From contig JANWWC010000002.1 of NCBI GenBank assembly GCA_025056215.1, positions 423,052 to 487,051 of the forward strand: a DNA stretch of 64,000 nt. Reading direction: 5' to 3'. Shown here piece by piece: positions 1-64,000 of this stretch. Both the position numbers and the translations under genes were made by a program. This DNA is from Cytophagales bacterium (GTDB taxonomy: Bacteria > Bacteroidota > Bacteroidia > Cytophagales > Flammeovirgaceae). A model generated the notes under the pieces. That model did not search any database. It saw only the letters and a program-made list of their open reading frames with translations, and was not told the DNA's origin. Each line of letters begins with the position of its first letter. Position 1 is the first letter of the stretch.

Positions 1-1
1 C

Positions 2-229
2 GTGAGAATTCTTTTTGAAAAGATCGACCCTGAAAAAAATGCTTTTACTTTCCAAGTGCGCACGACTCAACGCGATTGGTTAATTCTTAAAGCAGTAGAA
101 AAACCTTACATTAACCTGGTTTGGATAGGAACCTTTTTTGTTTCGATAGGGCTTTGCATCACTGCTTATAGACGATTCAGAGAAATCAAATCTTTTAAAC
201 ATGACGAATCTCCCATCGAAGTATACTAA
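2..229 (+). CDS. C-terminal fragment of a CcmF/CcsA-like cytochrome c assembly protein (5' end outside window)
   Basis: Only the last 75 residues are in the window; the true start lies upstream, so the first in-window codon should not be read as the start. The fragment has a short extracytoplasmic stretch, then one membrane helix beginning with YINLVWIGTFF and ending in an Arg-rich YRRFRE cytoplasmic tail. That arrangement resembles the final helix of CcmF/CcsA heme-lyase proteins, which deliver heme to apocytochrome c. The end overlaps the next gene by 29 nt, suggesting one transcript. Assignment rests on a short tail and is tentative. Confidence 0.5.
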   Translation: MRILFEKIDPEKNAFTFQVRTTQRDWLILKAVEKPYINLVWIGTFFVSIGLCITAYRRFREIKSFKHDESPIEVY

Positions 230-1127
230 ATTCTACGATTTACTCCTTCTGATAGGGTATGTTTCAATCGGTATAATGGTAGGCAATTTTTTATCGTTTG
301 CAGTAGGGATAGCTCTTTGCCAAGGCAATCGAGAAGCCGTTCACTTGCTGCTCGAAACTCCCCATTTATTTCCAGAACACCGCACTACGCTGCTCCTTAT
401 GCAAGCCATAAATAGCCTATTTGTTTTTTTAGTAATGCCCTTATTGTATATCAGGTTTAGCGAAAATGCTTATCAAGATGTTTTTGATTCAAAAATTTCG
501 AATGTAGGATTATTTCTTGTAATTGTTTTTTTCTTAGTGATTTCTTACTTTCCCCTTACTGCTTATCTAGTAAAGTGGAACGAAAGTTGGAAACTGCCCG
601 ATTTTTTGCAGGAATTCGAAGCAAAAGCAAAATTCTCTGAAGAAAAAATCAAAAAAATAACAGAATATCTCATTGATTTTCAGACTCCTATTGAACTTTT
701 TCTAGGTTTTTTCGTCATTGCCGTACTTCCTGGAATAGGAGAAGAACTTTTTTTTAGAGGACTTTTACAAAGAACAATTTGCAAACTATTAGGAAATATC
801 CATATAGCAATATGGGTGACTGGCTTTTTGTTTGGTGCTTTCCATTTGCAACTATATGGAATCGTACCGCGCATGTTGTTAGGTGTACTGTTCGGCTATC
901 TTTACTATTGGTCGGGAACGCTTTGGATTTCGATGTGGGCACACTTTTTGAACAACGCTCTTACCCTTCTTCTAATGATTGCATTGAGCCCCCATAAAGA
1001 ATTGATTTTTTCAGAATCCATAGAATCCATAGAAAACAATCCATACTCTTTGTTTTCACTGATCGGAGTAGGTTTTATGCTGCTGTTGTTTTATCGGAAC
1101 TCCATTCAACACAAACTTCCTTCCTAA
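201..1127 (+). CDS. CPBP family intramembrane glutamic endopeptidase
   Basis: A 308-residue polytopic membrane protein carrying the three CPBP/Abi (Rce1-like) motifs. These are GEELFFRG with E181, E182 and R186, FGAFH with H215, and HFLNN with H248 and N252. These residues form the intramembrane active site in the family, so an active protease is expected, although the substrate cannot be read from sequence. Bacterial members act in protein processing, peptide maturation or self-immunity. The start ATG lies 29 nt inside the preceding gene, implying translational coupling. Its stop codon overlaps the convergent ilvE stop in the tetranucleotide CTAA. Confidence 0.85.
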   Translation: MTNLPSKYTKFYDLLLLIGYVSIGIMVGNFLSFAVGIALCQGNREAVHLLLETPHLFPEHRTTLLLMQAINSLFVFLVMPLLYIRFSENAYQDVFDSKISNVGLFLVIVFFLVISYFPLTAYLVKWNESWKLPDFLQEFEAKAKFSEEKIKKITEYLIDFQTPIELFLGFFVIAVLPGIGEELFFRGLLQRTICKLLGNIHIAIWVTGFLFGAFHLQLYGIVPRMLLGVLFGYLYYWSGTLWISMWAHFLNNALTLLLMIALSPHKELIFSESIESIENNPYSLFSLIGVGFMLLLFYRNSIQHKLPS

Positions 1128-2191
1128 AGAACGTGCACCCATCCATATGGATCAGGTTTGATACCGTGTTTGATATCATAAAGTTCTCGATATACTTTAT
1201 TTGAAAATTCTCGCTCGTGAATAGGAGGAAGAGTATAATCAACCCCCTCGTGTCCGATTACAGAAATATGAGCAATAGTAGCAGCAGTTCCTGCTCCGAA
1301 GGCTTCTTGTAAACGCTTGGTTTTAATAGCATCAATTACTTCGGCTACTGGCACAGGACGCTCCTCTACTGTCATTCCCCACTGACGAGCAATTGTAAGT
1401 ACACTATCTCGCGTTACACCTTTTAAAATAGAATCACCTGTAGCAGGAGTAATTAGTTTGCCATCAATCACAAACATGATATTCATCGTGCCTGCTTCTT
1501 CGATAAACTGATGAGTTTGCCCATCCGTCCAAATAATTTGGTCGTATCCTTGTTGAGCTGCTAACTTAGTAGGATACATCGATGCAGCATAATTACCTGA
1601 AAACTTAGCATAGCCTGTTCCTCCCTTTACGGCGCGCGTATAATGTTGTTCTACTTTCACTTTTACTGGTGCGCTATAATACGCCCCTACAGGTGAAGTA
1701 AAAATCATGAATTTATACGTTTGTGAAGGTTTCATGCCGATATAAGGATCAGTAGCAAACATAAAAGGGCGGATATATAAGGAACAACCCTGAGAAGTCG
1801 GCACCCAATCGCGGTCTAGGTTTAAAAGTTCTCGTATTCCGCCAATAAAAATTTCTTCTGTAATAGAAGGCATGCACATGCGCTCTGCAGAAATGTTCAT
1901 GCGTAAAAAGTTCGCTTCTGGTCGAAACAAACAAATATTTTTGCCATTTATATGTCTATCAGCCTTAAGCCCCTCAAAAATAGACTGTCCGTAATGCAAT
2001 GCAGAAGTAGCAGGACTAATAGTAATATCACCATACGGAACTATTCGGGCATCTCTCCATTTACCCTCTACGTAGTCGGCTATTAGAATATGGTCTGAAA
2101 ATACCTTCCCAAAAGGTGCGTTGTTAATATCTACTTCATGAAGTTTAGAATGCTTTGTTTTTTGAATAGGGAAAAGCGCAACCGTTTGCAT
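1124..2191 (-). CDS. ilvE: Branched-chain amino acid aminotransferase
   Basis: A 355-residue class IV PLP-dependent aminotransferase for the last step of leucine, isoleucine and valine synthesis and the first step of their breakdown. The PLP lysine is expected at K196 in GYAKFSGNYAAS. The phosphate-binding region near residues 257-262 (LKGVTRDS) and the FGAGTAA segment near 298-304 are present. Length fits the longer BCAT (human-like) subgroup rather than the roughly 310-residue E. coli type. No other ilv or leu genes lie nearby, so it appears to be a stand-alone gene. The ATG is preceded by an A-rich stretch. Confidence 0.93.
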   Translation of the reverse strand: MQTVALFPIQKTKHSKLHEVDINNAPFGKVFSDHILIADYVEGKWRDARIVPYGDITISPATSALHYGQSIFEGLKADRHINGKNICLFRPEANFLRMNISAERMCMPSITEEIFIGGIRELLNLDRDWVPTSQGCSLYIRPFMFATDPYIGMKPSQTYKFMIFTSPVGAYYSAPVKVKVEQHYTRAVKGGTGYAKFSGNYAASMYPTKLAAQQGYDQIIWTDGQTHQFIEEAGTMNIMFVIDGKLITPATGDSILKGVTRDSVLTIARQWGMTVEERPVPVAEVIDAIKTKRLQEAFGAGTAATIAHISVIGHEGVDYTLPPIHEREFSNKVYRELYDIKHGIKPDPYGWVHVL

Positions 2192-2249
2192 TTCGATAAA
2201 AATTAAAAAAAAAACAAAATCTATTTTGCGAAAATAGCCTATGAAATCG

Positions 2250-3443
2250 TTATTTCAAAACATTTTTTTGAGGGGAAAGAGCAAACCAGCCTATCCAAGC
2301 ATAACAACACATTTCAATTAAAAAGGAATAGCGATAGCCATAATGATCTATTATCCAACCTTGTAGCAATGGAATAAGAGCTCCGCCTACTACCATCATG
2401 ATTAAGAGAGCTGCCCCTTGATTAGTATAATTCTCCAAACCTTGAATGGAAATAGGAAATATGCAAGGCCACATCACAGCGTGAAACAAACCTAATGTTA
2501 CTAATGCCCACACTGAAATTGTTCCCTGAAACATCAAAGCTACGCTAATTGCACAGAAAGCTCCTAAAACAGCACCTACCAACATTGTTTTTGAAGAGAT
2601 TTTGCTTAGAAACAAAAAGCCTATCCACCTTCCTATCATCATAGTTCCCCAGTAATACGACACATAAATTGCAGCCTCTTGCGATGAAAGAGCACCATTT
2701 TCAGGAAGAGCTAAATATCCAATCAACAAACTTCCGATAGCCACCTCTGCTCCTACGTAGGCAAATATGGCTAAAGCTCCTTGTAAAAGCTTCGGAAATT
2801 TTAACAATACAAAAAAAGAGGATAGCTCAGTAGCAGATACTACTACTATTGGCAAACGAATCCTTCCAAAAAGAATGGCTAAACACAACACAAAAACCGA
2901 CAACCCAATATAAGGAACATGCGTAGCAGCTGCTTTTACTTCTGGCGAAGCGTTCGACTCTATCAGAATAAGTTGAGCGCCTACCCAAGGAGCAAGAGTA
3001 GTAGCCAAAGAATTCAGCCCACCCGCCAAATTGATGCGGGCAGTAGCCGTTTCTATAGGTCCTAAGAGCGACAAATAAGGATTTGCTGCCACCTGTAGCA
3101 TTGTAATTCCACTTGCTACTATGAACAACGCTAACAAAAACATTTCGTAAGAAACTATTTTAGAAGCAGGAATGAATAGTAATAAACCTATTCCAACAAT
3201 CGTAAGCGCAAATACAATACCGTTTTGATTTCCTATTCGCACTAAAACCCAACCTGCAGGAATCGACATCAAAAAATAGGCTCCAAAGAAACAAAACTGC
3301 ACCAGCATTGATTGCATTACACTCAATTGAAAAATTCCTTTTAAATGTGGAATAAGTACATCGTTGAGTGCCGTAACAAACCCAAACAAAAAAAACAGCG
3401 AAACAACACTGATAAGCGCAATCGTATGAGAAGAAAAACGCAT
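2250..3443 (-). CDS. Sugar MFS transporter, FucP/GluP family
   Basis: About 397 residues with roughly 12 hydrophobic segments, typical of the major facilitator superfamily. The first helix has the FLFGFVTALNDVLIPHLK pattern and the fourth region AANPYLSLLGP, both characteristic of FucP-type proton-coupled fucose/glucose/galactose transporters common in Bacteroidota. The start is placed at the ATG giving MRFSSHTIAL; the longer reading begins two codons earlier at a GTG. It sits alone between ilvE and an amidase on the opposite strand, so context does not reveal the sugar. Confidence 0.85.
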   Translation of the reverse strand: MRFSSHTIALISVVSLFFLFGFVTALNDVLIPHLKGIFQLSVMQSMLVQFCFFGAYFLMSIPAGWVLVRIGNQNGIVFALTIVGIGLLLFIPASKIVSYEMFLLALFIVASGITMLQVAANPYLSLLGPIETATARINLAGGLNSLATTLAPWVGAQLILIESNASPEVKAAATHVPYIGLSVFVLCLAILFGRIRLPIVVVSATELSSFFVLLKFPKLLQGALAIFAYVGAEVAIGSLLIGYLALPENGALSSQEAAIYVSYYWGTMMIGRWIGFLFLSKISSKTMLVGAVLGAFCAISVALMFQGTISVWALVTLGLFHAVMWPCIFPISIQGLENYTNQGAALLIMMVVGGALIPLLQGWIIDHYGYRYSFLIEMCCYAWIGWFALSPQKNVLK

Positions 3444-3522
3444 ATTCACACATTTTTTAAAGTAAGCAAATATTCGCTTTATAAACAGATAATTCGATAT
3501 TTTTTTTGAGAAACAAATTCAT

Positions 3523-4458
3523 ATGAGTACATTTGAAATAAATAATCTTTTCAAAAAAATGATAGTTCAACCCCTCGATTTAGGAAAAATTGTTCATTAT
3601 CCCTTGAGTCCTACAAATTATTTTCGGGAAGAATTTCCAAAGAAACAAATCTATTTGCATCATACAGTTTCTCATCCGAATCCTTTTTCTAACATTGATT
3701 ATTGGAAGTCGCAAGGGATTCGCGTAGCGACCTGTGTAGTCATTGCAGGAAAACCGTATCCGAATGAAAAAAATTATAAAGATGGAGATATCGTGCAGGC
3801 GTTTCCCTCTAAGTACTGGGCTCTACACTTAGCTTCTCATGGAAGTAGCAATCAAATCCCAGCTAAATATAAAACAAGAGAGTGGACTCGCGAACTTGAA
3901 AAAGCTTCTATTGCTATCGAAATTTGCAACGCAGGGTGGCTAACCTATCAAAACGGAAAATTCTATTCTTCTTTTCGCTCTATTGTGCCAGAAGATCAAG
4001 TATTGATGTACGTCGACAAGAACGGCTATCGCGGTCAGAAATATTACCACCGCTATACAGATGCTCAAATTGAAAGCCTTAGATTGTTGCTTCACTTTTT
4101 ATGCGACCGCTATGGAATTCCTAAAAGATACAACCCTGATATGTGGGATATCAGTGTGCGCGCCCTTGAAGGAGAACCTGGCATATGGACTCATACGAGC
4201 GTTCGCTCTGATAAAAGCGACTGCCACCCTCAACCTGAGCTTGTGCGTATGCTTATGAATCTTGAAAAAGAAACAGTAGCTCCGCGCATAGAAACTGCTC
4301 CGTCTCCCGCTCCAGTATTCAAAGAACCAGAAGCAATTTTGATAACTCCAGGAATGGTTATTCAAGAATCAGCTCAACCTCTAGATATGGGAGTGAGTCC
4401 TACTATTACTAATCTCGAAACACCTATTTCACTCAATACCGATTTTCCGACACCTTAA
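3523..4458 (+). CDS. N-acetylmuramoyl-L-alanine amidase domain protein
   Basis: A 311-residue protein with an Amidase_2/PGRP-type zinc domain over about residues 35-250. Visible metal-site candidates are the His pair in YLHHTVSHP, the His residues around WALHLASHG and the KSDCHP segment near residue 230. The family cleaves the lactyl-amide bond between MurNAc and the stem peptide. The last 70 residues are Pro/Thr-rich and low in complexity. No clear signal peptide is seen at the ATG used, which is unusual for a cell-wall enzyme; export by another route or a cytoplasmic recycling role are both possible. It is convergent with xerD. Confidence 0.75.
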   Translation: MSTFEINNLFKKMIVQPLDLGKIVHYPLSPTNYFREEFPKKQIYLHHTVSHPNPFSNIDYWKSQGIRVATCVVIAGKPYPNEKNYKDGDIVQAFPSKYWALHLASHGSSNQIPAKYKTREWTRELEKASIAIEICNAGWLTYQNGKFYSSFRSIVPEDQVLMYVDKNGYRGQKYYHRYTDAQIESLRLLLHFLCDRYGIPKRYNPDMWDISVRALEGEPGIWTHTSVRSDKSDCHPQPELVRMLMNLEKETVAPRIETAPSPAPVFKEPEAILITPGMVIQESAQPLDMGVSPTITNLETPISLNTDFPTP

Positions 4459-4493
4459 ATGCGTCGTGAAAATGTCTTTAAAGTTTTTCAAGT

Positions 4494-5405
4494 TCATTTT
4501 AATTTTTTAGCTCTCGGATGATATTGATGAATTACTTTCTGAAGATAAGACATATCTAAGTGAGTATAAATTTCGGTAGTAGTAATGCTTTCATGTCCTA
4601 ACATTTCTTGAACGGCGCGCAAATCGGCGCCATTCTCTAATAAGTGAGAGGCAAACGAGTGCCGAAAAGTATGGGGACTCACCCTCTTAGAAATGCCTGC
4701 AAGAGCAGCGGTCTCTTTGATAGCCATAAATACATAAGTTCTGCTCAGCCTCGAACCTTTTTGATTGAGAAAAACGTAAGACTCATGTCCTTTTTTTATT
4801 TTTTGTCTGTTTCTAAAATGCTGTATATATTCTTGAACATATCGAATGGCTTCTTCTCCAATAGGCACGAAACGTTGCTTATTTCCCTTTCCAACAATTT
4901 TGAGCAATCCTATATCGAAATATAAATCACTGATTTTTAGGTTAATGAGCTCTGAAACTCGCAATCCTGAACTATATAATATTTCAAACATAGCGCGGTT
5001 GCGCGCTCCTTCAAGAGTATGCAAAGGCAATACTTGAAGAATTTTTTCTATTTCTTCAAAAGAAAGAACATCTGGTAACTTTCGGGCAAATTTAGGAGTT
5101 TTAATGCGCTTAGCAGGATTTTCTTGAATCCAATTTTGTAGATATAAAAATTTAAAAAATGTCTTGACAGCCGACAAAACTCTAGCTTGCGAAACAGGAC
5201 TCATATTTTTTTGATAGAGCGTGGCTAAAAACTGACTAATATGGTCGGTTGTCAAAAGAGCAGGAGAAAGAATATGTTCCTTTTGGCAAAAAGAAATCAA
5301 TTTTTGGATATCAGTGCAATAAGCCTGAAGCGTGTTCTGAGCATATGCTCTTTCTAGTTTCAGATATATTGCAAATTCTTCGAGGCTCTTTTCCCAGTTT
5401 ATCAT
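4494..5405 (-). CDS. xerD: Tyrosine recombinase XerD-like
   Basis: A 303-residue tyrosine recombinase with an N-terminal SAM-like core-binding domain (about 1-95) and a C-terminal catalytic domain. All six catalytic positions are visible: R149, K173, H245, R248, H271 and the nucleophile Y280. Length and full-length similarity to housekeeping XerC/XerD suggest chromosome-dimer resolution at dif rather than an element integrase. No att-like repeats or cargo genes flank it. Its start ATG overlaps the stop of the upstream FkbM gene by 4 nt, so the two are probably cotranscribed. XerC versus XerD cannot be settled here. Confidence 0.88.
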   Translation of the reverse strand: MINWEKSLEEFAIYLKLERAYAQNTLQAYCTDIQKLISFCQKEHILSPALLTTDHISQFLATLYQKNMSPVSQARVLSAVKTFFKFLYLQNWIQENPAKRIKTPKFARKLPDVLSFEEIEKILQVLPLHTLEGARNRAMFEILYSSGLRVSELINLKISDLYFDIGLLKIVGKGNKQRFVPIGEEAIRYVQEYIQHFRNRQKIKKGHESYVFLNQKGSRLSRTYVFMAIKETAALAGISKRVSPHTFRHSFASHLLENGADLRAVQEMLGHESITTTEIYTHLDMSYLQKVIHQYHPRAKKLK

Positions 5406-6193
5406 TGTAAATCAATAAATTTATTTACAACAAACAATTTTTCGGTATGAACAGCATAAAACTCATATCCAGTCAAAGGCATCTGAATAGAGCTTACAAC
5501 TCGAAAAAGTTTCTTTTTTACAAGATAAAAAAAAGAATATCCTTCTGAAGCCAACATTTCAAAAAGCATAGGACTATTTTGTTTGTCAGACTCTATGAAC
5601 AAAATAGGTTTAAACGTGCGGATCAAATCCATCATCTCTTTAAGAATAATAAGCTCGTATCCTTCTGTATCTATTTTGATGTAATCTAATCTTTGAATTT
5701 CTTTGAATAACCGTTGTGGTTTTTGAATTTTGGCACGAAAAGTGATGCAGTGCTTCTCCTCATTTTGCAAAATTTCTGCTACATGGCTTCTTCCTTGGCT
5801 TAAAAGTCCGTTAATAACAGGAACTTCCATGATAATTTCCTTTTCCTCTGCTCCAAGTGCAAAAGGAAATAGTACTACATTTTCAGGATATTTTGAAAAC
5901 TGATACAAGTTTTCTTGGAGAACTTGTACGTAGAGTTCTACGGGCTCCACAGCATATACTTTCCCTTCTTTTCCGACCCAATTAGAAAACAAAATTGTAT
6001 AGTAACCCAAATTAGCGCCGATGTCTAAGACCGCATCACCTTCTTTTATAAAATTGCGCGCGAAATAATGATTTTCATAATAAGGAGAATTTCGAAGAAT
6101 GCCGATTCTATACGTCCAAAAGTAAATTTGTGAGATTGTTCTCAAGTAACTTTTTAACGGAAGACATCGATAAAGAATTTTTTTAAGCCACAT
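5402..6193 (-). CDS. FkbM family SAM-dependent methyltransferase
   Basis: About 263 residues. The SAM-binding motif I is AVLDIGANLGYYT, followed by the acidic ribose-binding segment VYAVEPVE, and the FkbM hallmark YIKIDTEGYE is present. FkbM enzymes O-methylate sugars or other small hydroxyl groups, often during polysaccharide or lipid-glycan decoration. The start is placed at the ATG giving MWLKKILYR; an 11-codon longer reading would need TTG. Its stop overlaps the xerD start as ATGA. The target sugar is unknown. Confidence 0.85.
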   Translation of the reverse strand: MWLKKILYRCLPLKSYLRTISQIYFWTYRIGILRNSPYYENHYFARNFIKEGDAVLDIGANLGYYTILFSNWVGKEGKVYAVEPVELYVQVLQENLYQFSKYPENVVLFPFALGAEEKEIIMEVPVINGLLSQGRSHVAEILQNEEKHCITFRAKIQKPQRLFKEIQRLDYIKIDTEGYELIILKEMMDLIRTFKPILFIESDKQNSPMLFEMLASEGYSFFYLVKKKLFRVVSSIQMPLTGYEFYAVHTEKLFVVNKFIDLQ

Positions 6194-6241
6194 TGTTACA
6201 CTAATTTGAAGATACAAAAAGAACAAATTCTTCCGAAAAAT

Positions 6242-6397
6242 TCACACTTGAATTTTCGATGCTTTTTTTCTGCAAGCTTCACTACAATATTTAACTGAGT
6301 GCCAGTTGCGTTCCCACTTTTTGCGCCAAGCAAACGGACGCTTACACACCAGGCATATTTTGGTCGGCAAATCAGATTTTTTAACTCCTTTAGGCAT
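6242..6397 (-). CDS. DUF2256 small zinc-ribbon protein
   Basis: A 51-residue reading frame starting MPKGVKKSDLPTK and ending in a TGA at 6242-6244. It carries the complete DUF2256 pattern: CLVC near residues 15-18, then the basic/aromatic core PFAWRKKWER-NW, then YCSEAC near residues 37-42. The two Cys pairs probably bind one zinc. The function of the family is unknown; members are often found beside redox or DNA photolyase genes. It is transcribed away from kmo, with 68 nt between the two starts. The near-perfect family pattern over the whole length makes it a real gene despite its size. Confidence 0.88.
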   Translation of the reverse strand: MPKGVKKSDLPTKICLVCKRPFAWRKKWERNWHSVKYCSEACRKKASKIQV

Positions 6398-6465
6398 TTT
6401 TGAAATAAATCTTGTAATATTAGTTTAAAAAAGGTTGCTTTATTCGCAAAAATAATAATTTGCAC

Positions 6466-7776
6466 ATGCCTAAAATTATCATTGCAGGAGGAGGATTAGT
6501 AGGAGCCATGCTAGCAAACATTTTAGCAGAATCTTCCTTCGAAATTCATGTTATTGAAAAGAGGCATAATCCATTCGTAAGCGGATTTCAAGAAAAAGGA
6601 CGCTCTATTAATTTAGCACTCAGCACTCGCGGCTGGCATGCGCTCCAACGAATTGGCTTAGAACGAGAATTGCTTTCTCATGCTATTCCCATGTACGGAA
6701 GAGCGATTCATCACCTTTCAAATGAAATTAGCTTTCAACCTTATTCTATTGATAATCAAGCAATTTATTCCGTTTCTAGAAATACCTTAAACCTTCTTTT
6801 ATTAAAACGCCTGCAAAATTTTTCTAACGTTGTAGTTCATTATCAAAAAAAAATTGTATCGGCAGATATTTTCACAGCAGAAGTACATACAGAATGTGGA
6901 GATACTTTTAAAGCAGATGCACTTATCGGAGCCGATGGCGCTTTCTCTTCTATTCAACAAGCATTTACAAAAACAGACAGATTTTCATTCTGTCGCAAAT
7001 ATATTTCCCATGGGTATAAAGAACTTTCTATTCCACCTGATTCGCGCGGCGACTTTGTATGGAATCCAAACGCATTGCACATTTTTCCGCGAAAACGCTT
7101 CATGCTCATTGCTCTGCCTAATTGTAATAAAACTTTCACAGCTACCTTGTTTTTAGACTTCGAAGGAGAAGAATCTTTTGAAAAATTATCAGATGAAGCT
7201 AAAGTAAGTGCTTTTTTTAAGACCTATTTTGAAGATTTTGTAAGAGTAGCACCTAATTTTGTTTCAGAATTTTTTGAAAATCCTACTTCTTCTTTAGGAA
7301 TGGTAAGCTGTGAGCCCTGGTATAGAGGAAAAACGCTCTTGATCGGCGATGCTGCTCATGCTATTGTACCTTTTTATGGGCAAGGCATGAATGCTGGTTT
7401 TGAAGATTGTTTAATTTTAGAAGAATGTTTACAAAAATCGCCATGCGACATTTTTAAAGCTTTTCAAGTCTTTGCGGATAGTCGAAAGCCCGATACAGAT
7501 GCCATTGCAGAACTGGCAATGCGCAATTTTATCGAAATGAGAGACCTCGTAACTGATGAGCGTTTTTTAGCTAAAAAGCAAATTGAAAGAGAGCTCGTAA
7601 AAATGGCTCCCGATGTATGGATTCCACAATATAGCTTAGTAACTTTCAGCCGAATTCCTTATCGGAAAGCTCTAGAAATCGGAGAATTACAAGATAAACT
7701 TTTAGACGAAGTGCTTTCTCAGAACCTTTCTTTATGGCAAGCAGTTGAACAATTCAAAAATCTCCGAACATGCTAA
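6466..7776 (+). CDS. kmo: Kynurenine 3-monooxygenase
   Basis: A 436-residue FAD-dependent class A monooxygenase that hydroxylates L-kynurenine to 3-hydroxykynurenine with NADPH and O2. The N-terminal Rossmann motif GGGLVGAMLAN and the second FAD motif GDAAHAIVPFYGQGMNAGFEDC are intact, and GRSINLALSTRG is the typical substrate-side loop of KMO. ATG at 6466 is used; the longer frame needs TTG. It overlaps the next gene by 7 nt. In Bacteroidota this enzyme commonly feeds quinolinate and de novo NAD synthesis, consistent with nadD and nadE elsewhere in the window. Confidence 0.93.
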   Translation: MPKIIIAGGGLVGAMLANILAESSFEIHVIEKRHNPFVSGFQEKGRSINLALSTRGWHALQRIGLERELLSHAIPMYGRAIHHLSNEISFQPYSIDNQAIYSVSRNTLNLLLLKRLQNFSNVVVHYQKKIVSADIFTAEVHTECGDTFKADALIGADGAFSSIQQAFTKTDRFSFCRKYISHGYKELSIPPDSRGDFVWNPNALHIFPRKRFMLIALPNCNKTFTATLFLDFEGEESFEKLSDEAKVSAFFKTYFEDFVRVAPNFVSEFFENPTSSLGMVSCEPWYRGKTLLIGDAAHAIVPFYGQGMNAGFEDCLILEECLQKSPCDIFKAFQVFADSRKPDTDAIAELAMRNFIEMRDLVTDERFLAKKQIERELVKMAPDVWIPQYSLVTFSRIPYRKALEIGELQDKLLDEVLSQNLSLWQAVEQFKNLRTC

Positions 7777-8672
7777 AAATTGCTTGGAAATCTTGTTATG
7801 TACACCCTCTTCCTGAAGGTCATCGCTTTCCTATGCTCAAATATGAGTTGTTGCCAGAACAACTCTTATACGAAGGGACCATTACCTCAGAAAACTTATT
7901 CGAACCTACTCCTATTGAGGAAGCAATTATTACGCTTACCCACGAAGAAAGCTACTGGAAAAAACTATCTTCTTTGCAACTTACAGAGTCAGAAATTCGC
8001 AAAACAGGATTTCCACTTTCTTCTTCGTTGGTGTATCGCGAAACAGTTATTGTAGAGGGAACTAAACAAGCTGCTTTATTTGCGCTTCAATACGGCTGCG
8101 CCATGAACGTAGCAGGAGGAACCCATCATGCTTTTAGCAATCGAGGAGAAGGATTCTGTTTGCTCAACGATATAGCAATTGCTGCCAGCTATCTTTTGCG
8201 TCAAAAATTAGCTCAAAATATCTTAATCATAGACTTAGACGTTCACCAGGGCAACGGAACTGCTCAAATTTTTCGACATACACCGAACGTTTTTACTTTC
8301 AGCATGCACGGCGAAAAAAATTATCCTCTCCAAAAAGAACAATCTGACTTAGACATTTCACTGCCAGATGGCACAGACGATGCGACTTATTTGAGTCTCC
8401 TTAAACACACTTTGCCACGCCTTTTCGATACCGTGCAACCTGACTTTGTATTTTTTCAATCAGGGGTAGATGTGTTGGCGACAGATAAATTAGGAAAACT
8501 CTCTCTTTCGAGAGAGGGCTGCAAGGAACGCGACAAAATCGTTTTTTCTCTTTGCAAGCAAAACAAAGTACCTGTAGTAGCCTCTATGGGAGGAGGATAT
8601 TCCGAACGAATCGCTGATATTGTAGAAGCACACGCAAATACCTTCCGATTAGCTCAAGAAATTTTCTTTTAA
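7770..8672 (+). CDS. Histone deacetylase/AcuC-family amidohydrolase
   Basis: A 300-residue arginase/deacetylase-fold protein. The tandem His pair (GGTHHAF), the metal-binding DLDVHQGNGT and the SGVDVLATD motif with a third metal Asp are all intact, so a Zn-dependent deacetylase is expected. Bacterial relatives remove acetyl groups from small amines or from lysines such as those of acetyl-CoA synthetase. The start overlaps kmo by 7 nt, implying coupled translation. Whether it acts on an acetylated or formylated kynurenine-pathway compound or on proteins cannot be told from sequence. Confidence 0.85.
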   Translation: MLKIAWKSCYVHPLPEGHRFPMLKYELLPEQLLYEGTITSENLFEPTPIEEAIITLTHEESYWKKLSSLQLTESEIRKTGFPLSSSLVYRETVIVEGTKQAALFALQYGCAMNVAGGTHHAFSNRGEGFCLLNDIAIAASYLLRQKLAQNILIIDLDVHQGNGTAQIFRHTPNVFTFSMHGEKNYPLQKEQSDLDISLPDGTDDATYLSLLKHTLPRLFDTVQPDFVFFQSGVDVLATDKLGKLSLSREGCKERDKIVFSLCKQNKVPVVASMGGGYSERIADIVEAHANTFRLAQEIFF

Positions 8673-8752
8673 AGACTTGTATAAGTTCAGCCTTGTTAAT
8701 AACTTGAAAAAATTTTTTACAATTATTATCACTTTCATAAAGTTCAAATATA

Positions 8753-9211
8753 ATGAAAACAAAAGCTTTTTTAGTGATTTCCTTTGCTTGGTTAGTTATT
8801 TCTTGTCAAAAAAATGCCTCTACTCAACAAGAAACCCAACAACAAAGCACAACTCTATCAATAGAATCATTCTCTTCTTTTCCCGAAGAAATTACGGGGT
8901 GCTCTTGTTATTTCTCTAATAACATTGATGAGTTTGCTCAGCAAAATTATATTTACGCAAGCGATTTTGAGAAAGTAGCTTTTCTTAAGATTAATGGTTC
9001 CTTTGAAAAATTTGAACAAATTTATAACAAAAAAGTTGATGAAAACAAAAACGTTCTCCAAGCCAAAAATCAAAATTATTCAATCGTTGTCGAAATGACT
9101 GACCAGCCAAGCGAAAGCGAAGAAACCCAAGCCAAATCAGGAACTATTCAATTAACTTCCAAAGATGGAAGCACTACTACTATTCCTTTTTATGGAGAAT
9201 GTGGCTGTTAA
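8753..9211 (+). CDS. Small lipoprotein, function unknown
   Basis: A 152-residue protein with a lipoprotein signal (MKTKAFLVISFAWLVISC, Cys at about 18) followed by a Gln/Thr-rich linker. The mature part is acidic and polar and contains a GCSCYF segment and a C-terminal GECGC, so two closely spaced Cys pairs could form disulfides. No family is recognised. It lies 80 nt after the deacetylase gene on the same strand and could belong to that transcript. Confidence 0.7.
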   Translation: MKTKAFLVISFAWLVISCQKNASTQQETQQQSTTLSIESFSSFPEEITGCSCYFSNNIDEFAQQNYIYASDFEKVAFLKINGSFEKFEQIYNKKVDENKNVLQAKNQNYSIVVEMTDQPSESEETQAKSGTIQLTSKDGSTTTIPFYGECGC

Positions 9212-9359
9212 CTGTTATTTTTGAGTGGATAATTTCGCGTTTCGTGTTAATTCTCTTTTTCGATAGAAAGCTTAAAAAATCTTCTGGATTTATAACAATT
9301 CAATTGAAACGAATACTTAGCTTCTTTTAACATAAAATTTTTCATGTGATCTCTATTTT

Positions 9360-11261
9360 CTAATATTTCGATGCAACCTTAATATGATATTGCTCGAAAA
9401 GTTTATCAACCGAATACATAGTTACGTAATGATAATAAGGTCTTGCTTTATGATAAATCTCAGACGCTAAGTTTTGCAATTCTTTTTTTTTAAGCATTTC
9501 TGCATACAAAGGAAGCACGAATTTTCTCCTCCCTACTGTAGTAAGAAAATTTTGCAAACGCGCATATACATTTTTGTAACCTGCTTGTATGGATTTGAGA
9601 AACCAACAAAACAAAATCTCAGTATTAGGACTTTCTGACAACCTAAAATGAGCGTCGAGCTCTGCAAATCGTTCTAAAGAAATGTCGGAAGGCAGTTGAT
9701 TAAGAAAATGAACCCATTGTTGATAATACCACTTGCCAATTTGAAGTTGATGGATAGGAATTTCTCCTTCTGCAAACGCCCGCGCTGCTTCTTCTGCTTC
9801 TCGATAATATTGAGAGTAAATTTTAGGACAATTTTCTGGTAATCCAATTTCGTACACCCATTTTTCAGGTTGTACTCTTTTTTTTGCTTCTGGAAATCGA
9901 CTCCAAATCTTTTTTTCAAGATAGCTCAAAAAAGTTTCAGTATCTACTGCTTGAAATGCGTAATGGTTAAAGTAATCTTGCATAAAATTGTCCCATGCTT
10001 CTCGTCCGATAGCTTCTTCGATTGTTCTGAGGAAGAAATATCCCTTGTCGTATGCAATAGCATTGACAGCATCATCGGGATTTCTTCCTTCTAAATTAAG
10101 TTTAAGTTTCGTATCTTCGTTATAATTTAGTTCTTCGAGCTCTTGTAATAAGGTGTAATATCCAATCAGCGCAAGCATATCCGCATAATCTTTGCCCGCC
10201 ACTTTTTCCATAATTCTCATTTCGAAGTAAACAGTAAATCCTTCATTAATCCAAAAATCGTTCCAGGTAGCATTGGTTACTAAATTTCCCGACCAACTAT
10301 GCGCAAGTTCATGGGCGATGAGAGCTACTAAAGAACGATCTCCTGTAAGAATGGTAGGCGTAGCAAAAGTAAGTCTCGGATTTTCCATTCCTCCAAACGG
10401 AAAACTCGGAGGCATAAGTAAAATGTCGTAGCGTCCCCATCGGTACGTTCCGTATAAGGTTTCAGCGATTTTTATCATTTTTTCTGTTTCTGAAAATTCT
10501 TCAAAGCATTTTTCTATCATTTCTGGTTCTGCGTAAACGCCGCACCTAGAGCTAATAGGCTTAAAAGTGATATTCCCTACTGCTAAAGCAAACAAATAAG
10601 AGGGAATGGGCTGCATCATCCGAAAGTGATACACTCCATCATCAGAAACAGTTTGAGGATTCTCTGCGCTCATTAGCGCTAATAATCCACAAGGCACTCG
10701 AACTACTGCCTCGTAAGTTACTCGAATGCCTGGACTATCTTGGCAAGGAATCCAAGAGCGGGCCAAAATGGCTTGCGACTGTGTAAATAAAAAAGGATAG
10801 CGCTTCCCATAAGTCTGAGCAGGAGTGAGCCATTGGAGTGCTTCTGCTTGAGGAGACGTGCAATAACTAATTTGAACCGTCTTTGAATAGGGTTGAATCG
10901 GAATTTGAAGAGCACTTCCTAAAAATGGCAAAGGTTCGTGCAACTGAAAATTGACGATTTTGTCATCTACTTTTACTTCTTGAATAAATAGGTCTTTTGT
11001 ATCAAACCAAATATATTCTGATTGATGATTTTCAATCGTCCATGTAGCAGTTCCACATAAAGTTTTGTCTTCAAAATTGACCAAGAGTTCCAAATCCAAA
11101 TGTTTAACAACTGCTTCTTCTGGTTTGGCAAAACTATGTTTATCAGGTGTATACATAATAGTTGAGTATTGAATCTCTGTTTGAGAAGAGGAAGTACAAG
11201 CAATAATTCCATTGCAAAATAAGAAAATTACTTTAGCAAATAGATGCAAATACTTTTTCAT
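9360..11261 (-). CDS. M1 family metallopeptidase (leukotriene A4 hydrolase-like)
   Basis: A 633-residue aminopeptidase with the GGMENP exopeptidase motif (290-295) and the zinc site HELAH at 317-321 plus E340 in WINEGF. The N-terminal beta-domain precedes the catalytic domain, and the C-terminal region from about 480 is an armadillo-like helical domain, the layout of LTA4 hydrolase/aminopeptidase B-type enzymes. The N-terminus (hydrophobic stretch then IIAC) looks like a lipoprotein signal, so a periplasmic, membrane-anchored peptidase is likely. It is transcribed away from the LRR lipoprotein gene. Confidence 0.92.
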   Translation of the reverse strand: MKKYLHLFAKVIFLFCNGIIACTSSSQTEIQYSTIMYTPDKHSFAKPEEAVVKHLDLELLVNFEDKTLCGTATWTIENHQSEYIWFDTKDLFIQEVKVDDKIVNFQLHEPLPFLGSALQIPIQPYSKTVQISYCTSPQAEALQWLTPAQTYGKRYPFLFTQSQAILARSWIPCQDSPGIRVTYEAVVRVPCGLLALMSAENPQTVSDDGVYHFRMMQPIPSYLFALAVGNITFKPISSRCGVYAEPEMIEKCFEEFSETEKMIKIAETLYGTYRWGRYDILLMPPSFPFGGMENPRLTFATPTILTGDRSLVALIAHELAHSWSGNLVTNATWNDFWINEGFTVYFEMRIMEKVAGKDYADMLALIGYYTLLQELEELNYNEDTKLKLNLEGRNPDDAVNAIAYDKGYFFLRTIEEAIGREAWDNFMQDYFNHYAFQAVDTETFLSYLEKKIWSRFPEAKKRVQPEKWVYEIGLPENCPKIYSQYYREAEEAARAFAEGEIPIHQLQIGKWYYQQWVHFLNQLPSDISLERFAELDAHFRLSESPNTEILFCWFLKSIQAGYKNVYARLQNFLTTVGRRKFVLPLYAEMLKKKELQNLASEIYHKARPYYHYVTMYSVDKLFEQYHIKVASKY

Positions 11262-11400
11262 GGAACCTAAGATGAATTTTTTGAAAGTTTCTTGTAAATA
11301 TTCAAAAAGTTTAACACATTAAGAGGTTAAAAAAGTGCTTTTAGGTAACTTCATTTTTTCGAAAATGATTAAAAAAATTATGAATAAATCACCGCTTATC

Positions 11401-12510
11401 ATGAGTTTAAAAAAACGGCACTTTTTTATATTGACTATCTCAGCCATTGTTCAAGGAGTGCTGCTTTCTTGTCAAAAAAAAGATGAACCTTCTCAAGCCA
11501 GTTCTAAACCATTCTTTATTTCTTCTAAAGACAGCGTCAAAAATTCATTTGTTGACACCCTCCAAGCAAAACTTACTACAGATACCTCTGCTTTCAATGA
11601 AGAAAAAAGCTTAATTAAAAATAGAAAAAACGATAGCCCTTTGAAAGATGATCCCATAGAGTCGCGAGAATCAAAAATTCAAAACCGTTCTATTAGTAAA
11701 AACGCTCCTAAAAACGATTGGAAAACATGGTGGAATTCCCTTTCTAAAGACTGGCAACAAGTATTCCGCCAAACGCTCAACTATAAAGGAGAGGCCAACG
11801 AAAACTTCATAAATCGAATTTGGGAACTGCGCTCGCTTTCTACAGATCAAGTTCCTATTAAAACCCTCAAACCTCTGCGCGAATTAGATAAACTAGAAAA
11901 ATTATATTTACGAGGCAGTGAAATTTCAGATATATCAGACTTAGCGCACTTGCGACATCTTCGAGAGATTAGTTTAGCACAAACCCCAGTGCAAGATATT
12001 TCTGTGCTTTCTCATTTTGCCGATTTAGAATACATCTATTTAAACGAAACTAAGGTCCAATCTTTAGAGCCTTTACGTAACTTATTCAAAATCAAAACAC
12101 TATGGTGTTACAAAACTAATGTTGCAGACCTTTCGCCCCTTGAAAACTTACATGATTTAGTATACTTAGATTGCTCCTCTACTTTTGTGCGCGACTTAAC
12201 GCCTATTGGACAACTTAAAAGTCTTAGAATTCTCAATGTTAGCACTACAAAAGTCACCTCTTTAGAACCTATCAAGGATTTGCATTTTATAAAGTACTTG
12301 TACATAGAAAATACTAATATCGCCAAATTAGAACCTATCTCCCACTTTAAAGACCTTAAAAAAATTTATTTTTCACAAACCCATATTTCTTCCTTAGCAC
12401 CTATCGCTCATATGGCGAGCTTACAAGAGATAAAGTGTTCAGATTCCTTTGTTTCTAAAGCAGAAATCAACGAATTTGCTCAACGATTCCCAAACTGTAA
12501 AATCAAATAA
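11401..12510 (+). CDS. Leucine-rich-repeat lipoprotein
   Basis: About 369 residues from the chosen ATG; in-frame starts also exist at 11365 and 11380 and a GTG at 11335. The chosen start gives a clean lipoprotein signal (KKRH, hydrophobic core, LLSC). A Ser/Lys-rich linker is followed by about eight internalin-like repeats of roughly 22 residues. Each repeat has the L-x2-L-x2-L-x-L-x2-T-x-V-x-D/S-x2-P/L form, for example LYLRGSEISDISDLAHL. Such repeats form a curved binding surface. It precedes the DUF2721 gene by 8 nt, so the two are probably one transcript. The ligand is unknown. Confidence 0.82.
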   Translation: MSLKKRHFFILTISAIVQGVLLSCQKKDEPSQASSKPFFISSKDSVKNSFVDTLQAKLTTDTSAFNEEKSLIKNRKNDSPLKDDPIESRESKIQNRSISKNAPKNDWKTWWNSLSKDWQQVFRQTLNYKGEANENFINRIWELRSLSTDQVPIKTLKPLRELDKLEKLYLRGSEISDISDLAHLRHLREISLAQTPVQDISVLSHFADLEYIYLNETKVQSLEPLRNLFKIKTLWCYKTNVADLSPLENLHDLVYLDCSSTFVRDLTPIGQLKSLRILNVSTTKVTSLEPIKDLHFIKYLYIENTNIAKLEPISHFKDLKKIYFSQTHISSLAPIAHMASLQEIKCSDSFVSKAEINEFAQRFPNCKIK

Positions 12511-12518
12511 TTGTACAT

Positions 12519-13001
12519 ATGGAAATCACCATCACAACACCTGGGTTGTTATTTCCTGCTATTTCTCTTCTGATGTTAGCCTACACTAATCGCTTTTTAG
12601 CAATTAGCAATCTAATTAGAAACTTGTATGCGCGCTACAAAGAAAATAACGAAGTAACTACACTTCGCCAAATTAAAAGTCTCAAACGCCGCGTAGAGCT
12701 TATCAAAAATATGCAATTTTTAGGAGTTTTTAGCCTTTTTCTATGTGTTCTTTGTATTATCTTACTTTTTCTAGGAGAAAAAACATTCGGAAAAATCATC
12801 TTCGGAACAAGCTTATTTTTTTTTATGGCTTCTTTAGCACTTTCAATGTCAGAAATCCAACTTTCTATTGATGCGCTCAACATCCTGCTTTCTGAAATGA
12901 AAGAATTCGCTGAAGAAGAACCTCAATTTTTTAAATTCCATGCTATAAAAGATATCTTTTCTGAAAAAAAAGAACTCCCCGACGACGATAATTCTATGTA
13001 A
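12519..13001 (+). CDS. DUF2721 membrane protein
   Basis: A 160-residue protein matching the DUF2721 layout. An N-terminal hydrophobic helix beginning TPGLLFPAISLLMLAYTNRF is followed by a charged cytoplasmic loop (RQIKSLKRRVELIK), then two more membrane helices and an acidic tail. Family function is unknown. It starts 8 nt after the LRR lipoprotein stop, so cotranscription is likely. Confidence 0.8.
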   Translation: MEITITTPGLLFPAISLLMLAYTNRFLAISNLIRNLYARYKENNEVTTLRQIKSLKRRVELIKNMQFLGVFSLFLCVLCIILLFLGEKTFGKIIFGTSLFFFMASLALSMSEIQLSIDALNILLSEMKEFAEEEPQFFKFHAIKDIFSEKKELPDDDNSM

Positions 13002-13133
13002 CTAATCATAAAAAGCCCATTTAAACACTTACAATAAAACAACGGTTTAGTACATGCAATAGGCTACCAAAGTAACACTATAAAGTAAAACATTACCAAT
13101 GCAATATAAAATGACTTATAAAAACTTTAATTT

Positions 13134-13910
13134 ATGTTAGATTATTTCGATATTGGGAAAGACTCAAAAGGAGTAGTAGTATTGCTCCATGGTTTTTGCG
13201 AAAGCAAAGAAATTTGGGGGGATTTGCCCTCTCTCTTGGCGGAAGAAGGTTATAAATGCCGTGCGATGGATTTGCCTGGTTTCGGTTTGCGGCACCATAA
13301 CGATTTACAACCTAGCATTAACTATTTTGCTCAAAAAGTGTATGAAACTCTGCAAGACATTCCGCAAAACGTACTGATGATAGGACATTCCTTAGGTGGA
13401 TACGTAACTCTTGCATTTGCCGAACTTTTTCCTGAAAAACTCTCTGGTGTCTGTTTGTTTCATTCTACTGCTTATGCTGACTCAGAAGAAAAGAAAGCTA
13501 ATCGAAACAAAACAATAGAGTTCATTCGCAAAAATGGCTTGGATGAGTTTTTACCGCAATTGTTCAACGGACTTATTGCTCCTCAAAACGCTTTTCTTCT
13601 CAAAAATAAACTAGAACTTGTCATTACTCAAGCGCGGCTTACTACGCAAGTAGAAGGAGCTATCAACGCCATACTTGCGATGAGAGATCGCCCTGAAAGG
13701 CTGTCGGTGCTTCAAAAACTTTCGAAGCCTATTTTTTGGATTGCGGGTGACGCCGATAGTGTAACTCCTTTACAAAGTATTGAAGAACAAGTAAAGCAAC
13801 TTCCTTCCGCAAAACTACACATTATGCACAATGTAGGGCACTTAGGAATGATTGAAAACCCGGACCTTGCTTTTCAAATATTAAAAGATATTGTTTCTAG
13901 CATAAAATAA
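13134..13910 (+). CDS. Alpha/beta hydrolase
   Basis: A 258-residue alpha/beta hydrolase with the oxyanion-side LLHGF motif, nucleophile elbow GHSLGG (Ser at about 86), an acid in GDADSVTP and the catalytic His in NVGHLGM. No signal peptide is present, so it is cytoplasmic. Bacterial homologues of this size act on esters or C-C bonds in diverse small molecules; the substrate cannot be inferred. It lies 81 nt before queA on the same strand, and the 132-nt upstream gap holds no other recognisable feature. Confidence 0.85.
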   Translation: MLDYFDIGKDSKGVVVLLHGFCESKEIWGDLPSLLAEEGYKCRAMDLPGFGLRHHNDLQPSINYFAQKVYETLQDIPQNVLMIGHSLGGYVTLAFAELFPEKLSGVCLFHSTAYADSEEKKANRNKTIEFIRKNGLDEFLPQLFNGLIAPQNAFLLKNKLELVITQARLTTQVEGAINAILAMRDRPERLSVLQKLSKPIFWIAGDADSVTPLQSIEEQVKQLPSAKLHIMHNVGHLGMIENPDLAFQILKDIVSSIK

Positions 13911-13991
13911 ATGCATTTTTGCAATAAAAAAGCAAAGTTTTATTAAAATTGAGCCCCACTTGTTTTTTTAACTCAAAAATTTGGTGCTTAC

Positions 13992-15041
13992 ATGAAACTT
14001 TCATCTTTTAAGTTTGAACTTCCTAATAAACTGATTGCAAAAAATCCAGCACCTGTGCGCGACGAATCCCGATTGTTGGTTTTGCACCGAAAAACAGGTG
14101 CTATCGAACATAGAATTTTCAAAGATATTATTCACTACTTCGACGAAGGAGATACATTTGTTGTCAATGATACTATGGTATTTCCCGCGCGCATGTATGG
14201 CAACAAAGAAAAAACAGGTGCTAAAATTGAAGTTTTTCTTTTGAGGGAACTCAGTAAAGAAGCACGTCTATGGGACGTATTAGTAGACCCTGCTCGTAAA
14301 ATCCGTGTGGGTAATAAACTTTACTTTGGCAACGGTACATTAGTTGCAGAAGTAGTAGATAATACTACCTCTCGAGGAAGGACTATTCGTTTTCTATTTG
14401 ATGGAGAAGATGAAGAATTTTACAGAATACTTGAGTCTTTGGGAGAGACTCCTATCCCTATCAAAGATTTAGGAAGAAATGTAGAACCAGAAGACAAAGA
14501 ACGTTTTCAAACAATTTTTGCAAAACATAAAGGTGCTGTTGCTGCTCCTACTGCTGGAATGCACTTTACACACCAATTAGTGAAGCGTCTGGAAATCAAA
14601 GGAATTCAATTAACCGCTGTCACTATGCACGTAGGGTTAGGCACTTTCAAAGAAGTAGACGTAGAAGACCTTACTAAACACAAAATGGATTCCGAAAACT
14701 ACAATGTTCCTGAAGAAACTGCTCGAATTGTCAATCAAACCCTTGACAATAAGAAACGCGTTTTGGCGGTAGGTACTACCGTGATGCGAGTTCTAGAGAC
14801 TTCTGTTTCAGCAAACGGACGTCTTAAACCCAGTAGCGGTTGGACTGATAAGTTCATTTTTCCTCCTTACGATTTTAAAATTTGCAGCGCCCTTGTGACA
14901 AACTTCCACAAACCCATGTCCACTCTTCTGATGATGACCTGCGCTTTTGGAGGATATGAAAACGTTATGAAAGCCTATCAAGAGGCTATTAAAGAAAAAT
15001 ACCATTTTCTTACTTATGGAGATGCAATGCTCATCATTTAA
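13992..15041 (+). CDS. queA: S-adenosylmethionine:tRNA ribosyltransferase-isomerase
   Basis: A 349-residue enzyme of queuosine synthesis that transfers and rearranges the ribosyl group of SAM onto 7-aminomethyl-7-deazaguanine in tRNA, giving epoxyqueuosine. Characteristic segments are [11 protein letters not shown] near residue 22, [10 protein letters not shown] near 59, [10 protein letters not shown] near 185, [11 protein letters not shown] near 213 and the C-terminal [13 protein letters not shown]. Length is normal for the family. No other que genes are nearby. It is followed after 107 nt by lysS. Confidence 0.95.
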
Positions 15042-15148
15042 GCATGTTACGTGAAATTTTTGGAAAATTTTATGATTTTTTGGTAAACTTTTCTAATTTG
15101 TCCACAATGTAAGAAAAATCGTGTTTTTACTTTAAAAGTACTTTGTTT

Positions 15149-16885
15149 ATGCAAATTTTAAGCGAACAAGAAATTCAGCGTCGCCAAAAAAGGCAGCAAC
15201 TTATCGAAATGGGAATTGAACCTTATCCAGCAGAAGCGTTTCCCGTTAATGTGAGCGCTAAGGATATTCTTAAAAATTATACGCGCAACAAAACAGAATA
15301 CAAAGATATTTCGATTGCGGGTCGATTGATGAGCATTCGCATTAGTGGAGCTGCTTCTTTTGCAGAATTACAAGATGAATCAGGACGCATCCAACTTTAT
15401 ATTGCACGCGACGAAATTTGCCCTACAGAAGATAAAACACTTTACAATGTAGTATTCAAAAAACTAATCGATATTGGTGATTTTGTAGGAGTAAAGGGCT
15501 ACGTTTTTACAACTCAAACGGGTGAAATTACCATCCATGTTACCTCTTTAAAATTATTAGCAAAGTCTTTAAAGCCCCTACCTATTGTCAAACAACAAAA
15601 AGATACGCAAGGCAATATCAAAACTTATGACGCTGTAACAGATGCAGAGTTCAAATATCGCCAACGATATGCAGATTTAGTAGTCACTCCCGATGCAAAA
15701 CAAGTTTTTATTAAAAGAACTAAAATCATCAATGCTATGCGCAATTTTTTCAATTCGCATGGCTATTTAGAAGTAGAAACTCCTATTTTGCAGCCTATTC
15801 CAGGCGGAGCTTCCGCACGTCCTTTTGTTACGCACCATAACGCTTTAGATATCCCTTTATACTTGCGCATCGCTAACGAACTCTACCTAAAAAGATTGAT
15901 TGTAGGAGGATTTGATGGAGTCTACGAGTTCGCAAAAGATTTTAGAAATGAAGGAATGGATAGAAACCACAATCCAGAATTTACAGTATTAGAAATCTAT
16001 GTAGCATACAAAGATTATTTCTGGATGATGGATTTCACAGAGCGATTGCTCGAACACGTAGCTCTTGAAGTGCTAGGAGACACTAAATTTGTAGTAGGAG
16101 AACATACAATTGAAATCAAAAGACCTTTTCCCAGAATTTCAATATACGAAGCTATCCGCCTTCATACAGGTATTGATATCAGCCTAATGAATGAAGAAGA
16201 ACTTCGAGAAACGTGCCAAAAATTAGGCGTTAAAGTAGAAGCTACAATGGGAAAAGGAAAACTTATTGACGCAATCTTTGGAGAAAAATGCGAGCATTAT
16301 TATATCCAACCTACTTTTATTATCGATTATCCTGTAGAAATGTCTCCTTTGTGCAAAAGGCATCGCCGCAATCCGCAGCTCACTGAACGCTTCGAGTTGT
16401 TTATCAATGGAAAAGAAATTGCAAATGCCTATTCTGAGCTAAACGACCCTATCGACCAACGAGAACGCTTCGAAGAACAAATGCGCCTCATGGAACGAGG
16501 AGATGACGAAGCAATGTACATCGATTATGACTTTTTGCGCGCCTTAGAATATGGCATGCCTCCTACCGCAGGAATGGGAATCGGAATAGATCGCTTGACG
16601 ATGCTCTTAACCAATCAACCTTCTATCCAAGACGTGTTGTTTTTCCCTCAAATGAGACCCGAGAAAACAATACAAGCCGCCTCTCATGCTGAATATCTTG
16701 CTTTAGGAATCCGAGAGGAACTCATTCCACTGCTTCAAAAAATCGGATTTCTGACCATCGAATCGCTTCGGGAAGCTTCTCCAAACAAAATTCTTAACGA
16801 CTTAGGAATAGTTCGAAAAAAACTCAAACTCGAAAACCTACGCCTTCCAACAAAAGAGGAAATCGAAAGTTGGTTGAAAAAATAA
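15149..16885 (+). CDS. lysS: Lysyl-tRNA synthetase, class II
   Basis: A 578-residue class IIb aminoacyl-tRNA synthetase. An N-terminal OB-fold anticodon-binding domain (about 55-140, with ISIAGRLMSIR) is followed by the catalytic domain. That domain has motif 1 around FLEVETPILQP, motif 2 FRNEGMDRNHNPEF and motif 3 GMGIGIDRLTMLLT. The C-terminus carries an extra segment of about 75 residues after motif 3 with a helix-hairpin-helix-like look (LIPLLQKIGFLTIESLREA), seen in some Bacteroidota LysS proteins. ATG at 15149 is used in place of the TTG two codons earlier. Confidence 0.95.
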   Translation: MQILSEQEIQRRQKRQQLIEMGIEPYPAEAFPVNVSAKDILKNYTRNKTEYKDISIAGRLMSIRISGAASFAELQDESGRIQLYIARDEICPTEDKTLYNVVFKKLIDIGDFVGVKGYVFTTQTGEITIHVTSLKLLAKSLKPLPIVKQQKDTQGNIKTYDAVTDAEFKYRQRYADLVVTPDAKQVFIKRTKIINAMRNFFNSHGYLEVETPILQPIPGGASARPFVTHHNALDIPLYLRIANELYLKRLIVGGFDGVYEFAKDFRNEGMDRNHNPEFTVLEIYVAYKDYFWMMDFTERLLEHVALEVLGDTKFVVGEHTIEIKRPFPRISIYEAIRLHTGIDISLMNEEELRETCQKLGVKVEATMGKGKLIDAIFGEKCEHYYIQPTFIIDYPVEMSPLCKRHRRNPQLTERFELFINGKEIANAYSELNDPIDQRERFEEQMRLMERGDDEAMYIDYDFLRALEYGMPPTAGMGIGIDRLTMLLTNQPSIQDVLFFPQMRPEKTIQAASHAEYLALGIREELIPLLQKIGFLTIESLREASPNKILNDLGIVRKKLKLENLRLPTKEEIESWLKK

Positions 16886-16944
16886 AAACTTTATTTATCT
16901 TTCTCTAACCAATTGAAATTATCCTAACTCTCATATTTCCACTT

Positions 16945-17448
16945 ATGAATACTGAAAAAACAATGAATGTAACCTATAACAGAAAAGAATCATTAGGCTT
17001 TTTGCTTTCTATTGTATTTAGAGTTACACATAACGCTTTGCAACAGCGTTTTAATCTCGAGAATATCGACCTTACAGTTGATATGTGGCTGATTTTGAAT
17101 AGTCTCCACCAAAAGAACGGTCAAAACCAACAACAAATTTCAGCAGACATTCAAAAAGATAAATCAAGTGTAACGCGCATTTTAGACAACTTAGCCAAAC
17201 GCGGACTTATTCAACGCACTGATGATAGCAAAGACCGCCGTAACAAAATTATACATTTGACCGACAGCGGGCGGGCTCTCATTCAAAGAATTCTTCCTTT
17301 AGTAATTGAGGATAACCGTTTTATAGAGGCTCACTTCTCAGAAGATGAGTTAAAATCTTGCAAACGCTTATTACAACAAATATATGAGCGATGTAACCAT
17401 TTTATCAAAGAAAGCAAGTTTATTCTCGAACAACGTTCCAAAGCATGA
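16945..17448 (+). CDS. MarR family transcriptional regulator
   Basis: A 167-residue winged-helix regulator. The recognition region QQQISADIQKDKSSVTRILDNLAKRGLIQRT and the wing DSKDRRNKIIHLTDSG are typical of MarR, with long N- and C-terminal helices for dimerisation. MarR proteins usually repress efflux or stress genes until a small ligand binds. The likely targets are not adjacent, because the downstream gene is on the opposite strand. Its 3' end overlaps the convergent DUF4837 gene by 29 nt. Confidence 0.88.
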   Translation: MNTEKTMNVTYNRKESLGFLLSIVFRVTHNALQQRFNLENIDLTVDMWLILNSLHQKNGQNQQQISADIQKDKSSVTRILDNLAKRGLIQRTDDSKDRRNKIIHLTDSGRALIQRILPLVIEDNRFIEAHFSEDELKSCKRLLQQIYERCNHFIKESKFILEQRSKA

Positions 17449-18490
17449 CTTCTAACTCTCTGAGCAAATCTCTTTTGGTGCTTCCAGGAGCATATAAGAA
17501 ACCTTCCGTGTAGTAAAGCGTTCCAGATTTTTCATGTACCCATACGAAGCTAATAAAAGCACCTCCCATGCTCAAATGGTTGGTACGCCACATACCTCTT
17601 AATTGCAAAGCATATCGGTTGTTTAGATTAACTGGTTGGACATCAGGCGGAAGCAACCGCTCTGTTACTAAAAAAGTATGCGGTCTGGCAGGATCTTCGT
17701 ATAAGTGTTGTTTGCAAATCGAATCGCGAAGGGCTAAAACTGAATCAGCCAAAAACTGAGATTTGCTCCTATAAGGCTCATAATGAATAATTACACTTCT
17801 ATCAAACCTTTTATCCATCTGACGAATCCAAATAAATCCTTCCTTATCTTTTTTTTCAGACTTAGCTAATAAAAATCCGATCGGAATTTTGAGATTGAGT
17901 TGGTGTTCTTGAAAAATTTCTTTTTCTAAAGTCGTATTTCTTTCCTCAAAAAGGAGTTTAGCAGTTTTTTCACGCACGATTTTATCAAAATAATCTTGAA
18001 TTTTAGTTTTATTGGCTAACAATTGTTGAGCTAAAACTTCTTCATCCATCCCAAAAATGTGCAAAAGATGCTGCCCTTTGGCGTATTCATCTTTCCCCTG
18101 ATGAAGAAACAAAGAGGTATCTTGCCGTATTTTAGTAAGAGTATTTTCCGAAAAAAGATTCAGCATATAAAGCCCCTCAGGCGTAGTAGCATTTAACATA
18201 GCTACTGTTACAATGTTGCCATATTCGCGCAAACCTTCCTGAAAAACGAAAGGCTTTATGAAAATACATTTGTAGCGAGGCTCGCTTTGGAGCAAACCAG
18301 GAATTTTTTCTTGAAAAATAGAATCTATTGCTTCGCCGACTTTCGAATTTCGCAAAACTGTATCCATGATAATCAGAATTTCTTCAGGCTTGCCTTTGGC
18401 TGTTTTGAGAAGCTCTTCAGGAGAATTTTGACAACTCATTAATACAATAGCAAACGCTGCAAGGCATACCCAGTTTCCAAGTTTTTGCAT
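17420..18490 (-). CDS. DUF4837 family lipoprotein
   Basis: A 356-residue protein with a lipoprotein signal (MQKLGNWVCLAAFAIVLMSC). It is full-length for DUF4837, a family found mainly in Bacteroidota. Typical features are the early GKPEEILIIMD segment, where a conserved stretch follows the lipobox, and a repeated alpha/beta layout. Function is not known. Its stop lies inside the end of marR. The upstream neighbour on the same strand is the TPR-SpoIIE phosphatase, 84 nt away. Confidence 0.8.
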   Translation of the reverse strand: MQKLGNWVCLAAFAIVLMSCQNSPEELLKTAKGKPEEILIIMDTVLRNSKVGEAIDSIFQEKIPGLLQSEPRYKCIFIKPFVFQEGLREYGNIVTVAMLNATTPEGLYMLNLFSENTLTKIRQDTSLFLHQGKDEYAKGQHLLHIFGMDEEVLAQQLLANKTKIQDYFDKIVREKTAKLLFEERNTTLEKEIFQEHQLNLKIPIGFLLAKSEKKDKEGFIWIRQMDKRFDRSVIIHYEPYRSKSQFLADSVLALRDSICKQHLYEDPARPHTFLVTERLLPPDVQPVNLNNRYALQLRGMWRTNHLSMGGAFISFVWVHEKSGTLYYTEGFLYAPGSTKRDLLRELEVMLWNVVRE

Positions 18491-18574
18491 TTTTTAGCTT
18501 TTTTAAATTTTAATTTGCAAGAAACAAAAAAGCGTCAAACATTTAAAAGCTTCAACAAAAAAGGACTCGCAAGT

Positions 18575-20506
18575 TTATATTTCTAATCCGAAAAGAAGCA
18601 CATCATCTGTTTGCTTTTGTTGTTCTTTCCAAGAGTAAAAGTAGGCTACAAGGTGTTCTCCCTGCGTAAACAGAGGAAGTGCCGCATTTTCTTGCATAAA
18701 TTGATGCAAAATTTTTCTTCTCATGCACGTTTGAGAAAAAGCTCCGATTTGGTTTGTAAATCCATCAGAAATAAACCAAATTTTATCGTGAGGGGAAAGG
18801 GTGAAAATATGATTCTGAAATTTAGGTTTTTGTTTTAAATAGCGCTTTCCTAGTGTCCTTTTATCAGGTTCAATATAATACACCTGATTTTGATGAATAT
18901 AATACAAAGGAATTCGGGCTCCTGCAAATACCATTCTTTTGTTATTAACGTTGATTGTGCAAACAGCCATCCTTACTCCGAAACTCAGGCTGAAATTTTC
19001 ATTAGGGTTTTGAAGCTTTTTCATGCGCGCATCTATCTCCTCAAGAATTTCCGCAGGATTTCGATAATTGTATTCTTGAATCACTTGAGCAGCTAAAGCA
19101 CTCATCACAATTGTATTGAAAGCGCCTGCCACATCGTGTTCAGGGCAATCAGCAAACACCAATACAAAAGAATCTGCTCGGTAGGTTGTCCAATAAAAAT
19201 CTCCTGAAACAGTTTCCAATGGAATGTCTTTAACATATACATTTTTAAAAACTTTGAAGTAATTAGGTTGCCCTGCATAAACGTACTGCTGCACTCTTTT
19301 AGCGTATTGAACCGTTTGAGCAATTAATTTGTTTCGATGTGCAATTGTAACATTCTGTCTTAAAATTTCTTGATTTTGAGCTTGTATATCTTGGTTTGCT
19401 TTTAACAAACGAGCTTCGCTATCGCGCTTGTCTCTATAGGCATTATAAGAAATAAACAAAAGTATAGAAACAATTACAAAGGCGATGCTCCCTATAATAG
19501 TTTGATAGCGAGCAAAGTCGGCTTCTTTAGTAAGCATCTGGATTTGCTGATCTTTGGTTTCTACTTCAAACTTGATTTCTAGTTGCTCTATGTTGTGATA
19601 AAAACTATTGCTTTGAAGTAATTTGATGAGCTGAGTATAAGTTTTGTAGTACTGAAGAGAAGATTGATGTTGTTGAGCCACTTCATACAATGTAGCAAGT
19701 TGCAAAACAGACTCAGCGATTAACGCCACAGAGCGAGAAGAAGTGGCTCTATCGAGTGAAAAAGAAGCAGCCTCTATCGCTTTATCTATTTTTTTTTGAA
19801 TAAGGTAGGTTTTAGAAAGCAACAAATAATATTCAACCCACTCAGCATGGGAGTTTTTTTTGAGCAACTCAAAAGCGCGATGCAACCAAATTTCTGCTTG
19901 CTCTGCATCTTCTAATTGCACGTATAACTCCGACAAATTAATCACTGCATTCCACTCTAAATCAGGATTTTTTTCTTTAACAGCAAGCCTGTGCGCCTGG
20001 TGAAGCGCTACAGATGCTTCATGATATTTCTTTAACTTGATATAAATATCTCCTAAAACACATAAAGAAACTGCAAGTCCATGAGGCTCGTGTTGTTTCT
20101 CATAAAGTTCTTTTTCTTCCTCCGCATATTGCAAAGCTCCAGGAAGATTTTGATTAGCTAAATGCAACAAAACCATTTGACTCAACAAAGTCGCTTGCTC
20201 CAAAGGATTGTGCTTCCTTGCTATTAACAGCGCTTTTTGAGTGTATTCGATAGCTTCTTTTAACAATCCCATTTGTCTGTAAACGTGGGCAACATTTGCA
20301 TAGGCTTTTATTAGTTCGGATGCCGCGCCTGATTTCTCAACTTTCTTAAGTTGCTGGATAGCGTCTGAAAGCGCTTGATACAGTTCCGATGAGCGCCCTC
20401 TTTGAAGTTGAAAAGTGTCGTAGGCTTGAGGTATTATATTATTACTCTGCCCCCAAAGAACAAAGGAAGATAAATAAATAGAAATTAGTAAAAAAATACG
20501 AGACAT
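18575..20506 (-). CDS. TPR-transmembrane SpoIIE/PP2C-like phosphatase
   Basis: About 643 residues from the ATG giving MSRIFLLIS; the longer frame needs TTG. Order: signal peptide, about seven TPR repeats (40-300), a membrane helix (335-357), a coiled coil (358-405) and a C-terminal SpoIIE-type phosphatase domain (about 410-640). The metal-site segment reads ADCPEHDVAGAF instead of the usual DCTGHGVPGA. The first Asp (about D453) is kept but the GHG turn is changed, while the late WFISDG Asp is intact. Similar proteins sense periplasmic signals through TPRs and dephosphorylate an anti-sigma factor antagonist or other Ser-phosphoproteins. Activity is uncertain. Confidence 0.85.
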   Translation of the reverse strand: MSRIFLLISIYLSSFVLWGQSNNIIPQAYDTFQLQRGRSSELYQALSDAIQQLKKVEKSGAASELIKAYANVAHVYRQMGLLKEAIEYTQKALLIARKHNPLEQATLLSQMVLLHLANQNLPGALQYAEEEKELYEKQHEPHGLAVSLCVLGDIYIKLKKYHEASVALHQAHRLAVKEKNPDLEWNAVINLSELYVQLEDAEQAEIWLHRAFELLKKNSHAEWVEYYLLLSKTYLIQKKIDKAIEAASFSLDRATSSRSVALIAESVLQLATLYEVAQQHQSSLQYYKTYTQLIKLLQSNSFYHNIEQLEIKFEVETKDQQIQMLTKEADFARYQTIIGSIAFVIVSILLFISYNAYRDKRDSEARLLKANQDIQAQNQEILRQNVTIAHRNKLIAQTVQYAKRVQQYVYAGQPNYFKVFKNVYVKDIPLETVSGDFYWTTYRADSFVLVFADCPEHDVAGAFNTIVMSALAAQVIQEYNYRNPAEILEEIDARMKKLQNPNENFSLSFGVRMAVCTINVNNKRMVFAGARIPLYYIHQNQVYYIEPDKRTLGKRYLKQKPKFQNHIFTLSPHDKIWFISDGFTNQIGAFSQTCMRRKILHQFMQENAALPLFTQGEHLVAYFYSWKEQQKQTDDVLLFGLEI

Positions 20507-20546
20507 TTGGCAAGTGAAATTTGCCAAAGATAAAAAATTTGAAACA

Positions 20547-21455
20547 TTAACGAGCGATCCGGTTGTATTGAATTTCTTCCAAGAGTTCTACAAGATACTT
20601 AAACTGAGGAATCACCGTCATATTAGGAGAAAGTTGCAAATCTTGCCCGACCACCTGATAGCCTGAAAGCAAAATATCTGTATCTGGGAAACGCCTTCCT
20701 AATTCGTTGATATAATCTTGCACGTTATCAATGTCTGGATAGGAAGTAATGATAGTCATAATCACATCAGGTTTATGGATTTCAAAGGCTTTCTGCATAT
20801 CGTCCAAAGGAAGGCTCTGACCAAGATACACTACCTGATGTCCACGCGTTTTAATAAGATAATAAGCGAATAACAAGCTTATCTCATGTAACTCTCCTTC
20901 AGGAAGATACAGCAAAAACTTTCTTCTAATCTTGATATGCGGATTAGTTACAATTCCATCGATAGCTACGATGAGTTTTTGTCGGATAAGGTTTGTAATG
21001 AAATGCTCTTGTGCCGGATTGATAGCATCGGTTTGCCATAAAAAACCAATTCGCGCCAAGAAAGGAAATACAATATTCATCATCGTTTGCTCGAAACCCA
21101 AATGAAGTATATTAGTAAACATAATCTTTTCAAACTGCTCTTCATTCAGATCAATCATTGCAACTGTCAGAGCGCTGATTTGGTCATTATAGTTGTTGTT
21201 CTTTTCGATAATTTTTAAGACTTCTCTACATACTTCCTCGCGTGTCATTTCAGCAATTTTACTAATCTTGTAGCCGTTATTATTCAACAGGCTGATGTTG
21301 AGCATGTGCTTTAAATCGTCAGAATCGTAATAGCGAATGTTGGTATCTGTTCGCTTTGGGGTGATGATATTATACCTTTGTTCCCATATTCGAATCGTAT
21401 GGGCTTTAATACCTGTTAAATGTTCTAAGTCTCGGATTGAGTACGTATTTTTCAT
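20547..21455 (-). CDS. MerR-type regulator with CarH-like B12-binding domain
   Basis: A 302-residue protein with an N-terminal MerR winged helix (1-70, starting YSIRDLEHLTGI and with the wing segment RYYDSDDL). A four-helix B12-capping domain (about 90-170) and a Rossmann B12-binding domain (about 178-300) follow. The CarH signature W-x9-EH is complete (W140, E150, H151), and the lower-ligand His is in GELHEIS (H190), with Ser where Gly is usual. This is the layout of adenosylcobalamin photoreceptor repressors such as CarH and LitR, which control carotenoid or other light-induced genes. It is divergent from trpF across 116 nt. A carotenoid desaturase gene lies about 25 kb away. Confidence 0.88.
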   Translation of the reverse strand: MKNTYSIRDLEHLTGIKAHTIRIWEQRYNIITPKRTDTNIRYYDSDDLKHMLNISLLNNNGYKISKIAEMTREEVCREVLKIIEKNNNYNDQISALTVAMIDLNEEQFEKIMFTNILHLGFEQTMMNIVFPFLARIGFLWQTDAINPAQEHFITNLIRQKLIVAIDGIVTNPHIKIRRKFLLYLPEGELHEISLLFAYYLIKTRGHQVVYLGQSLPLDDMQKAFEIHKPDVIMTIITSYPDIDNVQDYINELGRRFPDTDILLSGYQVVGQDLQLSPNMTVIPQFKYLVELLEEIQYNRIAR

Positions 21456-21571
21456 CGCGAGTTTTTAATAATTTTGTTTTTAACAACGAACTAACCTTAT
21501 AACTTTTTAATCATAGAAAATGTTTAGTTAAGGTTTTGCATTTTTTTAAGTAACAGCAAATTCTTTTTAGA

Positions 21572-22231
21572 ATGAAATCTTTGGCTATCAAAGTTTGTGG
21601 CATGAAATATACCGAAAATATCAAGAAAATAACAGAACTGCCTATCGATTTTATCGGATTTATATTTTATGCAAAATCTCCTCGTTTTGTTGAAAACCTT
21701 TCAGCAGAGGTAGTAAAAAATCTGCCATGTTCAATTAAACGCGTAGGTGTTTTTGTAAATGCAACTAAAGAATACATTCTCGAAAAAAGCCAAACTTATG
21801 AACTTCACGTACTCCAGTTACATGGTCAAGAATCTCCCGATTTTTGCCGAGAAATTAAAGAAGATACCCACCGCCTTATTACCAAAGCATTTGGAATTTC
21901 TTCTTCTTTTGATTTTAACCAACTCGTCTCTTATGAAGATTGCGTAGATTTTTTTCTTTTCGACACTTCTACTCCTCAGCACGGTGGAAGTGGGATGCGC
22001 TTTTCCTGGGAAATCTTACAAAAATACAACAGCCCAAAACTCTATTTTTTGAGTGGAGGCATTGGCTTAGAGCATATTCAAGAAATCTTACAACTTAAAA
22101 AACAGCAGCCTTTTTTGTACGGAATAGACATCAACAGCCGATTTGAAGAAAGTGCTGGTTTGAAAAATTTTTCTCTTATTCAAAAATTTGTGAAAGAAAT
22201 TAAAGAATTGCAACATGTCATCGATATTTAA
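21572..22231 (+). CDS. trpF: Phosphoribosylanthranilate isomerase
   Basis: A 219-residue TIM barrel catalysing the third step of tryptophan synthesis from chorismate. Hallmarks are the start IKVCGMKY with the catalytic Cys, DFIGFIFYAKSPRFV, VGVFVNAT, LQLHGQE, LFDTSTPQHGGSG and the phosphate site FLSGGIG. It is isolated from other trp genes, which are commonly clustered in Bacteroidota. Its last 17 nt overlap the next gene. The nearest aromatic-pathway gene is aroC, on the opposite strand. Confidence 0.93.
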   Translation: MKSLAIKVCGMKYTENIKKITELPIDFIGFIFYAKSPRFVENLSAEVVKNLPCSIKRVGVFVNATKEYILEKSQTYELHVLQLHGQESPDFCREIKEDTHRLITKAFGISSSFDFNQLVSYEDCVDFFLFDTSTPQHGGSGMRFSWEILQKYNSPKLYFLSGGIGLEHIQEILQLKKQQPFLYGIDINSRFEESAGLKNFSLIQKFVKEIKELQHVIDI

Positions 22232-22643
22232 TGACCCAGAATTACAACCCAAAGCAAAATATTTAGGAACAATTACCAAAGATTTTGCGAAGGTCGCAGA
22301 ATTGCTTAAAGAAGCGAGTTACCAAATCAAAGTGAGAAAAATTTCTGATTATCCCATTTTTGTAATGAGCAAGACGCCTTCTGTAATTGGACTTAACCTA
22401 ATTAGCACTTCCCAACATCGAACAGAATGGAACTACAATGTCTCTTATTTAGATGAATTTGTGCAACGCGGTCTAATCAAAGATGTAAGCTATTTTCAGA
22501 GTACTTACAAAAACATAGATGAGTTTTGTTGCTTATTTGTCATTGATGAAGATTTTATCAAATTTGTATATCTCCCTTATCCTAGCGAAACACCTTTAGA
22601 CGACTTCATAGAGCCTCATGGTTCGAATGACAATGACGAATAA
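22215..22643 (+). CDS. Hypothetical protein, translationally coupled to trpF
   Basis: A 142-residue cytoplasmic protein without signal or membrane segments, starting 17 nt inside trpF. Sequence looks alpha/beta with an early segment LGTITKDFAKVAELLKEAS, a central VIGLNLIST and an acidic tail; I do not recognise a family. Codon use resembles its neighbours and the frame is uninterrupted, so it is probably real. It ends 2 nt before the stop of convergent aroC. Confidence 0.7.
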   Translation: MSSIFNDPELQPKAKYLGTITKDFAKVAELLKEASYQIKVRKISDYPIFVMSKTPSVIGLNLISTSQHRTEWNYNVSYLDEFVQRGLIKDVSYFQSTYKNIDEFCCLFVIDEDFIKFVYLPYPSETPLDDFIEPHGSNDNDE

Positions 22644-22645
22644 AA

Positions 22646-23722
22646 CTATAATCGATTGGCTCTTTTGCGCAAAAGAAAATCTGCAATAACAATGGCAGCC
22701 ATTGCCTCCACAATCGGAACTGCGCGCGGCACTACACAGGGATCGTGCCTGCCTTTGCCTGAAACAATTACTTTTTCTTTTGATTCATTGATACTCTCTT
22801 GGTCTTGCATAATAGTAGCAACAGGTTTAAAAGCTACTCGAAAATAAATATCCTCTCCATTAGAAATACCTCCTTGGATACCGCCTGAGTGATTAGTTCT
22901 TGTGCGGACTCTTCCATTTTCATCTGTATAGAAAATATCGTTGTGCTGAGAACCATTAAGCTTAACGCCTTCAAATCCAGAGCCATACTCAAACCCTTTT
23001 ACAGCATTGATACTCAACATAGCTTTTCCTAACTCAGCATGTAACTTGTCGAAAACAGGCTCTCCCAATCCTGGTGGGACTCCCTGAATCACACAAGACA
23101 CCACTCCTCCAATAGTATCTCTATTTTTGCGCGTTTCATCAATAAGAGTAATCATTTGTTGAGCTACTTCGGGGTCGGGGCACCTTACAATATTTTGTTC
23201 TATCTGATTAAAATCTAATGTAGAATAATCATCTGTAATTTTCAGAGCGCCTACTTGCGAAACGTAAGCAGTAATGCGAATGTTGTATTGCGCTAAAAAT
23301 GTCTTAGCAATCGCTCCTGCAGCAACCCTTGCCAACGTTTCACGCGCAGAACTTCTTCCTCCTCCTCTGTAATCTCGAATGCCATATTTTACATGATACG
23401 TATAATCGGCATGAGAAGGTCTGAACTTATCAGCGATGTGCGCATAATCTTTGCTGCGTTGGTCTTCATTTAACACATAAAGCATGATAGGCGCGCCTGT
23501 CGTTTTCCCTTCAAACACCCCTGATAACACATCTACTTTATCGCCTTCTTGCCGTTGAGTCGTAATTTTAGATTGACCTGGCTTTCTTCTATCGAGCTCT
23601 GCTTGAATGGCTTGTAAATCAAATGGCAATCCTGCTGGACATCCGTCAATAACTACGCCAACTCCTTTTCCATGCGACTCTCCGAACGTAGTAATTCTGA
23701 ATAGTTTTCCGTAAGAATTCAT
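22646..23722 (-). CDS. aroC: Chorismate synthase
   Basis: A 358-residue enzyme forming chorismate from EPSP with reduced FMN as cofactor. Signatures: [18 protein letters not shown] near the N-terminus, [14 protein letters not shown], the [21 protein letters not shown] motif and the C-terminal [17 protein letters not shown]. The start is placed at the ATG giving [10 protein letters not shown] frame extending 26 codons further has a hydrophobic, non-homologous N-terminus and would overlap nadD. It is divergent from nadD. Confidence 0.95.
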
Positions 23723-23768
23723 AAAGAAATATATTCGCCTTATATGGTGCAAAATTAGCAACAAGAAA

Positions 23769-24341
23769 ATGAAAATAGGATTATTCTTTGGCTCTTTCAA
23801 CCCAATTCATATTGGACATTTAATTATTGCAGAAACAATAAAAGAAAACAGCGATGTTCAGCAGGTTTGGTTTGTGGTATCGCCGCATAATCCTCTTAAA
23901 TCTAAATCAGGATTGTTGCATGCATTCGACCGTTTGAATATGGTGCGATTAGCCATCGCCGATAATCCTCATTTTAGAGTTTCAGACATAGAATTACATC
24001 TTCCCGAACCTAACTATACTATTCATACACTTACCTATTTATCTGAAAAATATCCTCAACACGAGTTCCAGCTCATTATGGGGCAAGATAACTTGGAACA
24101 CTTTCATAAATGGAAAAATTATCAGGAGATTCTTCACTACTATACGCTCTTAGTGTATCCGCGTCCGGGTGCAAAACCTAATGAACTTATTCATCACCCT
24201 CACGTAAAATTAATAGAGGCGCCTTTGTTAGACATTTCAGCTACTTTTATACGCAAACAACTCCAGCAGGGGAAATCAGTGAAATATTTGCTTCATCCTG
24301 ATGTAGAGAGTTTTATTCGTTTCAAAAAATTTTACCAGTAG
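23769..24341 (+). CDS. nadD: Nicotinate-nucleotide adenylyltransferase
   Basis: A 190-residue nucleotidyltransferase converting nicotinate mononucleotide to deamido-NAD. The [15 protein letters not shown] start contains the T/HxGH adenylyl-transfer motif, and the C-terminal [10 protein letters not shown] matches the ISxTxxR motif. Length is typical. It forms part of a set of NAD genes in this window (kmo, nadD, nadE), though these are not contiguous. purK follows on the same strand after 48 nt. Confidence 0.93.
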
Positions 24342-24389
24342 CGCAGATTCTGCTTTTTTTGCGGAAATCTTTCCTAAAAACTACCGTGT

Positions 24390-25547
24390 ATGTATCAGAA
24401 AACAACCATTTGTCTACTAGGAGGCGGACAACTCGGGAGAATGCTCTTGCAAGCGGGCGTCGATTTGAATATAGAGTTTCGCGTGTTAGACCACAATGCC
24501 AATGCTCCTTGCGCTTCTTTTACAAATCAGTTTGTTTGTGGGAGCCTGACCGATTTTGAAACAGTTTACCAGTTCGGAAAGAACGCTGAAATAATCACTA
24601 TTGAAATCGAAAATGTGAACACTAACGCTCTACGATGCTTAGAACAAGAAGGTGTCCGAGTATTTCCACAACCTCATCTCATCGAACTCATTCAAGATAA
24701 ACGATTACAAAAACAATTTTACGAGCAAAACCACTTTCCTACAGCGCCCTTTGTGCTCACCGAAAAAAAAGAAGACCTAAAGAACTACCCTGATTTTTTT
24801 CCTGCTGTCCACAAATGCGGGAAAGGAGGATATGATGGAAAAGGCGTTAGAATTTTAGAAACTTTCGAAGACTGGTGCAAAGGTTTTGAACTACCCTCTG
24901 TTTTGGAAAAAAAGATTTCTATTTATAAAGAAATCTCCGTTATTGTAGCGCGCAACTCAAATGGAGAAATAAAAGCATTTCCAGTAGTAGAGTGCGCATA
25001 TCATCCTACCCAAAACTTAGTAGATTTTTTGATTATGCCAGCAGAAATAGCTAATAAGTTAGAAAAAAGAGCTCAAGAAATTGCTATCGAACTTATTCAA
25101 AAATTAGAACTCGTAGGAATTCTTGCTGTCGAAATGTTTATAGACACTCAAGAAAATATTTTTATTAACGAAGTAGCTCCTCGCCCTCACAATAGCGGGC
25201 ACCAAACTATTGAGGGTAATTTTACTTCTCAATACGCTCAACATCTGCGCGCTATTCTAAACCTTCCTTTAGGGAATCCTCAACTCAGGGCACCTTCTGC
25301 TATGATAAATCTCTTAGGAGAACCTTCTCATGAAGGAGAAGCGGCTTATATAGGATTAGAAAAGGTGCTCCAACTCGACCAAACCTATGTCCATCTTTAC
25401 GGAAAACATCAAACAAAACCTTATCGAAAAATGGGGCATATCACCGTTTTAGGAACCAACCGACAACAACTTTTAGAAAAAATCCATTTTATCAAAGGAT
25501 TGATAAAAGTAGTGAGCGCTCCAAATCGACAAGTAATCAATCCCTAA
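24390..25547 (+). CDS. purK: 5-(carboxyamino)imidazole ribonucleotide synthase
   Basis: A 385-residue ATP-grasp enzyme that makes N5-CAIR from AIR, bicarbonate and ATP. The start CLLGGGQLGRMLLQAG is the family's N-terminal signature, followed by KCGKGGYDGKGVRI (ATP loop) and INEVAPRPHNSGHQTIE in the catalytic region. The partner purE is not adjacent. Its stop codon overlaps the stop of convergent glf in a shared CTAA. The start follows nadD after a short spacer. Confidence 0.94.
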   Translation: MYQKTTICLLGGGQLGRMLLQAGVDLNIEFRVLDHNANAPCASFTNQFVCGSLTDFETVYQFGKNAEIITIEIENVNTNALRCLEQEGVRVFPQPHLIELIQDKRLQKQFYEQNHFPTAPFVLTEKKEDLKNYPDFFPAVHKCGKGGYDGKGVRILETFEDWCKGFELPSVLEKKISIYKEISVIVARNSNGEIKAFPVVECAYHPTQNLVDFLIMPAEIANKLEKRAQEIAIELIQKLELVGILAVEMFIDTQENIFINEVAPRPHNSGHQTIEGNFTSQYAQHLRAILNLPLGNPQLRAPSAMINLLGEPSHEGEAAYIGLEKVLQLDQTYVHLYGKHQTKPYRKMGHITVLGTNRQQLLEKIHFIKGLIKVVSAPNRQVINP

Positions 25548-26653
25548 AAAGACATTTTTTCCTTTCTGGCTTTTACCAGTGCAGAACCAATAATTTGGTG
25601 CATATCGTAATAACGATACTCAGCAAGGCGGCCTCCAAAAATCACGTGCGGCAATGATTGAGCAAGTGTTTCGTATTTTTTAAAAATAGCATTATTTTTT
25701 TCATCGTTGATAGGATAATAAGGTTCATCTCCTTTTTGCCATTTTTTAGAATATTCCCGCGTGATTACTGTAATAGGTTGCCTACCAAATTCAAAATGTT
25801 TATGTTCAACAATTCGAGTATAAGGCACATTTACATCTGTATAATTTACTTGAGCATTTCCTTGAAAGTTTTCTTTTTCTAAAATCTCGTGTTCAAAGCG
25901 CAAACTTCTATATTCAAGCTCTCCAAACCGATAATCAAAAAACTCGTCTATTTTGCCTGTATAAACAATTTTAGGTGCTAACTGGTCGAAATAACTTTTT
26001 TCTGAAAAATAATCTGTATTTAGTCGTACTTCTATCCCAGCTAACAATCCTTCAGTGAGTCTATTGTAACCGCCTATCGGGATTCCTTGATAACGGTCAT
26101 TAAAATAGTTATTATCGTACGTAAAGCGAACAGGCAAGCGTTTGATAATAAACGGAGGAAGTTCTTTACACGATTTTCCCCACTGTTTTTCAGTGTATCC
26201 TTTAATGAGCTTTTCAAAAATATCTCTTCCTACCAAAGAAATGGCTTGCTCTTCTAAGTTCCTGGGTTGGGTAATCCCTGCCTCTCGAATTTGTTCTTGT
26301 ATTTTAGCTTGTGCTTCTTCAGGTGTAATCACACCCCACATTTGGTGAAATGTATTCATATTGAAGGGAAGATTATACACCTTTCCTTGAAAAATAGCAG
26401 TAGGCGCATGAATGTAATGATTGAAACTCACAAACTGATTGACATAATCCCAAATTTCTTTATCATTCGTGTGAAAGATATGTGGACCATACCAATGAAC
26501 GTTAATCCCTTCTATTTCTTTGCAATACGTATTTCCACCGATGTGTGGTCTTCGGTCTATCACTAAACATTTTTTTCCGGCATTAGTCATTTCGCGAGCG
26601 AATACAGCGCCAAATAATCCTGCGCCCACAATCAGATAATCGTATGAATGCAT
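25544..26653 (-). CDS. glf: UDP-galactopyranose mutase
   Basis: A 369-residue flavoenzyme interconverting UDP-galactopyranose and UDP-galactofuranose. N-terminal FAD motif GAGLFGAVFAREM, the RPHIGGNTY segment, GPHIFHTND and the C-terminal FGGRLAEYRYYDMHQ are all typical. It supplies UDP-Galf for surface polysaccharides. It overlaps the end of the upstream membrane-protein gene by 22 nt, so the two probably share a transcript and a pathway. Length is normal and all flavin contacts visible by eye are kept. Confidence 0.95.
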   Translation of the reverse strand: MHSYDYLIVGAGLFGAVFAREMTNAGKKCLVIDRRPHIGGNTYCKEIEGINVHWYGPHIFHTNDKEIWDYVNQFVSFNHYIHAPTAIFQGKVYNLPFNMNTFHQMWGVITPEEAQAKIQEQIREAGITQPRNLEEQAISLVGRDIFEKLIKGYTEKQWGKSCKELPPFIIKRLPVRFTYDNNYFNDRYQGIPIGGYNRLTEGLLAGIEVRLNTDYFSEKSYFDQLAPKIVYTGKIDEFFDYRFGELEYRSLRFEHEILEKENFQGNAQVNYTDVNVPYTRIVEHKHFEFGRQPITVITREYSKKWQKGDEPYYPINDEKNNAIFKKYETLAQSLPHVIFGGRLAEYRYYDMHQIIGSALVKARKEKMSF

Positions 26654-29421
26654 GTCTTAAAAAAAGGAGAATAATCTATGTAAACTTTTTGACAAGGATT
26701 CTGCAAATTTATGATAATCGTATACATATCTTTTGCAGTGTATTGCACAAGTTCACGTTGTTCATTATAAATTTTTAGTTTGTCTCTAACTGCAATATTG
26801 GCGATAAGTTCTGCAGTTCGATTCTGAGAATTTATTTCGTATCCAAAACCTCGATAGCGCACCTCTACCTTCTGACCATCGGAATACCTAAAAATAGGCA
26901 AGCTATTGTTTAGCTGAAATACTTTTATATCATTATCTTCAAAGAAAAGTTTAGATTCGTGGATTAATCTGCCTCCATCAAACTCTTTAAACCTATTAAA
27001 AGAAACAATATCGCCTTGAGGAAGGATTATCCAGCCTACGGCGTGTTCTCTGAGTTCTTCGACAGTTTGATAGACGGGTTTTGAAGAAAAATTTTCATAT
27101 CCGTTGAGAGAATGAATTTTCAACAGAGTAGAAATATTGTGAGGCAAAGTAAAAACATAATTTTTTTCCGCGCTTCTTTCAGGAGTAATGCTCCAAACGT
27201 AAGAGCCTGATTTTCTGATTTCATCGTAAACAGACTTTTTTTCTAAATCCAAGATGCTTTTAGCGTAATAAGGATAAAATGACGAATTGCTATGACAAAT
27301 AACAAAAAAAGCAAACCATATGCTTAATACAACGTACATCGAAACTACAAAAAGCCAATACTTCTTGCCTGCAAAAACTCTGTTGTTTTCCAAAGCGGAA
27401 TAAAGCGTAAGAAATAAAATGAAAAATGGAAAGAACTTAAATGCTCCAAAAAATTTATCAAAAAAAGGTAACTTTTGTAACAGATTCCAAAGAAATCCGT
27501 AACTGCCTAAACACAAAACAAAAGCCAAAATTCCCATTCCTATCAAAGACCAGCTCAATACATGAGTAGTAGAAACTTTCCGAGTAGAAAAAAACATTGA
27601 GCTACTTGGAATTAAAAACAGCAATCCTGCTACTACAATAGGATTGATGAAATAAAAATTAGAAATTTCGTTAGGAATACAATGCTCATAAATAAGTTCC
27701 CTATTAACGTAAGGCCAACCCATGGGATGATTGCTAAAAAAATAAGGATAGGGGAAAAATATAGAAAGTATTCCATGAGCAATAGAACTCAGTTCTCCAT
27801 CGTCATGGCGCGCTCCATAAGCTTCGTAAACATTTGAAATTTGTAGCAAAACGAAAGGAGAACATAAAACCAAAAAAGCAAATACTGCAAAAAACAATTT
27901 CGGATAGAAACTTAAAGACTTAGCTGAGAAAGTTTGAGAAATCACAAAAATGCCTAAAAATAAAGCACTATAAGCTAACAATTGAACGTTACCTGAAAAA
28001 TAAAAAAGTAAAAAAACAATGCATAAATAAAAAGCGTGCTTCCACTTGTTTTCATTGATTATTTTTTGAACTAAATACAACGAAAGAGGCAAATAAGCAA
28101 TTACAGAGGAAGTATAATACCACGAGCGCGTTGTCATCAAATGGTAGCCTGAAAATATCCAGGCAATTGTAAAAAAAACAGAAATAAAAGAATCTACGCG
28201 ATGATACTTTAAAAAGCGAATCACGGAAACAATTCCAATCAAAAAATGAATACAAGTATAAATCTCTATTAGATATACTTCGTTTTTAAACAAATACTTG
28301 GCAATCGCCCAAGAAAGCCATACTATAGGATATAAAGAAGCATAAATTCCGAACTGAAACAAATACGTACCCCCTCCATTAAAATGAGCGTAAGAAGGTA
28401 TCTCTTTCATTTCAAATAAAATTCTACACGAATGAACCATATAAGGCATGAACTGAGCTAAATTGTCATCAGAAAGGAAATACAAAAAAAAGTTTCTGCT
28501 TTCAAGGTAATAGAACAGTATTCCAAAAATGACAATAGCTACTAAAGTTTCAAGGCGTTCAAAAATTTGATAAATCCACGCTCTGAAAAAATTGTTAATC
28601 AGCCATACTAACCAATATATCCCTAAGAACAATATCACCCACAAAATATCGTCTGTAGAAAAATGCCGTCGAATATTCAGAAGTTTAATAATTAATTTGT
28701 TTTCAATTTCGTAGGGAAATAATACGTCTATAATATCGTGCTTTAGCACACCATTTTCAAAATAATGAGATTTATCTTTGTTTTCTTTATGCCAATAAAA
28801 TACATCGTAAATCCACACATCAAAAGGTTTAGAAATTTCCGCCTGATTTTGCTGATAATATTGCTTTACTCCCTCATCCGCTTGAATAACTTTGAGCAAT
28901 ACATAATCTTGTCTTACTTGAAAAAAGAATGCTTTATCAAATAGAAAAATACAAAACAACGCACTAATCGCAAGTATTACATAGAAAGAGAATTTCAAGC
29001 TCTCATTTCGATGCTTCACAAAGTATTTCGCTCTTAGATAAAATACATAAAGAAAATAGCTTAGTATTACGAAAAAAGTAAAAAGAAGAATAATCTTGTT
29101 TGCTATCTCAAACCACTCTAAAAATGAATACCAAAAAGAAAGATTGGTAGATGGAATTAATAACTTCCCATTATGAAAGTATGGAGAAGAATTTTTATGA
29201 TTGAAGTGCCATTCTGCGGCATCAGGAAGCCATTCGTTAAAGGATTTATTAATAATATTTTTATGTTTTTCATAATACTCTTTTACACCTAAATCTTGTT
29301 GCATCAAAGTTAAAAGATGCTCTTTTTCTTTAGTATGAACGACATTTTTAATGAAAAAACTGGAAATTAGAGTTAAAAATATATATCCTAATACTACGTA
29401 TATTACAAACTTATATTTCAT
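26632..29421 (-). CDS. Large YfhO/GT-C-like membrane protein with two WLP-WH repeat units
   Basis: A 929-residue protein with about 14 membrane helices. The N-terminal part has TM1 (5-25), a first WLP-WH unit (residues 36-88, containing SFNEWLPDAAEWH), two TMs, and a second unit (174-227, FDVWIYDVFYWH). A YfhO-like polytopic core follows, with GNVQ in a mid helix and FFGAFKFFPFF near the end. A C-terminal extracytoplasmic segment of about 200 residues closes the protein. YfhO-type proteins belong to the GT-C superfamily and act on lipid-linked sugars. It overlaps glf, supporting a role in a glycan containing Galf. Donor and acceptor are unknown. Confidence 0.75.
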   Translation of the reverse strand: MKYKFVIYVVLGYIFLTLISSFFIKNVVHTKEKEHLLTLMQQDLGVKEYYEKHKNIINKSFNEWLPDAAEWHFNHKNSSPYFHNGKLLIPSTNLSFWYSFLEWFEIANKIILLFTFFVILSYFLYVFYLRAKYFVKHRNESLKFSFYVILAISALFCIFLFDKAFFFQVRQDYVLLKVIQADEGVKQYYQQNQAEISKPFDVWIYDVFYWHKENKDKSHYFENGVLKHDIIDVLFPYEIENKLIIKLLNIRRHFSTDDILWVILFLGIYWLVWLINNFFRAWIYQIFERLETLVAIVIFGILFYYLESRNFFLYFLSDDNLAQFMPYMVHSCRILFEMKEIPSYAHFNGGGTYLFQFGIYASLYPIVWLSWAIAKYLFKNEVYLIEIYTCIHFLIGIVSVIRFLKYHRVDSFISVFFTIAWIFSGYHLMTTRSWYYTSSVIAYLPLSLYLVQKIINENKWKHAFYLCIVFLLFYFSGNVQLLAYSALFLGIFVISQTFSAKSLSFYPKLFFAVFAFLVLCSPFVLLQISNVYEAYGARHDDGELSSIAHGILSIFFPYPYFFSNHPMGWPYVNRELIYEHCIPNEISNFYFINPIVVAGLLFLIPSSSMFFSTRKVSTTHVLSWSLIGMGILAFVLCLGSYGFLWNLLQKLPFFDKFFGAFKFFPFFILFLTLYSALENNRVFAGKKYWLFVVSMYVVLSIWFAFFVICHSNSSFYPYYAKSILDLEKKSVYDEIRKSGSYVWSITPERSAEKNYVFTLPHNISTLLKIHSLNGYENFSSKPVYQTVEELREHAVGWIILPQGDIVSFNRFKEFDGGRLIHESKLFFEDNDIKVFQLNNSLPIFRYSDGQKVEVRYRGFGYEINSQNRTAELIANIAVRDKLKIYNEQRELVQYTAKDMYTIIINLQNPCQKVYIDYSPFFKTCIHTII
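28741..28902 (-). repeat. WLP-WH repeat unit, copy 2
   Basis: Encodes residues about 174-227 of the YfhO-like protein. Pattern: GVKQYYQQNQ, then SKPFDVWI, then YWHKENKDKSHYFENGVL. It is the most divergent of the four copies: the LPDAA core reads IYDVF. It sits in the loop between predicted TM3 and TM4, the same side of the membrane as copy 1. Confidence 0.7.
29158..29316 (-). repeat. WLP-WH repeat unit, copy 1
   Basis: Encodes residues about 36-88 of the YfhO-like protein. Pattern: GVKEYYEKHKNIINKSF, then EWLPDAAEWH, then NHKNSSPYFHNGKL. It lies between TM1 and TM2. It aligns without gaps over most of its length with copies 3 and 4 in the gene on the other strand. Confidence 0.75.
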
Positions 29422-29557
29422 TTTTCTCTTAAATTTTCAAAATCCATAAGCTTGTATAAACTAAAACGAAATAAATTTTCTACAACAAAAAAGCAAAATA
29501 TACTTTTATTCATTTTATTTCTAATGTACTGGTGCTCAATATTACTTTTACATAATC

Positions 29558-31035
29558 AATGCTCTTGCACGGCTTTGGGACGAAGAATATTTTTTTAAGG
29601 ATATTCTGTCACATCCACTACAGATACATCAGAGAAACACCTATCTTACTAACTATCAATCATTTGGGATACGGCTCTCTTTTCTGGATTGTTAATGCCT
29701 TGATTTTTGATATTTCTCCGTCCCACTCGGCTACGCTATGCCGTGCACTGAGTTTATTCTTTACCATACTACCATTAAGAATTGTTGTATATCAGGCAAT
29801 TATTCAAATAAAAATAGCTTGTATTTTATAATACTTTGTCTTCTTTTAGTTCTTCATGGTGGTATGGTAACTGATTGGCTGCGAAACCTTAGTTTTTCAC
29901 TTGCCTTTATTTGCACTACGTTATTATTTATGAGTAATCAATCTACCTTTCTAACCATGTTTTTGATTGGCTTAGGAGTGTGGGCATTAACTCAATTTTA
30001 TTTTTCTGTTTTTCGCTGCAATCTTCCATTATTTTTTAAATAACACACCTTTTCAAACTAATACGAATTATTTCATACGCGTTATTCTTTCATCATCAGC
30101 GGGTTTCTTCTTTGCTAATATTTTTTGTTCATCAACCACAATTTCACGATTTATTGGAAAAATATTTCGTTCGACATTAACACTTTTAACAATGCGAATA
30201 TCAATTTTGGGGGATAAACTTCATTTTATCCTGTTTGGCTTCCAACAGAAAAATGCTTTCTTGTACGGAAAAATGGAGTTACTATAAAATTTTTATCATG
30301 CGCATGTTATTTACCTTTTTTTAATCTGTTAATTTTTTATAGCCTAACTATCTGATATTCAATACACAAACAAAAAAAATCAGCTTTTTTCTATCAATAT
30401 CTGTGTTAACTGTCATTTTATTGATAACGAGTTCGCCTACTTACTTCCATTGGTATTGGCTTCCACTCATTGGAGTGTATTTAGGTATTTTCTGGGAAAT
30501 TATAAAATCTCTGCTAATAAATTAACTTCTCTTAATGGTAGCTCCTACCTCATTGTGAAGAACTTACGAGCATATTTTGTTGCAAAAAGAGTATATCACC
30601 ATTTCAGATTACAGAAATAATGCTATCCATTGATATTATACTAACAAATAGCTAATATACTACTCAAAAACTTTGCATCAATTCTTACTACGTCTTGCCT
30701 TTTCTTGATGCGTATGATGCGCCAAACAAATAGAACTTTCGCAAGGGAAAATTATTTCCAGCTACGACGCATATGCAGCTACTACTGCTTTGCTTCTGCA
30801 TGAAAATCATCAATATTTGCAAGAAATTTTATCTGATTACAAAAAGGTTTTTATTATTTTGGATAAAAACTCATATCGGTATCACATTTTAAAAAATCAG
30901 ACAATTGAACAAACTCCTCAGGAGTTCATTCAAAGTCGAATACGTGTGCCAATAAGACATTTTCAGGAATACAATTGGGGTTATATTTTTATGTTACAAA
31001 ATTTATCTCTTTATAAAGTATGTGGATGTATATAG
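29558..31035 (+). pseudogene. Decayed GT-C-type membrane protein gene
   Basis: No continuous frame spans this stretch, but fragments in shifted frames read like one membrane glycosyltransferase. From 29558 there is ALARLWDEEYFFKDIL and on to NTYLTNYQSFG. One frame over from about 29664 is GYGSLFWIVNALIFD, comparable with RYGRILWIINAL in the gene at 33494. From about 29850 in a third frame is a helix-rich stretch, and at 30760-31035 a soluble tail with SSYDAYAATTALLLHENHQ. Between 30050 and 30750 stops are frequent. At least two frameshifts plus stops indicate inactivation. Its last bases overlap the start of the 825-residue gene. Confidence 0.7.
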
Positions 31036-33497
31036 CCTTTCTAAGTTTTTACGCTTGGATAACAAAATACTATTCATCAAGGCGTGAAGCACTGATAGTG
31101 AGTAGTTTAGTATGGTCTGGACTGATAATAGTGAGTACAGAATTCTTCTCTGCGTTGAAATGGATTACACCATTTTGGATTCGCACATTTTGGATAATAG
31201 TAACAAGCGTCAATGTTCTATTGATTTGGCAGAGTAGGAAATCTCTGAAAGGAAAGTTTACCATTTCCATTCCTTCTCAATACGGAGTTTGGGAGAAAAG
31301 CGTCATATTATTTATGTCTTTATTGGTTGCTTTGCTTTTCTATCAAGGTTTGTATTACGCGCCTAATAATTATGACTCCATGACTTATCACTTGGCGCGC
31401 GTGATGCGATGGACCTTCCAAAAAAGTGTATCGCATTACGCTACCCATATTCCACGACAGCTATCTATGCCGCCCTTTGCTGAGTTTGTAGCCTTGCATA
31501 GTTTTTTGTTACACAAATCTGATGTATGGTTCAATAGTATTCAGTTGTTTTATTTGCTTCTCACTTGTTGTGGTGTATCGCTCATAGCAAAAACCTTAGG
31601 TGGGAATGCACACATACAATTATACAGTGCTTTTGTTGCTCTAACTTTTCCGATGTCTGTTTTACAAGCCACTTCTACGCAAAACGACCTTGTAACAGGC
31701 TGTTTTTTGGTTATTACTTATTGGCTAATTATTCAGATTTGGCAAAAGCCGATTTCTTATTTCCCTATTTGGCTGGGTACGGCAGCAGGGTTGCTTACTC
31801 TTACTAAAGGAGTATCATTTATTTGGTTAGTGATGCCTGCTTTAGTCACAGCGTTGGTTTTAATACTTCATCTTACCAAACATCGAATCAATATCAAATC
31901 ATTTCTTATAGTAGGATTGAGCATTTTGCTTCCTACTGTGTTGCTTCCTCTTCCGCATTTCTTGCGAAACTTTCATCTTTTTGGCAACATACTTGGAACA
32001 ACCCCAGAAGACCAAAAACTATACGCCTGCGAAGAATACACTTTCAATGCTATTTATAGTAATATCATTAAAAATATCAGCTTGCATTTTAAAGAGCCTT
32101 TTATCGATAATTCGGCAGAATGGATAGTTAAAAAAATCATACCTGAAAATTACTTGAACAACCCTGTAAATACTTTTCCAGGATTAAATTTTGAACTCCG
32201 AATTACCGAATTTAGCGAAGACTATGCTTCTTCCTTTCTGGCAACGCTTTTGGTATTAGTTGGTTTATTGTGTTTGCCGTTTTTTATTAAGAAAATCTAT
32301 CAAAATAAGCCACTTTTCTTTTATGTAGTTTCTATTCTGATAAGTGGTTTGTTGTTTTGCGCCATGATAAAATGGAATCCGTGGGCTACGCGTTTACATA
32401 TCTCTTTATTTCTGCTCGCCTCTCCGCTAATTGGGTTTTTATTATTCAAAATCAAATATTTAGTTCAATTTTTAGGAAATACAGCTATTGTATTTATCAG
32501 TATCTATGCATTGTTGTTTAGTGTATTCAACAGAATACGTCCTTTGGTAGAAATCGAAAATGTAACGCATTTTGTGCGCAACAAACCAAGGTACGAAAGG
32601 CATTTTCCTTCACACCCACAAGAACGCATTGATACTTACAAAAATATCTCCTCTTTTCTAGCAGATAAAGACAGCATCGGGATTATCATAGGAGCAGACA
32701 GCTGGGAATATCCACTTTATACAGCAGATTTTTCTGCACTAAAAATTCCCAGAACCGTTTGTCATGTCAACGTTGAAAACTTGAGTAAAATATTGGAAAA
32801 ACCAACTTTACTTAATTTCATCATTACTGAAAGCGCAAATACTGATTCTTTGAAGTACGGAACAAATACGTATTTTAGAATACGCGATCATTCTCTTAAA
32901 ACCTTGCAATTATTTCAACGAGATAGTACATCAAAAGAATACGTAAATTGGGTAGAAAAAAACAAAATGAAAGAAAACCTACCCAAATTGATAGCATATA
33001 TGCGCCATGACATAGGCGTTCTGATGTATTATAAACAAAATCAACAGAGCATTGGAAAAAGTTTTGAAGAATGGTTGCCTTCTTCTGCCGAATGGCACTA
33101 TCAAAATAAACATCAATCTCCCTACTTTGTAAATGGAGAACTCCAAGATTATATTTTATCTTTTAAAGAACCAGATGAAAAAGCCATCAAACAACAACTT
33201 ATCAACATCATGAAAGATGATGAAGGGGTAAAACAATATTATGCAGAACATAGCCAAGAAATTGGAAAGAGCTTTGAAAATTGGCTTCCTGATGCTGCTC
33301 AATGGCATTTAGATAATAAAGATAAATCTAATTATTTTAAGCAGGGACAACTTATTGTGGCTGAAAAAGAAACAAAAGCAATATTTGATTTTGTAACTCC
33401 CGTCAGACAAAAACTTGGATTTTTATCTTTATTTTTAGCTATATTGATAAGTTTAACATTTGTTCATAATTTTTGTTCAACAATTTTTTTCCAATGA
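31020..33497 (+). CDS. GT39/GT-C-like membrane glycosyltransferase with two C-terminal WLP-WH units
   Basis: An 825-residue protein with about 12 membrane helices over residues 1-510. The first extracytoplasmic loop has the PNNYDSMTYHLARVMRW pattern, like the acidic catalytic loop of PMT/ArnT-type (GT39) enzymes that use polyprenyl-phosphate sugars. After a soluble segment (about 510-650) come two WLP-WH repeat units, then a single C-terminal helix (LGFLSLFLAILISLTF). The ATG overlaps the end of the upstream pseudogene, and its TGA overlaps the ATG of the next gene (ATGA), so translation of the two is probably coupled. The acceptor is unknown. Confidence 0.75.
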   Translation: MWMYIAFLSFYAWITKYYSSRREALIVSSLVWSGLIIVSTEFFSALKWITPFWIRTFWIIVTSVNVLLIWQSRKSLKGKFTISIPSQYGVWEKSVILFMSLLVALLFYQGLYYAPNNYDSMTYHLARVMRWTFQKSVSHYATHIPRQLSMPPFAEFVALHSFLLHKSDVWFNSIQLFYLLLTCCGVSLIAKTLGGNAHIQLYSAFVALTFPMSVLQATSTQNDLVTGCFLVITYWLIIQIWQKPISYFPIWLGTAAGLLTLTKGVSFIWLVMPALVTALVLILHLTKHRINIKSFLIVGLSILLPTVLLPLPHFLRNFHLFGNILGTTPEDQKLYACEEYTFNAIYSNIIKNISLHFKEPFIDNSAEWIVKKIIPENYLNNPVNTFPGLNFELRITEFSEDYASSFLATLLVLVGLLCLPFFIKKIYQNKPLFFYVVSILISGLLFCAMIKWNPWATRLHISLFLLASPLIGFLLFKIKYLVQFLGNTAIVFISIYALLFSVFNRIRPLVEIENVTHFVRNKPRYERHFPSHPQERIDTYKNISSFLADKDSIGIIIGADSWEYPLYTADFSALKIPRTVCHVNVENLSKILEKPTLLNFIITESANTDSLKYGTNTYFRIRDHSLKTLQLFQRDSTSKEYVNWVEKNKMKENLPKLIAYMRHDIGVLMYYKQNQQSIGKSFEEWLPSSAEWHYQNKHQSPYFVNGELQDYILSFKEPDEKAIKQQLINIMKDDEGVKQYYAEHSQEIGKSFENWLPDAAQWHLDNKDKSNYFKQGQLIVAEKETKAIFDFVTPVRQKLGFLSLFLAILISLTFVHNFCSTIFFQ
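32987..33150 (+). repeat. WLP-WH repeat unit, copy 3
   Basis: Encodes GVLMYYKQNQQSIGKSF, then EEWLPSSAEWH, then NKHQSPYFVNGEL. It lies in the C-terminal soluble part of the GT39-like protein, about 30 residues before copy 4. Shared positions with copy 1 include YY, KSF, WLP, WH, SPYF and NG. Confidence 0.75.
33184..33363 (+). repeat. WLP-WH repeat unit, copy 4
   Basis: Encodes GVKQYYAEHSQEIGKSF, then ENWLPDAAQWH, then NKDKSNYFKQGQL. It is the copy nearest the C-terminal membrane helix of the GT39-like protein and is most like copy 1 in the WLPDAA core. Confidence 0.75.
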
Positions 33498-35098
33498 AAC
33501 TTATCAAATTTCTGCTTATAGGAATTAGTGCGTTCATTATTGTCTTACAACTCAAAGGCATCTACTCTGCAAACACCGATTTGACAGATGCTTCGTGGAT
33601 ATTCATGGACGAAAACATTACTTTTGCTGGCGTTAAAAAACTACATCAGGCACTATACACCTTAGACAAAGGATATATCATTGACCAATTTTTAGATGGT
33701 GGTGACCATCGCTATGGCAGAATCTTATGGATAATCAATGCATTGACCTCTTTCATTCCTTCACTTATTTGGGGTGATAAAGGCGTAATAGTAGCTACCC
33801 GATTTACCCAGGCTTTCTTTTTAGTTGCTTCTTACGTAATATTAGCACACGCTCTTTTAAAAAGTTTTACATTAAGATGCGTAGCTGTTGCCTTGCTTTT
33901 GTTGCTTCCTCATACCCCTTACTACGCCACCATGCCCAAACCAGAGCCATTTCAACTATTCTTTATTGCTTTGTTTGTATGGTTTGCTTCTAAAAAAAGT
34001 TTTTTGCTCGGTAACTGGTATTGGATTTGGCTGGGAGCAGCAACAGGAGCTAAAATAGCTACATTGCCGTTGGTAGCTTTTTGGGGAGCATCTGCCTTTG
34101 GAATGGCTCTTTTGGGTCAGGACAAAAACAATCAAGAAACTGCTGCCTTTATCAAAAATCTACTCAAAACAATTGCCTGGCTAATAATCGGTTTCAACCT
34201 AGCAGAACCTATTTTTTATATCGGTCCCAAAATTTATTGGGATTGGATTAGCGGAAATGTCGTACATGGCGAAGACAACATCAACCTACAATTTTCAGAC
34301 TGGTTTATGTTTGTCATTAATAGTTGGGCTGGAATACACGGAAGATTGATGTGGATTTTTTTGAGTTTACTCGTTTTAATATCTGCATTTACTTTTTTTC
34401 AAGCTATCAAAGGCAATCATTCATATCGAAACGCAGGGCTTGTATTAGCTGGTGGTTGGCTGATGAATTTGTTTATTATGTTCACCGTTAAGCGGCTGTG
34501 GGGATTTTATCTGCAGGTGGGCAGCGCATTGTTGGTGGTAGGTGCTTTGGCGGCATTTAATTTATTGTATAGTCAGATACATCAAAAGTTAGTGCGATTT
34601 TTGGGAATTATCTTAGGGTTGATACTGGTTGCTAACGGAACAATTCTGCAACTTCAATATACGAAAAATGTTTATGAAGAACTAGCGACCAGAACTCAAA
34701 ATCCGCAACATATCTTTAAAGTGAAGCAACAAATATGGTCTGAAAATTTCATTAATAAGCTCTATCGACAAAAAAACAAAACATTATTGGGATTTTATGC
34801 ACCAGCTTTGTATCAATTCAGAATACAACCTGAAACAGCACTTATTCGTCCGATTTGGGGTGCTTTTTTAGATTATTCTTCTCAACCCGATTTTATTATT
34901 ACTGATTTCTGTTTATTACCCGATACAGTAAATTTATCTGAAAATATCTTTAAAGATTCTTTTCGCAAATCAGCGGTGTTGTACGGCAAGCACGTGGCTA
35001 TTGCTCTCAATGACAGTTGCTTAGCAATTCCTTGCTACATAGAAACTAAAATTGACAGTTTGAAGTTGTTTTTATATACACAAAAAACATTTCCATAA
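33494..35098 (+). CDS. Polytopic membrane protein, GT-C type
   Basis: About 534 residues from the ATG that overlaps the previous stop (ATGA); the longer frame would need TTG. It has roughly 10-11 membrane helices and a soluble C-terminal domain of about 150 residues. The first loop contains acidic residues (DASWIFMDEN, then DGGDHRYGRILW), as expected for a GT-C catalytic loop, but I cannot assign a numbered family with confidence. It shares the YGRILWIINAL-type motif with the pseudogene upstream. Tight coupling to the GT39-like gene suggests the two act on the same glycan or lipid-linked sugar. Confidence 0.7.
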   Translation: MKLIKFLLIGISAFIIVLQLKGIYSANTDLTDASWIFMDENITFAGVKKLHQALYTLDKGYIIDQFLDGGDHRYGRILWIINALTSFIPSLIWGDKGVIVATRFTQAFFLVASYVILAHALLKSFTLRCVAVALLLLLPHTPYYATMPKPEPFQLFFIALFVWFASKKSFLLGNWYWIWLGAATGAKIATLPLVAFWGASAFGMALLGQDKNNQETAAFIKNLLKTIAWLIIGFNLAEPIFYIGPKIYWDWISGNVVHGEDNINLQFSDWFMFVINSWAGIHGRLMWIFLSLLVLISAFTFFQAIKGNHSYRNAGLVLAGGWLMNLFIMFTVKRLWGFYLQVGSALLVVGALAAFNLLYSQIHQKLVRFLGIILGLILVANGTILQLQYTKNVYEELATRTQNPQHIFKVKQQIWSENFINKLYRQKNKTLLGFYAPALYQFRIQPETALIRPIWGAFLDYSSQPDFIITDFCLLPDTVNLSENIFKDSFRKSAVLYGKHVAIALNDSCLAIPCYIETKIDSLKLFLYTQKTFP

Positions 35099-35165
35099 TA
35101 TTTGAAAAACTGACTATAAAAAGTTTTGAAAAAATTCTTTTTCTGCCTGCTTATAAATTCTAAAC

Positions 35166-35744
35166 ATGCTACTCATAGGAAATACGCTCATAAGCGATGA
35201 CATTGCAGAAAAACATTTTCTTTGTGACTTAGAAAAATGCAAAGGCGCTTGTTGCATAGAAGGCGATTTAGGAGCACCTCTCGAAGAGAGTGAATTAGAA
35301 AAAATGCAAGAAGTATTTGAGATAGTAATGCCCATGCTCGCCCCTGAAAATCAGGCATGCCTGGAAGAATGGGGACCTTATGTAAAAGATTATGAAGGTG
35401 ATTATTCCACTCCTATTTTATCCGATGGGCTGTGCGCATATGCTATTCGAGAAAAAAATGGGATTATTAGCTGTAGTATAGAAAAAGCATGGAAAGAAGG
35501 CAAAACAACATTTCGAAAACCAATTTCTTGTCATCTTTATCCTATTAGAATTAAAAAATATCCTGATGGAAATGAAGTTTTGAATTATCATAAATGGAAA
35601 ATATGCAAGGCAGCTTGTAAACTCGGAGAAAAACTAAAAATTCCTTTGTATCAGTTTTTAAAAGAAGCACTCATCAGAAAATATGGTGAAAAGTGGTACG
35701 AAGAACTTCTTGAAGTAGCTCAGCAGCATCCTAAAACTACTTAG
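35166..35744 (+). CDS. DUF3109 family cysteine-cluster protein
   Basis: A 192-residue cytoplasmic protein with the DUF3109 pattern: FLCDLEKCKGACC near residues 19-31, then GLCAYAI, ISCSIEKAW, ISCHLYPIRI and a C-terminal WKICKAAC. Eight or more conserved Cys suggest a metal or iron-sulfur site, as in the related YkgJ proteins. The family is widespread in Bacteroidota and its function is unknown. It ends with an 8-nt overlap with the convergent gene. Confidence 0.88.
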   Translation: MLLIGNTLISDDIAEKHFLCDLEKCKGACCIEGDLGAPLEESELEKMQEVFEIVMPMLAPENQACLEEWGPYVKDYEGDYSTPILSDGLCAYAIREKNGIISCSIEKAWKEGKTTFRKPISCHLYPIRIKKYPDGNEVLNYHKWKICKAACKLGEKLKIPLYQFLKEALIRKYGEKWYEELLEVAQQHPKTT

Positions 35745-37134
35745 TACAACCTTGAACACATTTTTCTGCTATTATTTTTCCTTCTTCATCAGTGATGCGA
35801 GCAACAAAGTAAGCATTTTCCCCTGCATCATGCTGAAAAACATATGGATACGATTTAAAGCCATGAGTGAGATAGCTATTTTCAAAAACTACCCACACTA
35901 TTTGATTCTCAGCATCATAAATAGCTAACTTAGCATTGTTAATAGCATGTTTTAATTCTATCTGAAGGGTTCCTCTCCTAGTAATAAGAGGATGCTTTTG
36001 TTGTTCTTCTTTGTCGATACGGATTTTTTTGCTTACCACTACTTTCCCGTTAGATTGGTTGATAACTTTCAAAAAATAAGAAATTCCTACAGGCAATTCA
36101 CGCGTTTTGGATAGAATACTTTGATGAAATCCTTTGATAAGCTTATAGTTATCTGCTAAAAGAGCATATAAATTTTCGGCTGAATCATAAATAGCTACAC
36201 GCGCTGTTATCTCTTCGGGAACTTCGTAAGTAAGAATCGTTTCTTGTTCTACTCTTCTGACAGGAATAATAATATCAGAAGGACTTGCAATCTTTTCAAA
36301 AAGAACTTTTTCAGGAGTTTCTAATCGCAAAACAAACGTCGATGTATCGGATTCGTAATGATAAATCCCTACTTTAAACTGATAAAAACCCGGTTGAAGC
36401 GTTTGTTCTTTCCAATAGGTTCTCACACATTGCCCTCTACGATTATAAGCGCGCAAAGCGGCTTGTTTAACGTAATCCGGCAAAAGACATTCTAATGAAG
36501 TCTGAACAGAAAAAATACGGTGAGGGCGAGGCAAAACATGCAAATCGCACGGAGCAATTCCTTTGACTGTACAAACAAACTCTCGCATTCTTTTGCAAGC
36601 AAAAGAATCAACATCATAGATATTTTCTATAGAAGAATCGTCAGTAATCGACCAAACAGCTGATTGTAGCGCCGTACTTGTATAGTAACCACTTTCAGAT
36701 GCCATTTGTAATAAAGCCCAAAGATGATTTTTATCTTTCGGAAACAAAGTAAAAGTGGCGCCTGCAATAGGAGAAGCAAAGTGAATCTGAGTGCACGCAA
36801 CATACAGTTCGACTGTCTTTCGCTCTTTTTTTATCATCTTTACAATTACTTCGCGTACAACAACCAGGTTTTGTTGCCATTCATTATCGCTATCGAACTG
36901 GGTTCCCGCTTCGATTTTAAACTCAAGAGAATTTTGAGTTAAATTTTGAAAATCTACTTTCAGCACTTCCCCATAGAAACCTCCTTTTGAGACAGCCTTA
37001 TAATTAACCTGTTTATTAGCAATCACCTCGTGCAACGTAGGTACTTCAGGCATTTTTGCTAATACAGCATCAAAAAGAACCCAACACCAAGTCGTCAGAA
37101 TTCCAATTTTAAGTACTTTGAGCAGTAATTTCAT
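35737..37134 (-). CDS. Secreted protein of unknown function
   Basis: About 465 residues from the ATG giving MKLLLKVLKIG; the alternative start is a TTG seven codons upstream. A signal peptide is evident at the N-terminus. A beta-rich region follows, then an ALQSAVWSITDD segment near residue 160 that resembles the QxAIW signature of thioester-type adhesion domains; this is suggestive only. The C-terminal half looks like repeated Ig-like strands. Its start lies 26 nt inside the end of the Rel gene, so it is probably translated from the same message. No family is recognised. Confidence 0.65.
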   Translation of the reverse strand: MKLLLKVLKIGILTTWCWVLFDAVLAKMPEVPTLHEVIANKQVNYKAVSKGGFYGEVLKVDFQNLTQNSLEFKIEAGTQFDSDNEWQQNLVVVREVIVKMIKKERKTVELYVACTQIHFASPIAGATFTLFPKDKNHLWALLQMASESGYYTSTALQSAVWSITDDSSIENIYDVDSFACKRMREFVCTVKGIAPCDLHVLPRPHRIFSVQTSLECLLPDYVKQAALRAYNRRGQCVRTYWKEQTLQPGFYQFKVGIYHYESDTSTFVLRLETPEKVLFEKIASPSDIIIPVRRVEQETILTYEVPEEITARVAIYDSAENLYALLADNYKLIKGFHQSILSKTRELPVGISYFLKVINQSNGKVVVSKKIRIDKEEQQKHPLITRRGTLQIELKHAINNAKLAIYDAENQIVWVVFENSYLTHGFKSYPYVFQHDAGENAYFVARITDEEGKIIAEKCVQGCTK

Positions 37135-39343
37135 CTTCTCGCGCAATATTGACAATACCTTTAATATTTTCTAATTGACGAATAAGCTCATCGAGTTCAG
37201 CACGGTCATGAACAGAAAGTCCTATTGAGCCGCTAAATATTCCGTCGTGAGCTTTCATATCGATGGTTAGAATGTTCACTTTTTTATTAGCAATCACTTG
37301 TGTGATTTCATTGATGACTCCTATGCGATCTGTTCCTTCTACGTGAAGCAACACATCGAACTCTTGAATGAACTTTTGAGATGCCCACTTCGCTTTCAAA
37401 ATACGGTAACTATAGTTTGCCATTAGCTTGGTAGCATTAGGACAGCTGACTCGGTGAATTTTTATTCCGTTAGTACTAGTAGCAAATCCGAAAATTTCAT
37501 CCCCTGGAATAGGTCGGCAGCATTGTGCAAAAGAATATTCTAAATCTAATCCGTTAGTATCTCCAATAATAAGCTCATCATTTCCTGTAAGCGCTTTAAT
37601 TTCTTTTTTTATCAAAGAAGCATCGTCAGTGCGCTTTGTAATGCGAGTAGACTCCAGCCTTTGAGTAGCATCATAAAAAGCCTTGATTTCATTATGAGGA
37701 ATCATTTCTGAACCAATGCTATAAAACAAGTCGAATTCTGTTTTTTGGTTGAAATATTCCATCATCTGTTGGATTGTTTTTTCGCCGAAAGGAACTTTTA
37801 GCTGGGCTAGCTTGCGTGCCACAATTTCTTTGCCGTAATTAGCAATTTGTTTTTTATCTTCTTTGATAAGATCTTTAATTTTTGAACGCGCACGCGATGT
37901 AACCACGTACTTGAGCCAACTTTCGTTGGGACGCGCTTTTGCAGAAGTAAGAATTTCAACTTGGTCGCCATTTTGGAGCTTATGGGTAATAGGTACAAGT
38001 TTATTGTTGATTTTAGCTCCAATACATTTTGCTCCTATTTCGCTGTGCACCAAAAAAGCAAAGTCAAGTACGGAGGCATTTACAGGAAGCATTTTCATTT
38101 CACCTTTCGGCGTAAAAACAAAGATTTCATCTTGAAAAAGATTAGAACGGAAATCGTCCATAAATTCCATGGCGCTCGTATCGTTTTTTTCGAGCATTTC
38201 GCGCACGTGGTTGAGCCATAGTTCTATACCTTGCTCTGTAGTTATTCCGCTTTTATCCTTGTATTTCCAGTGAGCAGCGTACCCTTTTTCAGCAATATCA
38301 TCCATGCGCTCCGTACGGATTTGGACTTCTACCCATTTTCCGGATTTACTCATTACAGTCGTATGAAGCGATTCATATCCGTTAGCTTTGGGAATGGTTA
38401 TCCAGTCGCGCGTGCGCTCTGTGTTGGGCGTATAGAAATCAGTGACAATAGAGTACACTGTCCAACACGCTTTTTTTTCCTGTTCGTACGGAATGTCTTG
38501 CAAAATAATCCTAATGGCAAACAAGTCATATACCTCCTCAAACGAGATGTTCTGTCTTTTCATTTTATTGTAAATCGAACGAATCGATTTTGTTCTGCTC
38601 TTTATGATGAACTTAAATCCTTCTTTTTGAAGAGCTTCTTCTATAGGTCGAGAAAACATGCGAATGAATCGCTTTCGCGCTTCTTCGGAATTTTTAAGTT
38701 TGCTTACTACCTCTTCATACGCCGAAGGATCTGCATATTTCAAATACAGGTCTTCAAGTTCTGACTTAATAGAATACAACCCTAACCGATGTGCAAGTGG
38801 TGCATACAAATATTCTGTTTCTGCAGCAATTTTGAGTTGTTTATCTTTAGGCATACTATCGAGGGTACGCATGTTGTGCAAGCGGTCAGCAATTTTGATA
38901 AGAATTACGCGCGCATCTTCCGCAATTGTGAGCAACACCTTGCGAAAATTCTCTGCTTGAATAGTAGGTGTTTTGCTCATCGTAACCTTGATTTTAGTGA
39001 GTCCATCTACAATGCGGGCTACTTTTTCGCCGAAGTGTTCGCGAATATCTTCTATAGTGTAGTGTGTATCTTCTACAACGTCGTGAAGAAGGGCAGCCAA
39101 TACAGAAGTGGTGCCTAATCCCATTTCTTCCACACAAATCATCGCTACCGAAATAGGATGGTATACATAAGGCTCTCCCGATTTTCTGCGGTCGTTTTTG
39201 TGGGCTTCTAAAGCAAAATTAAAGGCTTTCCTGATGATTTTAGCATCTCCTTCTTTAAGAACCGGACGCATTTTGCGTAAGAGCGTCCGATACATTTTTA
39301 CTAATGTTTTGATTTCCTCCTCCGAATAGCCTGTGCTTATCAT
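37109..39343 (-). CDS. Bifunctional (p)ppGpp synthetase/hydrolase (Rel/SpoT)
   Basis: A 744-residue stringent-response enzyme. The N-terminal HD hydrolase domain has LLHDVVEDT with the metal-binding His-Asp pair, so hydrolase activity is expected. The synthetase domain (about 240-360) has YDLFAIRII and EVQIRTERMDDIAEKGYAAHW. A TGS domain (about 395-455, FVFTPKGEM), a Cys-containing region with CCRPIPGD and a C-terminal ACT domain (GVINEITQVIANKKVNI) complete a normal long RSH. ATG at 39343 is used; the longer frame needs TTG. The secreted-protein gene starts inside its 3' end. Confidence 0.95.
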   Translation of the reverse strand: MISTGYSEEEIKTLVKMYRTLLRKMRPVLKEGDAKIIRKAFNFALEAHKNDRRKSGEPYVYHPISVAMICVEEMGLGTTSVLAALLHDVVEDTHYTIEDIREHFGEKVARIVDGLTKIKVTMSKTPTIQAENFRKVLLTIAEDARVILIKIADRLHNMRTLDSMPKDKQLKIAAETEYLYAPLAHRLGLYSIKSELEDLYLKYADPSAYEEVVSKLKNSEEARKRFIRMFSRPIEEALQKEGFKFIIKSRTKSIRSIYNKMKRQNISFEEVYDLFAIRIILQDIPYEQEKKACWTVYSIVTDFYTPNTERTRDWITIPKANGYESLHTTVMSKSGKWVEVQIRTERMDDIAEKGYAAHWKYKDKSGITTEQGIELWLNHVREMLEKNDTSAMEFMDDFRSNLFQDEIFVFTPKGEMKMLPVNASVLDFAFLVHSEIGAKCIGAKINNKLVPITHKLQNGDQVEILTSAKARPNESWLKYVVTSRARSKIKDLIKEDKKQIANYGKEIVARKLAQLKVPFGEKTIQQMMEYFNQKTEFDLFYSIGSEMIPHNEIKAFYDATQRLESTRITKRTDDASLIKKEIKALTGNDELIIGDTNGLDLEYSFAQCCRPIPGDEIFGFATSTNGIKIHRVSCPNATKLMANYSYRILKAKWASQKFIQEFDVLLHVEGTDRIGVINEITQVIANKKVNILTIDMKAHDGIFSGSIGLSVHDRAELDELIRQLENIKGIVNIAREDEITAQST

Positions 39344-39421
39344 AGGATTTATTTTCAGTTTTTTGTTAATATACAAAACAAACCGCTAAAAAACAAATCC
39401 ACAGAAAGCTATTCTACAAGG

Positions 39422-42400
39422 CTATTCTACTACGATTTCTCCGCTTCCTGAATAACTATGATAATCTCCATTATACATCGCATCGGCGGAGACAATGCCC
39501 AACTGAAATTTTCCTTTGTTTGTAACCCGCGCCAAATAATAATACTCTTGTTTACTAGTTTGAGCTGTAGTGTAATAATGAATGCGGTCATCTCGATAAT
39601 CTATATGTTGGGCAGTGGCTGCAATATCTTTCAACCATGGCAATTCTATCCCTTCAAGTCGCGGATTTTCAATTTCAAAGCAGGCGGGCAACACATCCGT
39701 CAATACTACATTTTCTATTTTTTCTAACAAAGATTTTAATGATAGTTTTACTACTATTAAATCGTTTTGTCGAAATTTAAAAGAATTGATTGGTGTGCCT
39801 TGTCGGTCATAAAATTCACGCCGTACTTGTAAAAAGTTATCTTTTTCTTCTACTTTTTCACTTTCATTAAGACCTTGGAGTTCATAAAAATAGAACAAGT
39901 TTCCTGTGCCTGAAGTTATGATTTCTATTTCTTTTCCCACTACATTTTGTTTTAACACCAAATCATTTCCATCAAAGCGAGCTATTTCTTTTCCATCCGC
40001 TTTGATAATAGCAGTGATGGAGGTATTTTGAGCTTTACGGGCAATTTTCCCTAATGCTGTCAATGAAAAAGCGAGCTCTTGTGTAGTAGGATACGACGTT
40101 GCCTTAAGAATTTCTGCCACTTGTTTTGCTAATACAGGAACTTGAGCATTATCAGGCTCTGTTTCGAGTAACACGCTCAGAGAGAGAGCTATGTCTCTCA
40201 AATACGAACTAAAAGAGCCATCGAGTTCTCGAATAGCTTTGTTAGCAGAAAAGCTAGTAGGCTGAAGTTTGCGAGCTGCATTTATATCGCCCACTAAACT
40301 AAAAGCTCCTGCAAGCATATAGCGCGCATCGGTAGTGAGCAAATGTAAACGCGATTTGTAATAATTCATGGTAGGAAGATCTTTTTTTCCTGCTAATGCT
40401 AAAACGTAAAGCGAGTACGCAACTTCTCGAGGTGCGAATTCTTGCGAAACAGTTTGATTATTTGAAGTAATGAAATGATATCTTGTCATTTCTCTTGACT
40501 TGACGCGCGCTTGCAAGTACTGATAAAGGCGCTCTAAAAGCTTATTTTCTACTTCAAAGCCAGCCTTTTGGGCTTCTGTTAAAAAATGAGCTGCATACAC
40601 CGTCGCCCACCAATTCGAATAATCTCCATTTTGCCAATAAGCCAAAGAACCATCGTACAATTGTAGAGATTGAATTTTTCGAATAGTTTCATAAATATGA
40701 TGTGCTGCATCGTGAGCAAGCTCAGGGCGAACTTTTTTGAGAAATTCTCCCGCATAAAGTTGCGGAAATGCTGTAGAAATAGTTTGCTCCAAACATCCAT
40801 GAGGATACTGAATAAGGTCATTCATTTCTTTAGCAAATTCTGCAAAAGGAACTTTTGTAAGAAGTAGTTTCCCAGAAACAGAAGATTGCAAATAATTCCG
40901 CTTTAAATCTATTCGAGCTGACTTTCCGCCTTCTATCCTTCCTGAAGATGAAAATTTTAAAAGACTTGATGGAGGGCGAACTGTAATCTCGGTTTTTTGT
41001 GTAAATTTTTCATCAAGTCCTTCTGCTTCTACCAAAATTTCGCCTGTACCCATCTGCGAACTTGCCTTGAGAGTAAAATATACTGTTTTTTCTCCGTTAG
41101 CAGAAACTTGCAGGGTTTGTTTGTTCTCGCCTAGCGTTTGAAGTGCTCCTGAAACGGCTATCTTCGAAGTAACAGTAGCCTTTTGAGAAGTAGTGTTACT
41201 TACCGTAACAGGAATTACTACTTCATCAGCAGGCGACAAAAAGCGAGGAACTCCTACACTCACTATTAACGGATCTGCTACTTTCATACTTTTTTCAGCA
41301 GCGCCGAACGCTTTTCCTTGAGCCGCCACCGCCATGATGCGAAGGTCTCCCGAAAAACCATTTGGAATTTTTATTGAGTATTTTACTTTTCCGTCGCTAT
41401 CTGTTTTGAGTGTCCCAGACCAAAAAGATGCTAACTTCACGCGCTTATTGGTAAGCGGATTATTACGTTTACCTAAATCGTAACCATCAGCCCCAAACTG
41501 AGTGGCCGAATGACGTATCTCAGGGAAAAGACGCGGATAAAGGTCGTAAGAGTTTACTTGCAAAGCCCGCTTTTGATAAAAATAATCATACGGATTAGGC
41601 GTTTTATAGTTTTTAATCTGCAAAATCCCTTCATCTACTACTGCTATAGTTATTTCTGCATTACTATTTTTTTTAGATAACTGCACAACAATATCTACAG
41701 ACGAATTTGAGCGCACTTTCTCAGGAGCAACAATGTTGAGTTCAATTTGATTTTCAGTTTTTTCTACAAAAAGATTGTGATAACCGTGCGCAACTGTTAG
41801 CGGTATCGCATTTTCTGCTATCGGTTTAAGAAGTGTCGCCGATACAAAAACGTTTGGTAAATGCTCTTCCTTAAGTTTAAAAGAGAGCTCTGCCACCCGA
41901 TTATTTGTTTGGACAATCGTATACTCAAAAACGCGGTTTCTTTCTAAAGTGACTATCAACCTACCATCAAAAGGACATTTAAACAAAACTTTAGCTGTTT
42001 CTCCTGCCAAGTACTTTTCTTTATCGGTTTGGATTGCTATTTTCCCATCTTTTTCTACTTCAAAAGAGGTTTCAGAGGTGGTCCCCCACGAATAAGCATA
42101 AAAAGGCATCATTACATAAGTAGAAGCTCCTATATTGTAAATCCGAAATTGATACTCTCCTGATTCAGTAGGAACAAACTGGCAAGAATTTCCTTTTCCC
42201 GATATTTGCACAATATAATCTTGCAAAATTTTTTCCTTAGGCTGAGAAATATAGCGGTAAGATCCATAATCATCTTTCTCCACAATGGTTTGCCATTCCA
42301 ACTTCACTATTTGTACTCTCGCCCTCGCATTGTTATAAACCATTCCTTCTTTATTAAGAGCCACTATCGGAATGTTAAGCACCTGCCCTATATTTACATA

Positions 42401-44833
42401 GCTTTCCGTGCTTTTAACTCCTAAGAATACTTCTTGAGTAGGTATTTGAGTAACAATACATCGAGAAACTCTCCTTCCATTTTCATCGAATACAGATGTA
42501 TAAATTTTGGCTTCTAACATTCCTAAATTTGTATACTCAGAGGGTATTTGAAAATATGTTTGAAAATTCCCTTTTTCATCTGTTTGTCCCTGTCGTAATA
42601 TTTCTTCAAAATATGAAACATTACTTCCATACAACGAAAAAGAATATTCCTCCCATCCTTTCGGTTGAAACGCTTTGGAAGAAAGAATAAGCGAACTTTC
42701 TACTTTTCTGTTAGCAGCGGGAGTTCCAAATAAATTAACTGCTTGCGCATTGAGCGAAAGATTACCTCCCGCTTTAGCATTTGATTGCTCTATAGAAATA
42801 TTAACTTTAATACGGTCGGGTAAAAACTCTTCTACGCTAATATTTTTAGAAGCCAACAATATATCGTTTCCACTAAGCACTTCTACCAAATAGAATCCTG
42901 TAATAGCGGAAGGAGGAATCTTAAAAGACGTTTCAAATGTTCCTTCTTCGTTAGTCATTCCTCGTCTAACTGCGAACTCCCTCCCATTAGGCAAAGAAAT
43001 TTTCAGTTTGATGGGATAGTTTTTAGCAGTTTTCCATTCTTTATCGCGAACAATAGTTTTTAGAAATACATCATCATCGGGGCGATATAGGTCGCGGTCT
43101 CCGTATAAGAATGCTTGCAGCCCTGCTGTGTTTTCATACATTCCACCAAGCTCAAAAGAAGATGTATTCACTGGTGTTTGTTTGAAATGAAGAAATGTAA
43201 AGTCTTTTCCTTTTTGAGCAGTAACCATTCCTACTTCAAAAGAAGGAGCTTTTTTGCGCAATTCCGAAAAGCGAACGACACCTTCTTTATCAGTTGTTCC
43301 TTTAGCAAGAAGTTGATTATTATTGCTAATAAGAAAAATTTCAGTATTTTCTAATGGCTCCGCTCTCTCGATACTATGAGCGAATACTATTGCTTCATCG
43401 CCGTTGTACTTTGCTACTAATCCGATATCAGAAATAGAAATCAAACGAGTATCGCGCTTCCATTGTTCGTTACAGGAAGCTACCGTTACTAAATAAACTC
43501 CATTAATCGATTGATTCTCTAGTTCGTTTTTAGGTGCAAGATTTAAACTTAATAAACTTAAATTGCCTTGTTTTTTTAAAGAACTTACCTCAAGCTCTTG
43601 AGAAAACACTAAGTTTCCGTAGCTTTCAGGATTCGGATAATAAATAGAATTTTCGTCAAGATAACTATATTCTTGAGTGTTATAAATAAATGGAAAAATG
43701 TTGTTCTCAAAAATTTTGTGAACCGTCACTGTAATTTTAGAAATGCCAACAATCCGAAGCGCAACGTTTTTAGCACCTGCGTTTGACAAATACATTGCTT
43801 TAGCAGAAGCAAAAGCAATCCGTGGCACTAATTCGCCTACTGCTATGATTTGTTCAAAATCAGAGGGTAAAGAAGTTTGGAAAATTCCGCTTAACTCTTT
43901 CTTAATGCGCAACAGATACATCTTTCCAGATTGAAAATCTCCACGAATCAAAAATCCGTGCGATAGCTTTTCTATTGTAATCGGAAGCGAATAATTTTGA
44001 ATAGATTTATCGTATACTTCTACTACACTGGCAAGCTCGATAGTGCTTACAGCCTGATTAGTATAAACTCGCAAAACCACTTCTTGATTGTTATCGTATT
44101 CGGCGATTGCCTGCAAAATTCTGAATTCGATGCTCGGAATAACACTTTCAAAACTAAGAGCCTCTCCTCTTCTTTCACTATTAAAAACGCACAATCCTTC
44201 TTTTATTCGAAACAATATTGGCTTTTCTTGCTGACTCTTAAAATCGGAAGGGCGCATGCTAAGCTGAATCACTGAACTTACGTTCGATGTTTGAAGTTCA
44301 TATTGAAAATAATCTTGGTGAATTGAAACGCTAAGTAATTTAAGCAATTCATGAGGATCAACCGGATAATTAAACATTAAATCCGCTCTTATTTCAGGAG
44401 AATTTGTCTGATAATTGTGTGCCCAGTATACATGAGCTCCTTGAATCGTTAGATAAGGGGTATGAAAAACTATTTTTTCGGTTGATACCGAGAGCTGCGG
44501 AGAAATCCCCTTCACAATTCTTGATGTAAGCTTCGCTTCATAAATAGTATTGGGCTGGAAACCTACTTCTGGAGAAAAAATTAAACGATTTTTCCCAAGC
44601 CATTTAAATTTGCCTCGAACCTGTGGAACAATCTCAATTAAGGGCTCTTGTATCCATTTTCCTATTTCGCTTTCTGAAACTAAATCATGGCTGAAAGTAA
44701 AATCCAAGTTCTGCTGGACTTCTATTTCATCTGAAAAGTTTCGATAAATAATTGTTACTTCGTTTGTATCAGAAAACCAAGTGCAACTGGGCAACAAAAA
44801 AATTACCCATACAACTGGAATATAAGATTTCAT
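39422..44833 (-). CDS. Alpha-2-macroglobulin family lipoprotein
   Basis: A 1,803-residue lipoprotein (signal ending LLPSC). Successive MG-like beta domains occupy about the first 1,150 residues, including a segment with YGDRDLYRPDDDVFLKTIV (MG1-type). A thioester domain with PHGCLEQ follows, with the Cys at about residue 1347, codon 40793-40795. After it come the alpha-helical repeats around the thioester and a C-terminal receptor-type beta domain. The CLEQ motif is intact, so covalent trapping of attacking proteases in the periplasm is plausible. Many bacterial A2M genes sit beside pbpC; none is next to this one. ATG at 44833 is used in place of an upstream GTG. Confidence 0.92.
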   Translation of the reverse strand: MKSYIPVVWVIFLLPSCTWFSDTNEVTIIYRNFSDEIEVQQNLDFTFSHDLVSESEIGKWIQEPLIEIVPQVRGKFKWLGKNRLIFSPEVGFQPNTIYEAKLTSRIVKGISPQLSVSTEKIVFHTPYLTIQGAHVYWAHNYQTNSPEIRADLMFNYPVDPHELLKLLSVSIHQDYFQYELQTSNVSSVIQLSMRPSDFKSQQEKPILFRIKEGLCVFNSERRGEALSFESVIPSIEFRILQAIAEYDNNQEVVLRVYTNQAVSTIELASVVEVYDKSIQNYSLPITIEKLSHGFLIRGDFQSGKMYLLRIKKELSGIFQTSLPSDFEQIIAVGELVPRIAFASAKAMYLSNAGAKNVALRIVGISKITVTVHKIFENNIFPFIYNTQEYSYLDENSIYYPNPESYGNLVFSQELEVSSLKKQGNLSLLSLNLAPKNELENQSINGVYLVTVASCNEQWKRDTRLISISDIGLVAKYNGDEAIVFAHSIERAEPLENTEIFLISNNNQLLAKGTTDKEGVVRFSELRKKAPSFEVGMVTAQKGKDFTFLHFKQTPVNTSSFELGGMYENTAGLQAFLYGDRDLYRPDDDVFLKTIVRDKEWKTAKNYPIKLKISLPNGREFAVRRGMTNEEGTFETSFKIPPSAITGFYLVEVLSGNDILLASKNISVEEFLPDRIKVNISIEQSNAKAGGNLSLNAQAVNLFGTPAANRKVESSLILSSKAFQPKGWEEYSFSLYGSNVSYFEEILRQGQTDEKGNFQTYFQIPSEYTNLGMLEAKIYTSVFDENGRRVSRCIVTQIPTQEVFLGVKSTESYVNIGQVLNIPIVALNKEGMVYNNARARVQIVKLEWQTIVEKDDYGSYRYISQPKEKILQDYIVQISGKGNSCQFVPTESGEYQFRIYNIGASTYVMMPFYAYSWGTTSETSFEVEKDGKIAIQTDKEKYLAGETAKVLFKCPFDGRLIVTLERNRVFEYTIVQTNNRVAELSFKLKEEHLPNVFVSATLLKPIAENAIPLTVAHGYHNLFVEKTENQIELNIVAPEKVRSNSSVDIVVQLSKKNSNAEITIAVVDEGILQIKNYKTPNPYDYFYQKRALQVNSYDLYPRLFPEIRHSATQFGADGYDLGKRNNPLTNKRVKLASFWSGTLKTDSDGKVKYSIKIPNGFSGDLRIMAVAAQGKAFGAAEKSMKVADPLIVSVGVPRFLSPADEVVIPVTVSNTTSQKATVTSKIAVSGALQTLGENKQTLQVSANGEKTVYFTLKASSQMGTGEILVEAEGLDEKFTQKTEITVRPPSSLLKFSSSGRIEGGKSARIDLKRNYLQSSVSGKLLLTKVPFAEFAKEMNDLIQYPHGCLEQTISTAFPQLYAGEFLKKVRPELAHDAAHHIYETIRKIQSLQLYDGSLAYWQNGDYSNWWATVYAAHFLTEAQKAGFEVENKLLERLYQYLQARVKSREMTRYHFITSNNQTVSQEFAPREVAYSLYVLALAGKKDLPTMNYYKSRLHLLTTDARYMLAGAFSLVGDINAARKLQPTSFSANKAIRELDGSFSSYLRDIALSLSVLLETEPDNAQVPVLAKQVAEILKATSYPTTQELAFSLTALGKIARKAQNTSITAIIKADGKEIARFDGNDLVLKQNVVGKEIEIITSGTGNLFYFYELQGLNESEKVEEKDNFLQVRREFYDRQGTPINSFKFRQNDLIVVKLSLKSLLEKIENVVLTDVLPACFEIENPRLEGIELPWLKDIAATAQHIDYRDDRIHYYTTAQTSKQEYYYLARVTNKGKFQLGIVSADAMYNGDYHSYSGSGEIVVE

Positions 44834-44950
44834 TATTAAAAAATTAAGCACTCATCAAATTTAAAAAACTTATCCTAACTTGCAATAAGTTTTCGATTAT
44901 TTAAAATTCAATCTCTTTAGAAAGGATTTACAAAAGGCAAATTTTAAAAT

Positions 44951-45433
44951 TTACTCCACCATAACATAAGTACCCCCGAAAGCACATTCTCCTTGCAATG
45001 TTTGACAGGAACTCTTTTCTATTGGCGGAATTTCTACCAAAAATTTTCCATTATAAATTCCATTAAAGTTAAAATGTACGATACAATCTCCTTCTTGGTA
45101 GAAACCATGTTGCGTGTTATCTACTAAAATTTTACCCTGCAGTTTCCCAGTACAGTTTGTTTCCTCTGAATGTACTTCGAAATTCCAAGTAAAATCAAAA
45201 GTTTTATCGTTGTTATATTGAAGAGTAAGCTTTGAACTTAGTCCTTCATTTTCACCAGATTCTATTTGATATGTTCCAGAATATCCTACTAAAGCTTGAT
45301 AAGCCTCTTCATTCTCTTTAGTTACTTGTTCTTCATTATTATCTGTTTCTTCGGCTTTCTTCTGAGAAGCTTGACAAGCTCCTAAAACTAAAAAAATTAC
45401 TACCACAAAAAAGTATGAAAATGTACTGCGCAT
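44951..45433 (-). CDS. Small acidic lipoprotein
   Basis: A 160-residue protein with a lipoprotein signal ending VLGAC. A Glu/Asn-rich linker precedes a beta-rich domain (YSGTYQIESGENE through FNGIYNGKF) that resembles small lipocalin- or META-like folds. Two Cys near the end (SSCQTLQGECAFGG) could pair. No named family is recognised. It is 117 nt upstream of the A2M gene on the same strand, so cotranscription is possible. Confidence 0.65.
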   Translation of the reverse strand: MRSTFSYFFVVVIFLVLGACQASQKKAEETDNNEEQVTKENEEAYQALVGYSGTYQIESGENEGLSSKLTLQYNNDKTFDFTWNFEVHSEETNCTGKLQGKILVDNTQHGFYQEGDCIVHFNFNGIYNGKFLVEIPPIEKSSCQTLQGECAFGGTYVMVE

Positions 45434-45899
45434 AAATGAAAAGTTTTGTTATTTAGCAATTTTGTAAATGATTTTGTTTTTATCAAAGATTTCTTAAAAA
45501 GTTTATATGAACTTATAAAAACAATTAAAGAAATTGTTTTAATATTTCTCATCAATGATGTTTTGCAATGGATTTCAATGAGTTTTATTTCACACGTAGA
45601 AAGCGATTTTTTTTTATTTGCTCGTGAACAAACCTTTATTTAGTGCTCTGTCATATAATTTTTTAAGATTGAGAATTTAAATCGATTTATCAAAATCTTC
45701 CAAGATTATCGCATATCAGTTATTTCTCAAATGCGTTTTTCATATTTTCTAAGAAATCCATCTTACAAATGAGTTTCGTTTTTAAACAATGAAAATTACT
45801 CTGATGTCTCTCACTTTATTAGGATTAGAAAAAACAGCTAAAAAATTGTCCTACCATTAAATATATTCCGAACAAATACCTGAAAAACAACCATTTTTT
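45434..45899. other. Non-coding AT-rich stretch
   Basis: I see no gene, hairpin terminator or repeat that can be supported here. Short open frames have composition and lengths expected by chance in AT-rich DNA, and no ribosome-binding or homology pattern was seen. Confidence 0.5.
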
Positions 45900-46260
45900 T
45901 ACCACCATTATTTAAGCGTAAATACTTGTAAACAATCACTATTGGTTTGCGTAAATTACTAACGACGAATGTATCAGTATTACTACACCCGTTTTTATCG
46001 GTAACGCTGCATTGCCTACCCTATCAATCAAAAAAGAAGTTGCTTTTCTCCAGCCAGTTGCCATATAAATCAATTCTGCATTTGCTGCAAATACTTCTAA
46101 GGTTTGACTGCCACCTTCGCAAATAAAAATTAGGCGTGAGTTGAAAACGTTATATAAGTAAAACGGATTGTAATCGCTTTGCAGTTGGTGTTTCTTGCAA
46201 AATTGACGCGAATCCAATAAACACCAGCACTATTTTTACTGATTAACAATTCGCCCCTTT
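45900..46260 (-). pseudogene. Relic of a secreted adhesin/gliding-type protein
   Basis: Reading the minus strand in shifted frames gives pieces of a typical Bacteroidota extracellular repeat protein. The first is SAGVYWIRV near the 5' side. Next is CEGGSQTLEVFAANAELIY followed by SFLIDRVG, and finally, in another frame, DKNGCSNTDTFVVSN. These match the form found in SprB/PKD-like modules (C-x-G-x-Q-x-L, tSILIDRvG, GC-x-x-TDTFVV). At least two frameshifts separate the pieces and no start or stop-delimited gene remains. The extent is approximate. Confidence 0.55.
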
Positions 46261-46359
46261 TTACCTATAAAAAAATTTCAAAAATAGACTTTTTCAGTAA
46301 ACTGGGTGGAAAAGTACCGTAGAAATCAACTAACGCAAGATGTAATATATTTTTAAGAT

Positions 46360-47841
46360 TTATAAATACTTGAATCCATCTTTGCTCATCAAAATAGAAG
46401 TTGCAATTTTTGCAGACAACATGCACAACGGTATGCCTCCTCCTGGATGAACGCTCCCACCACAAAAATAAAGGTTAGAAATTTTTTTAGAAAAATTAGG
46501 ATGTCTCAAAAACGCTGAAAACATAGTATTGCTGCTGTTTCCATAAAGAGCACCGCCATAAGAAGAAGTTCTTTCTTCTATTTTGCGAGGGTCTAGTACA
46601 CTTTCTACTACAATCAGCTTTTCAATATCTGTATTTAAAATAGCGTTGATTTTTCGAACAATCGACTGGCGAGCTCTGACAATGAGTTCGTCCCAGTTTT
46701 GCCCAGAATTGGGTGGAACATTAATCATTACAAACCAGTTTTCGCAATCTTTAGGAGCATCAGAGAAAACTATTTTGCTACTAATAAAAACGTAAACTGT
46801 TACATCATCGGCGATTGTCTTTTGTTGAAAAATAGCTTCGAATTCTTTCTGATAATCTTGAGAAAAGAAAATATTATGAAGTTCTAATTCTGAAAATTGT
46901 CGATTGATTCCCCAGTAAAAAATAAGTGCTGAGCTTGAACGCGGTTGTTTTAAAATATGCTCGGGTGCTTTATGTTCTGAAAGTAATTTCCGATAAGTAA
47001 ACATTATATCGGCATTACTTATCACATAATCGCACTCTATTGTTTGAGAATTGGTTTGTACGGCTATTGCTCTAGAATTTCGTACAATAATTTTTTGGGC
47101 TTCTGTTTGTGTTAAAAACTCTACGCCTCGCTTTTTTGCTAGTTTTGTAAGCGCAATAGCTAAGCTATACATTCCTTGATGAGGAAAAAAGGCTCCGTAG
47201 CAATGTTCCAAGTGAGAAATTACGTTTAATGTAGCAGGTGCTTGATAAGGATTGGAACCATTGTATGTAGCATATCTATCGAAAAACTGAACAGTTTTAG
47301 GATTGCGAAACATTGACTTATTTGCCTGATGCATGGTGCGAAAAGCATCAATTTCGTATCCAAGAAGCAAAGAACGCAATGTGGTCAAACTCAAATAAGT
47401 AGAAAATTGATGAAGAGATTTTTCTAAAAAAACGGGTTTCGTAATCTTATAAATTCTTTCAGCCTTCTGTAAAAACCGTTTTACATCTTCAGGTGATTCT
47501 CCTAATTTTTGGGCTATTTCATCGACAAAATTTTCTATATTTGCATAAGCAAAAAGAATCGTTCCATCAGGATAAAAATATTTGCAAATTATAGGTAGTT
47601 TTTGGTAAGTAAAAAAATCTTTTGCTGATTCGCCACAAATCTCAAAAAGTTCTTCTACTAACTCTGGCAACGTAAATAAAGAGGGACCCGCATCAAAACG
47701 AAAATCTTGCAAGCAAATTTCTGAGAGTTTCCCCCCTAAGAAGCTGTTTTTTTCTAATACTATCACTCGATAATTTCTAGCAAGACGAATAGCGGCTGCA
47801 ATTCCTGCGATTCCTGCACCTATAATCACAACTTTTTTCAT
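46360..47841 (-). CDS. Carotenoid desaturase, CrtI/CrtD family
   Basis: A 493-residue FAD-dependent desaturase. N-terminal motif VVIIGAGIAGIAAAIRLA is followed by the FLGGKLSEI flavin segment, and the C-terminal FCGGSVHPGGGIPLCMLSAKIA is typical of phytoene-desaturase-like enzymes. The FRFDAGPSLFTLPELVEELF segment is more like CrtD (hydroxycarotenoid 3,4-desaturase) than phytoene desaturase, which usually has FDMGPSWY. The CrtD reading is therefore favoured but not proven. ATG at 47841 is used; the longer frame uses TTG. No other crt genes are in the window. Confidence 0.85.
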   Translation of the reverse strand: MKKVVIIGAGIAGIAAAIRLARNYRVIVLEKNSFLGGKLSEICLQDFRFDAGPSLFTLPELVEELFEICGESAKDFFTYQKLPIICKYFYPDGTILFAYANIENFVDEIAQKLGESPEDVKRFLQKAERIYKITKPVFLEKSLHQFSTYLSLTTLRSLLLGYEIDAFRTMHQANKSMFRNPKTVQFFDRYATYNGSNPYQAPATLNVISHLEHCYGAFFPHQGMYSLAIALTKLAKKRGVEFLTQTEAQKIIVRNSRAIAVQTNSQTIECDYVISNADIMFTYRKLLSEHKAPEHILKQPRSSSALIFYWGINRQFSELELHNIFFSQDYQKEFEAIFQQKTIADDVTVYVFISSKIVFSDAPKDCENWFVMINVPPNSGQNWDELIVRARQSIVRKINAILNTDIEKLIVVESVLDPRKIEERTSSYGGALYGNSSNTMFSAFLRHPNFSKKISNLYFCGGSVHPGGGIPLCMLSAKIATSILMSKDGFKYL

Positions 47842-47893
47842 AGAAACAATAAAAAACGCCAAGTAAACGAAAATACTTGACGTTTTGTTTGGG

Positions 47894-48001
47894 CTGTAGG
47901 GGAAGGAGTCGAACCTTCAAGGGGCGGTTAGGCTTTCGCTTTATCCCTAGATCCCCACCCGCGAGATAGGCGGGCACGGCTGCCAATTTCGTCACCCCAC
48001 A
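47894..48001 (-). tRNA. Class II tRNA-like gene with unusual anticodon loop
   Basis: The minus strand folds as a cloverleaf. Acceptor TGTGGGG pairs with CCCTACA (one G-U). A 3-bp D-stem (ACG/CGT) carries AAATTGGCAGC, and the anticodon stem is CCCGC/GCGGG with loop CTATCTC. The T-arm is GAAGG-TTCGACT-CCTTC with a canonical TTCGA. Between anticodon and T arms lie 39 nt that can form GGGG/CCCC plus TAGG/CCTA. The long variable arm and D-loop suggest Leu- or Ser-type, but the loop would put ATC at the anticodon with T at position 37, matching neither. It may be a genuine odd tRNA, a diverged copy or one carrying an inserted palindrome. Confidence 0.55.
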
Positions 48002-48246
48002 GTGTATATAACGCATTTGCTTATGACACTACAAAATTGAACACAATTTTATTAAATTACAAATATTTTAATAAATTATTCAAAAAAATATATTTTTCTT
48101 AATTTTTTAAAGCTTTTATTAAAAAAAACAAAATAACATCTAGCGAAATTCCGCTAAAATTAAGAACTTTCTAAACGTGGAACTTTATACTTTTACTGAG
48201 GTAGAAAAAAGATATACCAACATCTAAAAAACCGTTTTTATTTAAA

Positions 48247-48271
48247 AAAATGGCTTTTTTTAAGCCATTTT
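48247..48271 (+). promoter_or_regulatory. Perfect hairpin in the glnN upstream region
   Basis: A 10-bp perfect stem, AAAATGGCTT / AAGCCATTTT, with a T5 loop. Its position about 120 nt before the glnN ATG suggests a terminator-like or regulatory hairpin. If transcription starts at the element near 48355 it would lie outside the message and act at DNA level instead. Which applies cannot be told by eye. Confidence 0.45.
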
Positions 48272-48347
48272 ATAGCTAAAAAGACCATTTTTAACCTGAA
48301 ATAGGATAAAAAAACAGGCATAAATTTTTAAAAATAGTATTTCTTCC

Positions 48348-48355
48348 TATTTTTG
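48348..48355 (+). promoter_or_regulatory. Possible Bacteroidota -7 element for glnN
   Basis: TATTTTTG matches the TAnnTTTG -7 consensus of the primary Bacteroidota sigma factor. It lies 36 nt upstream of the glnN start. A good TTTG at -33 is not obvious, the region there being only T-rich, so this is a tentative call. Confidence 0.35.
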
Positions 48356-48391
48356 AACCGCATTTTAAACATTAAAACATTTAAGTAAACA

Positions 48392-50536
48392 ATGGCTAAT
48401 TTAAGACTAAGAGCAATTGAAGAAATCGCTAACAGAAAGGTAGTTCGCTACGGAGTCCCTGGCAAAGCATCAGAGTATTATGGAGAGAATTGTTTTTCTC
48501 TCGACAAAATGAAGGCAACTTTAGCGCCCGCCGTATTTAAAAAAGTAAAGCAAGCTATCGAAACGGGAAGTAAGTTAGACCTAGAAACTGCTGAAGCAAT
48601 CGCATCGGCAGTCAAAAGTTGGGCTGTAAACAAAGGAGTAACCCATTATACGCACTGGTTTCAACCTCTCACAGGTCTTTCTGCCGAAAAACACGATGCC
48701 TTCTTTAGTTATCTTTCTGGAATAGAAGGGTTTAGTGGAAAGCAGCTCATCCAACAAGAGCCCGATGGTTCATCATTTCCTTCTGGTGGTATCCGAAGAA
48801 CTAACGAAGCAAGAGGCTATACCATTTACGATCCTTCTTCACCTATTTTCATTATGGATACAACGCTGTACATTCCTACAGCTTTCGTATCTTACACGGG
48901 TGAAACGCTCGACTATAAAACTCCTCTTCTTAAATCTCTTAATGCATTAAACAAAGCAGCAGTAGCCGTATGTAAGTACTTTGATGACAAAGTAAACTAT
49001 GTATACGCTACTTTAGGTCCAGAACAAGAATATTTCTTGATAGACAAAGCTTTTGCAGCATTACGCCCAGACCTTGTACTTACAGGAAGGACAGTTTACG
49101 GCGCCGCCCCTGCAAAAGGACAACAACTTGAAGACCAATATTTTGGTTCTATCCCTGGTAGAGTTCTTGAATTTATGAAAGAACTCGAAGTAGAATGTTT
49201 GAAAGTGGGAATCCCAGTAACTACGCGCCACAATGAAGTAGCTCCTTCACAGTATGAAATTGCTCCCTTGTTCGAGGAAATTAATGTCGCTGTAGACCAC
49301 AACTTGCTCATGATGGAAATCATGAGAAAAGTAGCTGACAGACATAACTTCTTTATCTCTCACCACGAAAAACCTTTTGCCAAAGTTAATGGAAGTGGAA
49401 AGCATAACAACTGGTCTATTACAACTAATACAGGGCGCAACCTTCTCGAACCTCAAAATGACTTGTATTTTCTTACTTTCTTGGTAAATGTTATCAAGGC
49501 TGTTCATGAAAATGCAGACCTTTTGCGCGCTTCTATTGCATCAGCAGCTAATGATTATCGCTTAGGAGCTAACGAAGCACCTCCCGCTATTATGTCTATT
49601 TTCTTAGGAGAAACTCTTACAAAAGTATTAGATGAATTCGAGGCTACAGGCAAATTTAAACTCGATGAAAAGAAAAATTACATGCAGTTCGGAATTTCCC
49701 GATTGCCTGACGCTCCTAAAGACAATACAGATAGAAACCGCACCTCTCCTTTTGCTTTTACGGGCAATAAATTCGAATATAGAGCGGTAGGAGGTTCAGC
49801 TAATTGCGGAACAGCTATGATGGTACTCAATATGATTGTAGCTGACCAACTTACTAAATTCAAAGCTGAAGTAGATGCACTTATTAAGTCAGGAAAAAAG
49901 AAAAACGATGCAATCTTAGAAGTTTGCTTAGAATACGTAAAATCTTCAAAAGCTATCCGATTCGACGGCGATGGGTATTCAGAAGAATGGAAGAAAGAAG
50001 CTGCAAGGCGCGGATTGAAAAATATTCCTGATACACCAGATGCACTGGACTTCTTCATTGAAAAAAAATATGAAGAAATGTTTGAAAGGCATGGTGTATT
50101 TAATAAAAGAGAGCTTCATGCGCGCTATGAAATATGGCAAGAAACCTACGCTAAAAAAGTAGATATCGAAACAAAATTGATGGAAGAGCTTGCCATGACT
50201 TCTATCATCCCTGCAGCGATGGCTTACCTAAATGAATTGTGTACAACAATGGAAGGGTTGAAAGCTGCTGGCGCCGATAAAAAAGAAATCGCCGATCTTA
50301 TCAAAGAAATTGCTCATTTGGTTGGCGAAGTAAAAGAAAGAGTAGAAGCAATGCGCGCTGATCGCCTCAAAGCAGAAGCTAAAGAAGGTACCGCCGAGAG
50401 AGCTAAAGCATTTTGCCACGAAGTCAAACACAAGCACCATGAAAAGCTCCGCGAAGCCGTAGATAAGCTCGAAACTCTTGTGGCAGATGAGTTTTGGCCT
50501 CTGCCTAAATACAGAGAAATGCTGTTTATGAGATAA
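48392..50536 (+). CDS. glnN: Glutamine synthetase, type III
   Basis: A 714-residue GSIII, the large form typical of Bacteroidota and cyanobacteria, making glutamine from glutamate, ammonia and ATP. Characteristic segments are YTHWFQPLTGLSAEKHDAF near residue 80, FPSGGIRRTNEARGYT, GPEQEYFLID (metal site), TTRHNEVAPSQYEIAPLFEE, KVNGSGKHNNWSI and FRAVGGSANCGTA-type substrate residues near 470. The C-terminal about 150 residues are helical and charged. It has its own long upstream region and is convergent with the LolD-like gene. Confidence 0.96.
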   Translation: MANLRLRAIEEIANRKVVRYGVPGKASEYYGENCFSLDKMKATLAPAVFKKVKQAIETGSKLDLETAEAIASAVKSWAVNKGVTHYTHWFQPLTGLSAEKHDAFFSYLSGIEGFSGKQLIQQEPDGSSFPSGGIRRTNEARGYTIYDPSSPIFIMDTTLYIPTAFVSYTGETLDYKTPLLKSLNALNKAAVAVCKYFDDKVNYVYATLGPEQEYFLIDKAFAALRPDLVLTGRTVYGAAPAKGQQLEDQYFGSIPGRVLEFMKELEVECLKVGIPVTTRHNEVAPSQYEIAPLFEEINVAVDHNLLMMEIMRKVADRHNFFISHHEKPFAKVNGSGKHNNWSITTNTGRNLLEPQNDLYFLTFLVNVIKAVHENADLLRASIASAANDYRLGANEAPPAIMSIFLGETLTKVLDEFEATGKFKLDEKKNYMQFGISRLPDAPKDNTDRNRTSPFAFTGNKFEYRAVGGSANCGTAMMVLNMIVADQLTKFKAEVDALIKSGKKKNDAILEVCLEYVKSSKAIRFDGDGYSEEWKKEAARRGLKNIPDTPDALDFFIEKKYEEMFERHGVFNKRELHARYEIWQETYAKKVDIETKLMEELAMTSIIPAAMAYLNELCTTMEGLKAAGADKKEIADLIKEIAHLVGEVKERVEAMRADRLKAEAKEGTAERAKAFCHEVKHKHHEKLREAVDKLETLVADEFWPLPKYREMLFMR

Positions 50537-50583
50537 CAAAAAAACAGAAGAAGGCAAAAATTTTTTTATAGTTTGCCTTCTTC
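50537..50583 (-). terminator. Intrinsic terminator of the LolD-like gene
   Basis: A 12-bp perfect stem GAAGAAGGCAAA / TTTGCCTTCTTC (50547-50558 with 50572-50583) with a 13-nt AT loop. Read on the minus strand the stem is followed by TGTTTTTTTG, a proper U-tract. It overlaps the stop of the minus-strand gene. On the plus strand there is no good U-tract, so it is at best a weak terminator for glnN. Confidence 0.75.
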
Positions 50584-51246
50584 ATTCATATGAACAGAAG
50601 CAATTCTTCCGTCTTTAATTTCGATTCGCTTGGTTGCAAGTTGAGCAAATTGGTAGTTATGTGTAACAATCAAAAATGTCTGTTGAAGTTCTTTGCATAA
50701 TTTAAAAAAAAGTTGATGCAATTCTTCAGCGTTTTTAGAGTCTAAGTTTCCGCTTGGCTCATCAGCAAACACAATTAAGGGCTGATTGATCAGAGCACGA
50801 GCTACAGCTGTTCTCTGCTGTTCCCCTCCTGACATTTCAGAAGGTTTATGTTCGAGTCTTTCTTCTATGTGAAGAATTTCAGCTAATTCATAGGCTCTTT
50901 TTTTAACATCTTGAATGTTTTTACCTGCAATAAGAGCTGGCATTATAATATTTTCTAACGCCGAAAATTCTGGAAGTAAATTATGAAACTGAAAAACAAT
51001 TCCTATTTTTAAGTTTCTAAAAGAAGATAGTTTCTTTTCAGAAAGTTCATGCACGTTGATATTATCTATTTGCACTAATCCACTATCTGGTTTATCCAAA
51101 GTGCTTAAAATATGCAATAAAGTGCTTTTTCCAGCGCCCGAAGGTCCTGTAATGGCTACAATTTCTCCTTTTTCTACTTCTAAGTCAATATTTTTTAAAA
51201 CGTGCAAATTGCCATAATATTTCGAAATCTCTTTTGCTTTTAGCAT
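50566..51246 (-). CDS. ABC transporter ATP-binding protein, LolD/MacB type
   Basis: A 226-residue ATPase subunit with Walker A GPSGAGKST, the Q-loop FQFHNLLPEFSALEN, signature MSGGEQQRTAVARAL, Walker B LIVFADEPSGNLD and the switch His in VTHNYQFA. The length and the GNLDSKN segment place it with LolD/MacB/FtsE-type ATPases that extract lipoproteins or drive tripartite machines. No permease gene is adjacent, so its partner must be encoded elsewhere. A terminator overlaps its stop codon. Confidence 0.88.
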   Translation of the reverse strand: MLKAKEISKYYGNLHVLKNIDLEVEKGEIVAITGPSGAGKSTLLHILSTLDKPDSGLVQIDNINVHELSEKKLSSFRNLKIGIVFQFHNLLPEFSALENIIMPALIAGKNIQDVKKRAYELAEILHIEERLEHKPSEMSGGEQQRTAVARALINQPLIVFADEPSGNLDSKNAEELHQLFFKLCKELQQTFLIVTHNYQFAQLATKRIEIKDGRIASVHMNEEGKL

Positions 51247-51286
51247 ATCGCTCTTTTAAATAACTAAATCTTATTTTTAGAAAGAA

Positions 51287-51320
51287 GCAAAAAGCCCTGT
51301 AAGATCTTGTTACAGGGCAC
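51287..51320 (-). terminator. Intrinsic terminator after the PKD/propeller lipoprotein genes
   Basis: On the minus strand GCCCTGTAA-CAAGATC-TTACAGGGC is followed at once by TTTTTGC. Stem arms begin at 51294 and end at 51318. It lies 19 nt after the stop of the last of the three tandem lipoprotein genes and is the natural end of that transcript. Confidence 0.8.
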
Positions 51321-51336
51321 TTTTTATAGAAAAGTT

Positions 51337-52575
51337 TTAAGGTTGCGGTTGTACTACTTTACCAAGAGCTAAATTTCTCACTACAATATTAGGAATCCAA
51401 TTAGGCTCTATGTTCGTGCCATCAGGGTTAGCCCGATAAATTTGTCGCCCACCTGTATCGGAAGGATTAGCAGCACTCGGACCTATATCTCCCCAATAAA
51501 TTTTGTTAGTTACAGCAGAATAAACAATATCCTGAATGTCGTTAGCGCCTACATCCCCGTAATCGATAGAAGGTCCTGTAAGGTTGCTAAGCGAAACTGC
51601 ACGAATACGGTGGTTGCCTGTTCCTGAAAAATCATGATAGAACAACCTTCCCGCTCCTACAGCAATACCAATTCCTCCTCCTGTAGCAGGAATTTCAGCT
51701 GTTCTCGTGCCAGAAGTTCTGGTAACACTCCAAATTCCTGTAGGAGGAACAGCGCCATACTCGTTTGTATAAATCTTTCCAGTAGCGTCATCGATAGCTA
51801 GTCTTCTTATATCAGTATAACCTGTAGAATACACCTCTGGAGTAATTGGCATTGGTTTGGTCAAATCAACGCGGAATATAGTAGTACCATTGCACCAATA
51901 CAATTTTTTCTCGCGATAATCGAGCGCTAATCCAAGAGGAGAAGAAAGATTTTCAGCCACAACAGTTCTTGTCACTTCTCCTACCTCGTCAATCACTACT
52001 TTATAGATTTTACCTTCTCCATTATCTGAAACGTATAACGTTTGCTTACTTGCAGTAGTATCAGCTACTAGTCCGCGAATAGTAGAGAATGTTAACGGTA
52101 TCTCTTCTTTGATAGGCGCATTATTATTTAAGTATACTACTGAGATTCTTGTGCTTCCATCAGTAAAATAGAGTGGTTGCCCGAATTGCTGAGCAGGTAA
52201 AATGTTTACTACCTGTTCGGTAGAAGCCACTACACGAGCACTTTCCACAATCAATTTTACGGTATAACGGCCCGGCGACTTGAAGGTATAGGTTACTGCT
52301 AATGAGCCGTTATTTGTTTTAACAGTGGAATCTGGGAATATCCAATAGTAAGTGCTTCCCGCATCGTTAAACGATGTATTTGTAAACCTCACTGTGACAG
52401 GCTCATTGTTTCTTCCGATGCGAAATTTCGTATTATTAACATCTGCAAATGTAAAAGAAGCTTTTAGAGAAGCTCCTTGTGGAGGCTTAGGATATTCTTT
52501 TTTATAAAGGTCTTCTTTACAACCTAAAAGAAGTATACAAAAAGAAAGAAAGATAAAAAACAAATATTTTTTCAT
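51337..52575 (-). CDS. PKD-domain beta-propeller lipoprotein (third of three)
   Basis: About 412 residues from the ATG giving MKKYLFFIF; an in-frame ATG four codons upstream is equally possible. Lipobox LLLGC. A PKD-like domain (about 30-125) has TYYWIFPDSTVKTNNG and GRYTVKLIV. A six-bladed YWTD/NHL-type propeller (about 130-405) follows, with KLYWCNGTTIFRVD and KIYWGDIG. Such proteins display sugar- or protein-binding surfaces outside the outer membrane. Same order and orientation as the two upstream genes suggests an operon made by duplication. Confidence 0.8.
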   Translation of the reverse strand: MKKYLFFIFLSFCILLLGCKEDLYKKEYPKPPQGASLKASFTFADVNNTKFRIGRNNEPVTVRFTNTSFNDAGSTYYWIFPDSTVKTNNGSLAVTYTFKSPGRYTVKLIVESARVVASTEQVVNILPAQQFGQPLYFTDGSTRISVVYLNNNAPIKEEIPLTFSTIRGLVADTTASKQTLYVSDNGEGKIYKVVIDEVGEVTRTVVAENLSSPLGLALDYREKKLYWCNGTTIFRVDLTKPMPITPEVYSTGYTDIRRLAIDDATGKIYTNEYGAVPPTGIWSVTRTSGTRTAEIPATGGGIGIAVGAGRLFYHDFSGTGNHRIRAVSLSNLTGPSIDYGDVGANDIQDIVYSAVTNKIYWGDIGPSAANPSDTGGRQIYRANPDGTNIEPNWIPNIVVRNLALGKVVQPQP

Positions 52576-52596
52576 AGCAATTTCCATTTAAAGTGG

Positions 52597-53805
52597 TTAT
52601 TTTCTCATAAAAATTCCGCGAGGATTGTTAAGGTTGCTTGCAAGTAAAATAGTTCGATTGAAAGGTATTGGAAATGTAGCAGAGGGAGAAATATCTACAA
52701 TATTAACAGTCCCACTCGTTTCGCTAAAGTACAAACGGTTGGTTTCTGCATCTACATACAATCCCAAAACAGATGCGTTAGGCAGGTTACTCACAATCGT
52801 TTGCAGCGATGTACCGTCAGATTTTACGCGCTTAATAGAGCGAGTTTGATAATCTCCAAAATATACGTCACCATTCGTAGGATTAACGGCCACTGCGTCG
52901 CAGTCTTGCCCACCTATTAATAAGCGGGGATTCGCTCCATTAGGCAAATCTGCTACATAAATTCCCGCAGCCTCCAACTGAACGTTTCGCTCTGTATTTA
53001 CAGTCCAATAGATCTTATTGCGCGATACGTCAACTGCTAATCCTGTGATTTGCATGGTAAAGTTGATAAAAGGAGTTATACTACCTCCATCTGCGCTTCC
53101 TCTATAGATAATTCCTCTTCCTGGTTGAGAACTTGCCGCAATATACATAAAACCATTTGCAATTGCGATGATTCTTGGACGTGAAGGAATGGACATCACA
53201 GTTTGTACTTCCAAAGAATCAATTTGCATGGTGGTAGAAACGGCTGACTTTCCTGCTTGTCCATATTTATCTGACGTAGCTAAACGAACTGTATATGAGC
53301 CAGGTTTTTCAAAGCTCATAGTTACAGTAGGTTGCGTAATGTAAAAAGATTGAGTACTTCCTTCAATAGACCACAAAGTAGAAGTATTATTCCCCGAAAT
53401 AGATGACTTGTTTACAAACTCAATCGGGTTGTTTACGCGAAAACCATTAATTACTACGCGGCATAAGCGATTATTGGTAATTTCAGTATAAAACAAATTT
53501 TCATTCATTACTGCAACTCCTACCTTTTCTGTATTAGTTTTGATAACAGTCGTAGGAGTAGTGACCTTCACATCGTTCAAAGAAATTCCTTCAAACTTAG
53601 ATTTATCGATGAACAAGATAGAACGTCCATCTCGGAGCGCAATAAAAAGCCCTTTTCGCTCTACTGGCTTCATTTCAAAGGCTGCTACAGGAGCAGGAGG
53701 AACTCCTTCCTTTTCTAATTTATCATTCTTACAGCCTGTAAAAGAAATAGCCCCTAATATTATAGCAAGTAGTTGAAGAAAACGATAATTAGTTTTGAAG
53801 TCCAT
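52597..53805 (-). CDS. PKD-domain beta-propeller lipoprotein (second of three)
   Basis: A 402-residue lipoprotein (signal ending SFTGC). An N-terminal domain of about 170 residues contains a FEKPGSYTVRLATSD strand typical of PKD folds, inserted in an otherwise propeller-like start. The remaining part is a six-bladed propeller with KIYWTVNTERN, DVYFGDYQTRSIKRV and RLYFSETSGTVNIVD. It lies 21 nt upstream of the third gene and 81 nt downstream of the first. Ligand unknown. Confidence 0.78.
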   Translation of the reverse strand: MDFKTNYRFLQLLAIILGAISFTGCKNDKLEKEGVPPAPVAAFEMKPVERKGLFIALRDGRSILFIDKSKFEGISLNDVKVTTPTTVIKTNTEKVGVAVMNENLFYTEITNNRLCRVVINGFRVNNPIEFVNKSSISGNNTSTLWSIEGSTQSFYITQPTVTMSFEKPGSYTVRLATSDKYGQAGKSAVSTTMQIDSLEVQTVMSIPSRPRIIAIANGFMYIAASSQPGRGIIYRGSADGGSITPFINFTMQITGLAVDVSRNKIYWTVNTERNVQLEAAGIYVADLPNGANPRLLIGGQDCDAVAVNPTNGDVYFGDYQTRSIKRVKSDGTSLQTIVSNLPNASVLGLYVDAETNRLYFSETSGTVNIVDISPSATFPIPFNRTILLASNLNNPRGIFMRK

Positions 53806-53853
53806 ATCCTGTAAGGTTAAAAGTCTTGGAATTAAAAAAATTTTTATGAAAGA

Positions 53854-53871
53854 GGCACGCAGGAACGTGCC
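53854..53871 (-). other. Intercistronic GC-rich hairpin
   Basis: GGCACG-CAGGAA-CGTGCC lies in the 81-nt gap between the first and second lipoprotein genes. No strong U-tract follows on the minus strand, so it may adjust relative expression or protect message ends more than fully stop transcription. Confidence 0.5.
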
Positions 53872-53886
53872 CCCGTGTTATTTCAT

Positions 53887-56178
53887 TTACTGTATGACAA
53901 CAGATTGACGCGGACCTGAGTTTGTAGCTCCCCAGTTATAGTTTTGCAAAACTGGAGTTTGCGTTTGATTAGTACCAGAAATATTTACCTGAAGTAGCTG
54001 TGGAGAACGATTAGAAAGATACAGCTTTCCTCTTGCAGGGGTGATAAACAATACTCTTCCCTTAGGAGATAATGGATTAGCTACTATTGTAGGAGTTGCA
54101 GACGGATTAGATAGAGGGCGAGAAACAATTGCACCATCGCTTCCGCTTACTCCCATATCTGTTTCATTCGGGAAGTAGAATATTTTTCCTTCTGCTACTG
54201 CTATTCCATAGAGCCAACGGTCAAACAGCTGTACCATGGTTGCTCCTGCAGTTTTATTCGCTCGATAGACGCCATTTAAGGTAACATTGTTAATAACATC
54301 ATTCACATAAATGTTATTTCCATCGATGTAAAAATCTCTAAAATCGGCACCAGTATTAGGAGAAGTAATGAAATTTAACTCTACTCCCGTTCCATCGAGG
54401 TTCATGCGATGAACTGCTGTAGGCGTAATCCAATATAATTTGTCACCATCTACTCTCATCGCGTTCGGACGAGTGGTAAACGTATAACCTACTTCCTGCA
54501 AGGTTGTACCCACAAAATCACTTGCGGAACGACGCATAAGCTTGTTTGTAGAAGTATTGACAAAATACAAGTTACCATTTGCGTAAGCAAGTGTTATATC
54601 TGCACTAGGAACAGACATTGTATCGGCGTCAGAAATATTATTGAAATCCGGATTGGGCTTATCCAAATCTATCATCACAATTCTTCTATCAGCAGCGTTT
54701 GATGTAAAATCTATCACGTACAAATCGTAAGGAGATTTTACAACAATATCGAGAGTAGCAGTATCATAATTTACTCCGTCCGAAGCGATAAGCTTTACAG
54801 TGTAAGTACCCGGATTATCGTAAGTATAAGATGGATTAGCTACATTTGCAGTATCGTTTGTGAGAGTTGGCACGCCAAAGTCCCAATGATACTGTGTTGC
54901 ATTAATTGATGTATTAGTGAAAGCAATTGGATTACGCGCTTCTAAAGTAGCGGGAACATTAAAGCTTGCAATGACTGCTCCCGGATCAGAGGCGCTCATC
55001 AATACCGAAAGCGTGTCAGAACCACCGTCGCCATTTGCAATAAGCACCACTGGAAATTGTGTCATCAGCATCGGAATGTTATAAGTGACGTTAGTAGTGG
55101 TATAAACGTTACCATTTACATTCCAAATAAACGACAAACTATCTCCTGTAGAAGTGTTTGTAAAAGTAACGGGATTGTTATAGAGAGCAGGATTAGGAGA
55201 AAACGTAAAGGAAGCAACAGTAGGACGAGGACGCACTAAAATGTTCATTTCAGTAGAGTCTATTCCAAACTGGTTAGAAGCTACCAAACGCACTCTATAA
55301 GTACCGCGAGGAGTAGATACAGGTACACTAAAATTGAAATTGACATCTGATGTATTTGTTTTAAGCTTACTTTCGGTATAAATCACGCTATCGCCTCGTA
55401 ACACTTTTAGAACCAAATTCAAGTTTAAGAAATCAGAAATGTTGGTGCGAGAGCGCTCAGTAATCACGAGCGTGTTTCCACGCACAATAGTTGTATCAGT
55501 AGGTCTTACCAAAACAGAGGTAGGCGCTGGCGGCGCTACTACAGTCACGAGCATAGAAGTGGTATCAGTAGCAGAGGCTGTGGTAGCTGTCAATCGCACG
55601 CGATAATTTCCACCATTTGCAAAAGCATATGTAAAGTTGACACTTGTAGAGGAATCTATTACAGTTCCACCTGAAGTAATAACTTGCCACTTGTAGGTAG
55701 GAAGCAATCCACCAACATTTCCAGCAATGGTTGTATTAAAGAAAGTAATAGTATCTAACTTTGCGCGCACTGAAGCTCCTGTAGGATCGAACATTTGAAA
55801 CATAGCTTTTAAGCTCGCTACACTAAGAGCTCCTACCGTAATAGTTTGAGAAGCGATGTTCTCTCCTCCTGGTCCAATAGCCTTGAGTGTAACGGTATAG
55901 TTTCCTGTAGAAGAATATGTAGTAGAAACAGTCGTTCCATAAAGCTTCGGTTCTCCTTTACCCAAATCCCATTCAAGGGTAGATGCGTTTTCCGATGTGC
56001 TAATAAAGTTTACCAATTGTCCCACAACGGGAGAGGAGGGCACTACCATAAATTTCGCTACCGGCGCAGGTGGCGGTGTTTTTTGTTCCTTTTTGTCGTC
56101 ATCTTTTTGACAACCTGACATCAGGACACTGACGATTGCTCCCAAAAGAAGCCATTTGCCGAATTGAAAGAATCTCAT
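53887..56178 (-). CDS. Multi-PKD beta-propeller lipoprotein (first of three)
   Basis: A 763-residue lipoprotein (signal ending LMSGC, followed by an acidic/Lys linker). Five PKD-like domains of about 85 residues cover roughly 38-485. Core strands seen include TLEWDLGKGEPKLYG, YKWQVITSGG, FIWNVNGNVY and YHWDFGVPTL, each followed by an NYTVTLKAIG-type strand. The C-terminal about 275 residues form a propeller (KLYWITPTAVHRMNLDG, KIFYFPNE, KLYLSNRSPQLLQVN). Extended PKD arrays usually act as spacers that project a binding head from the cell surface. It is likely the promoter-proximal gene of the set. Confidence 0.82.
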   Translation of the reverse strand: MRFFQFGKWLLLGAIVSVLMSGCQKDDDKKEQKTPPPAPVAKFMVVPSSPVVGQLVNFISTSENASTLEWDLGKGEPKLYGTTVSTTYSSTGNYTVTLKAIGPGGENIASQTITVGALSVASLKAMFQMFDPTGASVRAKLDTITFFNTTIAGNVGGLLPTYKWQVITSGGTVIDSSTSVNFTYAFANGGNYRVRLTATTASATDTTSMLVTVVAPPAPTSVLVRPTDTTIVRGNTLVITERSRTNISDFLNLNLVLKVLRGDSVIYTESKLKTNTSDVNFNFSVPVSTPRGTYRVRLVASNQFGIDSTEMNILVRPRPTVASFTFSPNPALYNNPVTFTNTSTGDSLSFIWNVNGNVYTTTNVTYNIPMLMTQFPVVLIANGDGGSDTLSVLMSASDPGAVIASFNVPATLEARNPIAFTNTSINATQYHWDFGVPTLTNDTANVANPSYTYDNPGTYTVKLIASDGVNYDTATLDIVVKSPYDLYVIDFTSNAADRRIVMIDLDKPNPDFNNISDADTMSVPSADITLAYANGNLYFVNTSTNKLMRRSASDFVGTTLQEVGYTFTTRPNAMRVDGDKLYWITPTAVHRMNLDGTGVELNFITSPNTGADFRDFYIDGNNIYVNDVINNVTLNGVYRANKTAGATMVQLFDRWLYGIAVAEGKIFYFPNETDMGVSGSDGAIVSRPLSNPSATPTIVANPLSPKGRVLFITPARGKLYLSNRSPQLLQVNISGTNQTQTPVLQNYNWGATNSGPRQSVVIQ

Positions 56179-56294
56179 TTTTTAATAAATTTACAATGAT
56201 AGACTAACTGAAATACAACTTTCGTAACAAAAGTATTTAATAATTAAATTTTGTCAAATTTTCAGTTTGAAATATTCTTATTTTCGAGAGAATT

Positions 56295-57164
56295 TTACCA
56301 ATCGGGCTTAGATTTGTCAATTTTTTGAGAAGGTTTTCGCATCATTTGTTGATAGTACTGTATTTCATTATTCTTGAGAGCATCAAGAATCAAGCGCGCT
56401 TTTTCTTCGGTCATATTAATGTTTTGTAAACGCTGTTGGCGCTGCATCATTTCACGCTCTTTTTCTTTTTTTTCTTTTTCTTCCTTGCTTTCTTTTCCTT
56501 GTTGGTTTAGCTGGTCTTTTTCTTCTTTTTCTTTTTGATGCTCAGACTTTTGGGACTCTGATGAATCTTGTTTTGGATTGCTTTGATTTTGCTGGTTTTG
56601 ATTCTGTTGAGACTGATTTTGTTGCTGTTGCTGACTTTGTTTTCCTTGTTGATTGTTTTGTTGATCTTTGTCCTGATTTTTATCATTATGCTGCTGATTT
56701 TGCTGAGAAATTTTGCGTTTGAGCAGCTCGTAATTATAACGCGCTTCTTGATTAGATGGATTCATCTTAAGCGCATTCTTGCAGTGTAGCAAGGCTCTTT
56801 CAACGTTTGTATTGCTTTCTAAAACACCTAATTGTTGGTATGCAATTGATGCTAAAGACTTATCATCCGATTGAGCTACAGATTCATAGTAACGAGTTGC
56901 CTCTTCTTGCTTCCCTAAATGGAAATAAGCATGTGCTAAATTCAAGCGAACTTGTGCGTCCTCTACCTTAAATTGATCTATCAGCGCTTGATATAGCATG
57001 GAAGCCGTTCGATAATCTTGGTTCTGATAGGCTTTTTGAGCTCGTTGTTTTATTTGGTTAATCTTGCCGATATTTTTTCCATCATCAGCAAAGCAGAATT
57101 GTAATCCTATCCAACCTAAGCTAACCCACAGCCATTTCATCATTTTTCTTGAGAAGCTTTTCAT
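56295..57164 (-). CDS. TPR protein with Gln/Lys-rich tail (BatC-like)
   Basis: A 289-residue exported protein (signal peptide ending QFCFA). Three to four TPR repeats fill about 30-140 (NQDYRTASMLYQALID, ARLNLAHAYFHLGKQEEA-type). A low-complexity region rich in Gln, Asn and Lys (about 160-245) follows, then a conserved tail with EEKARLILDALKNNEIQYYQ that resembles the end of BatC proteins of the Bacteroides aerotolerance operon. No batA, batB or MoxR gene is adjacent. It overlaps the upstream CHASE2 gene by 44 nt. Confidence 0.75.
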   Translation of the reverse strand: MKSFSRKMMKWLWVSLGWIGLQFCFADDGKNIGKINQIKQRAQKAYQNQDYRTASMLYQALIDQFKVEDAQVRLNLAHAYFHLGKQEEATRYYESVAQSDDKSLASIAYQQLGVLESNTNVERALLHCKNALKMNPSNQEARYNYELLKRKISQQNQQHNDKNQDKDQQNNQQGKQSQQQQQNQSQQNQNQQNQSNPKQDSSESQKSEHQKEKEEKDQLNQQGKESKEEKEKKEKEREMMQRQQRLQNINMTEEKARLILDALKNNEIQYYQQMMRKPSQKIDKSKPDW

Positions 57165-58344
57165 GAAGCCAATTTACAAACTTTTCTAAAAATTCCATGT
57201 AAACCGATAAAGTTAATATTGTAAGATGAATTCCGAATAAAAAATAAGACATTATAGAAAGAATTCCCATATAAAAAACATATACTGAAACATCTAATAG
57301 CGCATGAATGATGCCTTTTTGCAATTTGTTTTTTACTTTTGATTCTACGTACTGAGTCACTACGTCGTTAGGTGTAAAAATTTTGAGAGAAATCACAAAA
57401 TAAAACACAAACAAAAGTACAAGAAAAAAAGGCGATAATACATTGTCGCCTGCCTCTAAATCCAAGAATGCATTTAGAAGGATAAGCGGTCCTGCCATAT
57501 CTCCCTCAATAGTAGGGTGAGTGTCACTTCCTTGGAAATCTCCTACGATAATAATTTTATCTTTAGTGAATTCTGCAAACACTTCTAAGGGCAACTCTAT
57601 CAAATCTTTGATATAAAAAAATGGATAGCGCTTTTCTTCATCAGCGTCAAATAAATCGTAATTCCTAAGGCGATAATCAATAATAAAAGAGTTGAATATT
57701 GTTTTTCCATTGAGTTTATCAAAAAACAAGCCGTGTTCAATCTGCTGGTTGTATATTTTTTCATACATCACCAAAGGAGTTGTTTTAAGAGAATCTCCTT
57801 GAATGAGATGATATTTTAAAACCATGTCTGTCCAGCTATCGGTTTGCATATCTGAAAGCCCGAGAGGTGCTTCAAAAATGGGGTACATCGGAGCGCCTTT
57901 CTCGTCTTTATGATACGATACAACGCAATTTTTGACACGCTTCAACTCTGCTGCAAGTAGCGAATCGTTAGGAGATTTATTTTGAAAAAAAATATCAATC
58001 AGCAAAAACTTGTGGTTATTCGGATTTTGGTTGAGCATCTGTAGAAACTTTCCGAGCGACTCTCGGTTGGTAATTACATCATATCCAATCGGCAAACCCG
58101 TTTTTTCATCTACTTTTTCAATGAGTTGTTTTTCCCACGTTACTCCTACAAACATAAACCGATTTCTATCGGGCTTATCGAGCTCAGGTAGAATTTTGCG
58201 TTTCACAGTAGCGGAGTACTGGATAAGAGTAGCCTCATCTCCAAAAGTGAAAGGAAGTGACAAACTCCAAAGTGTCAGAAAAACAAGAAAGAAAGCGTGC
58301 AAGAAAGAGAGTAAAAAGCGATAGCTCCAAAATCTTTTAAACAT
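57121..58344 (-). CDS. CHASE2-domain membrane protein without output domain
   Basis: A 407-residue membrane protein: one N-terminal helix, a periplasmic CHASE2-type sensor domain (about 50-310) and two or three C-terminal helices. Typical CHASE2 segments are KFLLIDIFFQNKSPNDSLLAAEL, IIIVGDFQGSDTHPTIEGDMAG and LLNAFLDL. Unlike most CHASE2 proteins, it has no kinase or cyclase after the helices and ends in a short charged tail. It may pass signals to a partner. The downstream TPR gene starts inside its 3' end. Confidence 0.8.
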   Translation of the reverse strand: MFKRFWSYRFLLSFLHAFFLVFLTLWSLSLPFTFGDEATLIQYSATVKRKILPELDKPDRNRFMFVGVTWEKQLIEKVDEKTGLPIGYDVITNRESLGKFLQMLNQNPNNHKFLLIDIFFQNKSPNDSLLAAELKRVKNCVVSYHKDEKGAPMYPIFEAPLGLSDMQTDSWTDMVLKYHLIQGDSLKTTPLVMYEKIYNQQIEHGLFFDKLNGKTIFNSFIIDYRLRNYDLFDADEEKRYPFFYIKDLIELPLEVFAEFTKDKIIIVGDFQGSDTHPTIEGDMAGPLILLNAFLDLEAGDNVLSPFFLVLLFVFYFVISLKIFTPNDVVTQYVESKVKNKLQKGIIHALLDVSVYVFYMGILSIMSYFLFGIHLTILTLSVYMEFLEKFVNWLHEKLLKKNDEMAVG

Positions 58345-58471
58345 AATAAAGCATTAAATAAAAAGTGCCAGGTTTTTGCAAGGTTCTACTTTTCCAAAGG
58401 TAAAACTTTTTAAAATACAAAATAATTTTCAAAATAAGATCGTATTTTTGTTACATGATGAAAAAAAGCCA

Positions 58472-60790
58472 ATGAAAGTAACTTTTCTCTTTTTAACATG
58501 TTTGCTAACTACTACCCCCTTTACATTATGCCAATTTCTAAAAGGAGATAGATACATCTCATGGGGAATCAACCAAGGATTCACAACCTACCAAGGAGAC
58601 TTATCACCTAAAAATCAGTACTTTCATCGTTCTACAGCCGGAATGAATTTAGGAATGGAAATTAGCAAAAAAATAGGCGATTTGTCGCACATCAGAGGAA
58701 ACTTAAATTGGTGCCGCATTCGAGGGAGCCATGAGGCTAAAAAACTCACCTTTCGCAATGATATTTTTGAGTTTTCTACTATTTTTCAATTAGATTTTTT
58801 CCATTTGGGCGGACATTATTCTCTAAGACCTTTTGTAAATCCCTATTTTTTTGGAGGCATAGGCTTGATATATCACAATCCTAAAGGATTTTTACCACAA
58901 GAATTTGGAAATGTATGGATTCCTTTGCAGCCACTCGGAACAGAAGGACAAGGAATTCTTTCTCCTAAATACTCTCTTTTTCAACCTGTAATTCCGTTCG
59001 GAGCAGGAATCAACTTCAAATTGCACAGCAAAATTGAAATAGGAATAGAAGTAGGATTGCGTCCGACCTTTACAGATTACTTAGACGATGTAGGCGGGAA
59101 ATACGTAGATAATCAACTATTCGGAAACAATCAACTCGCCCAAAAAATGGCAAATCCTACGCAAGCACCTGCAGGAACTAACCGCTATACTAACGACGTA
59201 AAAGATAGTTATTTAATTTCTCAATTTTTTTTGCGATACATTCTTTCTAAAAACTTAAATCCTTACCAGCTTCCTCGCATTTACGCCATTAACCAACCCA
59301 TAGAAAGCATCGTTATTTCAGAGCGTTTTACTCATCGTGAAAACCGTTACAAAGTAACTCCTATGCGAAGCATCAACTCAGAATACGATGAAATGTGTCC
59401 GACTTTTCATCGAAATGGAATTTTATTTATTTCAGATCGTCCTGTGCATAACGGGCGCTCTTTACGTGGAAACGGAAGATTATACAATCTCTTTTATTCT
59501 CCTTCTACTTACTACAAAAGAGAAGAAATCACAAAACCCGTTTATCTCGACGATCTACAACACAAAAACAAACACTTTTTTTCGCCCAATTCTTCTGTAC
59601 AAGCTCCTAATGTGATATTTACAATGTATCACGACCGCAACAATACGAACCGGATTCCTACGCAAAAAATTTATTTTGCAGAGCCCTCAGGAGAATACCT
59701 ATGGAGCAAAGTCGTCTCTTTCCCTTATAATAGCGAATGTTATTCTATCACTCATCCGTCCCTTTCAGAAGATGGAACGATACTTTACTTTGTGTCTGAT
59801 ATGTCTGGCGGGTTAGGAGGAACGGACATCTACATTTCTCGTTTCATCGACGGCCAATGGACACTTCCTCAAAACATAGGTCAACCTGTCAATACTCCTG
59901 GCAACGAATTATTTCCTTTCATTCATCAAGATGGAACACTTTATTTTGCTTCTGACGGTCATGCGGGAATGGGAGGATTAGATATCTTTGAAGCCATCCC
60001 TGATAAAGAAATCGGGCGATTTGTACGCGTAGAAAATGTAGGCTCGCCTATCAATTCACCTTATGACGATTTTGGGCTCGTTTTAGATGAAGTAAAACGT
60101 TTGGGCTATTTTACTTCCGACCGTCCTGACTTCTCTTCAGATAATCACTTGCATGGAAAAAACGACATTTACGAACTGAAAGTAGAAAAATTAAGTCCAT
60201 CTCGCTTGTTAACTGATAATAGCGATAGTTTACTCTCCATCCAACAACTTCACTTGATTGGAAAAGTTATTAATAAGTCAAGTGGAAATCCTGTACCCAG
60301 AGCAGTAGTGAAAATTCGCAACCTTATCAACGACGAAATTCAGTCCCTACGTTCTAATGAAGAAGGTATTTTTTCTGCTAATCTGTTTAGCGATGGACTT
60401 TATGAAATAGGCTGCAGCGCTATCGGGTTTGAATTTTTTACACCTATTACTCTCAATACTTTAGGGAAAACAGATAGTATTATTAACCTCCACCTATATA
60501 TCGAACCTGCCAAATATAAATTCACTATACGGGGACAAATCAAAGATGAAATCCAAGATACTCCTTTGCCTGATGTTCTTATTACAGTCTTAGATTTAGA
60601 AAAGGAAAAACAGTACCAACTGCGTTCCAACGCTAAAGGAGAATACACTATTGAATTAGAAAATGAAAAAAACTATACTATTCACATCTCTGAGAAAGGA
60701 TATGCAGAAAAATTCTTTCATATTTCAACCTATAACAAAAAATCTTCTCAAACTATTATTCTGAATATGACGTTAAAACCGTTGCAGTAA
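58472..60790 (+). CDS. PorE-like envelope protein (barrel, PD40 and CRD domains)
   Basis: About 772 residues from the ATG giving MKVTFLFLT; the longer frame starts at TTG. A signal peptide is followed by an outer-membrane-type beta region of about 240 residues (DUF6089-like: YISWGINQGFTTYQGDLS). A PD40/TolB-like propeller (about 300-580) has DEMCPTFHRNG, HPSLSEDGTILYFVSDMSG and FIHQDGTLYFASDG. Two carboxypeptidase-regulatory-like domains (LIGKVINKSSGNPVP and IRGQIKDEIQDTPLP) end the protein. The order resembles PorE of the type IX secretion system but there is no OmpA domain at the end. Confidence 0.78.
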   Translation: MKVTFLFLTCLLTTTPFTLCQFLKGDRYISWGINQGFTTYQGDLSPKNQYFHRSTAGMNLGMEISKKIGDLSHIRGNLNWCRIRGSHEAKKLTFRNDIFEFSTIFQLDFFHLGGHYSLRPFVNPYFFGGIGLIYHNPKGFLPQEFGNVWIPLQPLGTEGQGILSPKYSLFQPVIPFGAGINFKLHSKIEIGIEVGLRPTFTDYLDDVGGKYVDNQLFGNNQLAQKMANPTQAPAGTNRYTNDVKDSYLISQFFLRYILSKNLNPYQLPRIYAINQPIESIVISERFTHRENRYKVTPMRSINSEYDEMCPTFHRNGILFISDRPVHNGRSLRGNGRLYNLFYSPSTYYKREEITKPVYLDDLQHKNKHFFSPNSSVQAPNVIFTMYHDRNNTNRIPTQKIYFAEPSGEYLWSKVVSFPYNSECYSITHPSLSEDGTILYFVSDMSGGLGGTDIYISRFIDGQWTLPQNIGQPVNTPGNELFPFIHQDGTLYFASDGHAGMGGLDIFEAIPDKEIGRFVRVENVGSPINSPYDDFGLVLDEVKRLGYFTSDRPDFSSDNHLHGKNDIYELKVEKLSPSRLLTDNSDSLLSIQQLHLIGKVINKSSGNPVPRAVVKIRNLINDEIQSLRSNEEGIFSANLFSDGLYEIGCSAIGFEFFTPITLNTLGKTDSIINLHLYIEPAKYKFTIRGQIKDEIQDTPLPDVLITVLDLEKEKQYQLRSNAKGEYTIELENEKNYTIHISEKGYAEKFFHISTYNKKSSQTIILNMTLKPLQ

Positions 60791-60807
60791 TAGTAATTAC
60801 TTATCAC

Positions 60808-62796
60808 ATGAAAATTCTCAAAGTAGCAGGCGCTTCTCTCAATCAGACACCTTTAGACTGGGAAAATAACCGAAGAAACATCATAGAAGCGATTCGACAA
60901 GCCAAAAAAAACCAAGTAAATGTTCTTTGCTTGCCAGAGCTATGTATTTGTGGATACGGCTGCGAAGATATGTTCCTTTCTTACTCTACTGCCGAAACAG
61001 CGTGGTACATTTTGCAAACTATTTTGCCTGAAACCACTCAGATTACCGTGAATGTAGGGCTTCCGATATGGCATTACAATAGAGTTTATAACACAGCTGC
61101 TTTACTCGCTGACGGAAAAATTGTCGGTTTTGTAGCCAAACAATTTTTAGCCAACAACGGCATTCATTACGAAACGCGATGGTTTACAGCCTGGCAAGCA
61201 GGAAAAGCAACTGAAATCGAGCGAGATGGAAAAAGATATCCATTTGGAGATGTCATCTTTGAAGTCAACCAACTCAAAATAGGATTTGAGATCTGCGAAG
61301 ATGCTTGGGCTGCCGAGCGCCCTGGTAGAAACCTTTATAAATCAGGTATAGATATTGTGTTGAATCCGAGTGCAAGCCATTTTTCATTTGAAAAATTAGA
61401 AACTAGAAAGCGATTCGTCGTAGACGGCTCTCGACAATTCGGCTGCACTTATATTTATGCCAATTTAGTAGGCAACGAAGCAGGACGTGCTATCTATGAT
61501 GGAGGAGTGATAATCGCTCAAAATGGCAAATTATTATGCGTTTCTGAGCGTTTTACCTACCACAATGTTCATCTTACCAAAGCAGATATTTCGATTTCTA
61601 CTCAACACCAACAACAAGCTCAAATGAGTGGCATTTTTCAACCTGATTTAAGAAACTACCCTGCTCTTGTCAAGATTAGTTTTTTAGAAAATTATCCAGA
61701 GAAGATTTCTCCTCCGATTTTAAAAGAAAAAAGTTGGGAAGCGAGTCCTTATTTGAAAGAAGAGGAATTTGCTCGCGCCATTGCATTAGCACTATTTGAT
61801 TATATGCGAAAAACCCGCTCTCATGGATTTGTTCTCTCCCTAAGCGGAGGGGCTGATTCTTCTTCTTTAGCAATAGCAGTGCGTTTAATGATCTATTTGG
61901 CTATTGAGCAATTAGGACTTGAAAAATTCAAAGAAAAACTCAAATACATTGCAGACTTACAACGTTGCCAAACACAAGAAGAAATTTGTTCTGTACTCTT
62001 GGCAGTTGCCTACCAACCTACTGAAAATAGCAGTGAAACTACTCAAAAGGCTGCCCAATCTCTTGCCCAAAGCATTGGAGCTACCTTTTATCAGTTTGAT
62101 ATTAATCCGATTTTTAAAGCATATGTCCAAACCATTGAAAACGCGCTTGGGCGTCCGCTTTCTTGGCAACAAGACGACATCGCACTCCAAAATATTCAGG
62201 CGCGCGTCCGTGCCCCGAGTATTTGGTTACTTGCCAACTTGCGAAAAGCGCTTTTATTAGCTACTTCCAATCGCTCAGAAGCAGCAGTAGGGTACGCTAC
62301 TATGGACGGCGATACATCTGGCGGACTAAGTCCACTTGCAGGAATTGATAAGCCTTTTATTCAAAGATGGCTGCTGTGGCTCGAACAAGTCGGTTTAGAA
62401 GGAGAGCTACGCTTTCCAGTATTGCGTTTGGTAAACGAACAAAAACCCACTGCTGAACTCCGTCCTTTGTCCTATCAGCAAACAGATGAAGACGACTTAA
62501 TGCCTTATTCCGTTCTTAATCAATTAGAAGCATATGCCATACGAGATAAATATTCTCCTTCTGATTGTTTGAGATGCTTACAATCTGATTTTCCGCAATA
62601 CTCTTCTACCAAACTCAAAGAATGGACCATTCGATTTTTTGAACTCTGGGCGCGCAATCAATGGAAAAGAGAGCGATATGCTCCTTCTTTTCATTTCGAT
62701 GACCGCAATTTAGACCCTCGCTCTTGGTGTCGCTTTCCAATTCTGTCTGGCGGATTTGAGTACGAACTAAAATCTCTTAAAGTTCCAATCAACTAG
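60808..62796 (+). CDS. nadE: Glutamine-dependent NAD+ synthetase
   Basis: A 662-residue two-domain enzyme. The N-terminal nitrilase-type glutaminase (about 1-300) has the catalytic Glu in LPELCICGYGCEDMF, a Lys in VAKQFLANNGIHYETRW and the Cys in FEICEDAW. The C-terminal NAD synthetase (about 320-650) has the SGGADSSS pyrophosphate loop and the YATMDGDTSGGLSPLAGIDK motif. It makes NAD from deamido-NAD. It begins 17 nt after the PorE-like gene on the same strand and its stop is shared with the convergent glycosyltransferase in CTAG. Confidence 0.95.
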   Translation: MKILKVAGASLNQTPLDWENNRRNIIEAIRQAKKNQVNVLCLPELCICGYGCEDMFLSYSTAETAWYILQTILPETTQITVNVGLPIWHYNRVYNTAALLADGKIVGFVAKQFLANNGIHYETRWFTAWQAGKATEIERDGKRYPFGDVIFEVNQLKIGFEICEDAWAAERPGRNLYKSGIDIVLNPSASHFSFEKLETRKRFVVDGSRQFGCTYIYANLVGNEAGRAIYDGGVIIAQNGKLLCVSERFTYHNVHLTKADISISTQHQQQAQMSGIFQPDLRNYPALVKISFLENYPEKISPPILKEKSWEASPYLKEEEFARAIALALFDYMRKTRSHGFVLSLSGGADSSSLAIAVRLMIYLAIEQLGLEKFKEKLKYIADLQRCQTQEEICSVLLAVAYQPTENSSETTQKAAQSLAQSIGATFYQFDINPIFKAYVQTIENALGRPLSWQQDDIALQNIQARVRAPSIWLLANLRKALLLATSNRSEAAVGYATMDGDTSGGLSPLAGIDKPFIQRWLLWLEQVGLEGELRFPVLRLVNEQKPTAELRPLSYQQTDEDDLMPYSVLNQLEAYAIRDKYSPSDCLRCLQSDFPQYSSTKLKEWTIRFFELWARNQWKRERYAPSFHFDDRNLDPRSWCRFPILSGGFEYELKSLKVPIN

Positions 62797-63905
62797 GATA
62801 AAGCACAAAGGAGCTTTTCAATATGAGTTTGAAAGGAGTGGTCATGGTCGAAGTACGCTTCTTTTACAAAGCCCTTAGGATAAAACACAGTCTCAATTAT
62901 TTTTTGGTGAACGTTTTTGACATCACTGGGTAAGAAATTTGTGAAAATACCAGCAGAATGCGGTATTATTAGTTTTTCCCAAAGCAAATTCTCAGATAAA
63001 AGCATAGGGATTCCTAGAGCTAAGCATTCGTATAATTTAGTAGGAATACAATTTTGAGTGCTTTTATTAGGCATGTAAGGAAGCATTACGATATCAGAAC
63101 TGCACATTGTTTGAAGAATCACTCCATGAGAAATTGGAATTTCACTCACATTTAAAATAACATTAATTTGTGAAGATAATTTCATCACTTGCTCATAGAT
63201 GTTTTTGCTTGCTGCCATTCCTGTAATAAAAAGTCGAGCAGCAAAATATCGACTATACTCTTCAAAAAAACGAATTGCTCGCATAGTACCAAAAGTTTCA
63301 GACAATGTTCCTACTATTGCAAATGTGATAATAGGTTTTTCTTTGAAAGAAATTGGAACTTTCGGCGAGTAAAAAAAATGGTAAATGGCGAATTTATTCT
63401 CGACGATCTTATAGGACTTCTTCTTAAAAAAAGAAAGTTCTTGCTCATAGCCAACTTCAGCTAACCAGTACTCATTTACAAAGAGAACAGAAAGAGCTTC
63501 CGTTATCCAAATCCAGATTAGTAGAAGAGGTTTTGACAAAATGGGGTAAATATTTTGATACCGCACATTTCGGCGATAATTTTCTCTGATGTCATAAATC
63601 AAGTAAAAACCCAAAATTTTTTTTAAACAAAAAGCTATCCACAACAGTTCAATGGCACCTACTACTACAATAGTAGGGTTTAGTCTAACAAGAGTTTTTA
63701 CAAAAGCTATTTGCGCCCTCCAGCGACTCCTAAAAGCTCTTGTTTTAATTCCAGCATCATGAAACACGAATGGAAATTTTTTTTCAAAAGAAATTATTCT
63801 TCCGAAAATGTGCACTTCAGCTTTTGGGAAAAACAAGGGAGCTAACTTTTCAGCAACGCGCGTATCTGTAACGGGTTTTAATACTGTTGCAAAAAGAACC
63901 TTCAT
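62793..63905 (-). CDS. Glycosyltransferase, GT-B type
   Basis: A 370-residue cytoplasmic glycosyltransferase with an N-terminal domain starting VLFATVLKPVTDTRVAEKLA and a C-terminal donor-binding domain. In the latter, PYMPNKSTQNCIPTKLYECLALGIPMLLSE matches the GT4-like Glu-bearing pattern. A middle hydrophobic segment (LLIWIWITEALSVLFV) may be a membrane patch. It starts by ATGA overlap with the stop of the upstream methyltransferase gene. Sugar specificity is unknown. Confidence 0.8.
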   Translation of the reverse strand: MKVLFATVLKPVTDTRVAEKLAPLFFPKAEVHIFGRIISFEKKFPFVFHDAGIKTRAFRSRWRAQIAFVKTLVRLNPTIVVVGAIELLWIAFCLKKILGFYLIYDIRENYRRNVRYQNIYPILSKPLLLIWIWITEALSVLFVNEYWLAEVGYEQELSFFKKKSYKIVENKFAIYHFFYSPKVPISFKEKPIITFAIVGTLSETFGTMRAIRFFEEYSRYFAARLFITGMAASKNIYEQVMKLSSQINVILNVSEIPISHGVILQTMCSSDIVMLPYMPNKSTQNCIPTKLYECLALGIPMLLSENLLWEKLIIPHSAGIFTNFLPSDVKNVHQKIIETVFYPKGFVKEAYFDHDHSFQTHIEKLLCALS

Positions 63906-64000
63906 TTTTTTAGAATTCTCTGTCTCACAACTTCATATAGAATAACTCCTGTAGCTACTGAAACATTAAGAGAAGTAATTTTGCCCAACATAGGAATCTT
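63902..64000 (-). CDS. rlmB: SpoU-family 23S rRNA 2'-O-methyltransferase, C-terminal fragment
   Basis: Only the last 32 residues are present (KIPMLGKITSLNVSVATGV to RQRILKK). The IxSLNVSVATGVxLYE motif is the knotted SAM site of SpoU enzymes such as RlmB and TrmH. RlmB is favoured because Bacteroidota RlmB proteins end this way, but TrmH-like is possible. Its stop codon is shared with the glycosyltransferase start (ATGA). Confidence 0.7.
   Translation of the reverse strand, partial: KIPMLGKITSLNVSVATGVILYEVVRQRILKK

Follow-up and report, generated by a model that had tools for sequence, protein, structure and literature searches.

Background

GT-C enzymes bear a DxD-like motif in their first large outer loop. 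An excerpt of PMC8035078 gives this motif as a DxD, or a modified form of it, located in an extracellular loop and describes some GT-C enzymes as carrying extracellular carbohydrate-binding domains; that smaller GT-C enzymes may need a partner protein for acceptor recognition is treated in the same excerpt as an open point.

In this study, we analysed a window of 64,000 nucleotides (the whole stretch of DNA under study) from a Cytophagales bacterium, in which two neighbouring genes on opposite strands encode membrane proteins, here called A and B, that share a small repeated unit. Protein A (929 aa, 26632..29421, minus strand) is a membrane protein with a YfhO-like core, its link to YfhO running through distant relatives only. 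Protein B (825 aa, 31020..33497, plus strand) is a GT39/PMT_2-like membrane protein of the GT-C type, as judged from a weak PMT_2 match and from its relatives.

A repeated unit in proteins A and B

Analysis of both proteins revealed four copies of a unit of 57 residues, two in each protein. Copies A1 (29155..29325, minus strand) and A2 (28738..28908, minus strand) cover residues 33–89 and 172–228 of protein A, while copies B1 (32979..33149, plus strand) and B2 (33189..33359, plus strand) cover residues 654–710 and 724–780 of protein B; A2 is the most divergent of the four. Identity ranged from 23 to 28 of the 57 positions over all six pairs (40–49%), and 18 of the 57 columns are invariant, leading to the set L..D.GV..YY..I.K.F..W..WH..K..S.YF..G.L (spacing not to scale). 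Local alignment of the pairs resulted in scores of 121–174, compared to shuffle means of 24.6–26.5 (standard deviation of about 5) and a top score of 58 among 1000 shuffles over any of the six pairs. A profile built from the four copies recovered all of them from the 2.83 Mb genome (E 3.9e-31 to 2.5e-33), the sole further row at E ≤ 10 having an E value of 0.47. The shared module is thus real and well beyond chance, and a previous sequence-only reading, which had noticed a unit of about 55 residues occurring four times, was borne out by the alignment scores and the profile search alike. The motif given in that reading also largely held, apart from "WLPxAA" (WIYDVF in A2), the N before K (H in A1), and "NG" (QG in B2).

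Architecture of the host proteins

In protein A, both copies are located in an N-terminal extension (about residues 1–280; 28582..29421, minus strand) with the predicted order helix, unit, helix, helix, unit, helix, the helices being predicted membrane helices. While the whole protein had no relative at E ≤ 1e-5 in the 57 genomes searched besides its own (58 in total), its core revealed four distant relatives at E ≤ 0.001 among the other 394 of 395 genomes. One relative is fragmentary, and for two the locus ends before the C-terminus is reached; the N-termini are present in all four. Since the equivalents of A residues 310–383 sit at positions 91–114 in these relatives, some 220–270 N-terminal residues of A are without counterpart, and no counterpart of the extension was found in the four aligned sequences.

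In regard to the core itself, the Pfam family YfhO (PF09586) matches two of the distant relatives (L032, E 1.3e-20; L033, E 6.3e-20), but protein A gave no match at E ≤ 1 and thus stays below the gathering cut-off of 28.5 bits, so that its label as YfhO-like is indirect. The label is further supported by an hhalign probability of 96 over 121 columns. Searching the genome with the YfhO family at E ≤ 10 led to another locus only and not to protein A; the only match above the cut-off was an 846-codon frame elsewhere in the genome (L115, G000:C10:5463-5636).

The core of protein B is a member of a widespread family, with 339 relatives confirmed in genome contigs. PMT_2 (PF13231) scored 23.2 bits on the whole protein and 23.8 bits on the core, below the gathering cut-off of 26.1; one relative (L020, E 7.4e-77 to B) scored 32.7 and so exceeded it, and another (L021) gave no PMT_2 match at E ≤ 0.01. 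D119, together with S120, Y123 and H124, is invariant in all eight aligned sequences and lies in a predicted outer loop (residues 111–175), its catalytic role being putative.

All seven aligned B relatives from related genomes stop near B residue 636 and carry no units (an eighth match, L027, covering B 3–314 only, was excluded from the alignment). In an alignment of B with 77 of 80 relatives, namely those longer than 600 aa, coverage was 0.94–0.99 over B residues 561–620 and 0.01–0.09 over residues 641–825. Based on these end points and on the drop in coverage, the two units and the last helix of B form a C-terminal extension (residues 637–825; 32928..33497, plus strand), in which the tandem units come after the conserved C-terminal soluble domain and before an extra membrane helix at about residues 794–819. 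The earlier description of all copies as lying in loops between membrane helices applies to A, where these helices are predicted; in B the copies are in tandem and followed by one extra terminal helix. A search with the unit HMM in the best 80 of the 339 B-relative loci, using ORFs of 100 aa or more, revealed nothing credible (top E 1.5). The tails past the matched region measured at most 76 residues in 74 of these 80 loci and 82–134 residues in the other six, none of which matched the unit. Three of the B relatives, from Omnitrophota (L047, L050 and L079), possess C-terminal tails of their own of 122–126 residues, which are mutually alike by eye and gave no unit match.

Comparison of the two cores (A 281–929, B 1–636) resulted in an alignment score of 52.0, equal to the mean of 300 shuffles (52.0), in agreement with the earlier impression that the hosts are unrelated apart from the units. 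At the level of sequence, what A and B have in common is essentially the unit. Copying of a whole helix-unit-helix block was also considered, and found no support: four of five flank comparisons gave shuffle fractions of 0.08 to 0.71, and the lowest fraction, 0.0315 for the region downstream of A2 and B2, is one of five tests and uncorrected. In BLAST, one of the unit matches did continue into the helix after the unit (37% over 94 residues).

Database searches and distribution of the unit

Searches with the unit against family collections resulted only in hits of single copies, with best E values of 0.053 in Pfam, 0.041 in NCBIfam and 0.023 in PHROGs, while the top hit among PDB sequences was a kynurenine aminotransferase (E 0.6). 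Identity with a named domain of these collections was rejected, as the best family hit had an E value of 0.023 or worse and rested on single copies. The earlier statement that no named domain shows this pattern thus stands for Pfam, NCBIfam, PHROGs and the PDB sequences. Using predicted structures, Foldseek against PDB gave best E values of 9.0 for the unit alone and 8.2 for the unit with the following helix, and three and six chains from these searches, respectively, were re-checked with VIA-align. A search against BFVD, performed with the longer model only, led to a winged-helix protein (best E 0.76), which we did not accept as a relation.

The unit profile matched only the source genome in the family sample (1 of 18 genomes), the order sample (1 of 390), the class sample (1 of 395) and, at E ≤ 0.01, the relatives sample (1 of 97); some genomes belong to more than one of these samples, and no further species of the source genus is among the genomes listed. 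In the phylum sample of 395 genomes, ten others gave matches at E 0.0014–0.0096 per genome, with about four expected by chance. Five of these ten matches contain stops, and re-scoring resulted in 11.6–15.5 bits compared to more than 100 for true copies. Based on the low scores and the stops, all ten were rejected as chance matches. None of 60 pattern matches in viral contigs and none of 65 in genome contigs could be confirmed, although scans with short exact patterns may miss distant relatives, and a search of plasmids and phages with the B1-B2 tandem protein gave no match. As it was found neither in a known family nor in any other genome searched, the unit looks like a lineage-specific add-on.

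Membrane side, predicted fold and constraint

Averaged over B and 77 relatives, short loops rich in lysine and arginine alternate with loops poor in them, which places the acidic loop 111–175 and everything after residue 500 outside, provided that residues 252–280 are taken as two helices. In protein A, four lysines or arginines lie between helices 2 and 3, and the units before and after are on the opposite face from these residues. Contrary charges were detected at the last helix of B (two lysines or arginines before and none after) and at the fourth helix of A (four before and one after). Taken together, the charge patterns predict a periplasmic position for all four copies, and hence a common side of the membrane, with two helices at odds with the positive-inside pattern.

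AlphaFold2 modelling of the unit alone, using the four copies, resulted in a pLDDT of 91.1 and a pTM of 0.77 with helices at positions 2–14, 17–30 and 34–47 followed by a short hairpin; since the alignment consists of four paralogues only, this prediction is good but shallow. When the region of B after the unit was included, the mean pLDDT was 84.4 and a long helix was predicted at positions 68–109. The unit is accordingly modelled as a compact three-helix domain with a hairpin. Nine of the ten invariant residues in predicted helices, including Y22, Y23, W37, W44 and H45, point no more than 70 degrees away from the hydrophobic face of their helix, a test that is partly circular because the invariant residues themselves help to define this face. 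With the conserved aromatic residues on hydrophobic faces, a folding core fits better than a sugar-binding surface, and the binding site that had been proposed from the aromatic residues and the histidine was not borne out.

In regard to constraint, dN/dS (NG86) between the copies amounted to 0.29–0.49 in those four pairs, out of six, for which dS was estimable. Since dS is high or saturated, selective constraint on the units is only suggested by these values.

Genomic neighbourhood

The stretch from A to a third gene, C (26632-35098), revealed a GC content of 33.3% compared to 37.1% in the rest of the window; each of 78 other segments of equal length has a higher value, the lowest being 35.2%. 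The AT-richest coding parts are the unit-bearing ends, with GC contents of 28.5% in A and 30.7% in B, which a protein composition rich in Lys, Asn and Ile could cause. The stretch is flanked by housekeeping genes on both sides, namely that for UDP-galactopyranose mutase followed by purK and others on one side, and those for DUF3109 and RelA/SpoT on the other. Protein C (541 aa, 33473-35098, plus strand) is multi-pass membrane-like without a Pfam match at E ≤ 1; it starts with TTG and shares 25 bases with the end of B.

The region between A and B (29422-31019) consists of decayed coding sequence with membrane-protein-like stretches and stops in all three plus-strand frames. It resembles protein C by eye; tblastn of A, B and C against it gave no match at E ≤ 0.01, and its best non-self match was an ORF from a relative locus (E 9e-5).

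Possible role of the unit

The explanation that we tentatively favour, with somewhat less than even confidence, is docking: the unit would be an accessory domain specific to this lineage, copied onto the neighbouring GT-C-type proteins A and B and tying both to a shared partner or acceptor. A small periplasmic domain able to fold by itself would have undergone duplication inside a single chromosomal neighbourhood and become joined to unrelated GT-C-type proteins, with two copies at the N-terminus of A and two at the C-terminus of B. The units would be on the same membrane side as the predicted catalytic loops and might link A and B to a single partner or acceptor glycan, bringing the action of both to one place. 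The homology of the copies, their architecture as terminal extensions, the predicted side, the predicted fold and the restricted distribution are supported by the analyses described here. Beyond these, we infer selective constraint, a docking role, a common partner and a joint action of A and B. The core-like placement of the conserved residues, the restriction of the unit to one of the genomes searched and the contrary charges at two helices count against this explanation.

The main rival, which we rank as nearly as likely as docking, is an inert or structural appendage that arose by local duplication and persists by folding harmlessly or by stabilising or spacing helices, in which case A and B would not act together. 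Such an appendage would fit a unit that is found in one genome only, whose invariant residues resemble a folding core, and which is situated in an AT-rich neighbourhood with decayed coding sequence, as in a fast-changing locus; it fits less well with copies that, at 40–49% identity, retain 18 invariant positions and open frames, or with the dN/dS values of 0.29–0.49 in four of six pairs. Two further ideas appear rather unlikely. The units of A might bind those of B directly and clamp both transferases into one complex, which would fit a unit common to two neighbouring genes with two copies each on the same predicted side. More speculatively, and with about as small a chance, the unit might be a novel domain dedicated to the pairing or docking of GT-C-type transferases, of the cohesin/dockerin kind, made in this lineage and coupling two unrelated transferases in a periplasmic glycan-assembly complex. 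Least probable is the sugar- or lipid-binding module of the sequence-only reading, with conserved aromatics stacking on a ligand: the unit has many conserved aromatics and a histidine, and the excerpt of PMC8035078 mentions extracellular carbohydrate-binding domains on GT-C enzymes, but the helix aromatics of the unit face the hydrophobic side, and neither a meaningful PDB sequence match nor a significant fold match was obtained.

If docking of A and B to a common partner or acceptor holds true, the locus would offer a testable case of separate GT-C transferases brought to one acceptor, and it would illustrate the spread of a new small domain between neighbours that are otherwise unrelated. 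As an inert appendage, it would be a small curiosity of domain shuffling only.

Comparison with known systems

Altogether, the setting of the unit is familiar, whereas the small domain itself is new. Compared to the PMT_2/GT39-like family (PF13231), the core of B matches weakly and below the curated cut-off, and the aligned relatives are without units. Protein A is linked to the YfhO family (PF09586) via L032 and L033, and it has an extra N-terminal region that bears the units. Like AftD and possibly S. aureus YfhO, as far as these are covered in the excerpt of PMC8035078, A and B combine a multi-pass transferase-like core with a domain added at the outer face. In contrast to these systems as described there, no carbohydrate-binding family was recognised in the unit of A and B, and the added domain is about 57 residues long, mostly helical, repeated, and common to two unrelated cores.
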